Shown here piece after piece: positions 1 through 64,000 of a stretch of 64,000 nucleotides of DNA; the first letter of the stretch is position 1; every line of letters begins with the position of its first letter. The notes beneath the pieces are model-generated. The model did not search any database, was not told where the DNA came from, and saw only the letters and a list, made by a program, of their open reading frames with translations. Origin of the DNA: Paraburkholderia sp. (GTDB taxonomy: Bacteria > Pseudomonadota > Gammaproteobacteria > Burkholderiales > Burkholderiaceae); the NCBI GenBank assembly GCA_004322045.1, contig SCRN01000020.1, forward strand, positions 1 through 64,000, read 5' to 3'. Both the position numbers and the translations under genes were made by a program.

Positions 1-740
1 GCATCGTCTGCCAAGCCGACGACGGCGCCATCATTGCGCGCGGCAGCATCGACGGCGAGCCGGCGGTCGTCGCGGCGATCGAATCGGCGTTTCAAGGCGG
101 CAGCATCGGAGAGGTGTCGGGCAGCAAGATCGCCGGCGCGCTGGAGCTCGCGTTGCGCGACTGCGAGCGCGGTCGCACCGTGCGCCCCATCATCGTGTTC
201 GAGACCGGCGGCGTGCGCTTGCAGGAAGCGAACCTCGGCCTCGCCGTCATCGCCGAGATTCATGCCGCGATCGTCGCACTGCGCCGGCACGTGCCGGTCG
301 TGGGCGTGATCGCCGGCATGGTGGGATGCTTCGGCGGCATGTCGCTGGCTGCGGCCCTATGTTCGCGCTTGATCATGACGCGCCAGGGACGGCTGGGCAT
401 GAACGGACCGGAAGTGATAGAGCAAGAGGCCGGCATCGAGGAACTCGACGCCAGCGACCGGCGTCGCATATGGCAATTGATCGGCGGAGAGCAGCGCGTC
501 GCATCGGGCCTTGCGGACCGCCTCGTAGGCGACGATGCGGATGCAGTCGCCGCCGCGGTGCGCGAGGCCTTCTCGGCGCGTGTGCCCGCGGTGCATCGGA
601 GCGAGGCGGTCGGTCATTACCTGTCGCAGCTCTCTCGAATCGATCCCGGCGCGGTCACGCCGGAATCGATGAGATCGGTGTTCGGCGGCGTCGCCTGCGG
701 CGATCGCGGCCGAGGTGAAGATACTAAGGAGTCCGAATGA
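1..740 (+). CDS. mdcD: Malonate decarboxylase beta subunit, 5' end cut by window
   Basis: Partial gene; the reading frame is open from base 3 with no start in the window, and it ends at TGA 738-740. MdcD is one half of the carboxyltransferase-fold malonyl-S-ACP decarboxylase, which releases CO2 from malonate carried on the Mdc acyl carrier protein in the cytoplasm. The visible part has the crotonase-like core with the FETGGVRLQEAN stretch and the glycine-rich GVIAGMVGCFGGMSLAAAL segment that forms the oxyanion region in this family. An in-frame ATG lies at 114, but the homologous protein clearly continues upstream of it. It overlaps the next gene by 4 bp (ATGA), which suggests translational coupling. 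Identification rests on family likeness plus the D-E-G-H gene order. Confidence 0.93.
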   Translation, partial: IVCQADDGAIIARGSIDGEPAVVAAIESAFQGGSIGEVSGSKIAGALELALRDCERGRTVRPIIVFETGGVRLQEANLGLAVIAEIHAAIVALRRHVPVVGVIAGMVGCFGGMSLAAALCSRLIMTRQGRLGMNGPEVIEQEAGIEELDASDRRRIWQLIGGEQRVASGLADRLVGDDADAVAAAVREAFSARVPAVHRSEAVGHYLSQLSRIDPGAVTPESMRSVFGGVACGDRGRGEDTKESE

Positions 741-1558
741 ACGATACTACGGCCTTCTCTCGTGGCCAGCGCTGGCTGCGCGCGCTGGCGGGCGAGCCGA
801 TCGGCGCGGCGCCAATCTGGCATGCCGATGCACCGCTCGGCGGTGAACCGGCACGCTTCATCGCCGTGGTGCCGGATCCCACGAACCGGTTTCCTCGCGC
901 CCGCGACAATGTGGTCGGGCTAGAGCAAGGCTGGCAGCTTGCGCAAGCCGTGAGCGCGGTGGTGAAGGCCGATGCGCACGCACCACGCCGACGGCCGATC
1001 GTCGCCATCGTCGACGTAAAAAGCCAAGCGTACGGCTATCGCGAAGAAATGCTCGGCATTCATCTCGCGTGCGCCGCGGCGGTCGACGCATACGCTAGCG
1101 CGAGGCTCGCGGGCCACCCCGTCGTCGCGCTGATCGTCGGGCCGGCGATGTCGGGCGCGTTTCTCGCTCATGGCTATCAAGCCAATCGCATTCTCGCGCT
1201 CGATGCACCCGGGACGATGGTTCATGCGATGGGCAAAGAAGCCGCCGCGCGCGTCACGCGCCGCTGCGTCGAAGCGCTCGATGCACTCGGCGAAACGATC
1301 ACACCGATGTCGTATTCGCTCACGGGTTTCGCGAAGCTCGGCTTGCTCGATCGTCTGATCGAACTGGTCGACGCGGACGCGCCCACGCAAGAGCAGATTG
1401 CGCGCGTGCACCGCGCGCTCGCGGATGCGGCGTCGTCGGCGCGCGCCGATGCCGACGACCTATCGCAGCACCGGCTCGACTCCGATGCCGCGCGCACCAC
1501 TCGCGCGGCATCGATCGAGGTTAGGCGCCGTCTAGCCTTGCAATGGGATGCCGTTTGA
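737..1558 (+). CDS. mdcE: Malonate decarboxylase gamma subunit
   Basis: 273 aa, the second carboxyltransferase-fold subunit. It pairs with MdcD to decarboxylate malonyl-S-ACP to acetyl-S-ACP. The sequence shows the typical MdcE stretch PIVAIVDVKSQAYGYREE, then a glycine/alanine-rich segment (ALIVGPAMSGAFLAHGYQAN) and a C-terminal helical tail. The start at 737 overlaps the mdcD stop as ATGA, so the two subunits are probably made in equal amounts. The length fits the family (about 235-280 aa). The order mdcD-E-G-H matches the Pseudomonas and Acinetobacter operons. Cytoplasmic. Confidence 0.93.
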   Translation: MNDTTAFSRGQRWLRALAGEPIGAAPIWHADAPLGGEPARFIAVVPDPTNRFPRARDNVVGLEQGWQLAQAVSAVVKADAHAPRRRPIVAIVDVKSQAYGYREEMLGIHLACAAAVDAYASARLAGHPVVALIVGPAMSGAFLAHGYQANRILALDAPGTMVHAMGKEAAARVTRRCVEALDALGETITPMSYSLTGFAKLGLLDRLIELVDADAPTQEQIARVHRALADAASSARADADDLSQHRLDSDAARTTRAASIEVRRRLALQWDAV

Positions 1559-1618
1559 GCGATGTGCGAGGCGGCGTTGGCGCAGCGGCCGAGGAATACA
1601 TGGCACGGTGAGCAGCGG

Positions 1619-2290
1619 ATGAGAACGGACACCTTCGTGAAGGGTAAGGAATACGAAGCACATGACCTACTTCGGTTGCGTGCCCTGCCTCCGATGAGCG
1701 ACGTACCCGCTTGGCTAACCTGCGTGTTCGCCGACGCCCCTTATACCGTTGTGAGACGGGCCGAGGCGCCGCCCGGTTTCGTCGCAGCGGGTTTTCGCGG
1801 ACCGTCGCGCGCGCAACGATACGGCACGTTCGTTGCGCTCGATTCGATCGTATCGGCGTGCTCGCCCGAGCATCTGCGAGATCGCCCGCTTTCCCCCGAG
1901 CGGCGCGCGCTCGGCGCGTTCCAAGCACTCGCAGCCCTCACTCGGCACGGCTGGCTCGATGCGCTCACTTGGGGGCCGACCGGTAGTGTCGGGTTCGAGT
2001 TGGCGACAGGGCATCCCGTCGTCTCCGATGCCAGCGATCTCGACTTGCTGATCCGGATGCCGACGCCGTTGCCGCGCGTGACTGCACGCACGCTGCGCGC
2101 ACATCTATTCACGGTGGAAGCGGCCTTGGGAGTGCGCATCGATACGCAGCTGGAAACGCCCGCGGGGGGCGTTGCGCTCAGCGAATGGGCGGACCACAAA
2201 CCGCGCGTGATGGTGCGTTCGCGCGGCGGCCCGAGTCTCGTGGCCGACCCTTGGTCTATATCCCAGGCTCATAACGGAGCGCAACCCTGA
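1619..2290 (+). CDS. mdcG: Malonate decarboxylase holo-ACP synthase (phosphoribosyl-dephospho-CoA transferase)
   Basis: 223 aa from ATG 1619. MdcG attaches the 2'-(5''-phosphoribosyl)-3'-dephospho-CoA prosthetic group to the Mdc acyl carrier protein. Evidence is the N-terminal HDLLRL box, a nucleotidyltransferase-like GPTGSVGFELATG segment followed by SDLDLLIRMPTP (a paired-Asp, metal-binding type motif), and its position between mdcE and mdcH. An in-frame upstream ATG at 1562, 3 bp after mdcE, would add 19 residues that do not look conserved. I prefer 1619 because the family starts shortly before HDLL; both starts have weak Shine-Dalgarno sequences. It overlaps mdcH by one base. Confidence 0.88.
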   Translation: MRTDTFVKGKEYEAHDLLRLRALPPMSDVPAWLTCVFADAPYTVVRRAEAPPGFVAAGFRGPSRAQRYGTFVALDSIVSACSPEHLRDRPLSPERRALGAFQALAALTRHGWLDALTWGPTGSVGFELATGHPVVSDASDLDLLIRMPTPLPRVTARTLRAHLFTVEAALGVRIDTQLETPAGGVALSEWADHKPRVMVRSRGGPSLVADPWSISQAHNGAQP

Positions 2291-3237
2291 TGTTCGCGCT
2301 GCTCTATCCCGGTCAGGGCGCACAAAGCCCAGGATTCTTGCATCGGCTGCCACCCCACGCCGCCGTAGCCGCAACCCTGGATGAAGCATCGGATGTCTTG
2401 GCCCTCGACGTCCGTCAACTGGATACGGCCGAAGCCCTGCGCTCGAGCATCGCCGTGCAGATCGCACTCGTCGCCGCCGGTGTTGCAATACAACGGCGGC
2501 TCGCCGCCGCCGGCATAGAGGCGCACGCACACGCCGGGCTATCGGTCGGCGCCTACGCCGCAGCGGTCGGAAGCGGCGCGCTGTCCTTCGCAGATGCATT
2601 GCGCATGGTGCGCATGCGGGCCGAGTTGATGGAGCGAGCGTATCCCAGTGGATATGGTTTGTCGGCGATCGAAGGTTTGACCGAAGCGCAAGTCGAAGCG
2701 CTGATCGAGCCCGTGGCGAGTTCTCCGAACACGCAGGTCTACATCGCGAACGTCAACGCACCGCGCCAGATCGTCGTCGCGGGTTCGGTCACGGCGCTCG
2801 ATGCATTCAACGAACGCGCCACCACGGTCGGCGCACATCGCGCGAAGCGGCTCATGGTCAGCGTGCCCTCGCACTGCGAGTTATTGCGCGAAGCATCCGA
2901 TGCGCTCCTCGCCTACGCCGCCGATGTCGCGTTTCGCAGCCCGACGTCCGTCTACATCGGCAACCGGCGAGCCCGGGCGCTGTATCGCCCCGCCGATATC
3001 CGCGACGATCTCGCCACCAACATGCGCTACACCGTGCGCTGGTTCGACGCGCTCACGGCGCTCGTGGAGCGCGGCGCAACGCTTCTCGTCGAAGCGCCGC
3101 CGGGCCAAGTGCTGATGGACATCGCGCGCGAGACGTACCCCGAGATCACGGCGCTGGCCGCATCCTCGTTCGCGGACGATCGATTGGCCGCCGTAATCGA
3201 ACGGCGACTGACGGGCGGGGACAGCCTCCCTACTTGA
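2290..3237 (+). CDS. mdcH: Malonate decarboxylase acyltransferase subunit (malonyl-CoA:ACP transferase type)
   Basis: 315 aa. It loads malonyl groups onto the Mdc ACP, priming and cycling the decarboxylase. It has the FabD/acyltransferase fold, with the N-terminal YPGQGAQSPGF motif and the nucleophile elbow AGLSVGAYAA (Ser about residue 85; GLSVG in place of GHSxG). Further on there is an SVPSHC stretch containing the conserved second His and a C-terminal EAPPGQVL. The ATG overlaps the mdcG stop by 1 bp. The last 8 bp overlap the 3' end of the opposite-strand hydratase gene. No transporter gene (mdcL/M) or regulator follows, unlike classical operons, so malonate uptake must be encoded elsewhere or upstream. 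Confidence 0.92.
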   Translation: MFALLYPGQGAQSPGFLHRLPPHAAVAATLDEASDVLALDVRQLDTAEALRSSIAVQIALVAAGVAIQRRLAAAGIEAHAHAGLSVGAYAAAVGSGALSFADALRMVRMRAELMERAYPSGYGLSAIEGLTEAQVEALIEPVASSPNTQVYIANVNAPRQIVVAGSVTALDAFNERATTVGAHRAKRLMVSVPSHCELLREASDALLAYAADVAFRSPTSVYIGNRRARALYRPADIRDDLATNMRYTVRWFDALTALVERGATLLVEAPPGQVLMDIARETYPEITALAASSFADDRLAAVIERRLTGGDSLPT

Positions 3238-3982
3238 CCTCGAACTCGATTTTCCCGAATCCCTCTACCGTTCCTCGAACGATACCGGGCCCCGACGCAA
3301 TGTAAAACGGCGTATACGAACCTGTCGTCAACATGGTCCTTGCCGGAATCGACTGCCCCGTCTCTAGCATGTGCGCGACGAGCCAAGCAACCAAGCGCCG
3401 CGGATCGCCCGCGCTATGCTTTGCGGCGCCTTGAAATATTTCATGGTCGTTCCAGTAAAAGCCGAGTTGCGGCGCACTGAAATCGAAGTGGCAATCGTAC
3501 GGCCGCGTATCGCCGATCACGAGCGCGCCGTTGTTCTGCAAATCGGCCAATTGCAGCAACGGATCGACATTGGGCCAGCCTTCGAAGCGGCTATCCACCG
3601 CTTCGACGACCACCGACATCGTGTCGATGGCGTCGATCACCGCCTCGGGCCGCTCAGCTAACGAACGGTCCACGTCGCTCGCGAAGCTGAACGCGATTTC
3701 AAGCTCCAAGCCAAGGCGCGCGTAGTCGCCCCGACGCAAGCCCGTGGCTGCGCCAAATACGCGCGTTGCCGGCAGCGGCGCAAATTGCGGCACGGCTGTC
3801 GGGGATCCGGCGCCGATCTTGTAGCCCGCGCAGCCTCCCAATTCGTCGAGCACGAGTTGCTGCACGACCAAGGCCTCGTCGGCGCTCTGCGGTATGCAGG
3901 AGGCGAGCGACTCGGGGTCGACGAGCGTATGCGTGCGTCGGGCCTGCAATAAACGTGAAGCAAGTTCTTGTGTCCGGGCCAT
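3230..3982 (-). CDS. 2-keto-4-pentenoate hydratase / fumarylacetoacetate hydrolase family protein
   Basis: 250 aa, cytoplasmic. The family (MhpD/HpcG type) adds water to 2-hydroxy-pentadienoate-like products of aromatic meta-cleavage, or decarboxylates related oxo-acids, with a divalent metal. The sequence shows the family features: an N-terminal helical part with SADEALVVQQLV, the GYKIGAGSPTAVPQF loop, and the acidic metal-site box LGLELEIAF (Glu-x-Glu) with a downstream Asp in EAVDSRFE. No other meta-cleavage gene is nearby, so the substrate is unknown. It is convergent with mdcH (8-bp overlap), so it is probably not part of that operon. Confidence 0.8.
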   Translation of the reverse strand: MARTQELASRLLQARRTHTLVDPESLASCIPQSADEALVVQQLVLDELGGCAGYKIGAGSPTAVPQFAPLPATRVFGAATGLRRGDYARLGLELEIAFSFASDVDRSLAERPEAVIDAIDTMSVVVEAVDSRFEGWPNVDPLLQLADLQNNGALVIGDTRPYDCHFDFSAPQLGFYWNDHEIFQGAAKHSAGDPRRLVAWLVAHMLETGQSIPARTMLTTGSYTPFYIASGPGIVRGTVEGFGKIEFEVK

Positions 3983-4108
3983 GATGTCTCTCCCTCGTTA
4001 TTGTTCGGGCGACCGGATAAACGCGAGTCGCAGTCAAGAATACGCCGCTTCGCAAGTTGCGCGCCACATCGGCGCGCCCCAAACCGAGCGCCTCGGCGCG
4101 ACAGGCAA

Positions 4109-4142
4109 ATAAAAACCCATCCGCGCACGAGCGCCGGATGGG
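4109..4142 (-). terminator. Rho-independent terminator after the porin gene
   Basis: Read on the minus strand, the arm CCCATCCG, a GC-rich loop and the arm CGGATGGG are followed directly by TTTTTAT. It lies about 50 bp after the porin stop. A second, smaller hairpin (arms ATGCGGCG and CGCCGCAT, 4155-4175) sits between the stop and this one, with a T-rich run on its plus-strand side. The pair may terminate transcription from both directions between the porin and hydratase genes. Confidence 0.85.
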
Positions 4143-4189
4143 CCAAGACCAAACATGCGGCGCCACGCGCCGCATCTTGTTTGTTTTTA

Positions 4190-5353
4190 TTAGAACTTGT
4201 GGCGAATACCCACGCGCGCGACGGCCTGCTTCGACGAGCTCGAAACGTCGTCCGCTCCAGGGACATAAGCATGATCGAGCGAAGAGCCCGTGCTGTCGCC
4301 CGCCACTTTTTGGAACGCGCCTTGAATGTATACGTCGGTGCGCTTGGAAAGGTTGTAGTCGACCATCAACCCGAACGTATGAACCTTCGGCTTCACGCCG
4401 CCGAGCGACGTGTCGTAGTTTTCGATCGTGTACACATACTGGGCGCCGACATAGAGCGCGGGGGTCAACTGATATTTCCCGTTCAGTTCGAAGTTCTGGA
4501 ACTTGAGCGAGTTCAAGGTCGAACCGGCGAGCGGCCCCGTGATCGGCACGAGCGAGTCGGCCGCTGTGAGGTACGCATCGGAAGTCGGATTGCGCACGGT
4601 CGTATTCGTATAGACGAAGCCGGCCGTTGCCGGCCCGAACGTGTAATTGATGCCGCCGCCGAAGACACGCAAGCGCGACGAGACGAAAGTGGCGTCGTTC
4701 GCCGCGATCGCCCCACCCGTCGTTATGCCGGGATTGTTCGCTTGCAAGTAAGCGCCGGCCACCAACAGGCCGCCGTTCTGATATTGCGCGCCGATACTGT
4801 ATTGGCGGTTATTCGAGAATCCCGGATCGTTGCTGAAGCTGTAGGTGCCGCCGAATTGCAAGCCCGCATAGTTGGGACTCGCGTATTTAATGGTGTTGTT
4901 GACGCGAAACGAGTTATCGGTGTTGTCGTTATCGAACGGGTGCGACAACAGGTAGCCGCCCCAATTGCCGTTGGCGGTAGTGGGCGCGAGATAGTCGACC
5001 AACGCATCGTATTGGCGGCCGAGCGTCACCGTGCCGTACGGGCTGGCGAGGCCGACGAACGCTTGCCGGCCGAACATGCGGCCGCCCTGGTTCAAGCGGC
5101 CCGTATTGACGTCGAACCCATTCTCCAATTGGAAGATCGCTTTCAAGCCGTTGCCCAGATCTTCGGCGCCCTTCAAGCCCCACCGGCTGCCCTGCGCGAA
5201 GCCGCTTGCGAGTTCGTAGTTGTGGCTGCCGCGCACGTTGTTCGTATAGTTCAAGCCTTCGTCTATGAGGCCATACAACGTCACGCTATTTTGCGCGAAC
5301 GCGGGAACGGCGAACGCCGTCGACGCGGCAAGACAGAGGATGTGCTTTTTCAT
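4190..5353 (-). CDS. Outer-membrane porin (Gram-negative OmpC/Burkholderia type)
   Basis: 387 aa, a trimeric general-diffusion porin of the outer membrane. The start at 5353 gives a clean signal peptide (MKKHILCLAASTAFAVPAFA, cut before QNSVTLYG). An ATG 21 bp upstream would add MAGLEQA in front of the signal and is less likely. Typical signs are the mature N-terminus SVTLYGLIDEGLNYTNN, the loop motif GNGLKAIFQLENGF, alternating beta-strand residues throughout, and a C-terminus RVGIRHKF ending in Phe, as needed for BAM recognition. It is a monocistronic gene with its own terminator. Burkholderiaceae carry many paralogues, so pore specificity cannot be assigned. Confidence 0.92.
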   Translation of the reverse strand: MKKHILCLAASTAFAVPAFAQNSVTLYGLIDEGLNYTNNVRGSHNYELASGFAQGSRWGLKGAEDLGNGLKAIFQLENGFDVNTGRLNQGGRMFGRQAFVGLASPYGTVTLGRQYDALVDYLAPTTANGNWGGYLLSHPFDNDNTDNSFRVNNTIKYASPNYAGLQFGGTYSFSNDPGFSNNRQYSIGAQYQNGGLLVAGAYLQANNPGITTGGAIAANDATFVSSRLRVFGGGINYTFGPATAGFVYTNTTVRNPTSDAYLTAADSLVPITGPLAGSTLNSLKFQNFELNGKYQLTPALYVGAQYVYTIENYDTSLGGVKPKVHTFGLMVDYNLSKRTDVYIQGAFQKVAGDSTGSSLDHAYVPGADDVSSSSKQAVARVGIRHKF

Positions 5354-5688
5354 TGCTTGCTCCAAACCGGCCAATTGATTCGAGAGACCCCGTAGATCGG
5401 GCCAAGCCCGCAGTCTTTGGCGACCGGCGATGCAATCGCTGTCGTCTCATCCGAACCGCTCGTCACCATCGTGACGCTATGCACTGAATGGTTGCACGAC
5501 ACCGACGGCAAGTCCATCTCGACTCAGTGGCCCGTAGCGGGTCGTTGCTTATTGCCAACTGCGGCCAATGCAATCGTTTTGCCGCCCCGATAGCCGTCGG
5601 CAAGAAATGCATATGAATCGGGTATAACCCTGAGAATCAAATGCCGCGCGACGGCATGTGTTGCTGCAATGGGAGAGGCGACGGAAAG
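5354..5688. other. Porin upstream region, no gene seen
   Basis: This 335-bp space holds the porin leader and promoter region. The only clear structure is a short inverted repeat, CGTCAC-catc-GTGACG, at 5461-5476, about 110 bp upstream of the porin start. It could be a regulator site. I see no convincing -10/-35 pair and no open frame with coding character. Confidence 0.35.
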
Positions 5689-6144
5689 CTAAGGGCGGTC
5701 CGCTGCCGCACCTTGGTCCATCTGACAGAAAATAGCGGTGATAAATGGCGCGACGTGATGAACGATCGCCTTGCTGCCGGCCGTCCTGACGGCGGCTGTC
5801 ACGCTGTCGGTCGTACCCATCACGACTGCACCGTAAGCCGAATCGGCGAGCGGTTTGCCCTTGCCCCGCTGAAACATCGGATCGTCCTTTTGAAAGCCGA
5901 CGATCGCAAACACGTGATAGCCGAATGCGGTCAGATCCGCGCTGTGAGTGGGATCGAACGCATTGATCGAATTAGGCTCGACCCGCGACGGACGCGGGTC
6001 GATCAAGCCTTTATCCTCCAAGTCGCCGATGAACGCATGGGCGGATCGATCGCAATGAAGCGGTTCGTCGAGCGCTGCAGCGCACACCGGGGCAGAGCAC
6101 GCGGCCAATGAGAAGACGAAGGTGGCGAGGGCGAAACGTTTCAT
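5689..6144 (-). CDS. Small exported protein, possible lipoprotein
   Basis: 151 aa from ATG 6144, chosen because it gives a signal peptide, MKRFALATFVFSLAACSAPVC. The residues LAAC match a lipobox, so it may be lipidated at Cys16; a signal peptidase I cut after ...CAAA is the alternative. The mature part (LDEPLHCDRSAHAFIGDLEDKG, then ...FDPTHSADLTAFGYHVFAIVGFQ) has no motif I recognise. The family appears as a hypothetical protein in Burkholderia relatives, but I cannot name a function. It is transcribed away from the phosphonate operon, sharing the 6145-6349 intergenic region. Confidence 0.6.
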   Translation of the reverse strand: MKRFALATFVFSLAACSAPVCAAALDEPLHCDRSAHAFIGDLEDKGLIDPRPSRVEPNSINAFDPTHSADLTAFGYHVFAIVGFQKDDPMFQRGKGKPLADSAYGAVVMGTTDSVTAAVRTAGSKAIVHHVAPFITAIFCQMDQGAAADRP

Positions 6145-6307
6145 GGCGGCAAAATGGTTACGCACCGTTACAGCCGGACGGCTCACGATTCGAAATGGAC
6201 CCAGCGCACGAGCCATGCCGGATCGACTTGGTGAAGAAAAATGGCACTCTACCGGGTTTCGGCAACTCAGCACACGCGGCCCGGCAAGCGCTCCGCTCGA
6301 AGGCGCC

Positions 6308-6349
6308 GTTTGCAAACAGCACTGCGTAAAAGCGTATATATTGCTTTAG
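6308..6349 (+). promoter_or_regulatory. Candidate promoter of the phosphonate operon
   Basis: A TTGCAA at 6310-6315 and a TATATA at 6335-6340 resemble sigma-70 boxes (spacer 19 bp, a little long). The -10-like box is only about 9 bp from the ATG at 6350, and no Shine-Dalgarno sequence lies before that ATG. Transcription from here would give a nearly leaderless mRNA. This is inference from sequence only. Confidence 0.3.
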
Positions 6350-7036
6350 ATGGAAAATCGCGCTGAATCTTCCCCTCGCGCCATCGCTCCCATGCCCCGA
6401 ACGTGGGACGCTCGGCTCGCCCGCCTTCTCATCACGCCGCTGAAAGACACGCGCGTCACACCGAATCACCTGACCACACTGCGCCTCATCGTCGGCATCG
6501 CCGGGGCTGCCGCACTCGCTCACCCGACGTTCGGATGGCTCAACGCCGGCGCCCTGCTGATCGTCCTTTCCAATTTCATCGATCATACAGATGGAGAGCT
6601 GGCGCGCATCAGCGGCAAATCGAGCAAGCTCGGACACTTCTACGATCTGGCAAGCGATGCGTTCGTCACCATCGCATTGTTCGTCTCGATGGGCGTCGGC
6701 ATCGCGAGCGCCCACGGGGACGGCGTGTTTGCGCAGGCCACCGGGCTAGGCGGGATGGCGGGCGTCGCCGTCGCCCTCATTTTTTACATGCGCATGCGCA
6801 TCGAATCGCTGGCCGGCAAAGCCGGGACTCGGCAAGCATCGGCGGCCGGCTTCGAAACGGAAGACGTGCTCTATCTGTTGCCGCTCGTCACGCTCACGAG
6901 CACCGTCGAACCGTTTCTGATTGCCGCCTCGATCGGCGCGCCGCTATTTGCACTGTGGGTCGCGTTCGATTATCGGCGCATCGTGCGGCGCTCGCCACCG
7001 GGCGAGCCGGCAAGCGAAGCCTGGGTGTCGCGATGA
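6350..7036 (+). CDS. CDP-alcohol phosphatidyltransferase, probable phosphonolipid head-group transferase
   Basis: 228 aa integral membrane enzyme. The CDP-OH-P motif is complete: D78, D81-G82, A85-R86, G95, D99 and D103 with canonical spacing. These residues bind the metal ions and the CDP/CMP moiety. About six hydrophobic helices follow. Family members join a CMP-activated head group to a lipid alcohol, or the reverse. As the first gene of an operon that makes and activates 2-aminoethylphosphonate, its likely reaction is CMP-AEP plus diacylglycerol giving a diacylglyceryl-AEP phosphonolipid (inference). The stop overlaps the next start (ATGA). An alternative start at 6392 is possible; neither has a good ribosome binding site. 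Confidence 0.8.
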   Translation: MENRAESSPRAIAPMPRTWDARLARLLITPLKDTRVTPNHLTTLRLIVGIAGAAALAHPTFGWLNAGALLIVLSNFIDHTDGELARISGKSSKLGHFYDLASDAFVTIALFVSMGVGIASAHGDGVFAQATGLGGMAGVAVALIFYMRMRIESLAGKAGTRQASAAGFETEDVLYLLPLVTLTSTVEPFLIAASIGAPLFALWVAFDYRRIVRRSPPGEPASEAWVSR

Positions 7037-7854
7037 ATGCACGGATCGCAGCAAACGATGCGCCCGTACCGGCATCGTCTTCGAGCTATGGGCCGCAGGG
7101 CGAGGCGGCATCGATCGACGAGATCCTACGCGGCACGCTGCGGGGCTTAGATCGCGATGCCCTGCGCGCGCAGTTCGTGCGGCAGGGGGCGTTCCTTTAC
7201 CTCGACACGTTCCTCCCGGGCGAGCTCACCGTCCGGCTCGTCGACAGCGCGCGCTCGCTCGAGCCCGCCGTCAACCGCAACTACTTGCCTGGCCATAAGC
7301 AAGGGGGCAGCGTCAGCCGCCATACGATCGATCGTCTCGCGCCGCACATTGCGGAGTTGTACCGCTCACGCGCCCTGATCGAATGGCTCGAAGCGATCAC
7401 CGGCGACAAGCTGCTGCTTTCGCCCGACGACGATCCGCACGCCTACGCGCTTTATTACTACACGCGCGCGGGCGATCACATCGGCTGGCATTACGACACC
7501 TCGTATTACGACGGTCGCCGCTATACGCTCCTGATCGGCGTCATCGACGAGTCGTCGTGCCGCCTCGACTACGAGCTGCATACGCGCACCCCCGGCGTCC
7601 TGACGATCGCAGATTCGATCCAGTATCCGCCCGGCGCGATCGTGCTGTTCGACGGCGACAAGCTTCGCCACCGGATTACGCCGGCCAAAGCCGGCGATAT
7701 GCGCGTGTCATTGACGTTCGAATACGTGACCGACGCGCGCATGCGCCCATGGCGGCGCTTCGTCTCGAACATGAAAGACGCGATCGCCTACTTCGGCTTT
7801 CGCCAAGTGTTCCGCTCGCACGACGCGGCGTCTGCCGAGAAGAGAACGACATGA
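7033..7854 (+). CDS. 2-oxoglutarate/Fe(II)-dependent oxygenase in phosphonate operon
   Basis: 273 aa. The iron triad is visible: His153-x-Asp155 in GDHIGWHYDTSYYDGRRYTLL and the distal His213 in DKLRHRITPAKAGDMRVSLTF, with a following Arg that could bind 2-oxoglutarate. These enzymes use O2 and 2-oxoglutarate to hydroxylate a C-H bond. Possible substrates here are AEP (giving 1-hydroxy-AEP, known from Bacteriovorax phosphonolipids), the assembled lipid head group, or an acyl chain. It is not obviously PhnY, which acts in AEP breakdown and belongs to the PhyH branch. The start was chosen as ATG 7033, overlapping the upstream stop; it also overlaps the next gene by 4 bp. Confidence 0.75.
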   Translation: MNARIAANDAPVPASSSSYGPQGEAASIDEILRGTLRGLDRDALRAQFVRQGAFLYLDTFLPGELTVRLVDSARSLEPAVNRNYLPGHKQGGSVSRHTIDRLAPHIAELYRSRALIEWLEAITGDKLLLSPDDDPHAYALYYYTRAGDHIGWHYDTSYYDGRRYTLLIGVIDESSCRLDYELHTRTPGVLTIADSIQYPPGAIVLFDGDKLRHRITPAKAGDMRVSLTFEYVTDARMRPWRRFVSNMKDAIAYFGFRQVFRSHDAASAEKRTT

Positions 7855-8855
7855 CACGCACGGCAGCGATTCTGCTCTCGCTCGGGGCGGCGGTTTTCGT
7901 GGCGCTACTTGCACGGCAAGGCGCGGGCGCCGTTGCCGCCACGTTCGCCTCGGCGGGCTGGGGGCTGCTCGCCGTTGCGGCGTTTCATGCGTTCCCGCTC
8001 GTCGTCGACGCCGCGGCGCTCGCCGTGTTGCTCGCGCGCCCAGCCTCGTTCGTCGACGCGCTGCGCGCGCGCTGGGCCGGGGAATCGGTCAATAGCTTGT
8101 TGCCGGCGGGTCAGATCGGCGGCCCAGTGCTCATGGCGCGGCATTTGGCGCAGCGCGGCGTGCCGATGCATGAAGCGGCGGCGGCCGTCACCGTATCGAC
8201 GACCCTGCAGTCGGTCGCGCAAATCGCTTTTGCGCTGATCGGCTTGACGGCGTTCGCCGCTTTTTCGGCCACGCAAAATACCCACGCGGCGCACGTGCTG
8301 CACGTTGCGGCACTCGGTGCAACGGGCGTGCTGGCGGCCGCGATCGCGGCGTTTTACTACGCGCAGCAACGCGGCTTGTTTGGCCGCTTCTCACGCTTGA
8401 TCGGCAAAGCGCTCGGGGCGCGCAGAGCTCTGCGCGCGACCACGCGCGCCGATGCGATCGACGACGCCGTGCGCAAACTCTATCGCGCGCACTGGCGCGT
8501 CGCGGCATCGTTCGCCCTAAGCTTTGCGGGATGGGTCGTCGGCATCGGCGAAGTATGGCTCGCGCTTGCCTTCATCGGACACCCGGTCAGTTGGCTCGAT
8601 GCGCTGCTGCTCGAAAGCGTGGGCCAGGCGATACGCGGCGCGGCTTTCGCGATTCCCGGCTCGCTCGGCGCTCAGGAAGGCGGCTACCTGCTGCTCGCCC
8701 CGCTCGTCGGGCTCACGCCCGACGCGGCGCTGGCGTTGTCGCTCGCCAAGCGCGCGAGAGAGCTTGCGCTCGGCTTGCCGGGCATGGTCTATTTGCATTG
8801 GAGTGAACGGGATTGGCAGCGCCGGCGTGCGCCGCGCGTGCCGCTTACCGATTGA
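7851..8855 (+). CDS. Lysylphosphatidylglycerol synthase TM-like / HpnL-type membrane protein
   Basis: 334 aa, about eight predicted membrane helices, with the UPF0104/LPG-synthase transmembrane fold: ESVNSLLPAGQIGGPVLMARHL near residues 75-100 and AIPGSLGAQEGGYLLLAPLVGL near 265-290 are its conserved loops. There is no soluble synthase domain. Relatives flip lipids in MprF, and HpnL is linked to hopanoid transport. In this operon it could move the phosphonolipid or its precursor across the inner membrane (inference). It starts at ATG 7851, overlapping the oxygenase stop. A 51-bp gap with a GGAG-like site follows before the next gene. Confidence 0.75.
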   Translation: MTRTAAILLSLGAAVFVALLARQGAGAVAATFASAGWGLLAVAAFHAFPLVVDAAALAVLLARPASFVDALRARWAGESVNSLLPAGQIGGPVLMARHLAQRGVPMHEAAAAVTVSTTLQSVAQIAFALIGLTAFAAFSATQNTHAAHVLHVAALGATGVLAAAIAAFYYAQQRGLFGRFSRLIGKALGARRALRATTRADAIDDAVRKLYRAHWRVAASFALSFAGWVVGIGEVWLALAFIGHPVSWLDALLLESVGQAIRGAAFAIPGSLGAQEGGYLLLAPLVGLTPDAALALSLAKRARELALGLPGMVYLHWSERDWQRRRAPRVPLTD

Positions 8856-8906
8856 CGCGAGCCGGCCGCCGCGTCTTTCGGGTTCTTGCCAGGAGAATAA
8901 ACAAAC

Positions 8907-9671
8907 ATGCGAGCGATCATTCTCGCCGCGGGCCTCGGCCTGCGCCTGCAGCAACCGCCCGAACAGCAATTTCCCAAGTGCTTGTTGCGCTTTCAAGGCG
9001 TGACACTGCTCGAACGCCACTTGCGTGCGTTGCGCGCGGCCGGCGTCGACCAAGTCGAGCTCGCGCTCGGGTTCCAGCCCCAAAGCATCGAAGCGGAGCT
9101 CGATCGCATCGAGTGGCGGCCACGGCCGCGGATCGTGATCAACCCGCACTACGATCTGGGCAGCGTTTTGACGGTGCATACGATGGCCGAGGCGCTCACG
9201 CGCGGCGGCGACGTGTTGCTGATGGATGCCGACGTGTTGTACGACGAAACCATTTTGCGCGCGCTCGTGGCAGGCTCGAGCGTCGATCGGCTATTGATCG
9301 ATCGCGACTTCGAAGCCGGCGACGAGCCCGTCAAATTGTGCTTGCTGGACGGCGCGCCGGTCGAACTGCGCAAGCAGCTCGCGGTCGGCTTGCGGTACGA
9401 CACGATCGGCGAATCGGTCGGCTTCTTTCGCTTTCGGGAAAGCACCGCACGCCGCCTTGCCGACATCGTTGCCGGCTATGTCGCGAGCGGCCGCACCAAC
9501 CTGCCGCACGAAGAGGCCGTGCGCGACCTGTTGTTGGAGGGGGGACGCCCCTATGACGTCGCCGACGTCACCGGAGTGCCGTGGATCGAGATCGATTTCC
9601 CGGACGACGTCGCCCGCGCCGAGCGCGAAGTGCTGCCGCGTCTCGCGCAACCGGCGGGAGCCGAACGATGA
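8907..9671 (+). CDS. Nucleotidyltransferase, candidate CTP:phosphonate cytidylyltransferase
   Basis: 254 aa with the sugar-nucleotide transferase fold. The N-terminus [14 protein letters not shown] is the glycine-rich NTP loop, [10 protein letters not shown] carries the conserved Pro-Lys, and [11 protein letters not shown] is the metal-binding DxD-like strand end. Relatives include phosphocholine cytidylyltransferase (LicC) and PntC, which activates AEP as CMP-AEP. In this operon AEP is the obvious acceptor, which would supply the CDP-alcohol phosphatidyltransferase. The protein is well preserved in all the catalytic parts visible. A good Shine-Dalgarno (AGGAG) lies 12 bp before the ATG. It overlaps aepX by 4 bp. 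Confidence 0.78.
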
Positions 9672-11368
9672 ACGCGCGCGAGCCGGCTATCGCCACCCGT
9701 TCGCGCTTCGAACGATTGCGCGAGATGCTCGTCAGCGACGAGCTCGAATTCTTGATGGAGGCCCATAACGGTCTATCCGCACGCATCGTGCGCGAGGCCG
9801 GCTTCAAAGGCATATGGGCATCCGGGCTCGCGATTTCCGCGCAGTTCGGCGTGCGCGACAACAACGAGGCCAGCTGGACCCAGGTGGTCGACACGCTCGA
9901 GTTCATGGCCGACGCGAGCGACCTGCCGATCCTGCTCGACGGCGACACGGGCTACGGCAACTTCAACAACGTTCGGCGCCTCGTGCGCAAGCTCGAGCAG
10001 CGCGGCGTCGCCGGCGTGTGCATCGAAGATAAGCAATTCCCGAAAACGAACAGCTTCATTGGCGGCGAACGTCAGCCGCTTGCCGATATCGACGAGTTCT
10101 GCGGCAAGATCAAAGCCGGCAAAGATTCGCAGTCCGAAGCGAATTTTTCGCTCGTGGCGCGCGTGGAAGCGCTCATCGCCGGTTGGGGGCTGCAAGAAGC
10201 GCTTGCGCGCGCGGAAGCTTATCGGCTCGCCGGCGCGGACGCGATCTTGATCCACAGCAAGCTGTCGCGTCCCGATGAGATCCTCGCGTTCGCTCGCGAA
10301 TGGGCAGGCCGCGCCCCACTCGTCATCGTGCCGACGAAGTACTACAGCACGCCCACCGAAGTGTTTCGACAAGCCGGGATCAGCACGGTCATTTGGGCCA
10401 ATCATCTCGTTCGTGCCGCAGCGTCGTCCATGCAAGCGGTCGCGAAGGAGATTCACCGCAGCGAGACGCTCGTCAACGTCGAAGAACGAATCGCCAGCGT
10501 AGAGGAAATCTTCCGGCTGCAAAACGCAGACGAATATGCGGCGGCCGAACGCGTCTATCTGGCCGCCTCGCGCAAGCCGGGCGCCGCGATCGTCCTGGCG
10601 GCGAGCCGAGGGCGCGGGCTCGAAGCCGTCACCGCCGAACGCCCGAAGGTGATGCTGCCCGTTGCGGGCAAGCCGCTGCTGCGCTGGCTCGTCGATGCAT
10701 TCAAGAAACACGCGATCAACGACATTACCGTCGTGGGCGGGTACCGCGCCGATGCGATCGATACGGCGGGCATCAAGCTCGTTCTCAACGAACGCTATGC
10801 ACAGACGGGCGAGCTCGCCTCGCTAGCGTGCGCCGTCGACGCCGGGGACCTCACCACCGACACGATAATCTCATACGGCGACCTGCTCTTTCGCCGCTAT
10901 ATCCTGCGCGACCTCGTCGAAAACGATGCGCCGTTCACGGTTGTCGTCGACTCTTCGCACACCCAGGCATCGAATCGCACCGCGCACGATTTTGCCTATT
11001 GCTCGGCGCCGGACGAGCGCGCACTGTTCGGCCGCAAAACGCTGCTGCAGCGAATTCGCAGCGGCAAAGCGGATAGCACGCCGCCCGACGGCAGATGGAT
11101 AGGATTGCTAAGCGTTCGCGGGAAAGGCATCGAACGCCTGCGATCGATGCTTGCGGAACTGAGGTCGCAGCCGGACTTCGATGCTCTCGACGTACCGACG
11201 CTCATCAACGCCCTCATCGACGCCGGCGAGCAGATCGAGGTGCAATACGTTCATGGGCATTGGTGCGGCGTGAACGACCTGGAAGACTTCAGGCGCGCGG
11301 GCGATTTCGCGCATGCTCAAACGCCGTTTGCGCTTGGGCGCGGCAACAGTCAGGGGGAAGCGCAATGA
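9668..11368 (+). CDS. aepX: Phosphoenolpyruvate mutase fused to a nucleotidyltransferase domain
   Basis: 566 aa. Residues 1 to about 300 are PEP phosphomutase, which rearranges phosphoenolpyruvate to phosphonopyruvate and makes the C-P bond. The diagnostic loop [10 protein letters not shown] is at residues 120-129, and [10 protein letters not shown] carries the Mg-binding Asp pair. Residues from about 306 to 550 form a second nucleotidyltransferase domain ([23 protein letters not shown], a C-terminal GVNDLEDF). Its NTP loop reads LAASRGRGL rather than LAAG-x-G-x-RL. Fusions of PepM or AEP transaminase with PntC-like domains are known. ATG 9668 overlaps the upstream stop. Cytoplasmic; first committed step of the pathway. 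Confidence 0.92.
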
Positions 11369-12537
11369 TCGAAGCCGCACAATTCGTCGAGGCGGCGCGG
11401 CGCCGCGGCTTCTCGTGGTACGCAGGCGTGCCCTGCTCATTTCTCACGCCATTCATCAATTACGTCTTGCAAGACCCCTCGCTGCACTACATCAGCGCCG
11501 CGAACGAAGGCGATGCGGTCGCGCTGATCGCAGGCGTTGCGCTCGGCGCGCGCGCGGGCGAGCGCGGCGTCACGATGATGCAGAACTCCGGCCTCGGCAA
11601 CGCCGTCAGTCCGCTCACGTCGCTAACGTGGACGTTCCGCCTGCCGCAACTGCTCATCGTGACCTGGCGCGCAGAGCCGGGCGTGGCCGACGAGCCGCAG
11701 CACGCGCTGATGGGGCCGATCACCCCAGCGCTGCTCGAAACCATGGAGATTGCCTGGGAACCATTCCCCACCGACGCCGAAGCGGTTGAGCCCGCCCTCG
11801 AGCGGGCTGTCGCGCATATGGATAAGACCGGCCGCCCCTATGCGCTCGTCATGCGCAAGGGTAGCGTCTCGCCGTTTCCGCTCGCGCAAACGAAAGCGCC
11901 GCGCCGCGCTGCCTGCTTGGCACGCACTGAGTGGCGGGGCGTGCCCGAAGACGGCTTGCCGTCTCGGCGCGAAGCGCTCGAGCGCGTCATCGCGCACACG
12001 CCGGTCAGCACGACGGTGGTGCTTGCCTCCACGGGGTTTTGCGGGCGCGAACTCTATGCGTTGGATGATCGGCCCAATCAGCTCTACATGGTCGGCTCGA
12101 TGGGATGCGTCATGCCGCTGGCGCTAGGCCTTTCGCTCGCACGCCCCGACTTGAGCGTCGTTGCCATCGACGGCGACGGCGCCGCGCTCATGCGGATGGG
12201 CGCCTTCGCCACACTGGGCGCTTACGGGCGCAGCAACTTGGCGCATCTGCTGCTCGACAATGGCGCGCACGAGTCCACCGGCGGGCAGGCCACCGTCTCG
12301 CCTCACGTGTCGTTCGCCGCGATCGCGGCCGCATGCGGCTACGAATCGGCGATCGAAGGCGACGACCTTGCCCTCGTCGATACGCTGCTTGCGCAGCCAC
12401 GCCATGACGGCACGGCTGGGGGGCCTCGTTTCGCACGCTTGACGATTCGGCGAGGCACACCGGACGGGCTGCCTCGCCCCACCACCGCGCCCGCCGACGT
12501 GAAAGCGCGTTTGATGCGCCATATCGGCGCGGCATAA
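11365..12537 (+). CDS. aepY: Phosphonopyruvate decarboxylase
   Basis: 390 aa, thiamine-diphosphate dependent. It decarboxylates phosphonopyruvate to phosphonoacetaldehyde, pulling the unfavourable PEP mutase reaction forward. Evidence is the N-terminal TPP-fold stretch [20 protein letters not shown], the catalytic Glu region [17 protein letters not shown], and the C-terminal ThDP-binding motif [14 protein letters not shown]...[14 protein letters not shown] (GDG at about residues 270-272, Asn about 30 residues later). The family is usually 375-400 aa. ATG 11365 overlaps the aepX stop (ATGA), so the two are translationally coupled, as in other phosphonate clusters. Confidence 0.93.
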
Positions 12538-12550
12538 GGATACTCGCTCG

Positions 12551-13624
12551 ATGAAGACGCTCTTGCTCAACCCCGGCCCCGTGACCTTATCCGAGCGCGT
12601 GCGCCAAAGCTTGCTGCAACCGGATCTCTGCCATCGCGAAAGCGATTTCTACGACCTGCAGGACGAGGCGCGCACCCGGTTGCTGGATGCCTATAAGCTC
12701 GATCCGAAAAAATGGGGAGCGACGCTAATGACTGCCTCGGGCACCGGCGCGGTCGAAAGCATGATCGCTTCGCTGGTCCCGGCCGCTGGTCGCTTGCTCG
12801 TCGTACAAAACGGCGTCTACGGCGAGCGCATCGCGGCCATCGCCAAGCAGTACGGGATCGAATATCTCGCGCTTGCGCACGATTGGATGAGCGCCCCCGA
12901 TCTCGCCGCCGTCGCGAGATGCCTCGACACCGAAGGCCCCTTTTCGCACGTGGCCGTCGTCCATCACGAGACGACGACGGGCCGCCTGAACGACTTGCAT
13001 GGGGTCGGCGCGCTATGCGCATTGCACGGCGTGCAGTTGCTCGTCGACGCGGTCAGCAGCTTCGGTGCGGAGACGATCGATTTCGATGACGCGAATATCG
13101 CAGCGGTTGCCGCAACGGCCAATAAATGCTTGCACGGCGTGCCGGGCGCTTCGTTCGTCATCGCCACGCACGGCGCGATCGAGCGCGCCGCGAGCCGCAC
13201 CTATTATCTCGACCTGGGCCGCCTCGCCCGCATGCAAGCGGCACGCAACACGCCGTTCACGCCCTCGATCCACGCCTATTACGCCCTCGTCGAAGCATTG
13301 CGCGAGTTCGAGGACGAAGGCGGTGTGCCCGCAAGGCACGCACGATATGCGGCGCTGGCTGAGCAAGTGCGCAGCGGGCTCGCCGCACGCGGTATTGCAT
13401 CGATCCTGCCGCCCGAGCACTCGTCGGTCGTCCTGCGCGCATATGAGCTGCCACGCGGCGTCGCCTACGAGCCGTTGCACGATGCGCTCAAGGCACACGG
13501 CTTCGTCATTTACGCGGGACAAGGCGATTTGTCGAAGCAGCTGTTTCGAATCTCCACCATGGGCGCACTAACTGCGGCCGACATCGAGCGCTTGTTGCAA
13601 GCGTTCGACGTACTGACGCGCTAG
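12551..13624 (+). CDS. phnW: 2-aminoethylphosphonate--pyruvate transaminase
   Basis: 357 aa, PLP enzyme of fold type I. It interconverts phosphonoacetaldehyde plus L-alanine with AEP plus pyruvate; with aepX and aepY alongside, the synthetic direction is expected. Evidence is the N-terminus LLLNPGPVTLSERVRQ, CHRESDFYDLQ, MTASGTGAVESMI (PLP phosphate loop) and ATANKCLHGVPGASF, with the Schiff-base Lys at residue 192. The length matches PhnW (about 365 aa). It lies 13 bp after aepY and is the last gene of the operon. No phosphonatase (phnX) or C-P lyase gene is nearby, which argues against a catabolic locus. Confidence 0.93.
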   Translation: MKTLLLNPGPVTLSERVRQSLLQPDLCHRESDFYDLQDEARTRLLDAYKLDPKKWGATLMTASGTGAVESMIASLVPAAGRLLVVQNGVYGERIAAIAKQYGIEYLALAHDWMSAPDLAAVARCLDTEGPFSHVAVVHHETTTGRLNDLHGVGALCALHGVQLLVDAVSSFGAETIDFDDANIAAVAATANKCLHGVPGASFVIATHGAIERAASRTYYLDLGRLARMQAARNTPFTPSIHAYYALVEALREFEDEGGVPARHARYAALAEQVRSGLAARGIASILPPEHSSVVLRAYELPRGVAYEPLHDALKAHGFVIYAGQGDLSKQLFRISTMGALTAADIERLLQAFDVLTR

Positions 13625-13660
13625 CGTAGGCTCGCACTCGACGTGCCGCCGGCAGCCCGC

Positions 13661-13722
13661 GGTTATCCGAATTATACCTAGATGGTATAATTATCCATAT
13701 ATTGGTAATTTAGGATAACCCG
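13661..13722 (+). promoter_or_regulatory. Nested inverted repeats and promoter before AAA ATPase gene
   Basis: An AT-rich 60-bp block stands out from the GC-rich surroundings. The outer arms GGTTATCC (13661-13668) and GGATAACC (13713-13720) are perfect inverted repeats. Inside are ATTATACC (13671-13678) and GGTATAAT (13684-13691), also perfect. GGTATAAT contains a consensus TATAAT -10 box. The right outer arm ends two bases before the ATG. This looks like a tightly repressed promoter or operator; the regulator is unknown. Confidence 0.55.
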
Positions 13723-14850
13723 ATGGAGCTGACTGAACTGTGGCACTTCCCGCGCCCCGATCTTGCGCGCGCCTATCTTGCCACGCTCAATGCGGGCCTC
13801 ATTACATCCACGACGATATTCGCACCGCGCCGCACCGGCAAGACCGCGTTCCTATTGCGGGACCTGAAGCCGTACGCCGAGACCGAGGGTTTCACGGTGG
13901 TCTATGCGGACCTCTGGCAAACGCGGCAAACGCCAGGCGCCGCTTTGGTTCGAGCCCTCGAAGAGGCCCTCGAGCCGCACTCCCTGCTCGAGAAGGTCAT
14001 CGCACGGCTTCAAACGCCGGTCAAGGCCCTGAAGGGTAAAGCCGAATTTGCCGGCGCCAAGCTCGAAGGGCATATCGAACTCGAAGACGATCAAAAGCAC
14101 AAGATCACCGATACCGCCCTGCTCATCGACGCCCTCGTGGCCGAACTCGCGAAACGCAGGCCTGTGCTGTTCCTCGTCGACGAAGCGCAGGCGCTAGGCC
14201 GCAGCAAGGAAGGCGAGGAGATGGCTCGCGCGCTGCGCACCACGTTGACCAAACATCAGCGCAAGCTTCGCATGCTCTTCACCGGGTCTTCGCGCACCAA
14301 GCTCGGCCATGTCTTCACGAATGCCAACGCACCGCTTTATTCTGCGGCCAGCACGGTGCAGGACTTCCCATTGCTTGGCGACGAGTTCGTCGATTACATC
14401 GCGCGCCGCGTCAAGGAATCGACCAAGCGCAAGCTGGATACCGCCGCCGCGCGCGAAGCGTTCGCGCTCTTCGGGCGGCGGCCCGAGCCCCTGATGGAAA
14501 CCGTGCTCGCTCTCATGATGAGTCCCGCGCTGGCCTTTCCCGAGGCGATCGCGATGCAACAGGAAAAGCTCGCACGCGGGGAGAACCACGAGGGAACGTG
14601 GAATTCGCTGGACGCCACCGAGCGCGTCCTGGTGCGGATGTTTGCAGACGACCCTTCGATGAAGCCCTTCGCCAAAGCGACGCTCGTGCGGATTCGCAAG
14701 CGCGTGGGCATCGAAGATCTGCAGCCCACCCATGTCCAAAAGGCACTTGGCCGCCTCGCGGAAAAGACGGTGGTGGCCAAGAGCCCGCGAGAGGTCTATG
14801 AATTCGAGAACGATAGCTTCGCGGACTGGGTCCGCAATATCGTGGACTGA
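13723..14850 (+). CDS. AAA-family ATP-binding protein with C-terminal winged-helix-like part
   Basis: 375 aa. Walker A is APRRTGKTAF (about residues 34-43) and Walker B is PVLFLVDEAQAL (from residue 147). An Arg-rich sensor region follows (LFTGSSRTKLGHVF), similar to the ORC/archaeal ATPase group and to TniB/MobA-like helper ATPases. The last 80 residues contain short helices (LQPTHVQKALGRLAEKTVVAKSPREVYEFEND) that look like a winged-helix domain. The function is unknown. It is a single gene between the phosphonate and dihydroxyacetone clusters with its own AT-rich operator-like promoter, which suggests an independently acquired module. The weak Shine-Dalgarno (TAGGAT) overlaps the operator. 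Confidence 0.75.
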   Translation: MELTELWHFPRPDLARAYLATLNAGLITSTTIFAPRRTGKTAFLLRDLKPYAETEGFTVVYADLWQTRQTPGAALVRALEEALEPHSLLEKVIARLQTPVKALKGKAEFAGAKLEGHIELEDDQKHKITDTALLIDALVAELAKRRPVLFLVDEAQALGRSKEGEEMARALRTTLTKHQRKLRMLFTGSSRTKLGHVFTNANAPLYSAASTVQDFPLLGDEFVDYIARRVKESTKRKLDTAAAREAFALFGRRPEPLMETVLALMMSPALAFPEAIAMQQEKLARGENHEGTWNSLDATERVLVRMFADDPSMKPFAKATLVRIRKRVGIEDLQPTHVQKALGRLAEKTVVAKSPREVYEFENDSFADWVRNIVD

Positions 14851-14857
14851 ATAAATT

Positions 14858-15030
14858 ACTCAACAACAATTCGTTTTCATTAAACAAGTACAACGACCAC
14901 ACGCTCGGCACCCCTCCTTCGCCAAAGCCGTTCCTCTGCGCACATTCCAAGGGTTTTCCATAGTTCAAGTCGGCAGCAGCGCTGCTAGACTTCGCCTCAA
15001 GTTTAGTAACTCAACAATCAACTAAACAAT
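14858..15030 (+). promoter_or_regulatory. Repeated operator-like elements before the dihydroxyacetone kinase cluster
   Basis: The 9-mer ACTCAACAA occurs at 14858-14866 and 15009-15017. The second copy lies inside a perfect inverted repeat with arms GTTTAGT (15001-15007) and ACTAAAC (15021-15027). TAAACAA also occurs next to both copies. The region is AT-rich and sits upstream of dhaL. The HTH protein encoded later in the cluster is one candidate binder (inference). Confidence 0.4.
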
Positions 15031-15087
15031 CGTGAGCGCATCGGCATGTGCCGCTCCGATTGCGAACGGCCGAACATGGAGGTGGCA

Positions 15088-15690
15088 ATGACGCCTGACA
15101 CCCTGGAAGGACTGCTACGCGCCATCGCACGAACGATCGTCGAACACGCCGATGAACTGACGGCGCTCGATCAGGCGATCGGCGACGGCGATCACGGCCT
15201 CAACATGAAACGGGGCTTCGAACACGTGGCCGGCCAAGCGGCCGCACTTTCGCAGCGGCCGTTGGCCGAAGCCGTGACCGAAGCGGGCAAAACGCTGGTC
15301 ATGACTGTCGGCGGCGCGTCGGGCCCGCTCTATGGCACGTTCTTCATGACTTTCGGCAAGGCCCTGCCCGAACAGCCGGCGTTGCCCGACCTGGCCGAGG
15401 CGTTCGATGCCGCCGTGACTGCCGTCGAACGGCGCGGCAAATCCACGGCAGGCCAAAAGACATTGCTCGACGTGCTCGTGCCCGTGCAGCAGCAACTGCG
15501 CGTCCCCGGCGAGCGACTGCTCGCGCGCATCAAGCAAACCGCGCTTCATGCCGCCGAGGCCACCACGCCGATGCGCGCGATTCGGGGCCGCGCGTCGTTT
15601 CTCGGCGAACGATCGATCGGCCACATGGACCCGGGCGCGCGTTCTTGCGCGCTCGTCATTGCAACGTTGTGTGATTTTCTCGAGGGTTGA
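15088..15690 (+). CDS. dhaL: Dihydroxyacetone kinase ADP-binding subunit
   Basis: 200 aa. DhaL holds ADP, which is rephosphorylated by DhaM, and passes phosphate to dihydroxyacetone bound on DhaK. The Mg/ADP-binding motif DQAIGDGDHGLNM is clear near residues 31-43, and TVGGASGPLYGTFF is the second family loop. ATG 15088 is chosen over an in-frame ATG at 15046 because GGAGG precedes it at the right distance (15078-15082) and it starts where the family starts. It is the first gene of a cluster dhaL-dhaM-HPr-EI-HTH-dhaK-glpF, in which dhaK is separated from dhaL, unlike the E. coli order. Confidence 0.92.
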   Translation: MTPDTLEGLLRAIARTIVEHADELTALDQAIGDGDHGLNMKRGFEHVAGQAAALSQRPLAEAVTEAGKTLVMTVGGASGPLYGTFFMTFGKALPEQPALPDLAEAFDAAVTAVERRGKSTAGQKTLLDVLVPVQQQLRVPGERLLARIKQTALHAAEATTPMRAIRGRASFLGERSIGHMDPGARSCALVIATLCDFLEG

Positions 15691-15693
15691 ACC

Positions 15694-16083
15694 GTGTCGA
15701 ATGTCGGAATCGTCATCGTCTCTCACTCCGCCAAAGTCGCCGAAGGCGCGGCGGACATGGTGCGGCAAATGGTCGGCGATAGCGTGCCGCTCGCCTATAC
15801 CGGCGGCAACGCTGACGGCGGCCTCGGCACCGATGTCGGCGCCATCGCCGACGCCATCGAGCGCGCATGGTCGGACGCGGGCGTCGTCGTGCTCGTCGAT
15901 CTCGGCGGCGCGGAAACGAACAGCGAGATGGCCATCGAAATGCTCGACGACGCGCGGCGCGACAAGGTGTTGCTGAGCGATGCGCCGCTCGTCGAAGGCG
16001 CGGTGATTGCCGCGGCCGAAGCATCGGGCGGCGCCAGCGCGCTGCAAGTGAAAAGCATGGCTGAAGAACTCCAGTCGCATTGA
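15694..16083 (+). CDS. dhaM: PTS-dependent dihydroxyacetone kinase phosphotransferase subunit (EIIA-Man type)
   Basis: 129 aa, single EIIA(Man)-like domain. It accepts phosphate from HPr on His11 (VGIVIVSHSAKVAEG) and donates it to DhaL-ADP. The GTDVGAIADAI and VLVDLGGAETNSEMA stretches are typical. E. coli DhaM carries fused HPr and EI-like domains; here these functions are on two separate downstream genes. The start is GTG at 15694, 3 bp after dhaL; the nearby ATG at 15701 is out of frame. Cytoplasmic. Confidence 0.9.
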   Translation: MSNVGIVIVSHSAKVAEGAADMVRQMVGDSVPLAYTGGNADGGLGTDVGAIADAIERAWSDAGVVVLVDLGGAETNSEMAIEMLDDARRDKVLLSDAPLVEGAVIAAAEASGGASALQVKSMAEELQSH

Positions 16084-16097
16084 ACGAGGAACGTCAC

Positions 16098-16415
16098 ATG
16101 TCGGATACGGTTGTCGTCGGTCACGCCTGCCTCTCGAACCCCACCGGGTTGCATGCTCGGCCGAGCGTGAAGCTCACGCAACTCGCCAAATCGTTCGTCG
16201 CGCAAGTTGAAATCGCCCTCTCCTTCGACGGCCCGTGGGTCAACGCGAAGAGCCCCGTCAAAGTGATGGGCTTTCAGGCCGAAGCGGGTGTGGTGCTGCA
16301 TTTTCGCGCCACCGGCGAACAAGCGGCGGACGCCGTCGCAGCGATGATCGCGCTCGTCGAGCGCAACTTCGGCGAGGCCGCCCACGCTCACCCGGAGGAC
16401 CAACGAAATGGTTGA
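16098..16415 (+). CDS. HPr-family phosphocarrier protein of the DHA kinase cluster
   Basis: 105 aa. The active-site motif TGLHARPS (His19) is intact and the fold length fits HPr with a short C-terminal tail. The usual Ser46 region reads NAKSPVKVMGF. It presumably carries phosphate from the adjacent Enzyme I to DhaM. ATG 16098 is preferred; it has GAGGA (16086-16090) upstream, while the frame could also open at a TTG overlapping the dhaM stop. The 3' end overlaps the EI gene by 8 bp. It is a dedicated paralogue, separate from any general ptsH. Confidence 0.88.
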   Translation: MSDTVVVGHACLSNPTGLHARPSVKLTQLAKSFVAQVEIALSFDGPWVNAKSPVKVMGFQAEAGVVLHFRATGEQAADAVAAMIALVERNFGEAAHAHPEDQRNG

Positions 16416-18078
16416 GCGCGTGCTCTCGGGTCAACCCGCTTCGACTGGTTTCGCGGCGGGATCGCTCATGCGCCTGGCGCCCGCTCGCACGCCAATGCGC
16501 GAGCGCGTCAAACACGCCAAGAGCGAGCATGAGGTGCAGGCCTTGCAGGAAGCATTGTCGCGCGCCGCGCATCAATTGCAAGCGCTAACGGAGCACGCAG
16601 AGGAGGCAGGCGCCGACGTGCTCGGCTTTCAGTTGGCGCTCATCGAAGACGAGACGTTGACACAGCCCATCTACGAAGCAGTGCGATGCGGACAAGCCGC
16701 CGATACCGCATGGGCCGGTGCGCTGGATGATGAGATCGAGCACTATGCCGCTTCGTCGAATGAATACTTCCGCGCGCGTGCATCCGATTTGCGCGATTTG
16801 CGCGATCGCGTGCTCGGCGCGCTGTTCGGAGACGATGCCGCGCCAAGGGTGCGCCCTGGCGCCGTCGTCGTGGCCGACGATCTCTCACCGTCGGCGTTTC
16901 TTGCGATCGATTGGTCCTCGGCACGCGCGATCGTGCTCACGCGAGGCAGCGCCAGCAGTCACGTCGCAATGCTTGCGCGCGCCAAAGGCGTCCCGATGAT
17001 CGTCCGCCTCGCGGGGGCTATCCCCGATCACGCAAGCGAAGTGCTCGTCGATGCGGTGTCGGGCACCGTCAACATCGAACCGACCGAGGACGATCGCCGC
17101 CGCTTTGCTGCACGGATGGAAGACGAGGCGGCCCTGCGCGCCGCAGCCACCCGGCGCATCCGCGAGGCCGCCGTCACACGGGACGGCGTGCGCGTGGCCG
17201 TGCGCATCAATGTCGCCAGTCTCGAGGAACTCGATAGCTTCGATGCCGCGGCTTGCGACGGCATCGGACTCGTGCGCACGGAATTGCTGTTCGGCGAGCA
17301 CTTCGCAAACGCCGACGAAAACACCCAATACCACGCTTATCGACACCTTGTAGAGTGGTGCGCGGGCAAGCCCGTCGTCGTGCGTACGCTCGATGCCGGT
17401 GCCGACAAGCCCATGGCCGGCATCACGCTCGACCATGAATCGAATCCGTTTCTCGGCATGCGCGGCGTGCGGCTGTCATTGGCACGCCCCGATCTGTTTC
17501 GCGTGCAACTGCGCGCGCTCGCGCGTGCGGCCGAGCACGGCGATCTGAAGGTGATGATCCCGATGGTGACGACGCCGAGCGAACTCGACGCCGTGCGCGT
17601 CATGCTCGCTGACGAAATACGGCAACTCGAGCGCGCGGGCATCGACGCACGCATGCCGCCGCTCGGCATGATGGTCGAAGTGCCGGCCGCCGCGCTTGCG
17701 CCCGAGTCGTTCGACGCCGATTTCCATTCGATCGGCTCCAACGATCTCACACAATACGTGACGGCCGCCGGGCGCGACAACGCCGCGGTGGCGAGCCTAG
17801 CCGATCCGCTCAATCCCGCCGTGCTGCGGCTCATCGCGCACGTCGCCCATCACGGCGCCGCGAGCGGCGTGGAAGTGAGCCTGTGCGGCGATGCCGCGGC
17901 CGACACGGCTGTGCTCCCTCACTTGCTCGCCTGCGGGCTGCGCACGCTTTCAGTTGGCATTGCCAGCGTCGCACGCGTGAAAGCTGCCATTGCCGACCTC
18001 GACGTCCACGCATCGATGTCGGCACTACCCGTCGATATTGCCCTCTTCAACTCCGATCATGATCGACGACTCAAATAG
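16408..18078 (+). CDS. Phosphoenolpyruvate-protein phosphotransferase (Enzyme I) of the DHA kinase cluster
   Basis: 556 aa, family TIGR01417. Autophosphorylates from PEP and hands phosphate to HPr. Domains in order are an N-terminal helical HPr-binding part (about 30-140), the swivelling phosphohistidine domain with GSASSHVAMLARAKGVPMIV (His185), and the C-terminal PEP/TIM-barrel domain with GLVRTELLFG, VVRTLDAGADKP, a GSNDLTQY stretch and the catalytic Cys in SLCGDAA. A GGAGGA ribosome site precedes ATG 16408. The next gene starts within its last 20 bp. PEP is probably the ultimate phosphoryl donor for dihydroxyacetone here. Confidence 0.92.
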   Translation: MVERVLSGQPASTGFAAGSLMRLAPARTPMRERVKHAKSEHEVQALQEALSRAAHQLQALTEHAEEAGADVLGFQLALIEDETLTQPIYEAVRCGQAADTAWAGALDDEIEHYAASSNEYFRARASDLRDLRDRVLGALFGDDAAPRVRPGAVVVADDLSPSAFLAIDWSSARAIVLTRGSASSHVAMLARAKGVPMIVRLAGAIPDHASEVLVDAVSGTVNIEPTEDDRRRFAARMEDEAALRAAATRRIREAAVTRDGVRVAVRINVASLEELDSFDAAACDGIGLVRTELLFGEHFANADENTQYHAYRHLVEWCAGKPVVVRTLDAGADKPMAGITLDHESNPFLGMRGVRLSLARPDLFRVQLRALARAAEHGDLKVMIPMVTTPSELDAVRVMLADEIRQLERAGIDARMPPLGMMVEVPAAALAPESFDADFHSIGSNDLTQYVTAAGRDNAAVASLADPLNPAVLRLIAHVAHHGAASGVEVSLCGDAAADTAVLPHLLACGLRTLSVGIASVARVKAAIADLDVHASMSALPVDIALFNSDHDRRLK

Positions 18079-18532
18079 CACCGGCGCTCGCGAAGACTTC
18101 GTCGCCGAATACAAACGCATCCTCGCTCGCGTGCTGGACACCCGCCCTTCGGGGACGCGCCAGCATTTGGCCACGGCGCTCGGCAAGCATCGTTCATTCG
18201 TCTCGCAGATCAGCAATCCCGCGTACGCAACGCCGATTCCCGTCGATCACCTGAGCACGATTTTCACCGTCTGCCACTTTTCCACCGCGGAGAAGCGCGT
18301 TTTTCTCGATCTGTACCGGCAGGCGCACCCCCGGCGTCAGTTGCCCACGGGCAATGGACACGGGACCCGTTCCATCAGCGTGACATTGCCCGATCTGGGC
18401 GACGAAACGAATCGCCACGTCGATCTCCTCGTCGCCGAGTTCGTTCGCACACTCACGCAGATGGCGCAAACCTTCGCTTCCGACGCTTCCGACGCTTCCG
18501 AAAGGCAGCGGCCTTCGAAGGGACTCGACTAG
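18059..18532 (+). CDS. Small HTH protein, candidate regulator of the DHA cluster
   Basis: 157 aa from ATG 18059, which overlaps the Enzyme I gene by 20 bp. Residues about 25-65 (TRQHLATALGKHRSFVSQISNPAY) fit a Cro/C1-like helix-turn-helix, with GKHRSFVSQI as the likely recognition helix. The C-terminus is polar and ends with a duplicated DASDAS tract. No DhaR/DhaS-type activator occurs in the cluster, so this is the best candidate regulator, perhaps acting at the inverted repeats upstream of dhaL (inference). A longer open frame upstream lies inside the Enzyme I gene and is not supported. Confidence 0.6.
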   Translation: MIDDSNSTGAREDFVAEYKRILARVLDTRPSGTRQHLATALGKHRSFVSQISNPAYATPIPVDHLSTIFTVCHFSTAEKRVFLDLYRQAHPRRQLPTGNGHGTRSISVTLPDLGDETNRHVDLLVAEFVRTLTQMAQTFASDASDASERQRPSKGLD

Positions 18533-18575
18533 CGCTGGCCCAACCCTGCAACGACTCAAAACAGGAGGAGACACA

Positions 18576-19568
18576 GTGAAAAAGCTGATCAACGCACCCG
18601 AAACGGTGCTCGCCGAATCGCTCGACGGCTTCGCACTCGCGCATGCCGACCTCGTCGAACTCGGCGAGGAACGAAAATTCGTGCGGCGAAAGCAGTTGAC
18701 GCCGGGCAAAGTCGCGCTAATTTCCGGCGGCGGCTCCGGGCACGAACCCCTGCATGCGGGCTTCGTCGGGCGCGGCATGCTCGATGCCGCGTGTCCGGGA
18801 CAAATCTTCACCTCGCCGACGCCCGATCAAATCGTCGCCGCCATGCAGTCGGTGGATTCGGGTGCGGGATCTGTGCTGATCGTGAAGAACTACGAAGGCG
18901 ACGTCATGAACTTCGACATGGCTGCAGAAATAGCCGAAGGCAATGTGCGCACGGTGATCGTCGACGACGATGTCGCCGTCGATCGCTCCACCTATTCGAC
19001 GGGCAGACGCGGTGTGGCCGGCACGCTGATCGTCGAAAAGCTCGTCGGCGCCGCGGCCGAACAAGGGCGCGACATCGAACGGTTGGTCGCGCTCGGCAAA
19101 GCCGTGAACAGTCGGACGCGCTCGATGGGCGTCGCGCTGACCTCTTGCACCGTGCCCGCGGCGGGCACCCCGACTTTCGTGCTCGGCGAGAACGAAATGG
19201 AACTCGGTGTGGGCATCCACGGCGAGCCGGGCCGGCGCCGCGTCAAACTAGATAGCGCCGATGCGATCGCCGAAGATCTGGTCGCGCCGATCGTCGAAGA
19301 CCTTGCACCAGGCAACGGACGCGAATGCATTCTCCTCGTCAACGGCTTCGGCGGCACGCCCCTATCGGAGCTCTATCTGATGGTCAATGCGGCGATGACG
19401 CGCTTGCGCGCACGCGGCGTACGCGTTGCGCGTTTCTTGACCGGCAACTACGTGACGTCGCTCGAGATGGCCGGTTGCTCGATCACGCTGACCGAGCTCA
19501 ACGACGATTGGCTTGCGCTTTGGGATGCGCCGGTCCACACCGCCGCTTTGCATTGGGGCCAGGCGTGA
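18576..19568 (+). CDS. dhaK: Dihydroxyacetone kinase substrate-binding subunit
   Basis: 330 aa. DhaK binds dihydroxyacetone covalently as a hemiaminal on a His, here His215 in MELGVGIHGEPG, and holds it while DhaL-ADP is phosphorylated. The N-terminal ISGGGSGHEPLHAGFVG motif and SVLIVKNYEGDVMNF are diagnostic. The start is GTG 18576, 7 bp after a strong AGGAGG site. The product, DHAP, enters lower glycolysis. The gene is downstream of the EI and HTH genes rather than next to dhaL. Confidence 0.93.
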   Translation: MKKLINAPETVLAESLDGFALAHADLVELGEERKFVRRKQLTPGKVALISGGGSGHEPLHAGFVGRGMLDAACPGQIFTSPTPDQIVAAMQSVDSGAGSVLIVKNYEGDVMNFDMAAEIAEGNVRTVIVDDDVAVDRSTYSTGRRGVAGTLIVEKLVGAAAEQGRDIERLVALGKAVNSRTRSMGVALTSCTVPAAGTPTFVLGENEMELGVGIHGEPGRRRVKLDSADAIAEDLVAPIVEDLAPGNGRECILLVNGFGGTPLSELYLMVNAAMTRLRARGVRVARFLTGNYVTSLEMAGCSITLTELNDDWLALWDAPVHTAALHWGQA

Positions 19569-19618
19569 ACGCGCGCATGTGCATGTAGTCGACAACGATC
19601 GAATCGATGGAGAACGTC

Positions 19619-20338
19619 ATGAACGGATTTGTCGGTGAATTGATTGGCACGGCCATTCTCGTGCTCATGGGCAACGGCGTGGTGTCGAACGTGTTGCTGA
19701 CGCAGTCGAAAGGACAGAACTCGGGATGGATCGTGATCGCAACGGGTTGGGCCTTCGCCGTGCTGGCCGGCGTCGTGGCCGCCGTCGCATTGGGTAGCCA
19801 AGGCCACCTGAACCCTGCCGTCACGCTCGCGTTTTACGCCCTCGGGCATTTCCCAGGCAACGAGGTGTTGCCTTATCTCGCCGGGCAGGTCATCGGCGCA
19901 TTCATTGGCGCCGTGCTCGTGTGGATCACGTATCTCGCGCATTGGAAAAAGACCGATGACGCGCGTATCAAGCTCGCCTGCTTTTCGACGGGGCCGGCCA
20001 TCCGCGCGCCATTCTCGAACATGTTGACCGAGCTGATCGGCACGTTCGTGCTCGTGTTTCTCGTCGTGGCGATCTTCACCAAAGCCGTCGGCACCACGGG
20101 CGTGCTCGGGCCGCTCGTCGTCGCGCTGATCGTCTACGGCATCGGGCTCTCGCTCGGCGGGCCGACGGGCTTCGCCATCAATCCTGCTCGCGACTTCGGC
20201 GCTCGCGTCGCGCATGCCGTGCTGCCGATCGCCGGCAAGGGATCATCCGATTGGTCGTATGCTTGGGTGCCCATCGTCGGCCCGATCCTCGGCGGCATCG
20301 GTGCGCTCGGGGTCGCGCGGCTTGCCGGGATGATGTGA
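19619..20338 (+). CDS. glpF: MIP-family glycerol facilitator
   Basis: 239 aa, six membrane helices plus two half helices. Both pore motifs are present: LNPAVTLAF and INPARDFGAR. The Asp after the second NPA-R is the usual mark of glycerol facilitators rather than water channels. It passes glycerol, and probably dihydroxyacetone, through the inner membrane. ATG 19619 has GGAG six bases upstream; an in-frame ATG at 19607 would add four residues. It follows dhaK by 50 bp on the same strand, so uptake and phosphorylation are probably co-expressed. No glycerol dehydrogenase gene is present here. Confidence 0.9.
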   Translation: MNGFVGELIGTAILVLMGNGVVSNVLLTQSKGQNSGWIVIATGWAFAVLAGVVAAVALGSQGHLNPAVTLAFYALGHFPGNEVLPYLAGQVIGAFIGAVLVWITYLAHWKKTDDARIKLACFSTGPAIRAPFSNMLTELIGTFVLVFLVVAIFTKAVGTTGVLGPLVVALIVYGIGLSLGGPTGFAINPARDFGARVAHAVLPIAGKGSSDWSYAWVPIVGPILGGIGALGVARLAGMM

Positions 20339-20380
20339 TCGCCAAACGAACGAGAGAACGAGACCGGCCAGCGCACGAGC

Positions 20381-21841
20381 CTACGCCGCGAGCGCGCCGA
20401 GGCGGCGCACGGCCGCGTCGAGTTCGCTCGTCCAGCGATTGCCCGCATTCAATCTGAGGCAATCGTCGAACGCCCCGCCCTCGCCGAACAAATGCCCGGG
20501 CGCGAAGCTGATCCCTTCCGCCCGCGCGCGCTCGAACAACTCACGCGTGCTGCGCGCCGGCCCGTCTCCGCTGGGCAGCTTAGCCCACAACACGAGGCCG
20601 CCGGCCGGACGCGTCACCTCCGTGCCTGCGGGAAAATAGCGCAGCACGGCCTCGCGCAACGCCTCTTGCTGGCTGAGCAGCGCAGCCTTCAAGCGGCGCA
20701 AATGCAAGGCATAGCCGCCGCCAGCCAACAACTGCGCCACCGCGGCTTGCTGCAACTCGGCGGTCGCCATGCTCGTCGTGTACTTCAGCGCTTTCACGCG
20801 CTCCGTGAAGCGTCCCGGCGCGATCCATCCCAGGCGCAAGCCTGGCGACAGGCTCTTCGAGAAGCCGCCGCACAGCAAGACGTTGCCGTGCATGTCGTCG
20901 AACGCCCGAACCGGCCTCGGTCGCGTTTCGCCGAAGCACAGATCGCCGAAGATGTCGTCTTCGATCAGGACGACGTCGCGCTCGCGCAGCAGTTCCACGA
21001 GGGCGCGCTTGGACGCATCGCTCGGCACGCTGCCGAGCGGGTTGTTGCCGTTCGCCACCGTCACCACGGCCTTGATCGGGACACCGCGATCGAGCGCTTG
21101 CTTCAAGGCATCCACGTCGATGCCCGATTGCGGCAGGCATGGAATCGGATAAGCCTGCATCTCCAAAGCGCGCAAGATCTGCAGCAGCACGAAATAAGTC
21201 GGCGATTCGACGGCGATCGTGTCGCCGGGACGCGCGACGGCTCGCAGCGCCAGATTCAATGCTTCGACACAGCCGTTGGTCACGACGAGCTCGTCCGGAT
21301 CGAGCTCGCAGGCGTACTGCATTGCCTGGCGCGCGATCTGCGCACGCAATGCCGGATACCCCGACCCGCGCACGTGGGAGCCGACGAGGTCCCGATGTTG
21401 ATAGGCAAGCCGCCGCAACAGCACGCTGAACCGCTCGATCGGATACAGAGCCGCTTCCGCGGACGCGAGATCGAGCCGCACCGCCGTGGGCGCGCCGGCA
21501 ATCGCGAGATGGTCGCGCGTCTGCGCATCGAGTTCTGCGGCGGGGCGCGCCCATCGTTTCGGCGCCCCGCTTTTCGGCTCGCTCTGGCCGCCTGCCCGCT
21601 TGCCGCGGCGCGTGCGTTTCGCAACGAAATAGCCCGAGCGCGGCCGGGCCTCGATGTGTCCGCGGGTCTCCAGCCAACGCAGCGCCTGCAGCGCGGTCGT
21701 CAAGCTCACGCCATGCTGCGCCGCAAGCGTGCGCACGGACGGCAGGCGCTCGCCCTCGTTCATCGCCGCCCCTTCGACGTTCTCCCAAAGGCGCTGCGCC
21801 AACTGCCGATACAACGGCTCGTCCCGCTCTGCCGAATCCAT
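20381..21841 (-). CDS. MocR-type regulator: GntR winged helix fused to aminotransferase fold
   Basis: 486 aa. Residues about 10-75 are a GntR-type winged helix (PLYRQLAQRLWENV...LPSVRTLAAQHGVSLTTALQAL). Residues 110 to the end are a fold-I aminotransferase domain with the PLP Lys in LLCGGFSKSLSPGLRLGW. MocR proteins sense PLP or PLP-bound amines and act as activators or repressors. ATG 21841 begins the protein just before the HTH; the frame is open further upstream but lies in the regulatory region. It is divergent from ltaE, with a perfect palindrome between them, so it probably controls ltaE and itself. Confidence 0.9.
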   Translation of the reverse strand: MDSAERDEPLYRQLAQRLWENVEGAAMNEGERLPSVRTLAAQHGVSLTTALQALRWLETRGHIEARPRSGYFVAKRTRRGKRAGGQSEPKSGAPKRWARPAAELDAQTRDHLAIAGAPTAVRLDLASAEAALYPIERFSVLLRRLAYQHRDLVGSHVRGSGYPALRAQIARQAMQYACELDPDELVVTNGCVEALNLALRAVARPGDTIAVESPTYFVLLQILRALEMQAYPIPCLPQSGIDVDALKQALDRGVPIKAVVTVANGNNPLGSVPSDASKRALVELLRERDVVLIEDDIFGDLCFGETRPRPVRAFDDMHGNVLLCGGFSKSLSPGLRLGWIAPGRFTERVKALKYTTSMATAELQQAAVAQLLAGGGYALHLRRLKAALLSQQEALREAVLRYFPAGTEVTRPAGGLVLWAKLPSGDGPARSTRELFERARAEGISFAPGHLFGEGGAFDDCLRLNAGNRWTSELDAAVRRLGALAA

Positions 21842-21861
21842 GACGCCTCGTAGAATCGCAA

Positions 21862-21881
21862 AATCTGTTATGTAACAGATT
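21862..21881. promoter_or_regulatory. Perfect palindrome between MocR gene and ltaE
   Basis: Arms AATCTGTTA (21862-21870) and TAACAGATT (21873-21881), with a 2-bp spacer, form a perfect inverted repeat about 20 bp upstream of the MocR gene and 80 bp upstream of ltaE. It overlaps the likely MocR promoter. It is a good candidate operator for this MocR protein. Confidence 0.6.
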
Positions 21882-21963
21882 CGGCACAGTTGTGTATAGG
21901 GTCGAAGCGCGGCGCGTGCCACCATGAGCGCATCGAACAAGGCATGCCAATAGGAGAAACGAA

Positions 21964-22995
21964 ATGGAACAGGCAGCATTGAAGTACGACTTTCGCAGCG
22001 ATACCGTCACGCGCCCCGGCGCCGCCATGCGGGCTGCAATGGCGGCCGCGGAAGTTGGCGACGACGTATTCGGCGACGACCCGACCGTGAAGCGCCTGGA
22101 GGCGCGCGTGGCCGAGACGATCGGTAAGGAGGCCGGCCTGTTCGTTCCATCGGGCACGCAGTCGAATCTGATCGCCCTGATGACGCATTGCGAGCGTGGC
22201 GACGAATACATCGTCGGGCAACAAGCGCACTGCTACCGCTGGGAAGCCGGCGGCGCAGCCGTGCTCGGCAGCATCCAGCCGCAGCCGCTGGAGAACGCGG
22301 CCGACGGCACGATCGCGCTGGCCGACATCGAAGCGGCGATCAAGCCGGACGATCCTCACTTCGCTCGCAGCCGGTTGCTGGCGCTCGAGAACACGATCGG
22401 CGGCAAAGTCTTGCCTGCCGATTACGTGCAAGCCGCAACGGCGCTCGCCAAGCAGCATGGCTTGCTTTGCCATCTCGACGGCGCGCGCCTGTTCAATGCC
22501 GCCGTGGCCTCCGGCACGAGCCCGGCCCAACTCGCCTTGCCGTTCGATACGGTTTCCGTCTGCCTCTCGAAAGGCCTGGGCGCGCCGGTGGGCTCCGTCC
22601 TCGTCGGCTCCAAGGCGGCGATTGCGCGCGCGCGGCGCTGGCGCAAAATGCTCGGCGGCGGCATGCGGCAAGCCGGGATTCTCGCGGCCGCCGGACTCTA
22701 TGCGCTCGAGCACAACGTCAAGCGGCTGGCTGTCGATCACGCCAATGCGCGCACGCTCGCGCAAGGGTTGGCGAAGCTGCCGGGGCTGACCGTCACGGCC
22801 CCCGACACCAACATCGTATTCGTCAACGTCGAAGCCTCGCTTGCCCCTGCCTTCGCCTCGCACCTGGCCGGGCACGGCATCGGGGTCGTCTCCTCTTACG
22901 GCTCCACGCGCCAACGATGGGTCACGCATCTCGACGTCGATTCGGAAGCGGTGGATTACGCGCTGTCGGTGGCGTCGGCGTTCAGCCCGCAGTGA
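21964..22995 (+). CDS. ltaE: Low-specificity L-threonine aldolase
   Basis: 343 aa, cytoplasmic PLP enzyme. It cleaves L-threonine or L-allo-threonine to glycine and acetaldehyde. The N-terminus FRSDTVTRPGAAMRAAM and GDDVFGDDPTV are typical of the family, and SVCLSKGLGAPVGSVLVG carries the PLP-binding Lys203. The start has a clear AGGAGA site eight bases upstream. It lies divergent from the MocR gene, across the palindrome. The nat gene follows after 74 bp. Confidence 0.92.
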   Translation: MEQAALKYDFRSDTVTRPGAAMRAAMAAAEVGDDVFGDDPTVKRLEARVAETIGKEAGLFVPSGTQSNLIALMTHCERGDEYIVGQQAHCYRWEAGGAAVLGSIQPQPLENAADGTIALADIEAAIKPDDPHFARSRLLALENTIGGKVLPADYVQAATALAKQHGLLCHLDGARLFNAAVASGTSPAQLALPFDTVSVCLSKGLGAPVGSVLVGSKAAIARARRWRKMLGGGMRQAGILAAAGLYALEHNVKRLAVDHANARTLAQGLAKLPGLTVTAPDTNIVFVNVEASLAPAFASHLAGHGIGVVSSYGSTRQRWVTHLDVDSEAVDYALSVASAFSPQ

Positions 22996-23069
22996 GCGCA
23001 AAAACTCATGCGCGACGACATTTAGTCGCGCAGGCAACGATATTGACGACGCAAACAGAAGAGCACGCC

Positions 23070-23846
23070 ATGCACGCCGACAATTTTTCCCTCACAGACT
23101 ATTTCGCTCGCATCGACTACGCAGGTCCGCGCACGCCCGACATCGACACGGTGACACGCGTGATGCGGCGCCAGCTGTTTTCCGTGCCCTTCGAAAACCT
23201 CGACGTCCAAGCAGGCAAGATCGTATCGCTCGTGCCCGAGGAAATCGTCGACAAAATCATCCAACACAAGCGCGGCGGCTACTGCTACGAAGTCAACGGG
23301 CTGTTCTCGATGGCACTCGAGCAGCTCGGCATCGCGCATCGATTGGCTGCGGCACGGCCGATGACCTACCCGATGCGCCGCCCCAGGACGCACATGGTCG
23401 TCATCGTCGAGATGGACGCAGAGCAGTGGCTGTGCGACCTCGGTTTCGGGGCCAACGTCATTCGCGCGCCGATTGCCCTTACCGCGCTGGGCGTAGAAAT
23501 CGACCAAGAGGGCGATATCTACATGCTCAGCCTCGGCGATGACGGCTTTTACGTCCTGCGCACCAAGATCGACGGCGAATGGGCGAATCTATATGCGTTC
23601 GATCTTTCCCCTCAAGAGTGGGTCGATTTCATGCCGGCCAATTATCTGAACTCGACGCACCCTGACTCGATCTTCGTACAAAAGCTCGTCGCCGTTCTGC
23701 TGACCGAGTCGGGCCGGAAAACCTTGGCCGGCGATAGCTTCAAGACCATGTCCCACGGCCGCGTCGAAAAGCGGACCGTCGCGCAGGACGAAGTGCCCGG
23801 GCTGCTGGCACGCGAATTTGGCCTCGCGATGCCCTCTCGCCTATAA
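23070..23846 (+). CDS. nat: Arylamine N-acetyltransferase
   Basis: 258 aa. It moves acetyl or related acyl groups from CoA to aromatic amines and hydrazines through a cysteine thioester. The catalytic triad is visible: Cys72 in RGGYCYEVNGLF, His108 in PRTHMVVIVE and Asp123 in QWLCDLGFGAN. The N-terminus (DNFSLTDYFARIDY, then VPFENLDVQAG) is typical. ATG 23070 was chosen because the long frame upstream overlaps ltaE. The length is slightly below the usual 270-285 aa but all catalytic parts are present. Confidence 0.92.
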   Translation: MHADNFSLTDYFARIDYAGPRTPDIDTVTRVMRRQLFSVPFENLDVQAGKIVSLVPEEIVDKIIQHKRGGYCYEVNGLFSMALEQLGIAHRLAAARPMTYPMRRPRTHMVVIVEMDAEQWLCDLGFGANVIRAPIALTALGVEIDQEGDIYMLSLGDDGFYVLRTKIDGEWANLYAFDLSPQEWVDFMPANYLNSTHPDSIFVQKLVAVLLTESGRKTLAGDSFKTMSHGRVEKRTVAQDEVPGLLAREFGLAMPSRL

Positions 23847-23935
23847 CAATGGCAAGTGCTGTCACAAAACGCCGGGGTGCGCCGTCTAAGGGTGGTTGAG
23901 GCCATTGCCCCGGCCCGCCCGTTTTCGAGTCCCAT

Positions 23936-24838
23936 ATGAGTACGCCTCCCGCCACCCCGGCAACCGATCCCGACCCATTCGACGCCTTACGCTCGCGCCT
24001 GTTTCTCGTGGCGTACCGCATGCTCGGCACCCGGGCGGACGCCGAAGACATCGTGCAAGACGCATGGTTGCGGTGGCGCCAGAACACCGACCGCGCGGCG
24101 GTGCAATCGCCCGAGGCTTGGCTCGTCACGATCGTGACGCGACTCTCGATCGACCGGTTGCGCGCGCTCAAAGCCGAGCGTGAAGCTTACGTCGGCGGGT
24201 GGCTGCCCGAGCCGCTCGTCGAGGCCGACGAGCGCACGCCGGAAACCGCCGTCGAGCTTGCCAGCGATTTGTCGATGGCGCTGCTATGGGTGCTCGAACG
24301 ATTGTCGGCGGAAGAGCGCGCCGCATTTTTGCTGCGCCAGGTGTTCGATCACGGCTACGACGAAATCGCCGCATTGCTCGGCAAAACCGAAGCCGCTTGC
24401 CGACAAATGGTTCATCGCGCCTCCGAGCGCGTGCAGCAGAACCGCACGCGGTTCGACGTACCGCGCGAGGCGCACCGGCGCGTCGTCGAAAAATTCATCC
24501 GCGCGGCGCAGTCGGGCGAGCGCGACGCCATTCAAGCGCTTCTCGCCGACGATGTCGAACTCGTCGGCGACAGCGGCGGCAAAGTGCCGGCCGTATTCAA
24601 AGTGCTGCACGGCGCCCATCGTATCGCCAATCTTTTCTGGGTTACAGGGCGGCGCTTCGGCGATCAGACGGTGTACCGCCATGCGCTGATCAACGGCGAA
24701 CCGGGTTTTCTCCGGTATGTCGACGGCAAGCTCGAATCGGCAATGGCGCTCGCAACCGACGGGGAGCGCGTGCTCGGGATTTACGCCGTGCGCAACCCCG
24801 ATAAGCTCACCGGCATTGCTCAGTCATTGGCGCCGTAG
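23936..24838 (+). CDS. sigJ: ECF-type RNA polymerase sigma factor, SigJ-like with SnoaL-like C-terminus
   Basis: 300 aa. Region sigma-2 is FDALRSRLFLVAYRMLGTRADAEDIVQDAWLRW. Region sigma-4 is LERLSAEERAAFLLRQVFDHGYDEIAALLGKTEAACRQMVHRA. The last 100 residues (AAQSGERDAIQALLADDVELVGDSGGK...) form an NTF2/SnoaL-like domain typical of ECF41/SigJ sigma factors, in which the extension controls activity. ECF41 genes normally sit beside a carboxymuconolactone decarboxylase or oxidoreductase gene; none is adjacent here. No clear ribosome binding site precedes ATG 23936. Confidence 0.88.
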   Translation: MSTPPATPATDPDPFDALRSRLFLVAYRMLGTRADAEDIVQDAWLRWRQNTDRAAVQSPEAWLVTIVTRLSIDRLRALKAEREAYVGGWLPEPLVEADERTPETAVELASDLSMALLWVLERLSAEERAAFLLRQVFDHGYDEIAALLGKTEAACRQMVHRASERVQQNRTRFDVPREAHRRVVEKFIRAAQSGERDAIQALLADDVELVGDSGGKVPAVFKVLHGAHRIANLFWVTGRRFGDQTVYRHALINGEPGFLRYVDGKLESAMALATDGERVLGIYAVRNPDKLTGIAQSLAP

Positions 24839-24943
24839 AAGCCGTCATAAAAGCGAGCCGCGCCTCGTCTTGAAAGCGCGTGGAACCTCCTGAACGTGAG
24901 TTTCCGCAACCCGATGCGGGAGAAGGCCTAATCCACGGAGGGC

Positions 24944-26011
24944 TCAGCGCGTCCCTTCGCGCCATAGCAGCGTCAGAACCGTCATGAGGGCCGGGCCGAT
25001 AAACAGCCCGACGAGGCCGAAGGTTTCGGCGCCGCCGAGGATGCCGAACAACACGAGCAGGAACGGGAGCCTCGTCGAACTGCCGATGATGCCGGGGCGC
25101 ACGAAATGCTCGGCGATGAAGACGACGATGCTGCCCGTCGCCAGCACCGCGAACGCGCCCACGACTTGACCCTGCACGAACAGCCACAGCGCCGCGCCGC
25201 CGAACGCGAGCGGCGCACAAAACGGCAGCATGGCCGCAACGGCCGTGACGAGGCCTAGCTCGGCCGCATGCGGCAAGCCGGTCGCGAAGTAGGACGCGCC
25301 GATCAGCACGCCTTCGCCCAGCCCCACCACCACGAGGCCGGTCACCGTCGCACGCACGGCGGCGGTCATCCGTATCGCAAGGTGCGTGCCGTCCGCGCCG
25401 AACACACGTCGCACGCTGCGTAGCGCCTGCTCGGCCACGCGCGGCCCCGAACGCAGGAAGACGAATAGCGTCAGCAACATGAAACCGAAATGCACGACGC
25501 CTTTCAAGGCAATGCTGCCGAAGTGCCGCCCGGCCGTCGCGACGTGCCCGCCGCGCAGTGCGTCCATGGCGGGCGATCCTTCGAGCGGCCGCGCGAGATT
25601 GGTTTGCCACCAGGCCGCGATTTGATTGCCGAACGGCAACCGGGTCACGAATTCAGGCACGGCAAACCCGGTTTCCTCGACCTGTTTGATCCACGTGATC
25701 AATTGATGCCCTTCGTGCAGCACCTGCGTGAAGACGAGCACGAACGGCAGCACGACGAACAATCCGACCACCGTCGTCAAAAGCAACGCGACCATGCTCG
25801 CACGCGTCGCACTTTGCTTGGCTTGGCTCAAGCGCTGCAACAGCGGCCAAATGACGATCGCAATCACGAGCGCCCAAACGATGGCGGGAATGAACGACCG
25901 GATGATCCACAGTGCTAGCGCCACCAGCGCCGCGTAGAGCGCGAGCGTCGCAATGCGCTGACTGCGCTTTCCGTCTGCGGTATCTTTCGTGGCAAGCGGG
26001 GGATTTGACAT
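24944..26011 (-). CDS. AI-2E family transporter (YdiK/PerM type)
   Basis: 355 aa inner-membrane protein with about eight hydrophobic helices. The pattern is typical for the family: an N-terminal helix pair (LYAALVALALWIIRSFIPAIVWALVIAIVIWPLLQ), a long amphipathic middle (about 90-190), and C-terminal helices with FVRPGIIGSSTRLPFLLVLFGILGG and GLVGLFIGPALM. Members export small molecules or act as Na+/H+ antiporters; the name does not prove AI-2 transport. ATG 26011 is chosen; in-frame ATGs at 26050 and 26110 would add residues without family likeness. Confidence 0.82.
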   Translation of the reverse strand: MSNPPLATKDTADGKRSQRIATLALYAALVALALWIIRSFIPAIVWALVIAIVIWPLLQRLSQAKQSATRASMVALLLTTVVGLFVVLPFVLVFTQVLHEGHQLITWIKQVEETGFAVPEFVTRLPFGNQIAAWWQTNLARPLEGSPAMDALRGGHVATAGRHFGSIALKGVVHFGFMLLTLFVFLRSGPRVAEQALRSVRRVFGADGTHLAIRMTAAVRATVTGLVVVGLGEGVLIGASYFATGLPHAAELGLVTAVAAMLPFCAPLAFGGAALWLFVQGQVVGAFAVLATGSIVVFIAEHFVRPGIIGSSTRLPFLLVLFGILGGAETFGLVGLFIGPALMTVLTLLWREGTR

Positions 26012-26183
26012 GACAAGCGCCTTGGCGAGGTAACGGTCGATCGTCGACATGGTAGCGAAGATCGCGCCCTGAATAACAAGATACTTTCGTGGGGCTGGCG
26101 GCCAGCGCAAGCCCGTTATTAGCGTGAACAGGCCCTACATCTCCTCCATTTCGCAGCCCGCATCCGTCGCACAAGGTCCAGCC

Positions 26184-27866
26184 ATGCGCCATCGCTTCGC
26201 CTCATCGTTATCCGGCAATCGTACGGCCAAGCTCGCCGCGCTATCGATTGCGCTCGCATGCGCATTGGGCGCGAGCCGTCATGCCGCCGCCGACGATGAG
26301 GGCAACAGCGACGCCGCTGCTGCCACCGCCCCCGCTGCCACCGCTACTACGCCACCTGCCGCAGCGACGGACGCCAAGGTCCATGGCAGCCCCCCGGCAA
26401 ACATGGCGCATGCGCAATCGGCGACGCCCGGCGCCGCTATACCGGTCCCGCGCGAGACATCGACGGTCACCGACCACACCCTGAAGTTGGACGGCCGCAA
26501 GATCGAATACCGCGCCACGGCGGGCAACCTGCTGCTGCGCGACGACGCGGGCGAGCCCGAGGCGAGCGTGTTCTACGTGGCGTATACAACAAGGCCCACT
26601 CAGCACGGCGCCCCACGCCCTGTGACCTTCCTGTTCAACGGCGGGCCAGGTGCGGCGAGCGTGTTCTTACTCATGGGATCGGTAGGCCCCAAGCGCGTCC
26701 ATACGTCTAGCCCCACGGCCACCCCGCCCGCGCCCTACGTGCTGGCCGACAATCCCGACTCGTTGCTCAACAAGAGCGACCTCGTCTTCGTCGATGCGGT
26801 CGGCACCGGCTACTCGAAGGTCGTCGGCCACGGTAACGGCAAGCGGTTTTGGAGCGTCGACGGCGATCTCGACGCCTTCACCCGCTTCATCGACCGCTAC
26901 CTGAGCGTGAACGATCGATGGAATTCGCCGAAGTTTCTGCTCGGCGAATCGTATGGCGCGACGCGGGCGGCGATGCTGGCCTACCGCCTCGCACAGCACA
27001 ACATCTCCTTGAATGGCGTCGTGTTGCTCTCGTCGGTCCTCAATTCCGGCGTCCGAGCCCCCGGCTTCGATCTCATGTATGTACGCTACTTGCCATCGTA
27101 TGCGGCGGCGGCGTGGTACCACGACAAGCTCGGGCCCGGCAAAAACGCCGATCTGCCGGCGTTTCTAGACGAAGTGCGCGCGTTCGCGGCGGGGCCGTAT
27201 GCCGCGGCGCTGGCCAAGGGCGATGCGCTGCCCGATGCCGAGCGCAACGCAATCGCGGGCCAAATCGCTCGTTACACGGGGCTGGATACGAAATATGTGA
27301 TCGGTGCACGCCTACGCGTCTCGCCCTCGCACTTTCGCAAGCAGCTCTTGTTGACGCAAACGCGCAGCATAGGCCGCTACGATAGCCGCTTCGAAGGAAT
27401 CGAATACGACCAAGATTCCTCCTCGCCCGACTACGACGCATCCGAGAAGTACATCACAGGCGCCTTCGCCGCCGCATTTCACCAACATCTCGCGCAGGAT
27501 CTGCATGACGCGCACGACAGCGCTTATCGTGTATTCAACGATCACGTGTTGAGCGCCTGGGACTGGAAGCACCATGTGTGGTGGGGCGAGACGCTCAGCA
27601 CCCCGTATGCCGCCGCCGATCTCGCGGAAGCGATGCGGCAGAACCCGCACCTGCGGGTGTTGTCGGCCAACGGCTACTTCGATCTCGCCACGCCGTTCTT
27701 TGCGACCGAATACGATCTAGCCCACATGGGCCTTCCGCCCTCGCTGAGCAAAAACCTGCGGGTAACGTATTACGCGACGGGGCATATGATCTATCTCGAC
27801 GATGCGGCCCTGCACGCGTTGAAAGGCGACTTGGCGCGTTTCTACGACGAAGCGACCGGGCGATAA
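26184..27866 (+). CDS. Secreted S10-family serine carboxypeptidase-like protein
   Basis: 560 aa. The N-terminus has a signal peptide (about residues 1-35, LAALSIALACALGASRHAAA), then a low-complexity Ala/Thr/Pro linker, then the alpha/beta-hydrolase carboxypeptidase domain. Catalytic Ser256 is in LLGESYGATR, FNGGPGAAS forms the oxyanion region, the Asp is in ANGYFDLATPF, and the His is in YATGHMIYLDD. S10 enzymes remove C-terminal residues, usually at acid pH. Exported to the periplasm or outside. ATG 26184 gives the signal; the frame opens at 26124 without one. It is followed by an AT-rich gap, so probably monocistronic. Confidence 0.85.
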   Translation: MRHRFASSLSGNRTAKLAALSIALACALGASRHAAADDEGNSDAAAATAPAATATTPPAAATDAKVHGSPPANMAHAQSATPGAAIPVPRETSTVTDHTLKLDGRKIEYRATAGNLLLRDDAGEPEASVFYVAYTTRPTQHGAPRPVTFLFNGGPGAASVFLLMGSVGPKRVHTSSPTATPPAPYVLADNPDSLLNKSDLVFVDAVGTGYSKVVGHGNGKRFWSVDGDLDAFTRFIDRYLSVNDRWNSPKFLLGESYGATRAAMLAYRLAQHNISLNGVVLLSSVLNSGVRAPGFDLMYVRYLPSYAAAAWYHDKLGPGKNADLPAFLDEVRAFAAGPYAAALAKGDALPDAERNAIAGQIARYTGLDTKYVIGARLRVSPSHFRKQLLLTQTRSIGRYDSRFEGIEYDQDSSSPDYDASEKYITGAFAAAFHQHLAQDLHDAHDSAYRVFNDHVLSAWDWKHHVWWGETLSTPYAAADLAEAMRQNPHLRVLSANGYFDLATPFFATEYDLAHMGLPPSLSKNLRVTYYATGHMIYLDDAALHALKGDLARFYDEATGR

Positions 27867-28314
27867 ACGGAAATTTTAAACACATGGCATCTTCCACCTT
27901 AAATATCGAAATAAATTTTTAAGCAAAAACCGAAACGGTTATTTAAAATTAATATCAATTAGAACACACCGTCTACGGGATAGAGATACCGATTACCACC
28001 GGTCGAGCTAGTCCGACGTATTATTTACGCTATAGTCCTTTCATTCGATGCGAAACGGCCAACGCATAGGTCGCACGCCCACTCAAACGCCGGACAGACC
28101 CGCATTTCCACTACCACTCCTAACAGCTACACGACCAGGTTTTTGGTCTGTTAGGTTCAACATACTCAATAAATTATTGAGTGTCGCAGAGTGACGCAAT
28201 ACTCATTCATTAATCACAACGTTGGCTCGAGACGGCAGCTAAACTCAAATCCGTTGACTCACCGCATTCCCGCGGATACGGCGTCTCTTGACGTTGAAAT
28301 CCTAGGAGGTTCAA
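27867..28314. other. AT-rich intergenic region upstream of the sedolisin gene
   Basis: This 448-bp stretch is much more AT-rich than its neighbours and holds no coding frame I trust. It contains a 19-bp palindrome with arms ACTCAATAA (28164-28172) and TTATTGAGT (28174-28182), a possible operator or mRNA hairpin, and the strong TAGGAGGT ribosome site (28303-28310) of the next gene. The long leader suggests complex regulation. Confidence 0.45.
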
Positions 28315-30081
28315 TTGAAGTCGACAGTGAAATCGAAGGGGTCGGTATCGGCTATTTTCAAAACCGCGGCGCTGGCATTGCCGCTCGCCGCTGCCTCGGT
28401 GGCCGCGCATGCGGCCGCTTCGCCGACGACATGGGTCGGCACCGAGACGAAGGCCTTTCTCACACCCGAGCAAATGCACGCATTCTCGGCTTCACCCGCC
28501 GCGCAAGCGACCGCAGGCGAGCCCGAGCACGTCGTCGTCAGCCTGCGCGTGCGCAATCTGAAAAAGCTCGAGACGCTCGGCCGGGCCGTGAACGAGCGCG
28601 GCAATGCGCAGTACGGGCACTTCCTCACATCGAAAGCGTTCCTTGCCGAATTCGCGCCTAGCAAAGCCCAGGTGCAAAAGGTCGTTGCACACTTGCGAAA
28701 AAGCGGGTTTATCAACATTCGGGTTTCGAAAAACCGCCTGCTGATCTCGGCCGTCGGCACGGCCGGCACGGTGAAGGCGGCGTTCAACACGCCGCTCGTC
28801 CACTTCCGCAAGGGCGGGCGCACCGTCGTGGCCAATTCTGCTCCGGCGCAAGTGCCTGAAGCGCTCGGCGACACCGTATTGTCGGTGCTCGGCCTGCAAA
28901 ACGTGACGCTGGCTCACACGATGGCGGTCAGAGGCCCGCGTACACAACCGAAGCTTCAAGCGGCGGGGACCGAGACGGGGCATTACCCCCTCGAATTCGG
29001 TTTGATCTATGGCGCCGCGAGCCTGCCGAGCGCATCGCAAACGACCGTGGGCGTGATCACGATCGGCGGCGCGAGCCAGGCCACGCAGGATCTGAACCAA
29101 TTCACCGATGCAAACGGTTTGGCGCAAGTGAATGTCTCCGCCGTGCAAACGGGCGATCCCGGCGGCAATTACAGCGACGATCAAGAAGGCCAAGGAGAAT
29201 GGGATCTCGACAGCCAAGATATCGTCGGAGCAGCCGGCGGCGTGGTCAACCAGTTGATCTTCTATGAAGCCGACATGAACGCATCGGGCAACACCGGTTT
29301 GACGCAGGCGTTCAATCAAGCCGTCAGCGACAACACGGCCAAGGTCATCAACGTTTCGCTCGGCTGGTGTGAAACCGACGCGCAGGCCGACGGGACCGTG
29401 GCCGCCGAGGATCAGATTTTTGCCGTAGCGGTGGCCCAAGGGCAAACGTTCTCGGTTTCGTCGGGAGACGAAGGCGTCTACGAGTGCAACAACCGCGGAT
29501 ATCCCGACGGCAGCACGTACTCGATTTCGTGGCCCGCATCGTCGTCCAATGTGATCGCCGTCGGTGGAACGACGCTTTTCACCTCTAGCGGCAAGTGGGC
29601 CAAGGAAACGGTATGGAACGAAGGGCTCGACGGCAACGGCAAACTCTGGGCATCGACCGGCGGCATCAGCATGGTCGAGCCCGTGCCTTCTTGGCAAGGC
29701 ACGCTTTCGGTGAGCCCCAAGCCGAGCGGGCGCGCCGTGCCCGATATTTCGTTCGACGCGGCGCAAGGCTCGGGGGCGCTCGTCTACAACTACGGCCAGA
29801 TCCAGCAGATAGGCGGCACGAGCCTGTCTTCGCCGATCTTCGTCGGCTTGTGGGCGCGGCTGCAATCGGCTCACGCGAACTCACTGGGGTTCCCCGCGTC
29901 GAGCATCTATAGCGCAGTGAGATCGACGCCGTCGCTCGTCCACGACGTGACATCCGGAAACAACGGCTACAGCGGCTACGGCTACAAAGCCACAACCAGC
30001 TGGGACTACCCGACCGGTTGGGGCAGTTTCGTCATGTCGAACCTGGCCTCTTACGTGAGCGCACATCCGTTCGGGCAATGA
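28315..30081 (+). CDS. Sedolisin-type S53 serine-carboxyl peptidase precursor
   Basis: 588 aa. The order is a signal peptide (to about residue 35, ...PLAAASVAAHAA), an activation prodomain (about 60-200, with AQYGHFLTSKAFLAEFAPS), and the catalytic domain (about 225-588). The catalytic Glu295 and Asp299 are four apart in GEWDLDSQD, the oxyanion Asp385 is in SSGDEG, and Ser503 is in the GGTSLSSPIF motif. Such enzymes are secreted and act at low pH after removing their prodomain. The start is TTG at 28315, five bases after AGGAGGT, which is an unusually strong site for a rare start codon. A terminator follows at 30166. Confidence 0.9.
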   Translation: MKSTVKSKGSVSAIFKTAALALPLAAASVAAHAAASPTTWVGTETKAFLTPEQMHAFSASPAAQATAGEPEHVVVSLRVRNLKKLETLGRAVNERGNAQYGHFLTSKAFLAEFAPSKAQVQKVVAHLRKSGFINIRVSKNRLLISAVGTAGTVKAAFNTPLVHFRKGGRTVVANSAPAQVPEALGDTVLSVLGLQNVTLAHTMAVRGPRTQPKLQAAGTETGHYPLEFGLIYGAASLPSASQTTVGVITIGGASQATQDLNQFTDANGLAQVNVSAVQTGDPGGNYSDDQEGQGEWDLDSQDIVGAAGGVVNQLIFYEADMNASGNTGLTQAFNQAVSDNTAKVINVSLGWCETDAQADGTVAAEDQIFAVAVAQGQTFSVSSGDEGVYECNNRGYPDGSTYSISWPASSSNVIAVGGTTLFTSSGKWAKETVWNEGLDGNGKLWASTGGISMVEPVPSWQGTLSVSPKPSGRAVPDISFDAAQGSGALVYNYGQIQQIGGTSLSSPIFVGLWARLQSAHANSLGFPASSIYSAVRSTPSLVHDVTSGNNGYSGYGYKATTSWDYPTGWGSFVMSNLASYVSAHPFGQ

Positions 30082-30165
30082 GACGAACAAGTCGCCTGAA
30101 ACAGGCCCGCGGCAGCTTGCCCGTAAGCGGACGGTAAGCTCGAACTCACGGCGAGGCTCATCGTT

Positions 30166-30201
30166 GGCCGGTCCGGCCCCGTTTGCCGGACCGGCCGTTT
30201 T
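30166..30201 (+). terminator. Rho-independent terminator after the sedolisin gene
   Basis: Perfect 12-bp arms GGCCGGTCCGGC (30166-30177) and GCCGGACCGGCC (30185-30196), separated by seven bases, are followed by GTTTTC. It lies 85 bp after the stop and before the MFS gene. Confidence 0.85.
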
Positions 30202-30313
30202 CGTTGCGCGCGCAACAATCGCTTGCGCGTTCGTACGCATGATTGTGAGAGTCAGCGCATAATCGCTGCTTTGCGTCCTTGCCCGCGATTCGCCGTTGCA
30301 GCGCCGCTCGCCC

Positions 30314-31711
30314 ATGCCGCTTGCCATCAAAGCTTTCCTCGCCCCGCTGATCGTGGCTTGCGCCATGTTCATGGAGAGCGTCGACGGCAACATCATCGTC
30401 ACGGCATTGCCTTCGATGGCGCGCGATTTCGGCAGCGACCCGGTCGCGCTGAAGGTAGCCATCACGAGCTACGTCGTCGGGCTCGGCGTGTTCATTCCGA
30501 TTTGCGGATGGCTTGCCGATCGGTTCGGCGCGCGCACCGTCTTTCGCACGGCCATCGGCATCTTCATCGCAGGTTCGATCATGTGCGCCGTTGCGCGCTC
30601 CCTGCCCGTCTTCACGGGCGCGCGCTTTCTGCAGGGCATCGGCGGCGCAATGATGGTCCCCGTCGGCCGCATCATCATTTTTCGCGCTGTCCCCAAGAGT
30701 GAATTCGTGCGAGCCATGAACTACCTGAGCTTGCCAGCCATGTTCGCGCCGGCCGCGGCGCCGCTGCTGGGCGGCTTCATCACGACGTACCTGCACTGGC
30801 GGCTGATCTTTTTCGTCAATGTGCCCGTCGGCATTCTCGGCATCTATCTGACGAACCGCCACATCGTCAACACGCACGAACCGCATCCCGGCCCGCTCGA
30901 TTGGTTCGGCTTCACGCTTTCGGCTAGCGGCGCGTCGCTTCTTCTGCTCGGTCTTTCGTTGATCGGCAGCGAACTCGTGTCCGACCGCGCCGCCTACGAA
31001 ATGTGCGTGACCGGCGCCTTGCTGCTCTCGTTCTACGTGCTGTACGCGCAGCGCGCGCAACGGCCCTTGCTCGACCTGCGCCTGCTCAGCGCGCCGACGT
31101 TTCGCGCGAGCGTGCTGGGCGGCTCGATGTTCCGCATCGGCCTGGGCGCCGTGCCGTTCCTGCTGCCGCTCGCGCTGCAGGAAGGGCTTGGCATGTCGGC
31201 CTTTCAATCGGGTGCGATCACCTGCGCCTCTGCCTTCGGCAGCATGTTCATGCGCTCGTTGACTTCGTCGGTGTTGCGCAGGTTCGGGTTCCGCACGGTA
31301 CTGATCTACAACGCCGTCTTCTCGAGCATCGCGATCGCCGCTTATGGCGCCTTCTTCCCCGGCACCCCGGTCTGGACGATGTGGCTCGTCGTGCTGCTAG
31401 GCGGCTTCTTTCCTGCCCTTCAGTTCACCGCTTTGAACTCGATGATCTATGCGGAGATTGCGAGCCGGGACGTTGGCCGCGCAACGAGCCTCGGCAGCGT
31501 CGTGCAACAGATGTCTCTCGGCCTCGGTGTGACGGTGGGCGGCATCGTGTTGCAGATCGCCCGCGCGCTTCATGGCCATACGCATGCGATGTGGTCGGAT
31601 TTCTGGCCGTCGTTCGCGGTCGTCGGTCTGTTCTCGCTCGGGTCCATCCCCATCACGCGCAAGCTCTCACCCAACGCGGGGGACGAGATCGCCCGGGGCA
31701 CGCGGGGGTAG
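30314..31711 (+). CDS. MFS efflux transporter, DHA2 (EmrB/QacA-like) family
   Basis: 465 aa, about 14 hydrophobic helices. Family marks are ESVDGNIIVTALPSMARDFG in helix 1, the motif A-like loop GWLADRFGARTVFRTAI, the helix-5 GARFLQGIGGAMMVPVGR and HWRLIFFVNVPVGI. These proton-driven pumps expel toxic compounds from the cytoplasm. ATG 30314 fits the family start; the frame also opens at a TTG at 30296. No HlyD-type partner gene is adjacent, so it is a stand-alone pump. It marks the left, chromosomal side of the accessory region. Confidence 0.88.
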   Translation: MPLAIKAFLAPLIVACAMFMESVDGNIIVTALPSMARDFGSDPVALKVAITSYVVGLGVFIPICGWLADRFGARTVFRTAIGIFIAGSIMCAVARSLPVFTGARFLQGIGGAMMVPVGRIIIFRAVPKSEFVRAMNYLSLPAMFAPAAAPLLGGFITTYLHWRLIFFVNVPVGILGIYLTNRHIVNTHEPHPGPLDWFGFTLSASGASLLLLGLSLIGSELVSDRAAYEMCVTGALLLSFYVLYAQRAQRPLLDLRLLSAPTFRASVLGGSMFRIGLGAVPFLLPLALQEGLGMSAFQSGAITCASAFGSMFMRSLTSSVLRRFGFRTVLIYNAVFSSIAIAAYGAFFPGTPVWTMWLVVLLGGFFPALQFTALNSMIYAEIASRDVGRATSLGSVVQQMSLGLGVTVGGIVLQIARALHGHTHAMWSDFWPSFAVVGLFSLGSIPITRKLSPNAGDEIARGTRG

Positions 31712-31792
31712 GTCCTTTGCTATCTCGCTGCGCCCTTCTGGCGATGCCTCCTCCGGCTCCCGGACGCCGCGAACCAAGCGGTAAGCCATGCC

Positions 31793-31827
31793 GAGGGTCG
31801 GCCGGGATTCGCAAATTTTTCGCCAAA
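31793..31827 (+). repeat. Interspersed repeat, copy A
   Basis: This 35-bp sequence matches copy C (41179-41213) at 34 of 35 bases. It starts with GAGGGTCGGCCGGGATTCGC and ends with TTTTCGCCAAA. It lies 80 bp after the DHA2 transporter gene and abuts the first AT-rich accessory gene. Confidence 0.8.
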
Positions 31828-31833
31828 ACTAAC

Positions 31834-32142
31834 TCAGATCTGTGATTTTGAGAGTTTTTTCTGCGCCTCGTCAGCGAAAATGACAGCGTGATGAAACGGT
31901 AAATCGAACTGGCTGCCTGGCACTCCAGGTTCGACCTCAACGATAAACCGATCACCCTCGTCTTTGCTTATTGTTCGCCAGCCCTTAGCGGGTTTCTGAA
32001 CGGAAGGGTCCTCATCGATCGTGACATCGACATCGTGTTGGATGTTTTGCCCCGCCTGACCAGCCGTCTCTGCCCGCGCAATTGCGGTGATCGTACGGGG
32101 CGTGTATTCCAAGATGTAGGTCGGTTTTTCGGGAATCTTCAT
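31834..32142 (-). CDS. Hypothetical protein in accessory region
   Basis: 102 aa, charged and without a signal peptide or membrane helix. It begins MKIPEKPTYILEYTPRTITA and ends DEAQKKLSKSQI. I do not recognise a family. Codon use is less GC-rich than the core genes around the region. The stop lies seven bases from the repeat at 31793-31827. Upstream on its strand there is a hairpin-forming sequence at 32181-32203. Confidence 0.5.
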   Translation of the reverse strand: MKIPEKPTYILEYTPRTITAIARAETAGQAGQNIQHDVDVTIDEDPSVQKPAKGWRTISKDEGDRFIVEVEPGVPGSQFDLPFHHAVIFADEAQKKLSKSQI

Positions 32143-32180
32143 AATTTGGGTATCCGTATCTGCTGATTGATTGCGCCCAC

Positions 32181-32203
32181 GTGATGCTGCATCGCAGCAT
32201 CAC
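32181..32203. repeat. Perfect inverted repeat (hairpin)
   Basis: Arms GTGATGCTGC (32181-32190) and GCAGCATCAC (32194-32203) with a 3-bp loop. It lies between two minus-strand accessory genes and has no T-run on either side, so it is not a standard terminator. It could be an operator or RNA structure. Confidence 0.5.
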
Positions 32204-32340
32204 GGGTGTCGAGCAATCGTAAGAACTGGCGGATCGCGCGTCTCAATTCGACCCCACTCGCCTATTGATCAGGGCTGCGCAAACGGGAATTTTCATGCCT
32301 CTTTCGGCTACGGCCGTTCAAAGGTCTTCTCATCGCCTCA

Positions 32341-33195
32341 TTACCATTGTGCTATGGTGGTGATTAACCGGGTAAGGCGACCTTCAAAATCGGCGTTGCG
32401 CCCCCCAGACCCAGGTTGCACTACGAGTGCCCATTTTTCGCCATTGGGATTTAACATCAAATACAGAGATTCTAAACCCTTATACGCGGACCCTTTTGGG
32501 GCGTCAAGATTAGCGGCGGTAATTGTTGAGCCGTTGTCGAGAACGGCATTCTGAACTTTCGAAATGTGATAGCCTTTCTTGGCGTACCATTGTGTTAGCC
32601 ATTTCCAGGTTGCAACTGAATCCTCGTTTGGAGAACTCACCTCTCTGACAAACGCCACGTCGCCAGCGCTCGTCGTGTATCGATGGACTACATCGCCAGG
32701 GGTACCTTTGCTCATAACCCACTCAGGTTGAGTCGGAGGCGAAGCAGGCGCGGCGGCCTGAGATGCTGAAAGTGGTGCGTCGGGTTGTGCCTGTGGCATA
32801 GCAGGCTCTCTTTGTGCAACCGGATACGACGCGATAGTTGAACGGGCTACCCAAGCTTTGTGCACGTCGTCACTATCGTAAATGATTGAAATTATCCATG
32901 AACAGGCACAGATAGCCACGAGCACCCGTACTATTACTGTCCAACGTGTGTTTATGACGTTCGGGGCACAACGCCATGCCATGACAAACCAGATGCCAAT
33001 CGGGGCAAAGAATAGAAGCTGCACCAACAGAACTTGTATGGTTGGATCGGAGGTGTCACTCGATGGTCCGAGTGCCCCTTTCATCGCTCCTCTATAAACG
33101 GCACCCACAAGCATTGAAACAAGGAACCCCCATAGCATGACGGGCGCGAGCCGTTCCTCACCGCGCCACGCACGCCGAATCGCAGTTTCACTCAT
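32341..33195 (-). CDS. Membrane-anchored hypothetical protein
   Basis: 284 aa. The N-terminal 110 residues contain three hydrophobic segments (PVMLWGFLVSMLVGAVY, LLVQLLFFAPIGIWFVMA, VIVRVLVAICACSWIISII). A Pro/Ala/Gln-rich linker (about 128-158) leads to a C-terminal soluble domain (VMSKGTPGDVVHRYTTSAGDVAFVREV...). No family recognised. The layout suggests a membrane anchor with a periplasmic or cytoplasmic sensor-like domain. It lies in the AT-richer accessory block, with minus-strand orphan genes on both sides. Confidence 0.55.
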   Translation of the reverse strand: MSETAIRRAWRGEERLAPVMLWGFLVSMLVGAVYRGAMKGALGPSSDTSDPTIQVLLVQLLFFAPIGIWFVMAWRCAPNVINTRWTVIVRVLVAICACSWIISIIYDSDDVHKAWVARSTIASYPVAQREPAMPQAQPDAPLSASQAAAPASPPTQPEWVMSKGTPGDVVHRYTTSAGDVAFVREVSSPNEDSVATWKWLTQWYAKKGYHISKVQNAVLDNGSTITAANLDAPKGSAYKGLESLYLMLNPNGEKWALVVQPGSGGRNADFEGRLTRLITTIAQW

Positions 33196-33340
33196 TATCA
33201 GCCCCGGTTTGTGTTATCAGAAGTCGTAGCGCCGCCAAGATGCCCACCGAATCATTCGGTACCCCTATGCTCCATGGCATTCATTGCACCGCACAACGCG
33301 AAATCAATCGCGAAATGCGGATGCTCCATAATTTGTACAA

Positions 33341-33745
33341 TTACCAATACGTAATATCAAGTGATTCAATTTTTATCGACACATCGATGCCGCGCTTTTT
33401 CTTAAGCCACTCCGCGTTGACGGCGAGATCTGATCTGTCAGGCAGATTGGCGCCCGGATAGCGAATGTTATTCCATATTTCTCCGCTGACTGGCGACTCT
33501 ATTCCAGCAAGAGACATTGCAATAGCGATATAACTCAATTGTGTGAGACGATCATATGCATTAAACGATCTAATTCTACTCTCGATGGACTCTCCTGAAC
33601 TGCGGGTCCACATTTTTATCATCTGATCTTTTATTTTCTGCTTGTCCTGATTGGATAATCCTGGCAAGGCAATTTCAGCCAAATGAACATTGGTCGCAGC
33701 TTTTATTCCCGCATTTCCAGTCAAAATATTCTTAAGAATAGACAT
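33341..33745 (-). CDS. Hypothetical protein, AT-rich
   Basis: 134 aa, no signal peptide or clear membrane helix. It starts MSILKNILTGNAGIKAATNV and contains a helical, Lys/Gln-rich section (NQDKQKIKDQMIKMW) and the stretch LSYIAIAMSLAGIESPV, which could be a buried helix. Codon use is clearly AT-richer than the chromosome. It lies about 60 bp downstream of the repeat-protein gene on the same strand; the two may be co-transcribed. Function unknown. Confidence 0.5.
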   Translation of the reverse strand: MSILKNILTGNAGIKAATNVHLAEIALPGLSNQDKQKIKDQMIKMWTRSSGESIESRIRSFNAYDRLTQLSYIAIAMSLAGIESPVSGEIWNNIRYPGANLPDRSDLAVNAEWLKKKRGIDVSIKIESLDITYW

Positions 33746-33809
33746 GTCGGCTCTCGGTCGTGATGCATATTACCTATGACTTGCATCGAGGCTGCCAGCG
33801 GATCAGCCC

Positions 33810-34127
33810 TTACTGCTTTGGGATAAATTGACCAGTAGTCGGGTTGAGGTACCCCGCCCCGACATCGGGGTAATACTGTCCGTTGTTTGGGTCAACCACT
33901 CCTTGACCCGCAGGAGGATAGTATTGCCCGGTATTGGTGTCGATCGCCCCCTGGTTGCTAACGTTTGGATTGTATTGTCCAGTGTTGGTGGAAATTGCCC
34001 CGCTCCCGTCGTCAAAATAAACCTGGCCGGTTTGCGGGTCAATTGTTTGACTTAAAGCTATTTGTGTCCATAGCATACTGGACGGCAGTATAAAAGAGGC
34101 TATGAATAGGTATTTGTTGGCTCGCAT
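33810..34127 (-). CDS. Small secreted protein with five tandem repeats
   Basis: 105 aa. After a signal peptide (MRANKYLFIASFILPSSMLW..., cut near ALSQ), nearly the whole mature protein is five copies of a 12-17-residue unit of the form hydrophobic-D/N-x-x-T/N-GQ-Y/F-x-P-x-x-G. The cores are DPQTGQVYF, STNTGQYNP, DTNTGQYYP, DPNNGQYYP and NPTTGQFIP. No family known to me. The repeats suggest a repeated beta-hairpin or binding motif on the outside. AT-rich, in an accessory region. Confidence 0.6.
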   Translation of the reverse strand: MRANKYLFIASFILPSSMLWTQIALSQTIDPQTGQVYFDDGSGAISTNTGQYNPNVSNQGAIDTNTGQYYPPAGQGVVDPNNGQYYPDVGAGYLNPTTGQFIPKQ

Positions 34128-34214
34128 TGCTACCCCCGTAATCTTTCTGTCACAGCCCTACCGCATGCACATTGCGCGTAATTCAGTTTTCACGCAGCGA
34201 GCGGTTGGTCCACG

Positions 34215-34427
34215 CTATCCCTTGGTGTTAGAGAGAAACTGGCCCACAACGCCAGCGCTATTTCTGTCGTAGTAGTAGGGTTCGCTGATAAATCCCATCG
34301 TTACCATCTGCTCAAGAGCAGATCGAGCGGCGCCATTGTTGATGGGGCGCCAGTCCGCTCTTATGTCTGGGGCGATCTCGGAAAGCTTGCGCATTGTTAC
34401 CGTCCGATTCGATTCAATAAGCTGCAC
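34215..34427 (-). CDS. Small hypothetical protein, possibly a winged-helix
   Basis: 70 aa: a helical start (MQLIESNRTVTMRKLSEIAPDI), then WRPINNGAARSALEQMVTMGFISEPYYYDRNSAG. The pattern helix-helix-strand-turn-strand is reminiscent of a winged-helix DNA-binding fold but this is weak. Same strand as the neighbouring accessory genes. No clear ribosome binding site seen. Confidence 0.35.
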   Translation of the reverse strand: MQLIESNRTVTMRKLSEIAPDIRADWRPINNGAARSALEQMVTMGFISEPYYYDRNSAGVVGQFLSNTKG

Positions 34428-34570
34428 TTTCCGGGGAGCCGGGATCTGCTAACGTTGGGCCCAGTTTTCTCGCAATTGCTTCAAAGAATCGTAGAACAAC
34501 CTGCACGAAACGTCGAGGTATCTGAGCGCTCCGCCGGTTGACTTCGGGGCGACGCCCCGGGAGTTGGGCC

Positions 34571-35681
34571 TCAGTCCCCCTGTGGCGACACGGTATGCGC
34601 GTGCCGCCGATCATCCTCGGCGTGCAGATAGAGGCCCGTCGTCTCGATCGAGGCGTGCCGCAGGTTCCACTGGATGAAGCGGATGTCGGTGCCGGCGTCG
34701 GCCTGGTGCGAGGCGGCCAAGTGGCGCAGCCAGTGCGTCGAGGCGCGAGCGAGCGTCGCCGCGCTGGCTGGATCGCTCGTTTCGAGCGCGGCGGCCGCCC
34801 GCCGGAACGCCTCTTTCGCGATCAGGTAGACCGCGGTCGGCGTCAGGTGCCGCTTCGCGTCGCCAGCGACGCTCAGGATGGCGGGGCTTGTCTCGCCCGG
34901 TGCTGGTGCCGGCGACAGCCCGTGGAAGGTGCGATAGCGGGCGAACTCGGCCATCAACGTGTCGCTGACTGGCACCTCGCCTTCGGCACCGCCCTTGCCA
35001 ACCACATGCAGCCACCAGCGCCCGCGACGCTGGAAGAAATCGGCCGCCTTCGCGTGCGCGGCCTCGCTCGCGCCCAGCGCCGTGTGGTAGAGGAAGCGCA
35101 TCACCCAGCGGCTACGCTCATAGTGCTGGCGCTCGCACGACGTAGCCTGCGGCCAGGACTCCACGGACTCGAGCACGACGCGCGAAAGCGCGGCATCGAG
35201 ATACCGCTCCACGCGCCGGACGCGCGCCGTGGTTGCGGCCCGGGCGCAGCGCAGCGCGAGCGGGTTGCCGGCGAGGTAGCCGGCGGCGACCAGATCGTTG
35301 AAGAGGCCCGAGAGGATGCCGAGCGCCTGGCGCCGGATTCGCTCGGCGAGGGGGCCGTCGAAGAGCCGCCGGGTGCCGCCACGGCGCAGCAGCGCCGGAT
35401 CGGTCCAATCGGTCGTCGGTGCGGTCAGAAACCGCTCGTAGAGCAGGAAGTCCTCGCGCGTGAGACTCGAGAGCGGCTTGCCAAGCGCGCGCGTCGCCCC
35501 GACCTCCTTGCGGTAACTGCGCAACGTGTGCGACGAGCCACAGGCGCACGGCTTCGATGTCTGTGTCGGCGGCGATCTGTCGGTAGCCGCCATGCGCCCG
35601 GTTGGTGCCGGCGTGGCGGTCGAGCACGACGGGCAGCGTGAGCGGCAGCAGGGCATCCGGGGTCGGCGCGGGCAGGTTCAT
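34571..35681 (-). pseudogene. Tyrosine recombinase (phage-type integrase), decayed
   Basis: The original start appears to be ATG 35681 (MNLPAPTPDALLPLTLPVVL). This frame runs to about 35535, where the protein (...DIEAVRLWLVAH) moves to another frame that continues HTLRSYRKEV and reads to the stop at 34571. A further in-frame loss seems to follow at KEV-GATRALG, where relatives have an extra helix. The catalytic domain keeps THWLRHLA (His-x-x-Arg), NLRHASIETT and the Tyr in GLYLHAEDD. At the first catalytic Arg, however, the box reads TALGASEAA instead of TGLRxSE, so that Arg is Gly. The gene is therefore probably inactive. It is divergent from the KfrA-like gene. Confidence 0.7.
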
Positions 35682-35764
35682 GACAGACGCGTTTTCGAAG
35701 GGCGACACGGCAGTACACCGAAAATCCATACGATTATGCGTGTTATCGTAAATTTGAAGTCGTA

Positions 35765-35784
35765 ATCGTTACATATATAACGAT
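35765..35784. promoter_or_regulatory. Perfect palindrome upstream of the KfrA-like gene
   Basis: Arms ATCGTTA (35765-35771) and TAACGAT (35778-35784) with spacer CATATA sit in an AT-rich divergent intergenic region (35682-35852). Related ATCG/CGAT half-sites occur on both sides. KfrA proteins repress their own promoters, so this is a likely autoregulatory operator. Confidence 0.5.
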
Positions 35785-35852
35785 ATACAGCGATACACGA
35801 ATACTTTCCGCTAAAACCGCCGTGCGACCACTTTTCTCGATGAAATCCACCC

Positions 35853-36563
35853 ATGAGCCGCATCAGTGACACCCGTCTACGCACCCGTGACGCGGCCGCA
35901 CGCCTTGTTGTCGCCGCTGGTCGGCTCCCGCACGAACTCAACGTCGACTTAATCTATGCCGAGATTCGCCAGGGCAGCCGCACGACAATCAACGACGAGT
36001 TGAAGTTCTGGAAGGACGAACAGGCGCGCAACAACGCACTCGTGGCGGCACTGCCTGCGCCAGCGGCCAACGCGATGGAGGCGCAGATGCGAATGCTGCT
36101 CGAGCAACTCGACGAACGTGACCCACGGCTTGCTGCCACGAGCGCCAAGCTGGCACGGACTCGCGCCGAACACGAGGCTGCCATCCGCGAGCTTCAGGCT
36201 GTCTCGACTGAGAGAGACGCGGCACGCGCTGATGCGGGTGCGGCGCACGCCGCACAAGCTCGCGGGCTCGAATCGCTGCGCGCCGAGCACGCTGAGCGCG
36301 AAGCGGCTTTGCGTGCGCAAATCGATCAGGCGACCACTCGGCTTGAGGGTGTACAGAAGCGCGTTATGCTTCAAACCGAAGAGGCACGTGATGCGCAGCG
36401 CCGCACGGAAGCCACCCTTACGAAGGTCCAGCAGCGTAACGAGCAACTCGTTGGTGAAGTCCAGAGGGGCTCGGCCGACGCCGCCGAGCCGCGGCGCTTG
36501 GCCGAGCGGCATGAGAAGCAGCTCGCGAGCGCCATTGAGGAAACGCGTGAACTGCGCCTGTAG
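35853..36563 (+). CDS. KfrA-like DNA-binding coiled-coil protein
   Basis: 236 aa. The N-terminal 70 residues match the KfrA N-terminal DNA-binding domain (TRDAAARLVVAAGRLPHELNVDLIYAEIRQGSRTTINDELKFWKDE). Residues 75-236 form a long Ala/Glu/Arg-rich coiled coil with few prolines. KfrA of IncP plasmids is an autorepressor and helps partition; chromosomal members often lie beside integrases in mobile islands. It is shorter than typical KfrA (about 310 aa), so the coiled coil may be truncated. It is divergent from the decayed integrase. Confidence 0.75.
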   Translation: MSRISDTRLRTRDAAARLVVAAGRLPHELNVDLIYAEIRQGSRTTINDELKFWKDEQARNNALVAALPAPAANAMEAQMRMLLEQLDERDPRLAATSAKLARTRAEHEAAIRELQAVSTERDAARADAGAAHAAQARGLESLRAEHAEREAALRAQIDQATTRLEGVQKRVMLQTEEARDAQRRTEATLTKVQQRNEQLVGEVQRGSADAAEPRRLAERHEKQLASAIEETRELRL

Positions 36564-36721
36564 ATTGTCAATTACGATGGCTGCTCGCGCTGACCCCGCG
36601 CCCGTAGGCTCGGCAAAACGCTCTCGTGAAACAACGTGACGGCGCACCGAGCAGGATCTGTCGCCAAGGCATCGCGCAATAAGGACGCACGCTTGTGAAC
36701 TGCTGACGAGGCCTAACATTC

Positions 36722-37495
36722 ATGGAACGATTGATCGAGCTATCACGCGACTCTGACCTTTCATCGTTGCGAAACGACGAGACGCGAACCATGACGCTGT
36801 ATGTCATGCAAAACATGCACGGCTTGATCAAAATCGGCCGAAGCGCGAACCCAATTCAGCGCCGGAAACAGCTAAGGCAGCAGGCGCGCTGTGCAGTAGA
36901 GCTGGTCGCAACGTTTCCCAACGCTGGGCACTTTGAGGAGTGGGTGCATGCGCAGTTGGAAACACATCGCGCTGCGCTTGAATGGTTCAACGGAGACGAC
37001 GTGGCACGCTTCGCGATCGACGATCTTTTCGGAGCACAACTGCCGTGGCTCTATACGTTTCACGCAGACGACGCGGCGGCTTGGATTGAACGATTATTGG
37101 ACACCGCAGATGGCCGGTACTGGCGCCGACGGGAGCGGCACGCGGTTAGATCTTTGAAGTCTGCAGCTTCAGGCGAAGGTATATACGCCATGCACGGCGC
37201 TGGGCATTACGAATTGGATGCCGAGATCGCCCTGGGGCTGGGATACCCTTGCGTGGGCATCTGTTCCCATAAGCGAGAGACGATAGTTACCGTACCAAAT
37301 GACGGTGAAAGTATGGGAAGCGAGATTCCGCACTATTCGCGATCGATAGAAGCGGCCATGACGTTGTGGCTCCCCGACGTGCCCGAAGCTGAGCGGGGAA
37401 CATACACGCGGCCGGTGGAATGTTGCCTCGCCGCGCTGTGCGACCGGTGGGGCTTTGACTTGGAACGTGTCGAGCCCGCACGCACACGGCGGTAG
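36722..37495 (+). CDS. GIY-YIG/T5orf172-type protein with C-terminal ABA-sandwich-like domain
   Basis: 257 aa. Residues about 24-110 resemble the T5orf172/MUG113 branch of GIY-YIG nucleases (MTLYVMQNMHGLIKIGRSANPIQRRKQL, then a His/Glu helix FEEWVHAQLETHRAALEWF). Residues about 150-250 (HYELDAEIALGLGY...IPHYSRSIEAAMTLWL...PVECCLAALCDRWG) resemble the phage ABA-sandwich domain, in which the gene would sense or process a substrate in phages. The combination is not one I recognise. An alternative start at 36791 begins the GIY-YIG part directly. It lies between the KfrA-like gene and an IS element. Confidence 0.55.
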   Translation: MERLIELSRDSDLSSLRNDETRTMTLYVMQNMHGLIKIGRSANPIQRRKQLRQQARCAVELVATFPNAGHFEEWVHAQLETHRAALEWFNGDDVARFAIDDLFGAQLPWLYTFHADDAAAWIERLLDTADGRYWRRRERHAVRSLKSAASGEGIYAMHGAGHYELDAEIALGLGYPCVGICSHKRETIVTVPNDGESMGSEIPHYSRSIEAAMTLWLPDVPEAERGTYTRPVECCLAALCDRWGFDLERVEPARTRR

Positions 37496-37642
37496 CTTCC
37501 AACCTATCAACATTGACAGGGGACTGCAGACGGCACGCAAGGCTGATGCGGGCATCCCTTGCAGTCTCATTCGGCAATGTGGCACTCCGCCGTTTCCTCG
37601 GATGGTAATCCCCCCGCTTTTAACGCGAGTCAGAAGTAGAGA

Positions 37643-38224
37643 CTATGCCGCGGCCATGAGCCGCTGTTTCGGCGTCATGCCGCCAAGGCCCATGTTAGGG
37701 CGCTCGTGATTGTATTGCCACATCCATTCGGTCGCGAAGCGCTGCACGTGCGCAAGGTCGTCCCAGTAGTACTGCGACAGCCACTCATAGCGCACCGTCC
37801 GGTTGAATCGCTCGACATAGGCGTTTTGCTGCGGCTTGCCCGGCTGAATGTAGTTCAACGCGATACCATGCCTGCCAGCCCACTGCGTGATCGCATCACT
37901 GAGGTACTCCGGACCGTTATCGCACCGGATCGCCATCGGCTTTCCCCGCCAGCCGATGATCTGCTCCAGGGCCCGGATGACGCGCGCAGAGGGCAACGAG
38001 AAGTCGATCTCGATTCCCAACGCTTCTCGGTTGAAGTCGTCGATCACGTTGAACAGCCGGATACTGCGACCATCCTTCAACTGGTCGTGCATGAAGTCCA
38101 TCGACCACACCGCATTGACCGACGCCGGCACGATCAGCGGCTCCGGCGCCTGCCGTACGAGCCGCTTGCGCGGCTTGATGCGCAGGTTCAACTCAAGCTC
38201 CCGGTAAATCCGGTACACGCGCTT
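37643..38224 (-). pseudogene. IS3/IS407 transposase OrfB, C-terminal fragment
   Basis: Contains most of the DDE integrase core: [18 protein letters not shown] (first Asp), [15 protein letters not shown] (second Asp) and the Glu in [19 protein letters not shown]. Its natural N-terminus continues at 39505; the two parts were separated by the IS110 insertion between the His and Lys codons of the sequence [11 protein letters not shown]. An ATG at 38218 opens the frame but is unlikely to be used. Confidence 0.88.
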
Positions 38225-38252
38225 ATCGTCTAATTGGTCAACAGCACCGATC

Positions 38253-38426
38253 CACTGTGGTCTTTGTCGTCTTCGTAGTCGCGCTTTTCACACGCTACAA
38301 CATGCAGCCAGACGTCGCGCCCGATCCTATGTGATTCACGCTATCCCCATGAGAGGTAGCAAAGCGAGTCTCGGAATCGAGTTCGGCGACGAACTCAGTT
38401 TGATCGGAGTCGATGACAGCAGCCCC
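38253..38426 (-). ncRNA. Candidate bridge RNA region of the IS110/IS1111 element
   Basis: IS110-family recombinases use an RNA from the element's non-coding end to pair with target and donor DNA; in the IS1111 group it comes from the 3' flank. This is the only non-coding stretch of the element long enough (about 174 bp) to hold one. I have not folded it or matched its loops to the target, so this is placement by family knowledge only. Confidence 0.35.
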
Positions 38427-39461
38427 TCACTTAACGGCCGACCGGGGAGCAGGGTCTTTATACAGTTGTCCCGTCCTCCACATACTCAGCATAACGGTTG
38501 ATAGCTTTCGAGCCAGTGCGACAACCGCCTTCTTGTATCCCTTTTTTTGACGAATCATGCCAGCCCAACGTGCCAAGCTGGTTTCGGTTCCATAGCGTGA
38601 TAGCAAGCATGACGCTGCCTCGTACAGGAGCGATCGCGTCTGCCGGTTTCCCTGCTTGGAAATCGCCCCGTTTCTGTCGACATCACCGGACTGGTATTTC
38701 CTCGGAGTCAGGCCAAGATAGGCACCGACGTCGGTCACACGGCGGAAGCGTGCCGGATCGCCAATTGCAGTCTTGTAGGACAAAGCTGTTAACGCACCAA
38801 CGCCCGGAATCGACATCAGCATTCTGCACACGGGATCCTGCGCAGCTCGTTTCTCGAGCATTCTGCTGCACGCCCTAATTTGCAGACTCACGTGCCGCCA
38901 CGTATCCAGTAGCATGAGGATCACGGACTTCACTGCCTCGACGGAGGGATCTGCTGCGAGGACCTCGCGTCGGAAGACATCATTCCTACCGGGCGAAAGC
39001 ACCACGCCGAATGTCTTTAGCAAACCACGAATCTGATTGTTGATCGAAACCCGCACTCTCACAAGCCGGTCACGCGCGGAGATCAGCAGTCGTTCGTTGT
39101 GGCACTCGAGACTTTTGACAAAGGTGGGCCGATACCACCCTGAGCGAACCAGGTTGGCAATACCACGTGCATCGTTCCGGTCCGTCTTGTTCAACTGCAC
39201 CGTGAGCGCGGAATGCACATGACGCGCATGGATACAATCGATGTCGAGATTCAGCTTCCGCAACGAATGATAAAGCCACACGGCCAACGGGCCTGTCTCC
39301 ATACCAACCTTGGCGTGGCTGCAACCTTTGGCTTCGAGAAAGGCTCTGATCATTTCCGGTCGCGTATCGACCGTGCCATGACAAACCGTCTTCCCATCGT
39401 CGTCGACTACACAGACTGCCGTTTTTCGCTGTGCAACATCAAGTCCAACGTACGTATTCAT
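38427..39461 (-). CDS. IS110-family transposase
   Basis: 344 aa from ATG 39461 (MNTYVGLDVAQRKTAVCVV); the frame could also open four codons upstream. The N-terminal DEDD RuvC-like domain has the Asp in VGLDVAQ, the Glu in VGMETGPLA and KTDRNDARGIANL. The C-terminal Tnp_20 domain has SIPGVGALTALSYKTAIGDPARF and the Ser-containing NRQTRSLLYEAA. It appears full length and intact. It works as an RNA-guided recombinase in this family. Confidence 0.92.
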   Translation of the reverse strand: MNTYVGLDVAQRKTAVCVVDDDGKTVCHGTVDTRPEMIRAFLEAKGCSHAKVGMETGPLAVWLYHSLRKLNLDIDCIHARHVHSALTVQLNKTDRNDARGIANLVRSGWYRPTFVKSLECHNERLLISARDRLVRVRVSINNQIRGLLKTFGVVLSPGRNDVFRREVLAADPSVEAVKSVILMLLDTWRHVSLQIRACSRMLEKRAAQDPVCRMLMSIPGVGALTALSYKTAIGDPARFRRVTDVGAYLGLTPRKYQSGDVDRNGAISKQGNRQTRSLLYEAASCLLSRYGTETSLARWAGMIRQKKGYKKAVVALARKLSTVMLSMWRTGQLYKDPAPRSAVK

Positions 39462-39504
39462 GGCCTTCCCCATCGCGGTGATCGGAGCACATAAATTACC
39501 GCAT

Positions 39505-39756
39505 GTGGTTCCAGCCGAAGCCCTTCACGTTGCGCAGGTACAGGAAACACAGCCCAAAGCCCCAGTTGCGATGATTGTCGGTCAACCGCAGCAGCCAGTC
39601 CGCGATCTGCTCATTCTCCGCATTGCGCTGCCGCTCATAGCGGTAGCACGTCTGGCTTACGCCAAATGCCTCGCATGCAAGCCGGATCGATACACCCCGG
39701 CTCGCTACTGAGTCTCTGGCCATCTCGCGGCGGGTAGATGGCCTCAGTCTTTTTTT
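39505..39756 (-). pseudogene. IS3/IS407 transposase OrfB, N-terminal fragment
   Basis: Continues from OrfA after a -1 shift on A7 (39750-39756) and runs to WNH at 39505, where the IS110 element begins. The sequence includes the HTH-like N-terminal part of OrfB (SIRLACEAFGVSQTCYRYERQ and DNHRNWGFGLCFLYLRN). After the junction the frame ends within the IS110 end (MR-stop), so the product would be a useless N-terminal piece. Confidence 0.85.
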
Positions 39757-40010
39757 GCCAGCGCCTCCGCGACGATCTCCGCCTTGATCTTCTCTTCGAC
39801 GTACATCTTGCGCAGTCGCGCGTTCTCAGCTTCCAGCTCCTTCATCTTGGCTATCAGCGGCACATCCATCCCGCCGTACTTCCCGCGCCAGTTGTAGAAG
39901 GTCGCCGTGCTAATGCCCAGCTCCCGACAGATCTCCGGTACCGCCACGCCGGCTTCCGCGCGCTTGAGCGCGTCCATGATCTGGCTATCCGTGAACTTCG
40001 ACTTCTTCAT
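39744..40010 (-). CDS. IS3/IS407 transposase OrfA
   Basis: 88 aa. An HTH of the transposase 8 family (FTDSQIMDALKRAEAGVAVPEICRELG, then STATFYNW) is followed by a leucine-zipper-like coiled coil (MKELEAENARLRKMYVEEK). It ends KKD-stop just past the A7 slippery site that would normally fuse it to OrfB. Intact, but OrfB is broken. Confidence 0.9.
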   Translation of the reverse strand: MKKSKFTDSQIMDALKRAEAGVAVPEICRELGISTATFYNWRGKYGGMDVPLIAKMKELEAENARLRKMYVEEKIKAEIVAEALAKKD

Positions 40011-40075
40011 TGCGTAGAACTCCCTTTGCTGGAAATTCTACTTCTGATCCCGCTTACTGCAGGGGAGGATTACCG

Positions 40076-40201
40076 CCGTACCGCCGAGACCACATTAACC
40101 GGCTCGGCTCGCACTTGCTGGATCTCCAGCGGAATGTGCCGCCGCTCGATCCGATGATCGATTTCGCTTTTGAATCAGCGGCTTCAAGCGACTTTGGCGA
40201 A
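40076..40201 (+). pseudogene. Possible C-terminal fragment of a Tn3-family transposase
   Basis: The frame directly right of the IS3 end reads PPYRRDHINRLGSHLLDLQRNVPPLDPM. HINR-aromatic/Leu-G followed by an LD tract is reminiscent of the C-terminus of Tn3-type TnpA proteins. It has no upstream partner left of the IS3 element and runs into the repeat at 40192. The likeness is short and comes from memory, so confidence is low. Confidence 0.3.
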
Positions 40202-40229
40202 AATCTTACGAATCCTCGCCGGCCCTCAT
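40192..40229 (-). repeat. Interspersed repeat, copy B (inverted)
   Basis: Read on the minus strand, this 38-bp stretch matches copy C (41177-41214) at 33 of 38 bases, including the shared GGATTCG and ATTTTCGCCAAAG. It lies just past the 3' end of the LysR gene, so the LysR gene is bracketed by two copies in opposite orientation. Confidence 0.7.
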
Positions 40230-40249
40230 GCCGTGAACAGGGCGCTCGA

Positions 40250-41176
40250 TCAAGCAGCGATGCGCTCGAGGCCCCGCTCGCTCGCAAAGCCACGCACGGC
40301 GTCGACCAAGATCTGCGCGAGTTGATCGACCGGCGGCACGGCCACGCTCGACGCGCGCAGCAGCGTCAGACCCAACGCCGGCAACGCGGGCAAACCGTAT
40401 GCGTCCGGATCGATCGCATGCACCGTCTGCGGCAAACCATAGGCCGTGCGCACGGTGAGGCCAAGCCCCGCTGCGGCCGCAGCCCACAAACCGGCGAGGC
40501 TCGGGCTGGTCAGCGCAACGCGCCATGCGATGCCCGCGCGATCGAGCGCGTCGGTTGCCAGCGAACACACCACGCACGCGCCGTCGAACAGCACGAGCGG
40601 CAACGGTTCGCCACTGTCGCGCGTCCATTGCAATGCGTCAGAGCCGATCCAATGCATGGCGGGCTTGGCTACATCGACGCTCACGTCGGACGCGCGCCGC
40701 GAGCGCATCCCAAGCTTGAAGTCGTCCCATACCAGCGCGAGATCGAGCTCGCCGGCGTCGAGCCGCTCGGTCAGTTCGCCGTTGCGCGCCACGCGCGCTT
40801 CAATGCGCACTTTCGGGTGTGCCCGAGCAAAGCGCCCGAGAACGCCCGGCAGCAACGACTCGCCGAAGTCCTCCTGCAAGCCCAGCCTCACCCAGCCCTC
40901 CAGATCCGTCCCCCGGGCAGCGGCGACTGCCTCGTCGTTGAGCTCGACGAGCCGGCGCGCGTAACGCAGCATCACCTCGCCTGCGTCCGTCAGCCCTAGA
41001 CCACGGCCCGCCTTGCGGAACAGCGGCGCCCCCACCTGCTCTTCCAACTTTCTGATTTGCGCGCTGACAGCTGACGTCGAGCGGCCGACGCGGTCGGCCG
41101 CCTTCGCGAAGCTGCCCAAGTCCATGCCCATGACGAAGCTGCGCAGCGCCGCCACGTCGAAGTTCGCTTGGCTCAT
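40250..41176 (-). CDS. LysR-family transcriptional regulator
   Basis: 308 aa. The N-terminal HTH is FDVAALRSFVMGMDLGSFAKAADRVGRSTSAVSAQIRKLEEQVGAPLF, and the rest is the two-lobed effector domain (starting about LEGWVRLGLQEDFGESLLPG). ATG 41176 fits the family start; the longer frame reads through the adjacent repeat. The usual partner would be a divergent gene, but upstream there is only the repeat and a 200-bp gap, so its target is not evident. Codon use is GC-rich like the chromosome, unlike the AT-rich genes at 32-34 kb. Confidence 0.88.
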   Translation of the reverse strand: MSQANFDVAALRSFVMGMDLGSFAKAADRVGRSTSAVSAQIRKLEEQVGAPLFRKAGRGLGLTDAGEVMLRYARRLVELNDEAVAAARGTDLEGWVRLGLQEDFGESLLPGVLGRFARAHPKVRIEARVARNGELTERLDAGELDLALVWDDFKLGMRSRRASDVSVDVAKPAMHWIGSDALQWTRDSGEPLPLVLFDGACVVCSLATDALDRAGIAWRVALTSPSLAGLWAAAAAGLGLTVRTAYGLPQTVHAIDPDAYGLPALPALGLTLLRASSVAVPPVDQLAQILVDAVRGFASERGLERIAA

Positions 41177-41178
41177 AT

Positions 41179-41213
41179 GAGGGTCGGCCGGGATTCGCAA
41201 AATTTTCGCCAAA
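41179..41213 (+). repeat. Interspersed repeat, copy C
   Basis: Near-identical to copy A (31793-31827), 34 of 35 bases, in the same orientation 9.4 kb away. It lies three bases from the LysR start codon. Together A and C bracket the mobile and AT-rich genes as direct repeats. Confidence 0.8.
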
Positions 41214-41375
41214 GATGAATTAAATAACTGATTTAAAAGAGAACTCACTGTACACCGGATCGAGCCGTGATGCTGATGAGAAGGGGACGTCGTTTGGCGG
41301 GGATTGAACGGCGGCAGCCCTAGCCTGCCGCATGCAAGAAGCCGCTCGAGCGCATGGAGGCATGTGCCGCAGCGG

Positions 41376-41615
41376 TCACCCAGACGAATGGCGAATCCAG
41401 AGATAAATCCCGGCCGAAGCTACCAGAACCGCGCTCGCCGAATAGAACGCGATACTCGACCTAAGCCAGTCAAGCTTGCTCTGCGATGGTTCGTACTCGT
41501 TATCAAGGTTCCAGTAGTCGTGAAGCTCCCTCGACCCGTCTAAAAGATTGATTACAATCACCGCGCCGGAAACGACGATCAACGCAGATAGCAGGATGGC
41601 CAACGTCATCGACAT
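41376..41615 (-). CDS. Small two-helix membrane protein, candidate immunity protein
   Basis: 79 aa with two membrane helices: residues about 3-25 (MTLAILLSALIVVSGAVIVINLL) and 55-75 (FYSASAVLVASAGIYLWI). A charged loop lies between (DGSRELHDYWNLDNEYEPSQSKLDWL). It starts 12 bp after the stop of the glycine-zipper toxin candidate on the same strand. Toxins that attack membranes are usually paired with small membrane immunity proteins in this position, so that role is inferred. No named family recognised. Confidence 0.55.
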   Translation of the reverse strand: MSMTLAILLSALIVVSGAVIVINLLDGSRELHDYWNLDNEYEPSQSKLDWLRSSIAFYSASAVLVASAGIYLWIRHSSG

Positions 41616-41627
41616 AGCTGTCGTCCA

Positions 41628-42419
41628 TTATTTCGAAACCCAACGATTGAACTCCACCAGTTCGTCTTGGTAGGCATCGTTTGCAACCGCCCCAAGCATT
41701 CCGCCCAGGTTACTACCGATCGTCACCAAGGCCACGGCGCAAGCTGGTTCAGCAGGTCCACAGACGAATGAAACGAAGAACCCAGCGATTCCACCGCCAA
41801 TCATGCCGCCGGCAGCAATGCTGCCTTGACGTGCCAATTCCTTTACCTTGTCTTGTGCGCCCACGATCTCTCCGATCGCAAAAATGGCAGTGACGATGAG
41901 TGCCACCTTGCCCTTTACACGCAGGGTGCGCACTTTCGAGTTGACATTGGCATTGCCACGTCCGGCGGATTCGATGACGGCATAGTAAATCTTGTGGCGC
42001 TCCTGCTCGGCCAGCTGATTGAACGGCTTGCCGAACTGTCCCTGGGCGTACTTGTTCAGATAGTAGTCGAAGCCTCGGGCCTCCAATTTGATTTCTTCCG
42101 CCATCGCAACACGCACGGCTGACGTGTATTTTCGATACTCGACGAAGAGCTTGTCGCGCAGTTGGTTGCAATACTCGGCACCCTCCTTCACGGACATTTT
42201 TCCACTGTCGACTTCATGGCGCACCTGGTCGGCAATCTCTTTAATGTGTCGCATATAGCGCTCGCGCGTCTTGGCGTCCTTAATTGCGTCGGTGCCGAAT
42301 TTCGATGCGATTGCCACGAGATCAGCAATTGCAGCGTCGACGATAGCGCTGGGTAAGGCGTGCTTCGTTTGTGTAACGTACGAGCCCTGGAATACGGAAT
42401 CGGATTGTATGTCGGCCAT
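41628..42419 (-). CDS. Glycine-zipper protein, candidate type VI membrane-targeting effector
   Basis: 263 aa from ATG 42419, four bases after the PAAR gene. Residues 1-165 are soluble and helical, Lys/Glu-rich (FGTDAIKDAKTRERYMRHIKE, VRTLRVKGK). Residues about 165-250 have two or three hydrophobic segments dense in Gly and Ala (ALIVTAIFAIGEIVGA; AAGGMIGGGIAGFFVSFV; ALVTIGSNLGGMLGAVA), a glycine-zipper pattern seen in membrane-inserting toxins. It has no signal peptide. Placed between a PAAR spike and a small membrane protein, it is best explained as type VI cargo that inserts into target membranes (inference). Confidence 0.55.
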   Translation of the reverse strand: MADIQSDSVFQGSYVTQTKHALPSAIVDAAIADLVAIASKFGTDAIKDAKTRERYMRHIKEIADQVRHEVDSGKMSVKEGAEYCNQLRDKLFVEYRKYTSAVRVAMAEEIKLEARGFDYYLNKYAQGQFGKPFNQLAEQERHKIYYAVIESAGRGNANVNSKVRTLRVKGKVALIVTAIFAIGEIVGAQDKVKELARQGSIAAGGMIGGGIAGFFVSFVCGPAEPACAVALVTIGSNLGGMLGAVANDAYQDELVEFNRWVSK

Positions 42420-42423
42420 TTCC

Positions 42424-42996
42424 TTACGCTGCCATTGAGCTGAGAAGATTTTCGATGATGGAGCCGGAACTGTTGCCGTGATCATCAAACAGGATCTCGA
42501 CCCGCTTGCACGGGCTACCATTGGGGCGTTCAAAGCGAACGATGTTGTTCGCTTCAAACGTCCCGTTTTCTATCGCGCCGTCCTCGAAGTGAGCCGTGCA
42601 TCGCAAGCCTTCGCAACTGCCTTTCTCATTCAGCGCGAACTTAATCCAGTGAGGCTTTTCGTCAAGCGGGCGCCCGCTGGTAGTGAAGCCCATGCCGGCA
42701 AGCTGATGAGAATCGAACGACTCAAACATGGTGGCCTGCGAGGCCAGCATCACAGGTGGTGGATCGCATTTGCAAGCGCACAGGTCGCCTTCCAGTGCGG
42801 GCTGCCTGCCCATGAAATTGGCCGGCCAGCGCGGCCCTTGTGGAACAATTTGTCCAGTCGAGTGGCAGGCCGGACACGTTACACTCGCCCCCAGAAACGT
42901 CAGTTCCGTTCCTTCATGCGACATGCGAGGGATGCCTTCATTGACTACACCGCCGACCGACGATCGATCGCCCTTCCTCAAGCGAGAACGCTTCAT
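42424..42996 (-). CDS. PAAR-motif spike protein
   Basis: 190 aa. The first 95 residues follow the PAAR pattern: GDRSSVGGVVNEGIP, GTELTFLGASVTCPACHSTGQIV with paired Cys, and CACKCDPPP later, suitable for the metal-bound tip. PAAR proteins cap the VgrG spike of type VI secretion systems and carry or recruit effectors. The C-terminal 90 residues (IKFALNEKGSCEGLRCTAHFEDG...VEILFDDHG) may be an adaptor. GAGGGG lies upstream of ATG 42996. It is the first gene of a three-gene minus-strand cassette. Confidence 0.8.
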   Translation of the reverse strand: MKRSRLRKGDRSSVGGVVNEGIPRMSHEGTELTFLGASVTCPACHSTGQIVPQGPRWPANFMGRQPALEGDLCACKCDPPPVMLASQATMFESFDSHQLAGMGFTTSGRPLDEKPHWIKFALNEKGSCEGLRCTAHFEDGAIENGTFEANNIVRFERPNGSPCKRVEILFDDHGNSSGSIIENLLSSMAA

Positions 42997-43185
42997 TGTT
43001 CATCCCCTCTTTACCGAGAACGTTCAATTTTCTCTATGACTGCTTGAGCATCTTCTTGTTGCTCGTTTTTTGCGTTTTGCATAAACGCTTGCTCCTTTTA
43101 AGAGTCGGCCTGAATTTTTCGGAATACTCTCGTGCGGCAGCTGTATGCCGTTATTTTGGTCGGCGATTATATCAACGGAGCGCGC

Positions 43186-43516
43186 TTACTCGGTTCCATG
43201 AGGCTTCGAGCGAGCGCGTATGTCGTCCGATGTTGCGATCGGCAAGGCGATGAAATCGCGCTCCGACATTTCGTCAAACGTCTGCGGGAACGGTAGGTAA
43301 AGCTTCACGATCCAGCGCTTGCCGCCCTTGCGCGCGGCGTATGGGTGGAGGATCTCGCCGTCTGCTGCCCGCCAATCGAAGCGCAGCACGCCTTTATTGG
43401 GATATTGGGCCGAAGATTCCTTGCGGCGCGCCTGCATCATCTGGGTGACGACCTCGTGCGGAAAACCAGGGTGTCCAGATGTGTCCGCTTCCTTGATCGC
43501 TGCGCGAATGGCGTCA
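43186..43516 (-). pseudogene. Remnant of an unidentified gene
   Basis: The frame is coding-like from about 43516 (GDAIRAAIKEADTSGHPGFPHEVV...) to the stop at 43186, but in frame it is preceded directly by TAA and has no start codon until ATG ATG at 43440. From there 84 aa remain (MMQARRKESSAQYPNKGVLRF...). The continuous amino-acid pattern across 43440 suggests a 5'-truncated gene. The family is not recognised. It lies at the right edge of the accessory region. Confidence 0.4.
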
Positions 43517-43624
43517 CCATGTTAATCATCCTGTTTTTTCGAACGATACGTTTCAAATTATTCGATTTTCAGCACGAATATAGGGTGGGACACTGCCTCC
43601 GTCAAATGTCATGCGGAGCAACCT

Positions 43625-44878
43625 ATGGATGCGCAATATCTCGTCGACACACGGACAAAGACGCTGAGTGCGTCACATCGGTGGAAAGTGCTGGGGGTGG
43701 GCGTCGCCGCGAATGCCGCTTTTTCCGCCGTGGCAGCGGGCATTCCGACGACGGCCGTCTGGATGCGCACAGGCTACCATCTCGGCAATGCGCAGCTCGG
43801 ACTCGTATTGGGCGCCACCGGGCTCGGGATCGCGCTGTCCGAACTGCCGTGGGGCGTTGCCACCGATCGATTCGGCGATCGGCCGGTGCTCGTCGCCGGA
43901 TTGCTCGGGACCGCGCTCGCGCTGCTATCCATGGCGCTGTATCTCGCCCCCTCGCCCTCGGCCGTCCCGGCGTTATGGCTGCTCGTGTTCGCCATGGCGC
44001 TCGTCGGCTTGCTGGGCGGCAGCGTCAACGGCTCGAGCGGCCGCGCAATCATGAGTTGGTTCAAGGAAGGCGAACGCGGCGTCGCTATGAGCATCCGGCA
44101 GACCGCCGTGCCAATGGGCGGCGGCATCGGCGCCTCGTTGCTGCCGTGGCTCGCTTCGGCGTACGGCTTTGCCGCTGTCTACAGCGTGCTGGCGCTCATG
44201 TGCGCGGCGCCTGCGATCTTCGCGCTGCGCTGGCTCCACGAACCGCCCGGCGCATCCTCAGCGCCGAGCGCGGCACGGCCAAGCACGCCCGCGAACCAAC
44301 CCAGCGCACTGCGCGAAATGCAGATATGGCGTGTGGCGCTGGGCATTGCGTTGCTGTGCGTGCCTCAGTTCGCCATCCTGACGCTCGGGACCGTGTTCTT
44401 GCACGACTTCGCACACCTCGGCACGTTCGGCATCAGCGCGGCGATGGCGTTGCTGCAGGTGGGCGCGATGGCGATGCGCGTATGGAGCGGCCGCTATACA
44501 GATCGTCACGGCAATCGGCGCGCCTATCTGCGCGGCTCCACCATTGCAGCGGCCGTGCCTTTCGCGGCATTGACTGCGATCGTATCGCTCGGGCACGCGG
44601 CGCCTGTCGCCGCCATCGTCGTCGTTACCGTCATCGCCGGGGTGTGCGTGTCGGCATGGCACGGCGTGGCTTATGCAGAACTCGCGACGCTCGCGGGACC
44701 GGCGCGCGCGGGCACCGCGCTCGGCATGACCAACGCGCTCGTGTACGCCGGCCTTTTTCTCGTGCCGCTCGGGCTGGCTCATCTGCTCGCGGCCACGTCG
44801 TGGACGCTCGTCTGGTTCGTCGCCGGGCTCGCCCCGCTTCTCGTTCGCCCGCTCTTTCCGCGGCCGATTTCCCGGTAG
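43625..44878 (+). CDS. MFS transporter, CynX/NimT-like
   Basis: 417 aa, 12 hydrophobic helices. Motif-A-like loops are visible at GVATDRFGDRPVLVAGLLG and RVWSGRYTDRHGNRRAYLRG. A central hydrophilic loop (PPGASSAPSAARPSTPANQ) separates the halves. Substrate unknown. It lies to the right of the accessory region and has normal chromosomal GC content. No ribosome binding site stronger than GAGC is seen before ATG 43625. Confidence 0.82.
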   Translation: MDAQYLVDTRTKTLSASHRWKVLGVGVAANAAFSAVAAGIPTTAVWMRTGYHLGNAQLGLVLGATGLGIALSELPWGVATDRFGDRPVLVAGLLGTALALLSMALYLAPSPSAVPALWLLVFAMALVGLLGGSVNGSSGRAIMSWFKEGERGVAMSIRQTAVPMGGGIGASLLPWLASAYGFAAVYSVLALMCAAPAIFALRWLHEPPGASSAPSAARPSTPANQPSALREMQIWRVALGIALLCVPQFAILTLGTVFLHDFAHLGTFGISAAMALLQVGAMAMRVWSGRYTDRHGNRRAYLRGSTIAAAVPFAALTAIVSLGHAAPVAAIVVVTVIAGVCVSAWHGVAYAELATLAGPARAGTALGMTNALVYAGLFLVPLGLAHLLAATSWTLVWFVAGLAPLLVRPLFPRPISR

Positions 44879-44953
44879 TCCTCGGCGCCGCCCGAAGTCG
44901 CACGAGCGATCCTCGCTATGGACTGAATGACCGAGCGCCGCCGCGATACCCGC

Positions 44954-45532
44954 TCAGCCGAGCGGGCTCATGCCGATCAGCCAGTGATGCAGCACGAAGG
45001 CGAACAGCGCCCACGCGATCAAGCCGACGATCACGACCTTCGTATCGCCCGAAACGGTCCCGGCGGGATATTGCACCGCGGCCATCCGATCGCGTCGCCG
45101 TGAAACGACCGCGCCCGCCGCCCCCCAAATCAGAAATACGCCGAAGAGCAGGATGGCGTTGAGCGTACCGTTCGCAAGCAGATGAGCCAGCGCCCAGACG
45201 GCCACGCCCGCCATCATCGGGTGCCCGATCGTGCGCTTGATCCGATTGCCCGGCACGTAAGCGGCGGCGATCAACACGAACGCGAGCGCAACGAGCAATG
45301 CCGTAAGATGCCGCGCGCCGATAGGCGGTAACCACAATACGGCCGGCGTTCGCCTCGCGACGCCGTAACCCCACACGATCAGTACGAATCCCACGAGCGA
45401 GGCGACGGAGTAGAGGCCCTTCCATCCATGCTCGCCGAATCGCCCGACCTGCTCGTTGCGCCATGCCGGCGCGACGAGCCGCGTGCTATGGACACCGATA
45501 AAAATGAGCAAACCGAGAATCAATATCGCCAC
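44954..45532 (-). CDS. NnrU family membrane protein
   Basis: 192 aa with six hydrophobic helices. The family signature is visible: the N-terminal FIGVHSTRLVAP, a GWKGLYSVASLVGFVLIVWGY segment, and HPMMAGVAVWALAHLLANG. NnrU proteins were first linked to nitrite and NO reduction in Rhodobacter; they resemble isoprenylcysteine methyltransferase-type membrane folds. No denitrification gene is adjacent, so the role here is open. It is convergent with the MFS gene. Confidence 0.85.
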   Translation of the reverse strand: MAILILGLLIFIGVHSTRLVAPAWRNEQVGRFGEHGWKGLYSVASLVGFVLIVWGYGVARRTPAVLWLPPIGARHLTALLVALAFVLIAAAYVPGNRIKRTIGHPMMAGVAVWALAHLLANGTLNAILLFGVFLIWGAAGAVVSRRRDRMAAVQYPAGTVSGDTKVVIVGLIAWALFAFVLHHWLIGMSPLG

Positions 45533-45639
45533 GTCGAACCTCTTTTGTTATTGTCTGCTGTCGTTCATGCTGCGACCGTGCCTCGCACACGCCCCGCGGC
45601 ATCCGCGCTCGAAAAAAGCCCCTCCGCGTTATCTCCGCG

Positions 45640-47100
45640 TTATGGCGTTGCCGCGATGACATGCGCCATTGCAGCCGTCAACTTTTTGGCGAACGGCACG
45701 TGCAAGAATTCGTTCGGTCCGTGGGCATTCGATTTCGGACCCAGCACGCCGCAGACGACGAACTGAGACTTCGGAAATCCTTCCTGCAGCACGTTCATCA
45801 AGGGAATGGTGCCGCCTTGCCCGATGAAGGCGCAATCGGCGCCGAAATGCGCGCGCGATGCGTCGTTGACCGCTTGCGCGAGCCACGGCGCGAGATCCGG
45901 CGCGTTCCAGCCGTTCGCGCTCGCATCGGGCTTGAACGTCACCTTCGCGTTATAGGGTGGATCGAGTTCGAGAAGCGCCTTGAGATCGGCGACCGCGCGC
46001 GCCGCATCGACGAGCGCCGGCACCCGCAGCGACAGCTTGAAGGCCGTACTCGGACGCAGTACATTGCCCGCACTCGCGAGGGCCGGCAGCCCTTGCGCTC
46101 CCGTGACCGAAAGCGAAGGCCGCCAGGTCGCGTTGAGCAGTGCTTCGTAGGGGTCGGTCGTCACTGGCAAAACCGGCTTGCCATCCTGCCCGCAGGCCCA
46201 TGGCGATGCCTTCCATACTTCGTCGCCGAGAATGGCGGCGCACGCCCGCGCTTCCCTCAGCCGGCTCGCCGGTATCTCGCAGTGAAAGGCCGCTGGCAAT
46301 AGATTGCCCGTCGCTGCATCTTCCAGGCGCTCGAACAATTGCCGCATGACACGAAAGCTCGATGGCACGATGCCGCCATAAGAGCCCGAATGAACGCCCT
46401 CGTCGAGCACCTGAACTTCGAGCGATCCGCCGACGAGACCACGTAGCGACGTAGTCAACCAGAGTTGATCGTAATTGCCGGCGCCCGAATCGAGACAGAC
46501 GACGAGCCCGACACTGCCGAGGCGTTCGCGCAGCGCATCGACATAGGGCAGCAGATCGTAGCTGCCCGATTCTTCGCACGTCTCGATCAGACCGACGCAG
46601 CGAGGGCGTGCGACACCCTGCTGGTCCAGCGCTGCAAGCGCACACACGCTCGCGTAAATGGCATACCCATCGTCGGCGCCGCCCCGTCCGTACAGCTTGC
46701 CGTCTTCGTACTTCGGTGTCCAAGGGCCGAGGTCCTTGCGCCATCCGTCGAACTCGGGCTGCTTGTCGAGATGGCCATATAGCACGACGGTGTCGGTGCT
46801 GCCGGGGGCCGTGGCGGGCGCCTCGAAAAAGATGACGGGCGTGCGCCCCGGCAAACGCACGATCTCGATCTTCAGGCCCTGCACTCGCTGCGCTTGCCCC
46901 CAGCTCGCGGCGTCGGTCACGACGCGTTCGAGGTAGCCATGCTTTTGCCAATCGGCATCGAACGCGGGGCTTTTGGCGGGAATCGCAATGTATTCGGTCA
47001 GAGCGGGGACGATTTCTTCATCCCATTTACGTTCGACGAACTGAGTTAATGCGCGCGGATCGATCGATTTGTTTTGCTGCTTCGCATCATGTGCTGTCAT
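45640..47100 (-). CDS. M20-family metallopeptidase (CNDP/ArgE-like dipeptidase)
   Basis: 486 aa, cytoplasmic. Two-zinc site residues are visible in VVLYGHLDKQPE (His and Asp) and YGRGGADDGYA (bridging Asp), with the catalytic and metal Glu pair in ETCEESGS. A dimerisation insert occupies about residues 205-375. A late His in the C-terminal catalytic part (FLHVPFAK) is the last ligand. Likely cleaves dipeptides or amino-acylated substrates; the exact substrate is not predictable. It faces away from the superinfection-immunity-like gene across a short intergenic region. Confidence 0.88.
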   Translation of the reverse strand: MTAHDAKQQNKSIDPRALTQFVERKWDEEIVPALTEYIAIPAKSPAFDADWQKHGYLERVVTDAASWGQAQRVQGLKIEIVRLPGRTPVIFFEAPATAPGSTDTVVLYGHLDKQPEFDGWRKDLGPWTPKYEDGKLYGRGGADDGYAIYASVCALAALDQQGVARPRCVGLIETCEESGSYDLLPYVDALRERLGSVGLVVCLDSGAGNYDQLWLTTSLRGLVGGSLEVQVLDEGVHSGSYGGIVPSSFRVMRQLFERLEDAATGNLLPAAFHCEIPASRLREARACAAILGDEVWKASPWACGQDGKPVLPVTTDPYEALLNATWRPSLSVTGAQGLPALASAGNVLRPSTAFKLSLRVPALVDAARAVADLKALLELDPPYNAKVTFKPDASANGWNAPDLAPWLAQAVNDASRAHFGADCAFIGQGGTIPLMNVLQEGFPKSQFVVCGVLGPKSNAHGPNEFLHVPFAKKLTAAMAHVIAATP

Positions 47101-47207
47101 GGCGGTGGGCTGTGGCAGTCAAAGCGCACATGATAGACCCGATCGTCGTGCGCAGCCGTGCCGAATGCGCGACAATCGAACACACCCTACCCCTCGAGGC
47201 GAGTGCC

Positions 47208-47516
47208 ATGTTGGGCCACGTAGCCTTACAAGTCGTCGAGGTCGTGTTTGCCCTGGCGATTTACTTTTTGCCGGCCATCGTCGCAGACCGCCGCAACCGC
47301 CACGACCTGCTCACGATCGCGCTATTCAACGCGTGCATCGGTTGGACGGTATTCGGCTGGGTGCTCGCGCTTTACTGGGCTTTTCTACCCAATCCCCCGC
47401 CGGGCATCGCGCGCCATATCACGACCAAGCGCCGGCTACTGAGCATGGCCGCGTTCTCCACCGCACTCTCCTCGCGTATCGAACAGCGTACGGCCAAGGG
47501 TCACAACAACCGCTAA
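47208..47516 (+). CDS. Superinfection-immunity-like small membrane protein
   Basis: 102 aa from ATG 47208. Two membrane helices fit the superinfection-immunity (phage T4 Imm-like) family: VVEVVFALAIYFLPAIVADRRNRHD and LFNACIGWTVFGWVLALYWAF. The tail is short and basic. Proteins of this family are widespread in Proteobacteria, and only the phage member is known to block DNA entry, so no defence role is claimed. The frame is open further upstream (47049), but the ATG with a GAGGCG site is at 47208. Confidence 0.72.
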   Translation: MLGHVALQVVEVVFALAIYFLPAIVADRRNRHDLLTIALFNACIGWTVFGWVLALYWAFLPNPPPGIARHITTKRRLLSMAAFSTALSSRIEQRTAKGHNNR

Positions 47517-47560
47517 TAACGCGCGACCGCGCGGTGTCTTTGCACTGCCACTGCGTCCCG

Positions 47561-47860
47561 CTAGACGCCGGGTTTGAGGGCGGTCTGCGCGAACGTGGCG
47601 CCCGCTGCCAGCGAGCCGACCCACGCCCCGGCGCCGTACCCGCGAACGTGAACGAGCCCCGGCGAAATCGAGCGAGGCTGCTGGCCGAGCACCTCGCGTG
47701 CGAATGTATCCTGCCGAAATTCCCCGTGCTCGTCGAACCATTGGCACAACACGCCTTCGGCGGTGATGGCCGTTACCGTCATGCGCGAGCCGCCCGCTTT
47801 GAGCGTTACGACGTCGCCTACGCAATACTGTTCAACCGCGTCACGGGTAGCAATCGACAT
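47561..47860 (-). CDS. DUF2158 family small protein
   Basis: 99 aa. The core DAVEQYCVGDVVTLKAGGSRMTVTAITAEGVLCQWFDEHGEFRQDTF matches the YodC/DUF2158 pattern: a small beta barrel with the GGxxMTV box and the CxWF box. It is followed by a Gly/Ala-rich tail. Function unknown. ATG 47860 is chosen because the upstream extension of the frame has no family likeness. It is convergent with the superinfection-immunity-like gene. Confidence 0.72.
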   Translation of the reverse strand: MSIATRDAVEQYCVGDVVTLKAGGSRMTVTAITAEGVLCQWFDEHGEFRQDTFAREVLGQQPRSISPGLVHVRGYGAGAWVGSLAAGATFAQTALKPGV

Positions 47861-48351
47861 AAGGACTCCGTCGCCAACCATTTGAACCGTCGCGTGCGCG
47901 ACGGCGTTCCAATTGTGCGGTGACGAACGGAAAAGGAATAACGGGACCGTTCGTCCCTGCCCCCTCCACATAACCGCCGAGGTCAAGCAAAGACTAACAA
48001 TAGAATTTTTATTCTACAAGCAATTCTAGGGAAAACATGGAGAAATATTTTGTCTCAATCCGGCGCTCGTCAATCCATCGCCCGATTTTCGACTGGCATA
48101 AACCGGCCCCTGTCGATCAGGGCCGGATTATCTTCAAACCGTAACAATCGTACTTTTCACAGCATACGCGCGACACGGAGCGCAGCCGCACCGGGCAAGA
48201 CTTCTCGGCACATCGAATAGGCACGAGCTTCGCGCACCGCCTCGGCTATATGGGGTGGGGCGTCGACTTTTATAGTTTGATCTAAATCAATTGACGCATC
48301 GCATCATTAGTCGATTCGTATATTCTGAAAGCAATAAATTACAGCGGGAGC
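47861..48351. other. Intergenic region with hairpin and ANR/FNR box
   Basis: About 490 bp, AT-richer than its surroundings. A hairpin has arms CCGGCCC (48103-48109) and GGGCCGG (48120-48126); on its minus side it is followed by TTTAT, so it may be a weak terminator. A perfect ANR/FNR box is at 48277-48290 (listed separately). I see no other gene in it. Confidence 0.45.
48277..48290 (+). promoter_or_regulatory. Perfect ANR/FNR-type binding site
   Basis: TTGAT-ctaa-ATCAA is an exact match to the FNR/ANR consensus (TTGAT-N4-ATCAA), the site for the oxygen-sensing CRP/FNR-family regulators. AT-rich sequence with -10-like hexamers (TATATT 48319-48324) follows on the plus strand. The only plus-strand start nearby is the small frame at 48352. 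Confidence 0.6.
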
Positions 48352-48492
48352 ATGGAAACGTTTTCTATCCGCTCGTTTATCTTTGAATGGCCGGCAGCAT
48401 CTATGAAACTCCCCGGTGAATTTGATTCGGCATGCGGCTTCAAAGGTTTGCGCCGAGCATTAGCGCTGCGCGGCGCGAAGCCACGACGATGA
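48352..48492 (+). CDS. Possible small protein downstream of ANR box
   Basis: 46 aa: ATG 48352 with GCGGGAG just upstream and TGA at 48490-48492. It begins METFSIRSFIFEWPAASMKL and ends in a basic tail (LRRALALRGAKPRR). The last 53 bp overlap the 3' end of the helicase gene on the other strand. The case for it is the ribosome site and the ANR box 60-75 bp upstream; the codon pattern is not decisive. Confidence 0.3.
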   Translation: METFSIRSFIFEWPAASMKLPGEFDSACGFKGLRRALALRGAKPRR

Positions 48493-50092
48493 GTTTCATC
48501 GTGGCGCGCGTCGCCCCCACGAACAGCTTGCGGGCCGCACGTTCGTCAAAGGCCTCGAAGTCGACTTCCGTCAGCACCACGCACGGCGCCGACTGCCCTT
48601 TGAAGCGATAGATCGACTCGAGCATGACGTCGCCGTCGCGGTACTCCGGGCTGCCGAATAAATCGTACTTGCCCGTGAAGCTGCGCAGCCGGTGCGGCCC
48701 CAGGTGTTCGAGCGCAGTGAGCGCCGAGCCTTCGCGGCCGCGGAACGACAGCACGGCGATGTCTTGTTTGCGGAACCCCAACGAAAGCGCCTGCGTGATG
48801 GCGCGCTTGGTCGAATCGACGACGGTCTCGCCAGCGGCTTCGTCATACGCAGCGACGGAAATATCGGATCCGTCGAAAGGGCTCCCCGCAATGAGACCTG
48901 CCGCGCGCGGCACCGCGCCGCCCACCTTCTCGCGCACGAAATCCAAAATGTCGCGAGGGCTGCGATAGTTCGTCGTCTCCGTCAATACCGTCCATCCGGG
49001 CAATGCGACCGGTTCGCGCATGTAGAGGTTCTGCAGCGGATCTTCCAGCCACCACCAGGCACCGTCCGGACGAATCAGACGCGACAGGGCGTCCACCCAC
49101 GCCTCCTGAAAGTCCTGGCCCTCGTCCACGATCAAGACGTCGAAGGTCCACCGCTCGCTGATCGGCGCGTCGGCAAAAACCGTTTCGAGCCGGCCGAATG
49201 CGTCTGGCGTCTGGAAATCCTGCACCGCGCCGACATCTCTCGCGATCCAATCGCACAGTTGATGGTAGTTGGCGACCTTCGCACCCTCGGGCGCGACCCG
49301 CGCGATATGGTCGGCCAGCGGCCGGTTGAAGCAAACGTACAGTACTCGCTTGCCGCTAGCGGCCGCATCCTTCATCACTTGCACAGCCAATTGAGTCTTG
49401 CCCGAGCCCGCCGTGCCGACGACGCGCAGACGAAACGGCGAGAATTCGAGCCGACGCGCCCACGTGGCCAAGCCGCCGGACAACCTCGTCACCAGCGTGC
49501 CCGCCTGGCCGACCAGCGCGCTGGTATCAGGTGTCAGCGACAACTCGTCCGACAAAAAGTGATGGATCTTGGCGGCGCAGGGCAGCTTCGGCTCGTCGGC
49601 AGGCAACGCCGCGAGGATGATCGAAGCGAGACGATCCTTTCGGGTGGCATCGACGATGCCCTCGGGCGGAACCCCCGCGATGGCCGTCTGCTTGACGACA
49701 TAATCGGGACAAAATAGCAGCGCTTCTATACAGTAGGTGCCGGCTCCGAACGCCGCCGTGAACCGGCGATGCATCCGCTCGATGGTCTGGGCCAACTGAA
49801 TCGAAACGTTGCGCTCGGTTTGCAAGTAGACCTTGACGAGCCCCTTCGGCGTTTCGCGCAGGAACCCCGCCTTTTGTTCGACGAGCATGACGCGCCCCGC
49901 CGGGCTCACGATCACGAAGTCGGCCTCGCCGAATACGGAGAAAGCCCGATTCAGACGAGTCCAATGCACGCCGTGATACACGGTATAGCCCTCGGGCAAC
50001 GCGGCCTCGAGCAGCGTGAGCGTTTCACGCTCGCGCTCGGCGGCGCCGGTTGCGGCCAAATTCTTCCAATCGTCGGGAATTAGGCGTGCCAT
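48440..50092 (-). CDS. NERD-domain DNA helicase (UvrD/Rep-like)
   Basis: 550 aa. The N-terminal part (about 10-220) resembles a NERD nuclease-related domain: GEADFVIVSPAGRVMLVEQKAG has the Asp and Glu-x-Lys of that fold. The middle is a superfamily I helicase core: Walker A RVVGTAGSGKTQLAV, Walker B FDVLIVDEGQDFQEAW, and motif III-IV parts (WLEDPLQNLY, NYRSPRDI). Near the C-terminus are YRFKGQSAPCVVL and VGATRATMKLIVV, motifs V and VI. DNA repair or defence roles are possible. The start was set at ATG 50092; upstream extension overlaps the GST promoter. Confidence 0.8.
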   Translation of the reverse strand: MARLIPDDWKNLAATGAAERERETLTLLEAALPEGYTVYHGVHWTRLNRAFSVFGEADFVIVSPAGRVMLVEQKAGFLRETPKGLVKVYLQTERNVSIQLAQTIERMHRRFTAAFGAGTYCIEALLFCPDYVVKQTAIAGVPPEGIVDATRKDRLASIILAALPADEPKLPCAAKIHHFLSDELSLTPDTSALVGQAGTLVTRLSGGLATWARRLEFSPFRLRVVGTAGSGKTQLAVQVMKDAAASGKRVLYVCFNRPLADHIARVAPEGAKVANYHQLCDWIARDVGAVQDFQTPDAFGRLETVFADAPISERWTFDVLIVDEGQDFQEAWVDALSRLIRPDGAWWWLEDPLQNLYMREPVALPGWTVLTETTNYRSPRDILDFVREKVGGAVPRAAGLIAGSPFDGSDISVAAYDEAAGETVVDSTKRAITQALSLGFRKQDIAVLSFRGREGSALTALEHLGPHRLRSFTGKYDLFGSPEYRDGDVMLESIYRFKGQSAPCVVLTEVDFEAFDERAARKLFVGATRATMKLIVVASRRAALMLGANL

Positions 50093-50197
50093 GGCGGGTC
50101 GATCCTCGCTTTGCCGTGTTGAATTCGGCGTATTGTACAAACCGCGCGCCGGCTGCCTCGTTTCGAGGCGTCGCCGCATTCTTTCGGAGGACAGGTA

Positions 50198-50824
50198 ATG
50201 CTGAAGATTTGGGGACGCGCCAACTCGGTCAACGTGCAAAAGGTGCTGTGGTGCTGCGACGAGCTCGGCCTCCCATTCGAGCGGGTCGATGCCGGCCTGC
50301 AATTCGGCCGGGTCAACGATCCGGACTACCGCGAGCTCAACCCGAACGGGCAAGTGCCGACGCTCGTCGACGGCGCCTTCGTCCTATGGGAATCGAACGC
50401 CATTCTGCGCTATCTCGCGATGCAATATGGCGCGTCGAGCGCCCTGTACCCCAGCGAACCGAAGCTGCGCGCCAGTATCGACCGCGGGCTCGATTGGTCG
50501 CTCTCCACCCTCGCGCCCGCGGAGCGCCCCGTGTTCATGACGCTCGTGCGCACGCCAGCGCAAGACCGGGACATGGTCGCGCTAGCGTCCAACCTCAAGA
50601 CGCTCGTCGTCCGTTGGAAGATCCTCGACGCGCACCTTCAGGGACGCTTTCACATCGAAGGCGACCGCTTCACGCTCGCCGACATCGTCCTTGGAGCATT
50701 CGCGAAACGCTGGTTCGGCGTGGAGGGGATCGATCGTCCGCCGATGCCGAGCCTCGAGCGCTGGTATCAGCGTTTGACGCAACGCGCACCGTTCAAGAAA
50801 TACATCGATTTGCCGCTGACCTGA
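50198..50824 (+). CDS. Glutathione S-transferase family protein
   Basis: 208 aa. Thioredoxin-like N-terminal domain (LKIWGRANSVNVQKVLWCCDELGLPFERVDAG) with the Ser/Asn region that activates glutathione and the GSH-gamma-glutamyl-binding LWESNAILRYLA (Glu-Ser). The C-terminal helical domain includes FTLADIVLGAFAKRWF. The start ATG has GGAGG eight bases upstream. Substrate unknown; many Burkholderiaceae paralogues exist. It is divergent from the helicase gene. Confidence 0.9.
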   Translation: MLKIWGRANSVNVQKVLWCCDELGLPFERVDAGLQFGRVNDPDYRELNPNGQVPTLVDGAFVLWESNAILRYLAMQYGASSALYPSEPKLRASIDRGLDWSLSTLAPAERPVFMTLVRTPAQDRDMVALASNLKTLVVRWKILDAHLQGRFHIEGDRFTLADIVLGAFAKRWFGVEGIDRPPMPSLERWYQRLTQRAPFKKYIDLPLT

Positions 50825-50914
50825 GCCGAGACCTTGCGTGCGCCCCCGCGATGAGGCTCGGCCGGCCTCGCCGCGATCAGCCGCGCCGCGAAGGCGACGG
50901 GCAAACGACCCCGC

Positions 50915-52504
50915 TCACGGCCGGCCGCTGCGCTCGCTAGCCCTCGAGAGCAAGGAATCGAGCAGCGGCAACTGCACGGGCTTGGTGAGGTGCAGATCGA
51001 AACCTTGGGCGAGCGAGCGCGCGACATCGCTTTCCTGGCCGAAGCCCGTCATCGCGGCGAAACGCGCGCCGTGCATCGCTTTCGTGCTTTTCAACTGACG
51101 CAACACCGTGAATCCGTCCGCCCCCGGCATAGCCAAGTCGATGAGGGCGGCGTCGATTGCATCCGCGTGTTCGGCCAGTTGCACCGCTTGGGCGCCGCTG
51201 TAGGCCACCTGTACGCGGTGCCCCATCATGCGCAGCAGCATGGCCATGCTATCGGCGGAATCTCGATTGTCGTCCACGACGAGCACGGCCAGCGCACCTC
51301 GCGCGCCACCGCTCGCGACATCCTCGCGCATGCCTCCATCGTTGGCGGCGCCCTGAACGGCGAACAGCGGCAGCTTCACCGTGAAGGTGGCGCCGCGCCC
51401 CAACCCGTCGCTCGTCGCGTCGATCGACCCGCCGTGCATTTCGACCAGCCAGCGGCACAACGTCAGACCGATGCCCAACCCGCTTTCCCTGCGCTCGAAG
51501 CGATTATCGGCTTGCACGAACAAATCGAAGATCGAATCGATTGCGCTCGCCTCGATGCCGCAGCCGTCGTCGGTCACGCGCAAGCGCGCGAACGCGCCTC
51601 CGATCTTATCGATGCGCACGGCGATGCAGCTGCTCTGTTCCGAAAACTTCGATGCATTGTTCAGCAGGCTTTGCACGACTTGGACGAGCCGCGTCGCATC
51701 TCCATTGACGACGATGCGCCCCTCCGCCGTCTGCACATCGACCGATTGCTGGCGCAACGACACATGCGGCCGGGTCATCTCGATGGCGCGCACGACGACT
51801 TCCGAGAGATCGACGGGCTCGAGGCGCAACGACACCTTGCCCGTGGTCACGCGGCCTGCATCAAGCAGATCGTCGACGAGCCGCGTCAGATGGGAGATCT
51901 GCCGGTCGATCATATCGCGGCACTGTCGCAGCGTCGGACTCACGAGCGGTTCCAGCATCATGACGCTGAGCGCATTGCTGACGGGAGCGAGGGGGTTGCG
52001 CAGCTCATGGGCGAGCGTCGCCAAGAACTCGTTCATGTGTTGACCGGCCGCTTCCAACTCGCGCAAGCGCTTGCGCTCGGTCATGTCGCGCGTGACTTTG
52101 GCATAGCCGCGGACTTGGCGGCTGTCGCCGCCCACGGCGTAGACAGCCGTGAGCACGACGTTGGCCCAAAACATCGTCCCGTCTTTGCGCACGCGCCAGC
52201 CTTCGTCTTCCACCCGGCCAGTACGCGCCGCAACCGCGAGTTCCGCCTCGGGCTTGCCATTGGCGATATCGTCGGGGGGATAGAAGATCGAGACGTGTTG
52301 ACCGATGATCTCTTCTGCCGCGTAGCCCTTGATCTTTTCGGCGCCGCTGTTCCAACTGACGATTACGCCGTCGGCGTCGAGCATATAGATCGCGTAGTCC
52401 TGAACGGACTCGAGCAGGATCCGTAAACGCTCCTCAGGAGGGACCACCTGCTCTGGCGGTGGAGAAAACGACTGGCTATCGCTGGCGAAGCTATCCGGAC
52501 GCAT
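50915..52504 (-). CDS. PAS-domain hybrid sensor histidine kinase with receiver domain
   Basis: 529 aa, no membrane helices. Order: PAS (about 25-140, YAIYMLDADGVIVSWNSGAEKIKGY and GWRVRKDGTMFWANVVLTAV, with a PAC tail), HisKA (FLATLAHELRNPLAPVSNAL), HATPase_c (VVQSLLNNASKF N-box, VTDDGCGIE, GLGIGLTLCRWLVE), and a C-terminal receiver (VLVVDDNRDSADSM, phospho-Asp in AALIDLAMPGADG, Lys in HLTKP). No output domain, so phosphate must go elsewhere, perhaps to the response regulator downstream of it at 52802. ATG 52504 is chosen; the frame extends upstream without domain content. Confidence 0.88.
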   Translation of the reverse strand: MRPDSFASDSQSFSPPPEQVVPPEERLRILLESVQDYAIYMLDADGVIVSWNSGAEKIKGYAAEEIIGQHVSIFYPPDDIANGKPEAELAVAARTGRVEDEGWRVRKDGTMFWANVVLTAVYAVGGDSRQVRGYAKVTRDMTERKRLRELEAAGQHMNEFLATLAHELRNPLAPVSNALSVMMLEPLVSPTLRQCRDMIDRQISHLTRLVDDLLDAGRVTTGKVSLRLEPVDLSEVVVRAIEMTRPHVSLRQQSVDVQTAEGRIVVNGDATRLVQVVQSLLNNASKFSEQSSCIAVRIDKIGGAFARLRVTDDGCGIEASAIDSIFDLFVQADNRFERRESGLGIGLTLCRWLVEMHGGSIDATSDGLGRGATFTVKLPLFAVQGAANDGGMREDVASGGARGALAVLVVDDNRDSADSMAMLLRMMGHRVQVAYSGAQAVQLAEHADAIDAALIDLAMPGADGFTVLRQLKSTKAMHGARFAAMTGFGQESDVARSLAQGFDLHLTKPVQLPLLDSLLSRASERSGRP

Positions 52505-52801
52505 GACGGCGGCTTTCGTTTGGTAGAAGCGCGACACGTGTGTTGCCGCTTGGGGACCAACGAAAGCACGACGCATGCCTGCTTGATTTCCTGCCCCGCG
52601 CCCCGCAATGCGTCGTTGCCGTGGACGAAGGGACGCTGCCGCGCGGCCGATCCGGCGGACTTCACACGCCATGCTTGCGCCGCGTCGAGTGGCTCGAATC
52701 GCCGGCGCGGATAGTTGCAAAAGCAACTTTGACAGTGCACTTTTGCAAAAACTTCTGCGCGCGCGGGGTGGCGCGGCCCAGGACGAATGTCGCGCGCGGC
52801 G

Positions 52802-53212
52802 CTACCCTAGCGCACGCGCATCGACGGCATCGGCAAGGCGCGCGACGAGGCGCTCGGGGTCCACGGGCTTTCTGACGAAGTGATGAAACCCTTCGCCGAT
52901 GCTGCGCAGCCGGTATGCTTCATCGGCATGCCCGGTGATCGCGACCGCAACGGCAGGCGAGCGGCCGCTGCGAATCTCGTCCTCGCGCAAACGTTGAACG
53001 AGGTAAAAACCGTCCATGGCCGGCAAATCGATGTCGCAGATGACGACATCGGGCGCCAGGCTCAACGCCGCCTCGATGCCTTCTTCCGCATCCGCCGTGG
53101 GCACGACTCGCGCGCCCTCGGATTCGAGCACCATTGCGAGCGACTGTCTGCTGGAGGGGTCGTCCTCAACGAGGACGATCGTCACCTGCTCGAGTCTCAT
53201 GAGTCCGTTCAT
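52802..53212 (-). CDS. Single-domain response regulator
   Basis: 136 aa CheY-like receiver without an output domain. Acidic pair in TIVLVEDDPSSRQSLA, phospho-Asp in VVICDIDLPAMDG, Thr in AVAITGHADEA and Lys in HHFVRKPVDPE. It lies about 300 bp upstream of the hybrid kinase gene on the same strand. Starts possible at 53212 or 53200; neither has a strong Shine-Dalgarno site. It could relay phosphate with the PAS hybrid kinase (inference). Confidence 0.82.
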   Translation of the reverse strand: MNGLMRLEQVTIVLVEDDPSSRQSLAMVLESEGARVVPTADAEEGIEAALSLAPDVVICDIDLPAMDGFYLVQRLREDEIRSGRSPAVAVAITGHADEAYRLRSIGEGFHHFVRKPVDPERLVARLADAVDARALG

Positions 53213-53691
53213 ACGATTTGTTTCTAGCTGTCCATTCCTGCACTTCAGTCTCGGACCGTTGCACCCACGCGGAAGTTGCATGTGGCATGCAGATGACGGC
53301 CGACAAGCTGCTTCTCGCCCCGCAGGCTCCTACGGCAAGACTGACGACGGGCGAACGATAGCAGACCTATAAGTTGAAACCATGACTGACCCGCCGGCAC
53401 CGTCTACACGATAAAACCAATGACGGGCTTGAGTTGACTACCGCAATCGCGCGCTCGCCATGCGCCACATACGCTCGCTTTTTCACCGATTTAAAAAGTC
53501 GAGAATCGAAACTCAAATGATTAGAGGCCGTGACGAATCGTCTCACGGGCGCTGCACGGATCCGGTGCATGCGGCCGTTCGATGGGGCGCTACGAAGCCT
53601 CGCAGCGTCGATAGGCCAATTCAATTGGCATACGCCTGAGATCGCCTTCTATAGTGGTACGCGCTTCCACCCGCCTTCCATGGAGAATCAA
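53213..53691. other. Intergenic region, no gene seen
   Basis: About 480 bp upstream of the response regulator (minus) and the DUF3562 gene (plus). It has no long coding frame with normal codon use, no clear hairpin with a T-run and no repeat that I could find. It presumably holds two divergent promoters. Confidence 0.3.
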
Positions 53692-53892
53692 ATGGCTCAG
53701 CCGAACGTCGACGATTTGGTGGAATCGATTGCGAAGGATACAGGCGTGCCGCCAGAGACCGTTTCGCAGATGGTGAGCCAGACGTGGGAAGCGTTCAGCG
53801 ATGGCGCTCACATCACCGACTATCTCGCTGTGCTAGTCACCAAACGTGTGCGCGAAGATTTGCGCAGTCAACGACGCGCCGGTCACCGCTGA
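53692..53892 (+). CDS. DUF3562 family small protein
   Basis: 66 aa. The sequence PNVDDLVESIAKDTGVPPETVSQMVSQTWEAFSDGAHITDYLAVLVTKRVRE matches DUF3562, a helical family found mainly in Burkholderiaceae, with no known function. ATG 53692 is preferred because GGAG lies eight bases upstream; an in-frame ATG at 53680 is the alternative, and the longer open frame is not supported. Confidence 0.7.
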   Translation: MAQPNVDDLVESIAKDTGVPPETVSQMVSQTWEAFSDGAHITDYLAVLVTKRVREDLRSQRRAGHR

Positions 53893-54278
53893 TTCCTCCG
53901 ACTTTTCCGCTGTGGGGGCAACCTTAGCGGGTGCGTCGGTTTGGCGCTGCTAATGCCTGCCCCCAGCGAACGCTCCCGCGTGTAAGCTGCGAGGCAGAAA
54001 TTGCTCTCGAGCGCGAGCGACGGCTTGTCGCATCTTGTCGCGTTTGTCGAAAATCCCATCTGTATTGCCAATTCCGCGTACTGCTAAAACGCGCCGGGCG
54101 AGTAGAGCCGCCACTTCGGCATGGGCGGGAGTGCCGTGCCACTCCCGCGCCGAGCATCCGCCGAAAAATCTGATTATTCGAAATGGCGATCGTATATCGG
54201 TAATAATAGGCGGATCGCTCGATATATCGGCCTAGCCGCGAGCCGTAAATAGCCCGCCCTCTCGATATCGGATTTTGA
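53893..54278. other. Intergenic region upstream of tssF, no gene seen
   Basis: 386 bp without a plausible gene. The last 100 bases before tssF are AT-richer (GAAATGGCGATCGTATATCGG and following) and probably hold its promoter. The ribosome binding site before ATG 54279 is weak. Confidence 0.3.
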
Positions 54279-56108
54279 ATGGAAGACCTGCTTCCGCATT
54301 ACGAACGCGAACTCGCCATGCTGCGCCGCTCCCTGAATGATTTCGCGGCGAAATACCCCAAAATCGCCGCGCGCCTGGCGATTTCGGGCGAGCATTCCGA
54401 CGATCCTCATGTCGAGCGCATGCTTCAATCGTTCGCGCTACTGGCCGCGCGCATCGACACGCGCCTTCACGACGACTATCCGGAATTCACCGAAGGCATG
54501 CTGCAAACGCTGTATCCGCAGTATCTTCGCCCCTACCCGTCCTGCTCGATCGTCGAATTCGACGCCGAGAAGGTTTTCGAAGCGCTCACGGGGCCGGTCA
54601 AGATCGCACGGGGGGCCGATCTCGTCAGCAAAGCGCAGCCTTGCCGCTTTCGCACCACCTACGATGTCACGCTCGCGCCCGTGCGTATAGCGTCGGCTCG
54701 CTACCTGCCGAGCGCCGCGGCGCCGGCCAATGCATCCTTGCCCGCCGAAACGACCGGGCTTGCCGCGATCACGTTCGCCTGCGCATCGAAGGCCGCCGGG
54801 CTCAAGTCCATCGCGCCATCGACCATCCGCATGCATGTGCACGGTCAACGAGAAATCGTGACGGCGCTGATCGATACGCTGCTGCTGCGCGCCGCGAAGG
54901 CATTCGTCGAGCCGGACGGCTCGGGGCGTTGGATACCGCTCGAGCGCATTCCTATCGCAGCGGCCGGCTTTGCCGAGCATGAAGCGCTCATCGAAGAAGA
55001 ACGCGGCGAATCGGCATCGTTCCGGCTGCTCGCGGAGTATTTCGCGTTCCCCGACAAATTCGATTTCCTCGATCTCGATGCGGCGTCGATGCTCGCCGCC
55101 ACCGGTCCCTGCCGAACGTTGACGCTGCATGTGGCGATCGAGGGCGTCCATGAGGATTCATGGGCCGCGCAGCGCATCGCTCAGTTCAGCGAACGGCACT
55201 TGAAGCTGTTCTGTACGCCCATCGTCAACCTGTTTCCGACGAAGGCCGAGCCGATCAAGATCGATCCGCTCAAGCACACGTACGTCGTCACGCCAAAAGT
55301 GCAGAAATCCGCGAGCGCTTCGGACTTCGATGTGTATCGCGTCGACGCCGTCTATCCGGAGAAGCAATCGGCTGCGAGCCCCTCCGCCTTCCAGCCTTTC
55401 TTGGGGCTCATGCATGGGAGCGCGGCCTCCTTGAGTGGGCCCTATTGGGTCGCTCGCACCGACGACGGACCGGAGCATCACGGCACGGCGTGCACCCAGT
55501 TGGCGTTCGTCGGCTTGGACGGCCAACCGGCAACGGTTCCGGTCACCCAAGTCGCCGCCGACGTCACCTGCACGAATCGAAACATGCCCGCTACCCTGCC
55601 GTACGGCTCGGCAACGGGCGATCTCGTCGTCGAGGGCGGCTCGGTCGCGGCGCGCCTCATGCTGCTGCGCCGTCCGACCGAAAGCATGCGCGCTCAACAA
55701 AACAACGGCTCGCTCTGGCGCTTGCTCGCCCAGTTCACGCCGCACTCGATGGCGCTGAGCCCGGAAGGGCTCGAAGAAATCAAACGCCTCCTGCGTCAGT
55801 TCGCGACGCTTTCGCCCGCGCCGGCGCGGCACATCGAAGGCATTGCGTTCGTGGGCGCGCGCTCGACCATGCAGTGGATCGTCATGGATCCCTGCCCTTC
55901 GCTCGTGCGGGGGATCGAAGTGACGCTCGCCATCGACGAGCAAGCATTCTCCGGCAATAGCGTGAGCGCGTTCATCGACGTCATGGACCGCTTCTTCGCC
56001 CCGTTCGCACCGGAAAACAGCTTCGTTCAACTCGTGGTCGTTTCGAAGACCAGCGGTGCGCCGCTGCGCCGTTGCGAACCGCGACAAGGCGTGCTGGCCT
56101 TGCTTTAA
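54279..56108 (+). CDS. tssF: Type VI secretion baseplate subunit, isolated copy
   Basis: 609 aa. TssF forms the baseplate wedge with TssG and TssK around the VgrG spike. The N-terminus is typical: MEDLLPHYERELAMLRRSLNDFAAKYPKIAARL, then SFALLAARIDTRLHDDYPEFTEGMLQTLYPQYLRPYPS. The C-terminus (FAPENSFVQLVVVSK, R-C-E-P) matches the VCA0110 family. The length is normal and the frame is intact. No other tss gene is within the window on either side, which is unusual since tssF normally sits between tssE and tssG. Confidence 0.9.
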   Translation: MEDLLPHYERELAMLRRSLNDFAAKYPKIAARLAISGEHSDDPHVERMLQSFALLAARIDTRLHDDYPEFTEGMLQTLYPQYLRPYPSCSIVEFDAEKVFEALTGPVKIARGADLVSKAQPCRFRTTYDVTLAPVRIASARYLPSAAAPANASLPAETTGLAAITFACASKAAGLKSIAPSTIRMHVHGQREIVTALIDTLLLRAAKAFVEPDGSGRWIPLERIPIAAAGFAEHEALIEEERGESASFRLLAEYFAFPDKFDFLDLDAASMLAATGPCRTLTLHVAIEGVHEDSWAAQRIAQFSERHLKLFCTPIVNLFPTKAEPIKIDPLKHTYVVTPKVQKSASASDFDVYRVDAVYPEKQSAASPSAFQPFLGLMHGSAASLSGPYWVARTDDGPEHHGTACTQLAFVGLDGQPATVPVTQVAADVTCTNRNMPATLPYGSATGDLVVEGGSVAARLMLLRRPTESMRAQQNNGSLWRLLAQFTPHSMALSPEGLEEIKRLLRQFATLSPAPARHIEGIAFVGARSTMQWIVMDPCPSLVRGIEVTLAIDEQAFSGNSVSAFIDVMDRFFAPFAPENSFVQLVVVSKTSGAPLRRCEPRQGVLALL

Positions 56109-56375
56109 GACCGCCGCGCCGAGCGGTTTCTTCACGCCCCGAGGTCGCTCGCCTGGGGGCGAATACCTCGTCCTTTCGGCCAATCGGTCCGTGTTTTCAG
56201 CTGAAATTCGCCTCCGATGGATCGCGCGCTAAAACGCGATAGCTAGTCTGGGCAACGGCGGCCCATGGGCAGACACGGCGCCACCCTACCGCGCTCCAAT
56301 CCACGTGCCAAGCACCAAGCCGACTTGCCCCTGGCACCGCCTGTTTCCGTTACCACAACAACAGGCTTGCTAATC
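56109..56375. other. Spacer between tssF and brnT, no gene seen
   Basis: 267 bp. A frame open from 56265 reads into brnT but lacks family likeness before 56376. No terminator-like hairpin with T-run is visible after tssF. The AT-rich part (56341-56400) directly before brnT may be its promoter. Confidence 0.3.
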
Positions 56376-56669
56376 ATGTTTTTCGTAACTACAATAACCT
56401 GGAAAGTCACGTTCGACACCGCGAAGAACGAGGCGAACCAGCACAAGCACGGCGTTTCGCTGGCGCTGGCTAAATCCATCGATTGGTCTGCGCTCTGGTG
56501 TGCGCCCGACACCCGGCGCGACTACGGGGAACTGCGCGAGATCGGCTACGCGCAAATCGAAGGGCAGTTGTTCTGCGTCGTGTTCACACAGCGCGGCCGT
56601 ACGTTCCGCGTCATCAGCCTGCGCAAGGCAAATTCGAGAGAGGTCAAACGCTATGTCGAACAAACCTAA
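56376..56669 (+). CDS. brnT: BrnT-family ribonuclease toxin
   Basis: 97 aa. BrnT is a RelE-like RNase that stops translation. The family pattern is visible: FDTAKNEANQHKHGVSLALAKSIDW near the N-terminus (K-N-x-x-H-G-V), then DTRRDYGELREIGYAQIEGQLFCVVFTQRGRTFRVISLRKAN, with the Arg and Ser/Leu-Arg-Lys that form the active site. It starts at ATG 56376; it overlaps brnA by 17 bp. The usual start in this family is just before the WxxxFD part, so the first residues (MFFVTT) fit. Confidence 0.88.
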   Translation: MFFVTTITWKVTFDTAKNEANQHKHGVSLALAKSIDWSALWCAPDTRRDYGELREIGYAQIEGQLFCVVFTQRGRTFRVISLRKANSREVKRYVEQT

Positions 56670-56931
56670 GCTTCACATTCCGACGCCCGCGGAAGATGCC
56701 GCCATCGCGCGCGGCATCGACAGCGATCCGGACACCTACATCCCCACCGACGCACAGTTCCAGCAAATGAAGCGGCGCGGCGGAAGGCCCAAGCTCGAGC
56801 ATCCGAAGATCGCGCTCACCGTGCGGTACGACGCCGACATCATCGAGCGCTTCAGAGCGACCGGTGAAGGATGGCAAACACGCATGAACAATGCACTCAG
56901 GGAGTGGCTCAATTCACATCGTCTTGCGTAA
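56653..56931 (+). CDS. brnA: BrnA-family antitoxin
   Basis: 92 aa. BrnA binds BrnT and represses the operon with a ribbon-helix-helix domain. The conserved C-terminal part is RPKLEHPKIALTVRYDADIIERFRATGEGWQTRMNNALREWL, where the strand is KIALTVRYD. The N-terminal part is the toxin-binding tail. It overlaps brnT by 17 bp, as usual for this pair, so toxin comes first and translation is coupled. Confidence 0.88.
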   Translation: MSNKPKLHIPTPAEDAAIARGIDSDPDTYIPTDAQFQQMKRRGGRPKLEHPKIALTVRYDADIIERFRATGEGWQTRMNNALREWLNSHRLA

Positions 56932-57328
56932 CGCCCGGCATGCTCTCAACCAGTCGTGCTCGCAGCGCGCCGCCGGACGTAATCTGTATTGCTCACCATC
57001 GCCTGCCCGGCGGCCCGGCGCGCCCTAGCATGCGATGCGCACCGCGACAGCCGACATCCATCAAGCAATCCGCACGGAAATGCGCGGTGTATTGCCGCAG
57101 TGCGGGGCCGGTGCGGCGTCGCACGCGCGCTGCGTCGCATCAAATTTTCGCTTGCGCTTCAGCGCCTTAATGCCTGTCGATACGGTAAATTGCCGCACGC
57201 TCGCCGCAGCGCGCACCGTACCTGCAGCGCACCATTTTTTCTCCCGCTGATCTACCCTTGCGACCGGCTGCTCATGCAGTGCGCGTCGACACGAGCCGAC
57301 GCGCGTCGCTCGTCATCGGTATAACGCT
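56932..57328. other. Intergenic region upstream of the bd oxidase operon
   Basis: About 400 bp. No gene is evident. It should contain the promoter of the oxidase operon; I looked for an ANR/FNR box here (TTGAT-N4-ATCAA) and did not find one. A GC-rich first half gives way to mixed sequence near the start codon. Confidence 0.3.
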
Positions 57329-58717
57329 ATGGAATCGTCTTCGCTCAGCGCCCTCGACCTCGCGCGCATTCAATTCGCCTTCACCGTTTCCTTTCACATC
57401 ATCTTTCCGGCCCTGAGCATCGGGCTATCGAGCTTCATCGCCGTGCTCGAATGGCGCTGGCTCAAAACGGGCAAGGCCTATTACAAGGACTTGTGCCTGT
57501 TCTGGTCCAAGATCTTCGCCATTGCATTCGGCATGGGTGTCGTATCGGGCGTCGTAATGGCCTATGAATTCGGCACCAACTGGGCTAGCTTTTCGAAGTT
57601 CGCCGGGCCGATCACAGGCGCGCTACTGACCTATGAAGTCATGACCGCGTTTTTTCTCGAAGCCGGCTTTCTGGGCATCATGTTGTTCGGTTGGAACCGT
57701 GTGGGGCCTCGTGCCCACTTCGGCGCAACGCTGACAGTCGCGGTGGGCACGCTGATGTCGGCCTTTTGGATCCTCGCATCGAACAGCTGGATGCAAACGC
57801 CTCGCGGTTTCGCTATTTCCGGCGACCACGTCGTTCCGGTCGATTGGTTCCAAATCGTCTTCAATCCCTCCTTTCCCTACCGCCTCGTCCACATGACGCT
57901 GGCCGCCTTCCTCGTCGCCGCATTGCTCGTGGCGGGGGCCGGCGCCTGGCACTTGCTCAAGGGCCGGCGCGATCGCGCCATCAAGAAGACATTCTCGATG
58001 GCGCTGTGGATGGTGCTCGCGATCGCGCCGCTGCAAGCCTTCGTCGGCGATCAGCACGGCTTGAATACGCTGCGCTATCAACCTGCGAAAATTGCCGCGA
58101 TCGAAGGCCTGTGGGACACCGAGAAGAATGGGACCGCGCTCAATCTCTTCGGCCTGCCCGACATGCAAGCCGAAACCACGCGGTACGCGCTCTCCGTGCC
58201 GCATCTGGGCAGCTTGCTGCTCACGCATACGTGGGACGGCGAGATCCGCGGGCTCAAGTCGTTCCCGCCCGAGGAAAGGCCGAACTCGACCGTCGTCTTT
58301 TGGAGTTTTCGCATCATGGTGGGGCTCGGCGTTCTCATGATCGCGCTTGCCGTCATCGCCTGGTTCCTCGATCGGAGGGGGCGGCTCTATGACAGCGCAT
58401 GGTTTCATCGTTTCGCACTCCTAATGAGTCCCACGGGCTTCGTTACGCTACTGGCCGGCTGGGTCACGACCGAAGTCGGGCGACAGCCTTGGGTCGTATA
58501 CGGCGTCATGCGGACCTCGCAAGCGATGTCGCCGCTCAGCGCGCAGCAAGTGGGCCTCTCGCTGATGGCGTTCGTCGTCGTGTACTTCCTCGTCTTCGGC
58601 ACGGGCATTTACTACATGCTCAAGCTCATGCATGCAGGCCCGCACGTCTCGCCCCCAGAGAGCGACGACACGGCCGAGCCGCAACGTCGGCCGCGCGGGC
58701 TCACCGCTGCTGCCTGA
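57329..58717 (+). CDS. cydA: Cytochrome bd-type quinol oxidase subunit I (cyanide-insensitive type)
   Basis: 462 aa inner-membrane subunit. It carries haems b558, b595 and d and oxidises ubiquinol. Nine hydrophobic helices are visible. The haem-ligand His is in FTVSFHIIFPALSIG; GMGVVSGVVMAYEFGTNW and the Q-loop region with GRQPWVVYGVMRTSQA fit. The short Q loop and overall length mark the CIO (cioA) branch common in Pseudomonas and Burkholderia. No strong ribosome binding site is visible before ATG 57329. The operon continues with cydB after 82 bp. Confidence 0.93.
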   Translation: MESSSLSALDLARIQFAFTVSFHIIFPALSIGLSSFIAVLEWRWLKTGKAYYKDLCLFWSKIFAIAFGMGVVSGVVMAYEFGTNWASFSKFAGPITGALLTYEVMTAFFLEAGFLGIMLFGWNRVGPRAHFGATLTVAVGTLMSAFWILASNSWMQTPRGFAISGDHVVPVDWFQIVFNPSFPYRLVHMTLAAFLVAALLVAGAGAWHLLKGRRDRAIKKTFSMALWMVLAIAPLQAFVGDQHGLNTLRYQPAKIAAIEGLWDTEKNGTALNLFGLPDMQAETTRYALSVPHLGSLLLTHTWDGEIRGLKSFPPEERPNSTVVFWSFRIMVGLGVLMIALAVIAWFLDRRGRLYDSAWFHRFALLMSPTGFVTLLAGWVTTEVGRQPWVVYGVMRTSQAMSPLSAQQVGLSLMAFVVVYFLVFGTGIYYMLKLMHAGPHVSPPESDDTAEPQRRPRGLTAAA

Positions 58718-58799
58718 TTTCGCGCACGCGCACGTCGAGCAACTGCGCGTCTGCAACAGACGCCATTTCCGGCACCGTTTTTGTCATTTGAGGATCACC

Positions 58800-59801
58800 A
58801 TGGATGTCACCCTCGTCTGGGCCGCGATCATCGCGCTCGGCTTGCTGATTTACGTCGTGCTGGACGGTTTCGATCTCGGCATCGGAATCGTCTTTCCGCT
58901 CTTCCCCGACGAACGCGAACGCGATCTCATGATGAATACCGTCGCGCCCGTGTGGGACGGCAATGAAACTTGGCTCGTGCTGGGCGGCGCGGCGCTATTC
59001 GGCGCATTCCCCATCGTCTATGCAACGGTGCTGTCCGCCCTGTACCTTCCGCTCGTCGCCATGCTCACATGCCTGATCTTGCGCGGCGTATCGTTCGAAA
59101 TTCGCGGTAAAGCCACCCGCACGAAGCATTTGTGGGATCTCGCGTTCATTGGCGGCTCGACCGGTGCGGCCTTCTTTCAAGGGATTTCGCTCGGTGCATT
59201 CATTCAAGGCATCCCGCTCGCAAACGGCGAATTCTCCGGCGCGGCGTTCGGGTGGCTCACGCCTTTTTCGCTGCTGACAGGGCTTGGGCTCGTCGCAACC
59301 TACGCGCTACTCGGCTGCTGCTGGCTCGTCGCAAAAACCGAAGGCGATCTGCAACGGCGCCTGCATCGGCTCGTATGGCCTGTCACGCTCGTGCTGATCG
59401 TGTTCATCGCCGCCGTGAGTATTTGGACGCCGCTGCAGGAACCCGATGTGGCGGCACGCTGGTTCAGCGCTCAGTGGTTTCACCGCATGCTGCCTGCCCC
59501 CTTCCTTGTCGCGGCATGCGCATACCTGATGCGGCGCGCGGCACGTGAACGCCATCACACACGCCCCTTCGTGCTGGCGATGGCATTGGTCGTCTTGGGC
59601 TATGCGGGCCTCCTCGCGACACTATGGCCCTACGCGATTCCGTCGTCCGTCACGCTGTGGCAAGCGGCCGCGCCCGAGCGCAGTCTCACGTTCACATTGA
59701 CAGGCGCCGTCGTGATTTTGCCGATCATCTTGGCTTACACGGTGCTCGGTTATTGGGTGTTCCGCGGCAAGGTGCGACATGGCGAGCATCGGTACCATTA
59801 A
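58800..59801 (+). CDS. cydB: Cytochrome bd-type quinol oxidase subunit II
   Basis: 333 aa, about eight hydrophobic helices. The N-terminus has VWAAIIALGLLIYVVLDGFDLGIGIVFPLF and APVWDGNETWLVLGGAALFGAFPIVYA, both diagnostic for CydB. It structurally supports subunit I in the inner membrane. ATG 58800 has GAGGA eight bases upstream; the frame is open upstream but overlaps the end of cydA without family likeness. The 3' end overlaps the small DUF2474 gene by 23 bp. Confidence 0.93.
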   Translation: MDVTLVWAAIIALGLLIYVVLDGFDLGIGIVFPLFPDERERDLMMNTVAPVWDGNETWLVLGGAALFGAFPIVYATVLSALYLPLVAMLTCLILRGVSFEIRGKATRTKHLWDLAFIGGSTGAAFFQGISLGAFIQGIPLANGEFSGAAFGWLTPFSLLTGLGLVATYALLGCCWLVAKTEGDLQRRLHRLVWPVTLVLIVFIAAVSIWTPLQEPDVAARWFSAQWFHRMLPAPFLVAACAYLMRRAARERHHTRPFVLAMALVVLGYAGLLATLWPYAIPSSVTLWQAAAPERSLTFTLTGAVVILPIILAYTVLGYWVFRGKVRHGEHRYH

Positions 59802-59931
59802 ACGGAGCGTCACGGTGCGGCGCTGGGTCTGGTTCATCGCGCTTTGGTGCGGGGGCGTCGGCGCGGCCCTCCTGCTCGGTGAAACCTTCAAGCTCTTCAT
59901 GAACGCGACGCTCTTTGCCGTCACCAAATAA
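59779..59931 (+). CDS. Small bd-oxidase-associated membrane protein (DUF2474, CydX-like)
   Basis: 50 aa, too short for most gene calls. One membrane helix, RRWVWFIALWCGGVGAALLL, follows a short basic N-terminus (MASIGTIKRSVTV); the tail is LFMNATLFAVTK. The W-x-x-x-W plus G pattern matches DUF2474 proteins, which are encoded directly after CIO-type cydB genes and act as the small accessory subunit, like CydX. It starts inside cydB (23-bp overlap) and is thus translationally coupled. Confidence 0.8.
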   Translation: MASIGTIKRSVTVRRWVWFIALWCGGVGAALLLGETFKLFMNATLFAVTK

Positions 59932-60354
59932 CGGCCCATATTCCGGCACGGGCAACCGATGCCCGCGCCCGCCAATCGAGCACGCCGCGACGCTTCGATG
60001 CACGCCGTGCTGGCGCCAAGCGACGCGCACACCCTACCAATCCATTCAGCGCTAATCGCGGCGCGCGCCCACGTCGAGCCCCCAAACTCTAGACTGATTT
60101 CGGTCAATTTTTCCTGTTACAGAAGCGTGAAAAAATTGCCGAAAACCCTAACTGTGCTTTTTTCCTACATTTTATTGGGAAGGGATTGCTTTCGGTAAAT
60201 ATGGTTCTTAGAATTGGCCCGGTGGTGTTACAAGATGTAACGAGCTGTATCAGTTTCGCAGCCGGGCGCGCAAACGATGTCGTGCGCGTCAAGGTAAGAA
60301 AATATACGGTAAATAATACCGATTCGGGTCAACGGGGCTTCGGAAACGTGAGAA
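59932..60354. other. Long leader/promoter region of flhDC
   Basis: About 420 bp, AT-rich in its second half. No gene is seen. It holds an inverted repeat GTTACA-aga-TGTAAC (60227-60241), possibly a regulator site. A long upstream region with several regulator sites is normal for the flagellar master operon. Confidence 0.45.
60227..60241. promoter_or_regulatory. Inverted repeat in the flhDC upstream region
   Basis: Perfect arms GTTACA (60227-60232) and TGTAAC (60236-60241), 3-bp spacer, 114-128 bp before flhD. The flhDC promoter is the integration point for many regulators in enteric bacteria and Burkholderia; which protein binds here is unknown. Confidence 0.4.
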
Positions 60355-60675
60355 ATGGACCTAAACAGCGATACGCTGGAATCTATCCGCGAAATTAACC
60401 TGTCATATGTGATGCTCGCGCAACGCATGTTGCGCGAGGACAAGGCCGTCGGCATGTTCCGCCTGGGCTTGTCCTCGGAGCTGGCGGACTTGCTCGGCGG
60501 GCTTTCGCTCGCGCAATGCGTCAAGCTGGCCTCCTCCGATCAGCTACTGTGCTTCTTTCGCTTCAACGATCATGCGATGTTCTCAGCATTGACGCAAACC
60601 GCCAAGAACGCCGAAGTCGCCGCCACTCATACCGCGATCTTGCTTGCCAGCCAACCGGCCGAACAGTTCGCTTAA
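60355..60675 (+). CDS. flhD: Flagellar transcriptional activator FlhD
   Basis: 106 aa. With FlhC it forms the FlhD4C2 activator of class II flagellar genes. The family core is visible: IREINLSYVMLAQRMLREDKAVGMFRLGLSSELADLLGGLSLAQCVKLASSDQLLCFFRF. Near the middle, ASSDQLL and the later AMFSAL fit the dimer core. ATG 60355 is preceded by GAGAAATGGACC and so has a moderate GAGA site. flhC follows after 15 bp. Confidence 0.93.
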   Translation: MDLNSDTLESIREINLSYVMLAQRMLREDKAVGMFRLGLSSELADLLGGLSLAQCVKLASSDQLLCFFRFNDHAMFSALTQTAKNAEVAATHTAILLASQPAEQFA

Positions 60676-60690
60676 CTCGGGGGTTGCGCC

Positions 60691-61269
60691 ATGGTTCAGA
60701 AGAAGAGCCTGACGGAAGACGCTCAAGAGGTGTTTCGCGCCATCGCACTCATCGAGTTGGGGGCGCGCATGCAGGTGCTCGAAAGCGAACTCTCGCTGTC
60801 GCGCGACCGCATGATCCGGCTGTACCGCGAAATCAAGGGCGTGTCGCCGCCGAAAGGCATGCTGCCGTTTTCAGCCGACTGGTACATGACCTGGCTCGCG
60901 AACCTTCACGCGTCGCTCTTCTACAACACCTATGTGTTCCTCAAGCACGAGGCCGGGTGCTCGCATCTGGACGCGCTAACGAAGGGGTACCGCCTCTACG
61001 TCGAGCATTGCAAACACAGCGATGCGGAGCCCGTGCTCGACCTCACGCGTGCATGGACGTTGGTTCGCTTCTTCGACGCCGACATTTTGCAAATGACGCC
61101 GTGCTGCCGTTGCGGCGGCAAGTTCGTCGCGCATAAGCACGATTTGCAGCACAACGTCGTTTGCGGCGCCTGCCAACCGCCATCGCGCGCCGGCAAGACC
61201 AAGCGCGCGAGTACGGCAAAGCCAGCTGTCCTCGCCCCATCGGCCGACAAGACCGTGCGCGCCGCGTAA
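60691..61269 (+). CDS. flhC: Flagellar transcriptional activator FlhC
   Basis: 192 aa. It is the DNA-binding partner of FlhD. The N-terminus contains SLTEDAQEVFRAIALIELGARMQVLESE and SRDRMIRLYREIKGVSPPKGMLPFS, both typical. The zinc site is formed by four Cys in CCRCGGKF and CGAC. The C-terminal basic tail (AGKTKRASTAKPAVLAPSADK) is long. The gene is 15 bp downstream of flhD and ends before a good terminator at 61421. Confidence 0.93.
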   Translation: MVQKKSLTEDAQEVFRAIALIELGARMQVLESELSLSRDRMIRLYREIKGVSPPKGMLPFSADWYMTWLANLHASLFYNTYVFLKHEAGCSHLDALTKGYRLYVEHCKHSDAEPVLDLTRAWTLVRFFDADILQMTPCCRCGGKFVAHKHDLQHNVVCGACQPPSRAGKTKRASTAKPAVLAPSADKTVRAA

Positions 61270-61669
61270 GCACAAAAGAACACCACTTCGCTGCGCGTGC
61301 ACCGCTGCGCCGAGGCCAAGTCGAAGCGGTCGGCGGCCCTCCACCCGGACCCCGGCGAATCGCACACGTAACACGATGCGCCGCCGCGTTGACGAACAAA
61401 AGCGGCGTCGCCCGCACCAGGCCGACTTAGGACATTCCCTGAGTCGGCTTTCTTTTTTCTGCACCGCACCATCCCTCCTCCTCCCCGATTCCGAAGCCTC
61501 CAGACTGTCAGGCCGAGCTGTTCTTGACGCACCGCATTCAAGACGCGCCCTTGACTCGTTCGCCATCGCCTGCTGTACTAAATCCAGGCAGTTGATTTAA
61601 TCGAGCAGCTAAACGCGATACGCCATACGCTGCCAATTCGTTGTCAATCACTTGGAGGAGGAGCGTTCG
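61270..61669. other. Intergenic region between flhC and frcB
   Basis: 400 bp. It holds the flhDC terminator (61421-61457) and then the promoter region of the sugar transporter operon. No gene seen. Just before frcB the ribosome site is strong (GGAGGAGGAG, 61653-61662). Confidence 0.5.
61421..61457 (+). terminator. Rho-independent terminator of flhDC
   Basis: Arms GCCGACTTAG (61421-61430) and CTGAGTCGGC (61439-61448) pair over ten positions with one G-T pair, the loop is eight bases, and TTTCTTTTTT follows. Confidence 0.88.
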
Positions 61670-62662
61670 ATGAAGACCCGTCCCTATCTCGCCGTCGCGC
61701 GTCGTGCGATGCTCGGCGCCGCTGCAGCCTCGGTTGTATGTGCCGGTGCAGCTTTTGCCGATCAACCCGTCATCGGCCTCATCACGAAGACCGACACCAA
61801 TCCGTTCTTCGTGAAGATGAAGGAAGGCGCGCAAGCCGCCGCCCAAAAGGACGGCGCGAAGCTGTTGACTGCAGCGGGCCGATACGATGGCGATAACGGG
61901 GCGCAAGTCACGGCGCTCGAGAACATGACGACGGCCGGCGCCAAGGCAATCCTGATCACGCCCAGCGATACGAAGGCGATCGTCCCGTCGATCAAGAAGG
62001 CTCGCGCGGCGGGCGTCATGGTCATCGCGCTAGACACGCCGACCGATCCGCAAGACGCAACCGACGGACTGTTCGCCACCGACAACTTCAAGGCAGGCGT
62101 GTTGATCGGCGAGTATGCGAAGAAGGCCCTCGGCGGCAAGCCTGCGAAGATCGCCACGCTCGACCTAGCGCCTGGGATTTCGGTCGGCATCTTGCGGCAT
62201 AACGGCTTCCTGCAAGGCTTCGGTGTCAAGCAAGGCGACCCGAGCATCGTCTGCAGCCAAGACACGCGCGGCGATCAATCGAAGGGACAAGCGGCCATGG
62301 AAAACTGCTTGCAAAAGGCGCCCGACATCAACGTCGTCTACACGATCAACGAACCTGCAGCGGCGGGCGCCTACCGTGCGCTCAAGACCGCGGGCAAAGA
62401 GAAAGGCGTCCTGATCGTCTCGATCGACGGCGGCTGCGAAGGCGTACGCAATGTCAAATCGGGCGAAATCGCCGCGACCGCTCAGCAATACCCGCTGAAG
62501 ATGGCGTCGATGGGCGTCGATGCCGGCATGAACTACGCAAAGTCCGGCAAAAAAGTCAGCGGCTACACGGATACTGGGGTCACGCTGATCACCGACAAGG
62601 CGATGCCCGGTGTCGAGAGCAAAGACACGAAGTTCGGTTTGGAAAACTGTTGGGGTAAGTAA
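61670..62662 (+). CDS. frcB: Sugar ABC transporter periplasmic binding protein (fructose type)
   Basis: 330 aa. The signal peptide is MKTRPYLAVARRAMLGAAAA followed by SVVCAGAAFA. The periplasmic-binding-protein type I fold follows: IGLITKTDTNPFFVKMKEGAQ, AILITPSDTKAIVPS, IALDTPTDPQ and VSIDGGCEGVRN. These match the FrcB group of fructose-binding proteins. ATG 61670 gives the signal; a strong GGAGGAG site lies 10 bp before it. First gene of a three-gene operon frcB-frcC-frcA. Sugar specificity beyond the FrcB likeness cannot be proved. Confidence 0.85.
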   Translation: MKTRPYLAVARRAMLGAAAASVVCAGAAFADQPVIGLITKTDTNPFFVKMKEGAQAAAQKDGAKLLTAAGRYDGDNGAQVTALENMTTAGAKAILITPSDTKAIVPSIKKARAAGVMVIALDTPTDPQDATDGLFATDNFKAGVLIGEYAKKALGGKPAKIATLDLAPGISVGILRHNGFLQGFGVKQGDPSIVCSQDTRGDQSKGQAAMENCLQKAPDINVVYTINEPAAAGAYRALKTAGKEKGVLIVSIDGGCEGVRNVKSGEIAATAQQYPLKMASMGVDAGMNYAKSGKKVSGYTDTGVTLITDKAMPGVESKDTKFGLENCWGK

Positions 62663-62736
62663 CGGCGCTCGGCGCGGCGCCCTCCCCTCGCCGCGCCCGC
62701 TCAGTTCTCGATTTCGATCGTAGGAGACGACGCATC

Positions 62737-63735
62737 ATGACGACTCAATCCGCAGGGCCGCTCGCACCGGCCCCCACTCCTCACTCGCGCGGCCATCGCA
62801 TGCCGACCATCGCCGAGGCAGGCCCGTTGATCGCCCTCATTGCCGCGTGCGCCTTCTTCATTTCGCAAAGCCATCGGTTTCTGTCGTTTCAGAATCTATC
62901 GCTGATCCTGCAGCAGACGATGGTCGTCGCCGTCATTGCCATCGGACAAACGCTGATCGTGCTCACGGCCGGCATCGACTTGTCGTGCGGCATGGTGATG
63001 GCGTTCGGCTCGATCGTGATGACGAAATTCACCGTCGATCTCGGCGTGCCGCCTATTCTCGCCATCCTGTGCGGAATCGGTGCAAGCACTTTGTTTGGAC
63101 TCCTAAACGGTGTGCTCGTCACGCGCGTGAAGCTGCCTTCGTTCATCGTGACGCTGGGCACGCTGAACATCGCCTTCGCACTGACGCAAATCTATTCGAA
63201 TGCCGAAACCGTATCGAGCCTGCCCGATGCCATGATGTTCCTCGGCAACACGTTCCGGCTCGGGCCGGCAGAGGTCACGTACGGCACGGTGCTCGCGCTG
63301 CTGCTGTATTTGGTGACGTGGTTCGTGCTGCGCAATACCGTGCCTGGACGGCACTTGTATGCACTCGGCAACAACCCGGAAGCCGCGCGCTTGATGGGCT
63401 TGTCTTCGCAACGCATTTTGCTCACGGTCTATTCGCTCGCCGGGCTCATCTACGGCATTGCTGCACTACTACTCATCTCGCGCACCGGCGTAGGCGATCC
63501 GCAGGCAGGGCAAACCGACAACCTGGACAGCATCACGGCGGTCGTGCTGGGCGGCACGAGCCTGTTCGGCGGACGCGGTTCGATCGTGGGCACGCTGCTT
63601 GGCGCGCTCATCGTCGGCGTGTTCCGCAACGGGTTGACGTTGATCGGCGTCTCGTCGGTCTATCAAGTGCTGATCACCGGCATTCTCGTGATTCTCGCCG
63701 TTGCGGCCGACAAGCTGTCGCATCGTCGCGCCTGA
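62737..63735 (+). CDS. frcC: Sugar ABC transporter permease (fructose type)
   Basis: 332 aa, eight to ten hydrophobic helices of the BPD_transp_2/RbsC family. Typical stretches: VVAVIAIGQTLIVLTAGIDLSCG, PSFIVTLGTLNIAFALTQI and AVVLGGTSLFGGRGSIVGTLLGALIVGVFRNGL, of which the last is the EAA-like loop that contacts the ATPase. A GGAGA site precedes ATG 62737. It pairs with the FrcB-like protein upstream and the ATPase downstream. Confidence 0.88.
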   Translation: MTTQSAGPLAPAPTPHSRGHRMPTIAEAGPLIALIAACAFFISQSHRFLSFQNLSLILQQTMVVAVIAIGQTLIVLTAGIDLSCGMVMAFGSIVMTKFTVDLGVPPILAILCGIGASTLFGLLNGVLVTRVKLPSFIVTLGTLNIAFALTQIYSNAETVSSLPDAMMFLGNTFRLGPAEVTYGTVLALLLYLVTWFVLRNTVPGRHLYALGNNPEAARLMGLSSQRILLTVYSLAGLIYGIAALLLISRTGVGDPQAGQTDNLDSITAVVLGGTSLFGGRGSIVGTLLGALIVGVFRNGLTLIGVSSVYQVLITGILVILAVAADKLSHRRA

Positions 63736-63812
63736 CGAGCCGCTTCCGGCCAATCGTCGGTTCGACTCATCCTCATCCTCGTATCCGCATTTGAATTCGC
63801 CAAGGAAACGCC

Positions 63813-64000
63813 ATGTCGACCTCAAGCTCACGCTCCACGACGACGCCCGTGCTGCAAGCCCGCGGCCTCGTGAAGCGCTACGGACAAGTGACCGCGCTCG
63901 ACGGCTGTGATTTCGAAGTCATGCCGGGCGAGATTCTCGCCGTGATCGGTGACAACGGCGCGGGAAAATCCTCTCTGATCAAAGCGCTCTCGGGCGCAAC
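63813..64000 (+). CDS. frcA: Sugar ABC transporter ATP-binding protein, 3' end cut by window
   Basis: First 62 codons only. ATG 63813 follows an AAGGAA site. The protein reaches its Walker A motif, VIGDNGAGKSSLIKALSG, at residues 46-63 after the typical LQARGLVKRYGQVTALDGCDFEVMPGEILA start. A single nucleotide-binding domain (FrcA/XylG type) is likely from gene order, but the rest is outside the window. Confidence 0.88.
   Translation, partial: MSTSSSRSTTTPVLQARGLVKRYGQVTALDGCDFEVMPGEILAVIGDNGAGKSSLIKALSGA

Follow-up and report, generated by a model that had tools for sequence, protein, structure and literature searches.

The stretch of DNA analysed here (64,000 nucleotides; the window) raises the question of what is made by the seven tightly packed genes, g1–g7, that occupy positions 6350–13624 of its forward (+) strand. 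Enzyme families, catalytic motifs, a shared gene order and co-occurrence across genomes support the prediction that this operon makes an aminoethylphosphonate (AEP) lipid, and this reading, with a head group that is probably hydroxylated, is in our judgement probably correct. A phosphonolipid pathway had already been proposed from the sequence-only reading of the locus; it accounts for all of the genes and explains the set best, while the product itself is a prediction from the genes.

The operon is real, as its coordinates, strand and overlaps were all confirmed. ATGA overlaps could be observed at four junctions (7033, 7851, 9668, and 11365); the four joined genes described earlier are thus four junctions. 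Intergenic gaps of 51 nt and 13 nt separate g3 from g4 and g6 from g7, respectively. The proposed search for the same gene order in other genomes revealed it in 31 of 40 regions, thus the order is no accident. These regions were hand-picked from other genomes to span genera and include three (L034, L035, and L052) with PEP mutases of another kind. Judged by g2, the closest named genomes were those of Trinickia.

Directly 5′ of the g1 start lies the element CGTATATATT (6333–6342, + strand), possibly the -10 box of a transcript with almost no leader. It has one exact match in the window and three matches with at most one mismatch, compared to 0.67 expected. Of the 80 named loci among the matches listed, 59 have the sequence GTATATAT beginning 15–17 nt 5′ of the g1 start, but of 31 loci from the set chosen by hand to span genera, only 14 contain it within 120 nt 5′ of g1. 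The promoter scan returned no sigma-70-like site (1.4 expected), terminator-like sites numbered 13 against 7.4 expected (sd 3.2), and the repeat scan gave no interpretable repeat.

The last three genes account for the predicted supply of AEP. Profile searches identified g5 (9668–11368) as a PEP mutase fused to a PF12804 domain (TIGR02320, 395.3 bits, cut-off 319.55; PF12804, 54.5 bits), g6 (11365–12537) as a phosphonopyruvate decarboxylase, Ppd (TIGR03297, 442 bits, cut-off 312.5), and g7 (12551–13624) as an AEP transaminase of the PhnW-AepZ type (TIGR03301, 396 bits, cut-off 360.8). The three assignments made earlier were therefore upheld, each above its NCBI equivalog cut-off, while g7 stays under the cut-offs of two other AEP–pyruvate transaminase models (TIGR02326, 267.3 against 400.8; NF010006, 273.9 against 296). 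The PEP mutase of g5 carries E-D-K-x5-N-S, the PEP mutase motif as defined in PMC6697681, and its residues do not vary among the 38 aligned sequences, an alignment from which a score limit excluded L034, L035, and L052, whose different, unfused PEP mutases have 35–36% identity. Together, the mutase domain of g5, g6 and g7 would convert PEP to AEP. The earlier remark that no phosphonate breakdown gene is present holds across the whole genome for the two enzymes searched, since the C-P lyase PhnJ had no match and the phosphonatase PhnX had only weak matches, none above the cut-off (best 54.4 against 220 bits).

The signature of PF12804 nucleotidyltransferases comprises an intact nucleotide loop (G-x-G-x-R) and a metal site. 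Both are found in the stand-alone enzyme g4 (8907–9671; PF12804, 51.4 bits, cut-off 27), which thus shows the PntC signature, and 33 sequences share its G9-x-G11-x-R13, P-K, MDAD, HEE, and WxEID elements. The best solved relative of g4, aligned over residues 2–248, was 6pd1, the Treponema PntC-AEPT protein, a proven AEP cytidylyltransferase described in PMC6697681. The fused domain of g5 keeps YGD and VND but has an altered nucleotide loop, LAA-S/G-RGx-G/N-L, in which Gly (33) or Asn (5) takes the place of the arginine in all 38 sequences and the first Gly is Ser in 32 of them. The sequence-only reading had assigned activation to CMP-AEP to two nucleotidyltransferase domains; two domains are indeed present, although they are not of equal standing, as the signature is complete in g4 but has lost its loop arginine in the fused domain. 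Thus, g4 is likely a PntC-like AEP cytidylyltransferase that would activate AEP to CMP-AEP, the presumed donor of the next step. At the position of Glu104 of Tde-PntC, which together with Glu196 contacts the amine (PMC6697681), g4 has Asp107, as does the phosphocholine enzyme LicC, so the AEP specificity of g4 is putative. The invariant Glu202 and Glu203 of g4 fall near the Glu196 position, where the alignment is gapped.

For this one step, the roles of the two domains could be exchanged, with the fused g5 domain as the AEP cytidylyltransferase and g4 activating a different compound, for example an inositol or other phosphoalcohol, for a mixed lipid, a variant compatible with the other readings. 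A fused PF12804 domain is present in 33% of PEP mutases according to PMC6697681, g4 adjoins g5 in one (L062) of six regions from the genus g21, and g4 matches the bifunctional inositol-1-phosphate cytidylyltransferase model, although under its cut-off (53.7 against 580 bits). The exchange is nevertheless unlikely given the loss of the loop arginine, the closer match to Tde-PntC by g4 (4.2e-09) than by the fused domain (0.0051), and the presence of g4 with g1–g3 in 77 of 80 named loci among the matches listed, the remaining three being short contigs.

CDP-alcohol phosphotransferases are recognized by the motif D-x2-D-G-x2-A-R-x8-G-x3-D-x3-D. In g1 (6350–7036; PF01066, 50.1 bits, cut-off 22) it is complete, D78-x2-D81-G82-x2-A85-R86-x8-G95-x3-D99-x3-D103, and its residues are invariant in 31 sequences, which bears out the earlier description of a CDP-alcohol phosphatidyltransferase with a complete motif. 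The complete motif and the fold argue for the phosphonolipid, and g1 may act as a membrane enzyme that transfers AEP from CMP-AEP to a lipid alcohol, most simply diacylglycerol. Against this reading, enzymes of the family take other acceptors too, and the fold of g1 was closest to AF2299 and the PIP synthases, with the CDP-choline/ethanolamine enzymes ranking lower.

The distribution of the genes further supports the AEP lipid. Among 398 family genomes, both g1 and PEP mutase were found in 237, g1 alone in six and PEP mutase alone in four, at thresholds of E up to 1e-40 for the g1 profile and up to 1e-60 for PEP mutase; these counts are not corrected for kinship, and the six genomes that retain g1 without a PEP mutase match speak against the reading. 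In most Paraburkholderia loci examined, the set is split into g1–g4 and g5–g7, and the modules still co-occur. The two genes also lie in separate modules in the compared genomes of genus g21, where 59 genomes with a hopene cyclase match comprised 48 with both, four with g1 alone, none with PEP mutase alone and seven with neither. Outside the family, one locus (L157) has the same six enzymes in a different order. In one genus, g1 and g2 form a single fused protein in five of five loci examined. A plasmid search returned 15 records, 14 of them from Mycetohabitans, Burkholderia or Cupriavidus and one a distant Roseomonas match.

Alternatively, CMP-AEP may decorate a surface polysaccharide or protein, with g1 serving another step. 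This has precedents in PMC6697681, which reads its PntC clusters as surface glycan tailoring and names the AEP-modified capsule of Bacteroides fragilis. However, LicD or glycosyltransferase genes accompany the three clusters studied there, while profile matches revealed neither among the seven genes of the operon, and g1 and an HpnL-type gene stand alongside g2 in 80 of 80 named loci among the matches listed. Such decoration is rather improbable. The idea that glycan genes replace g1–g4 in genus g21, where six PEP mutase regions are without g1–g3, was rejected; by eye, the upstream genes of one such region (L041) included nothing glycan-like, and in that genome (G344) the module missing near the PEP mutase was found on the same contig, at a distance of about 46 kb.

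The operon could instead specify a diffusible phosphonate, with g1 and g3 serving export or resistance; gene clusters of Burkholderia make natural products of this sort, for example flavophos (PMC12871164). The flavophos family, as described in that source, was mined via 2-phosphonomethylmalate synthase with decarboxylase-encoding clusters set aside, whereas the operon has Ppd and AEP transaminase. Moreover, the gene set occurs in about 60% of the sampled family genomes, mostly as a single copy, as would be expected of a membrane component more than of a secondary metabolite with a patchy distribution. We regard a diffusible product as very improbable indeed.

The third gene, g3 (7851–8855), encodes an HpnL-type membrane protein (flippase-like, LPG_synthase_TM) that scored 321.2 bits against TIGR03476 (cut-off 195.65) and 104.1 bits against PF03706 (cut-off 33.4). 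It passes the TIGR03476 cut-off as the HpnL proteins of hopanoid clusters do, but differs from them by sitting in a phosphonate operon. The hopanoid cluster of the same genome keeps its own copy elsewhere, adjoining HpnI, HpnJ, and HpnK in a true hpnI-J-K-L arrangement (L153), and g3 is a paralogue of that protein with 32.6% identity. The family assignment made earlier was therefore correct, while the function of movement attached to it does not follow: HpnL on its own implies neither hopanoids nor movement. In the proposed pathway, g3 may be responsible for lipid movement, either across the membrane or within it.

The paralogy with HpnL also allows a phosphonohopanoid, in which g1 would use a hopanoid alcohol (for example bacteriohopanetetrol) as acceptor and g3 would be the carrier. 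A squalene-hopene cyclase match (E up to 0.001) was present in 242 of the 243 genomes with g1; one genome with PEP mutase (G250) had neither g1 nor the cyclase, and a genome of another family (G423) had both. The cyclase is, however, common in the family (291 of 398 genomes) and the pattern follows kinship, so this nesting of g1 within cyclase-bearing genomes is weak evidence, also for a hopanoid requirement that would explain HpnL. Fisher values computed for co-occurrence ignore kinship and are not taken as proof. In addition, 49 genomes had the cyclase without g1, and one genome (G370, an assembly in 680 contigs) had g1–g6 within 20 kb and no cyclase match. A literature search on hopanoids with phosphonate or HpnL gave no title joining hopanoid and phosphonate among the matches listed. 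We consider a phosphonohopanoid quite improbable; if true, it would be a lipid class not known to us from any source.

In the radical halogenases of the HalD type, Gly replaces the iron-binding carboxylate (HxG). The best Pfam match of g2 (7033–7854) was HalD (PF23169, 41.6 bits, cut-off 26), and halogenation of the head group was considered and rejected because the iron-site carboxylate is present and invariant: g2 has a hydroxylase-type H153-x-D155, and H153, D155, and H213 are invariant in 30 sequences. The non-haem oxygenase noted earlier thus belongs to the Fe(II)/2OG oxygenases with the HalD/BesD fold. It shares fold and Pfam family with the BesD/HalD lysine halogenases and hydroxylases; the closest folds were HalB, HalD, and HalA (TM about 0.5), and weak sequence matches (E 0.07–0.09) were found to BesD (HWG) and to lysine hydroxylases (HWD). 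The corresponding segment reads GWHYDT in g2, GWHWGD in BesD, and GWHWDD in lysine hydroxylase, placing HxD in g2 against HxG in BesD. Acting next to g1, g2 would hydroxylate AEP, its activated form CMP-AEP or the completed lipid; in contrast to the BesD/HalD family, no free amino acid is expected as substrate. The compound 1-hydroxy-AEP is listed among the abbreviations of PMC5987646 (2018).

The combination had been described as one not nameable from the literature, but it was already published. The legend of Fig. 7 in PMC5987646 lists CDP-alcohol phosphatidyltransferase, OG-Fe(II) oxidase, NTP transferase, pepM, ppd, AEPT, and hpnL, includes a homologous Burkholderia cluster, and gives the pathway as adapted from Yu et al. 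2013, a study that PMC12723261 cites for Burkholderia phosphonolipids whose head groups are hydroxylated. The operon is a further member of this published, predicted kind of phosphonolipid cluster. All seven gene kinds named for the lichen Nostoc clusters and their Burkholderia homologue are present here too; the likeness is one of gene kinds, Nostoc is another genus, and the legend adds conserved hypothetical genes and higBA. With the PntC pathway of Treponema denticola, Atopobium rimae, and Olsenella uli (PMC6697681), the operon shares PEP mutase, AEP production, LicC-like cytidylyltransferases, and a fused plus a nearby separate nucleotidyltransferase, but has a CDP-alcohol phosphotransferase, an oxygenase and HpnL where those clusters, as described there, have LicD or glycosyltransferases. 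No published observation of the lipid itself was found.

The split modules and the fused g1–g2 protein offer clean handles on attachment and hydroxylation. If the prediction is true, a hydrolysis-resistant phosphonolipid would be a common membrane component of Burkholderiaceae, given the 237 sampled genomes with both genes, and routine lipid analyses may have overlooked it.

The seven genes g1 to g7 filled positions 6350–13624 on the forward strand of the window and were joined by four ATGA overlaps, which bore out the operon proposed by the sequence-only reading. The family search assigned g1 to the CDP-alcohol phosphotransferases (PF01066), g2 to the HalD oxygenases (PF23169), g3 to the membrane protein HpnL (TIGR03476), g4 to the nucleotidyltransferase-related PF12804, g5 to a PEP mutase (TIGR02320) with a PF12804 C-domain, g6 to phosphonopyruvate decarboxylase (TIGR03297), and g7 to the 2-aminoethylphosphonate (AEP) transaminases (TIGR03301); matches of g3, the mutase domain of g5, g6, and g7 were above curated cut-offs. 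The 6.0 Mb source genome contained no PhnJ and no PhnX over the cut-off. In the PMC8931226 data set, Burkholderiaceae represent almost half of the genomes that combine traits for making and breaking phosphonates. Directly downstream of the operon, an AAA ATPase gene (13723–14850; PF13401, 29.2 bits against a cut-off of 27) had no match in NCBIfam at E up to 0.01. Elsewhere in the window, 34571–35656 encodes a tyrosine recombinase and 38427–39473 an IS110 transposase, and 2 kb steps of lower GC content could be seen near them (0.507 at 32–34 kb, 0.569 at 38–40 kb, and 0.568 at 42–44 kb).

The combination of genes, which the earlier reading could not name from the literature, is already published as a prediction, since the Fig. 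7 legend of PMC5987646 lists the same gene kinds in a lichen Nostoc together with a homologous Burkholderia cluster; the operon described here is a further example. The pathway in that paper was adapted from Yu et al. 2013 and is treated in its text as phosphonolipid synthesis, and PMC12723261 cites Yu et al. for hydroxylation of the head group in Burkholderia phosphonolipids. No publication describing the lipid itself was found in the open-licence literature searched.

PEP mutase was detected in 241 of 398 sampled family genomes and in 12 of 25 genera (E up to 1e-60). Forty regions around this gene were picked from the printed match list so as to span genera, and 31 of them carried g1–g7 complete, on a single strand and in the window's order; many of the 40 retained 4-nt overlaps at several junctions. 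Three regions contained a PEP mutase of a different kind, and six, every one from the genus g21, had a PEP mutase module without g1–g3 (L062 retained g4, while L040 had g5 and g6 only). A g2 profile scan of named genomes yielded 330 confirmed loci, of which the best 80 were examined. The closest g2 among these 80 was that of Trinickia sp. Y13 (91% identity), followed by further Trinickia at 77–80%. All 80 carried g1-g2-g3 in order and 77 also g4, the remaining three being short contigs. Within the fetched flank of these 80, all seven genes were present at 18 loci, g1–g6 at three, and g1–g4 alone at 56 (49 named Paraburkholderia and seven Burkholderia sp.). Together with the g21 regions, these loci reveal that the gene set is made of two modules, namely attachment (g1–g4) and C-P synthesis (g5–g7).

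An element, GTATATAT, was present upstream of g1 at 6333–6342. At 59 of the best 80 of 330 named loci it began 15–17 nt 5' of the g1 start codon, so near that a transcript begun there would be nearly leaderless. In the hand-picked genus-spanning set it preceded g1 at 14 of 31 loci, and it was not found before the six examined g21 PEP mutase modules.

According to PMC6697681, PntC makes CMP-AEP, and a nucleotidyltransferase fusion is found in about 60% of PEP mutases. Two nucleotidyltransferase domains had been proposed for AEP activation in the operon. The best solved relative of g4 was the Treponema PntC-AEPT protein (6pd1, aligned over residues 2–248), and the G-x-G-x-R, P-K, M-D-A-D, H-E-E, and W-x-E-I-D motifs of g4 were kept across 33 aligned sequences. 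The fused domain of g5 matched LicC best and retained Y-G-D and V-N-D; in its loop, L-A-A-(S/G)-R-G-x-(G/N)-L, the arginine was missing from the usual place in 38 of 38 sequences. AEP activation is thus putatively assigned to g4, with the fused domain as a less likely rival candidate for this step.

The CDP-alcohol phosphotransferase motif of g1 was complete, as claimed, and invariant in 31 aligned sequences. The structure model of g1 (mean pLDDT 79) was nearest to AF2299, PIP synthases, and an IPCT-DIPPS protein, with human CEPT1 and choline phosphotransferase ranking lower; motif and predicted fold show the family, not the acceptor. In g2, G-W-H-Y-D-T aligned with the BesD sequence G-W-H-W-G-D and the lysine hydroxylase sequence G-W-H-W-D-D (a weak match, E 0.07–0.09), and H153, D155, and H213 were invariant in 30 sequences. 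Its moderate-confidence model (mean pLDDT 68) had HalB, HalD, HalA, and BesD as its nearest structures (TM-scores of about 0.5), and on these grounds g2 is a hydroxylase-type member of this fold, acting on a putative substrate. In the genus g11, g1 and g2 formed a single reading frame of 479 to 517 residues at all five loci examined (L031, L032, L033, L067, and L068), and both Pfam domains, CDP-alcohol phosphotransferase and HalD-type oxygenase, were present in the two fused proteins scanned. This fusion argues that head group transfer and hydroxylation may happen side by side.

The source genome encoded two HpnL proteins, g3 and a second copy with 32.6% identity to it, which adjoins HpnI, HpnJ, and HpnK (each above cut-off) in a hopanoid cluster on another contig (L153:9448-14239, C50). 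A squalene-hopene cyclase match was present in this genome and in 291 of 398 family genomes, including 242 of the 243 bearing g1; the exception, G370, is an assembly of 680 contigs. The cyclase occurred without g1 in 49 genomes, and G250 carried PEP mutase with neither g1 nor cyclase. This distribution and the HpnL paralogue allow, rather than demonstrate, a hopanoid acceptor for g1.

The g1 profile (E up to 1e-40) matched in 243 of 398 family genomes. Counted irrespective of kinship, 237 had g1 and PEP mutase, six g1 only, and four PEP mutase only, the last including G008, with another kind of PEP mutase, and the 60% complete G380. Gene loss, assembly gaps, or AEP uptake from outside may account for the genomes with g1 in which PEP mutase did not match at E up to 1e-60 (G065, G172, G218, G241, G271, and G314). 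Across an order-wide sample of 399 genomes, g2 matched in seven (E up to 1e-15), two of them from other families: G423 has g1, g2, and g4–g7 in an altered order beside an HpnL-like gene on the opposite strand (30% identity), and the stretch of G559 contains only a g2-like gene (32% identity). Among the 59 g21 genomes listed with a hopene cyclase match, 48 had both g1 and PEP mutase, four g1 only, none PEP mutase only, and seven neither, kinship again being ignored. Positions compared by eye placed the two genes on the same contig, separated by about 46 to 127 kb, in G344, G279, and G383 of this genus (in G344, g1–g4 and g5–g7 lie about 46 kb apart), and on separate contigs in G128, G206, and G235. 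The two modules therefore tend to be present together or missing together, despite their separation.
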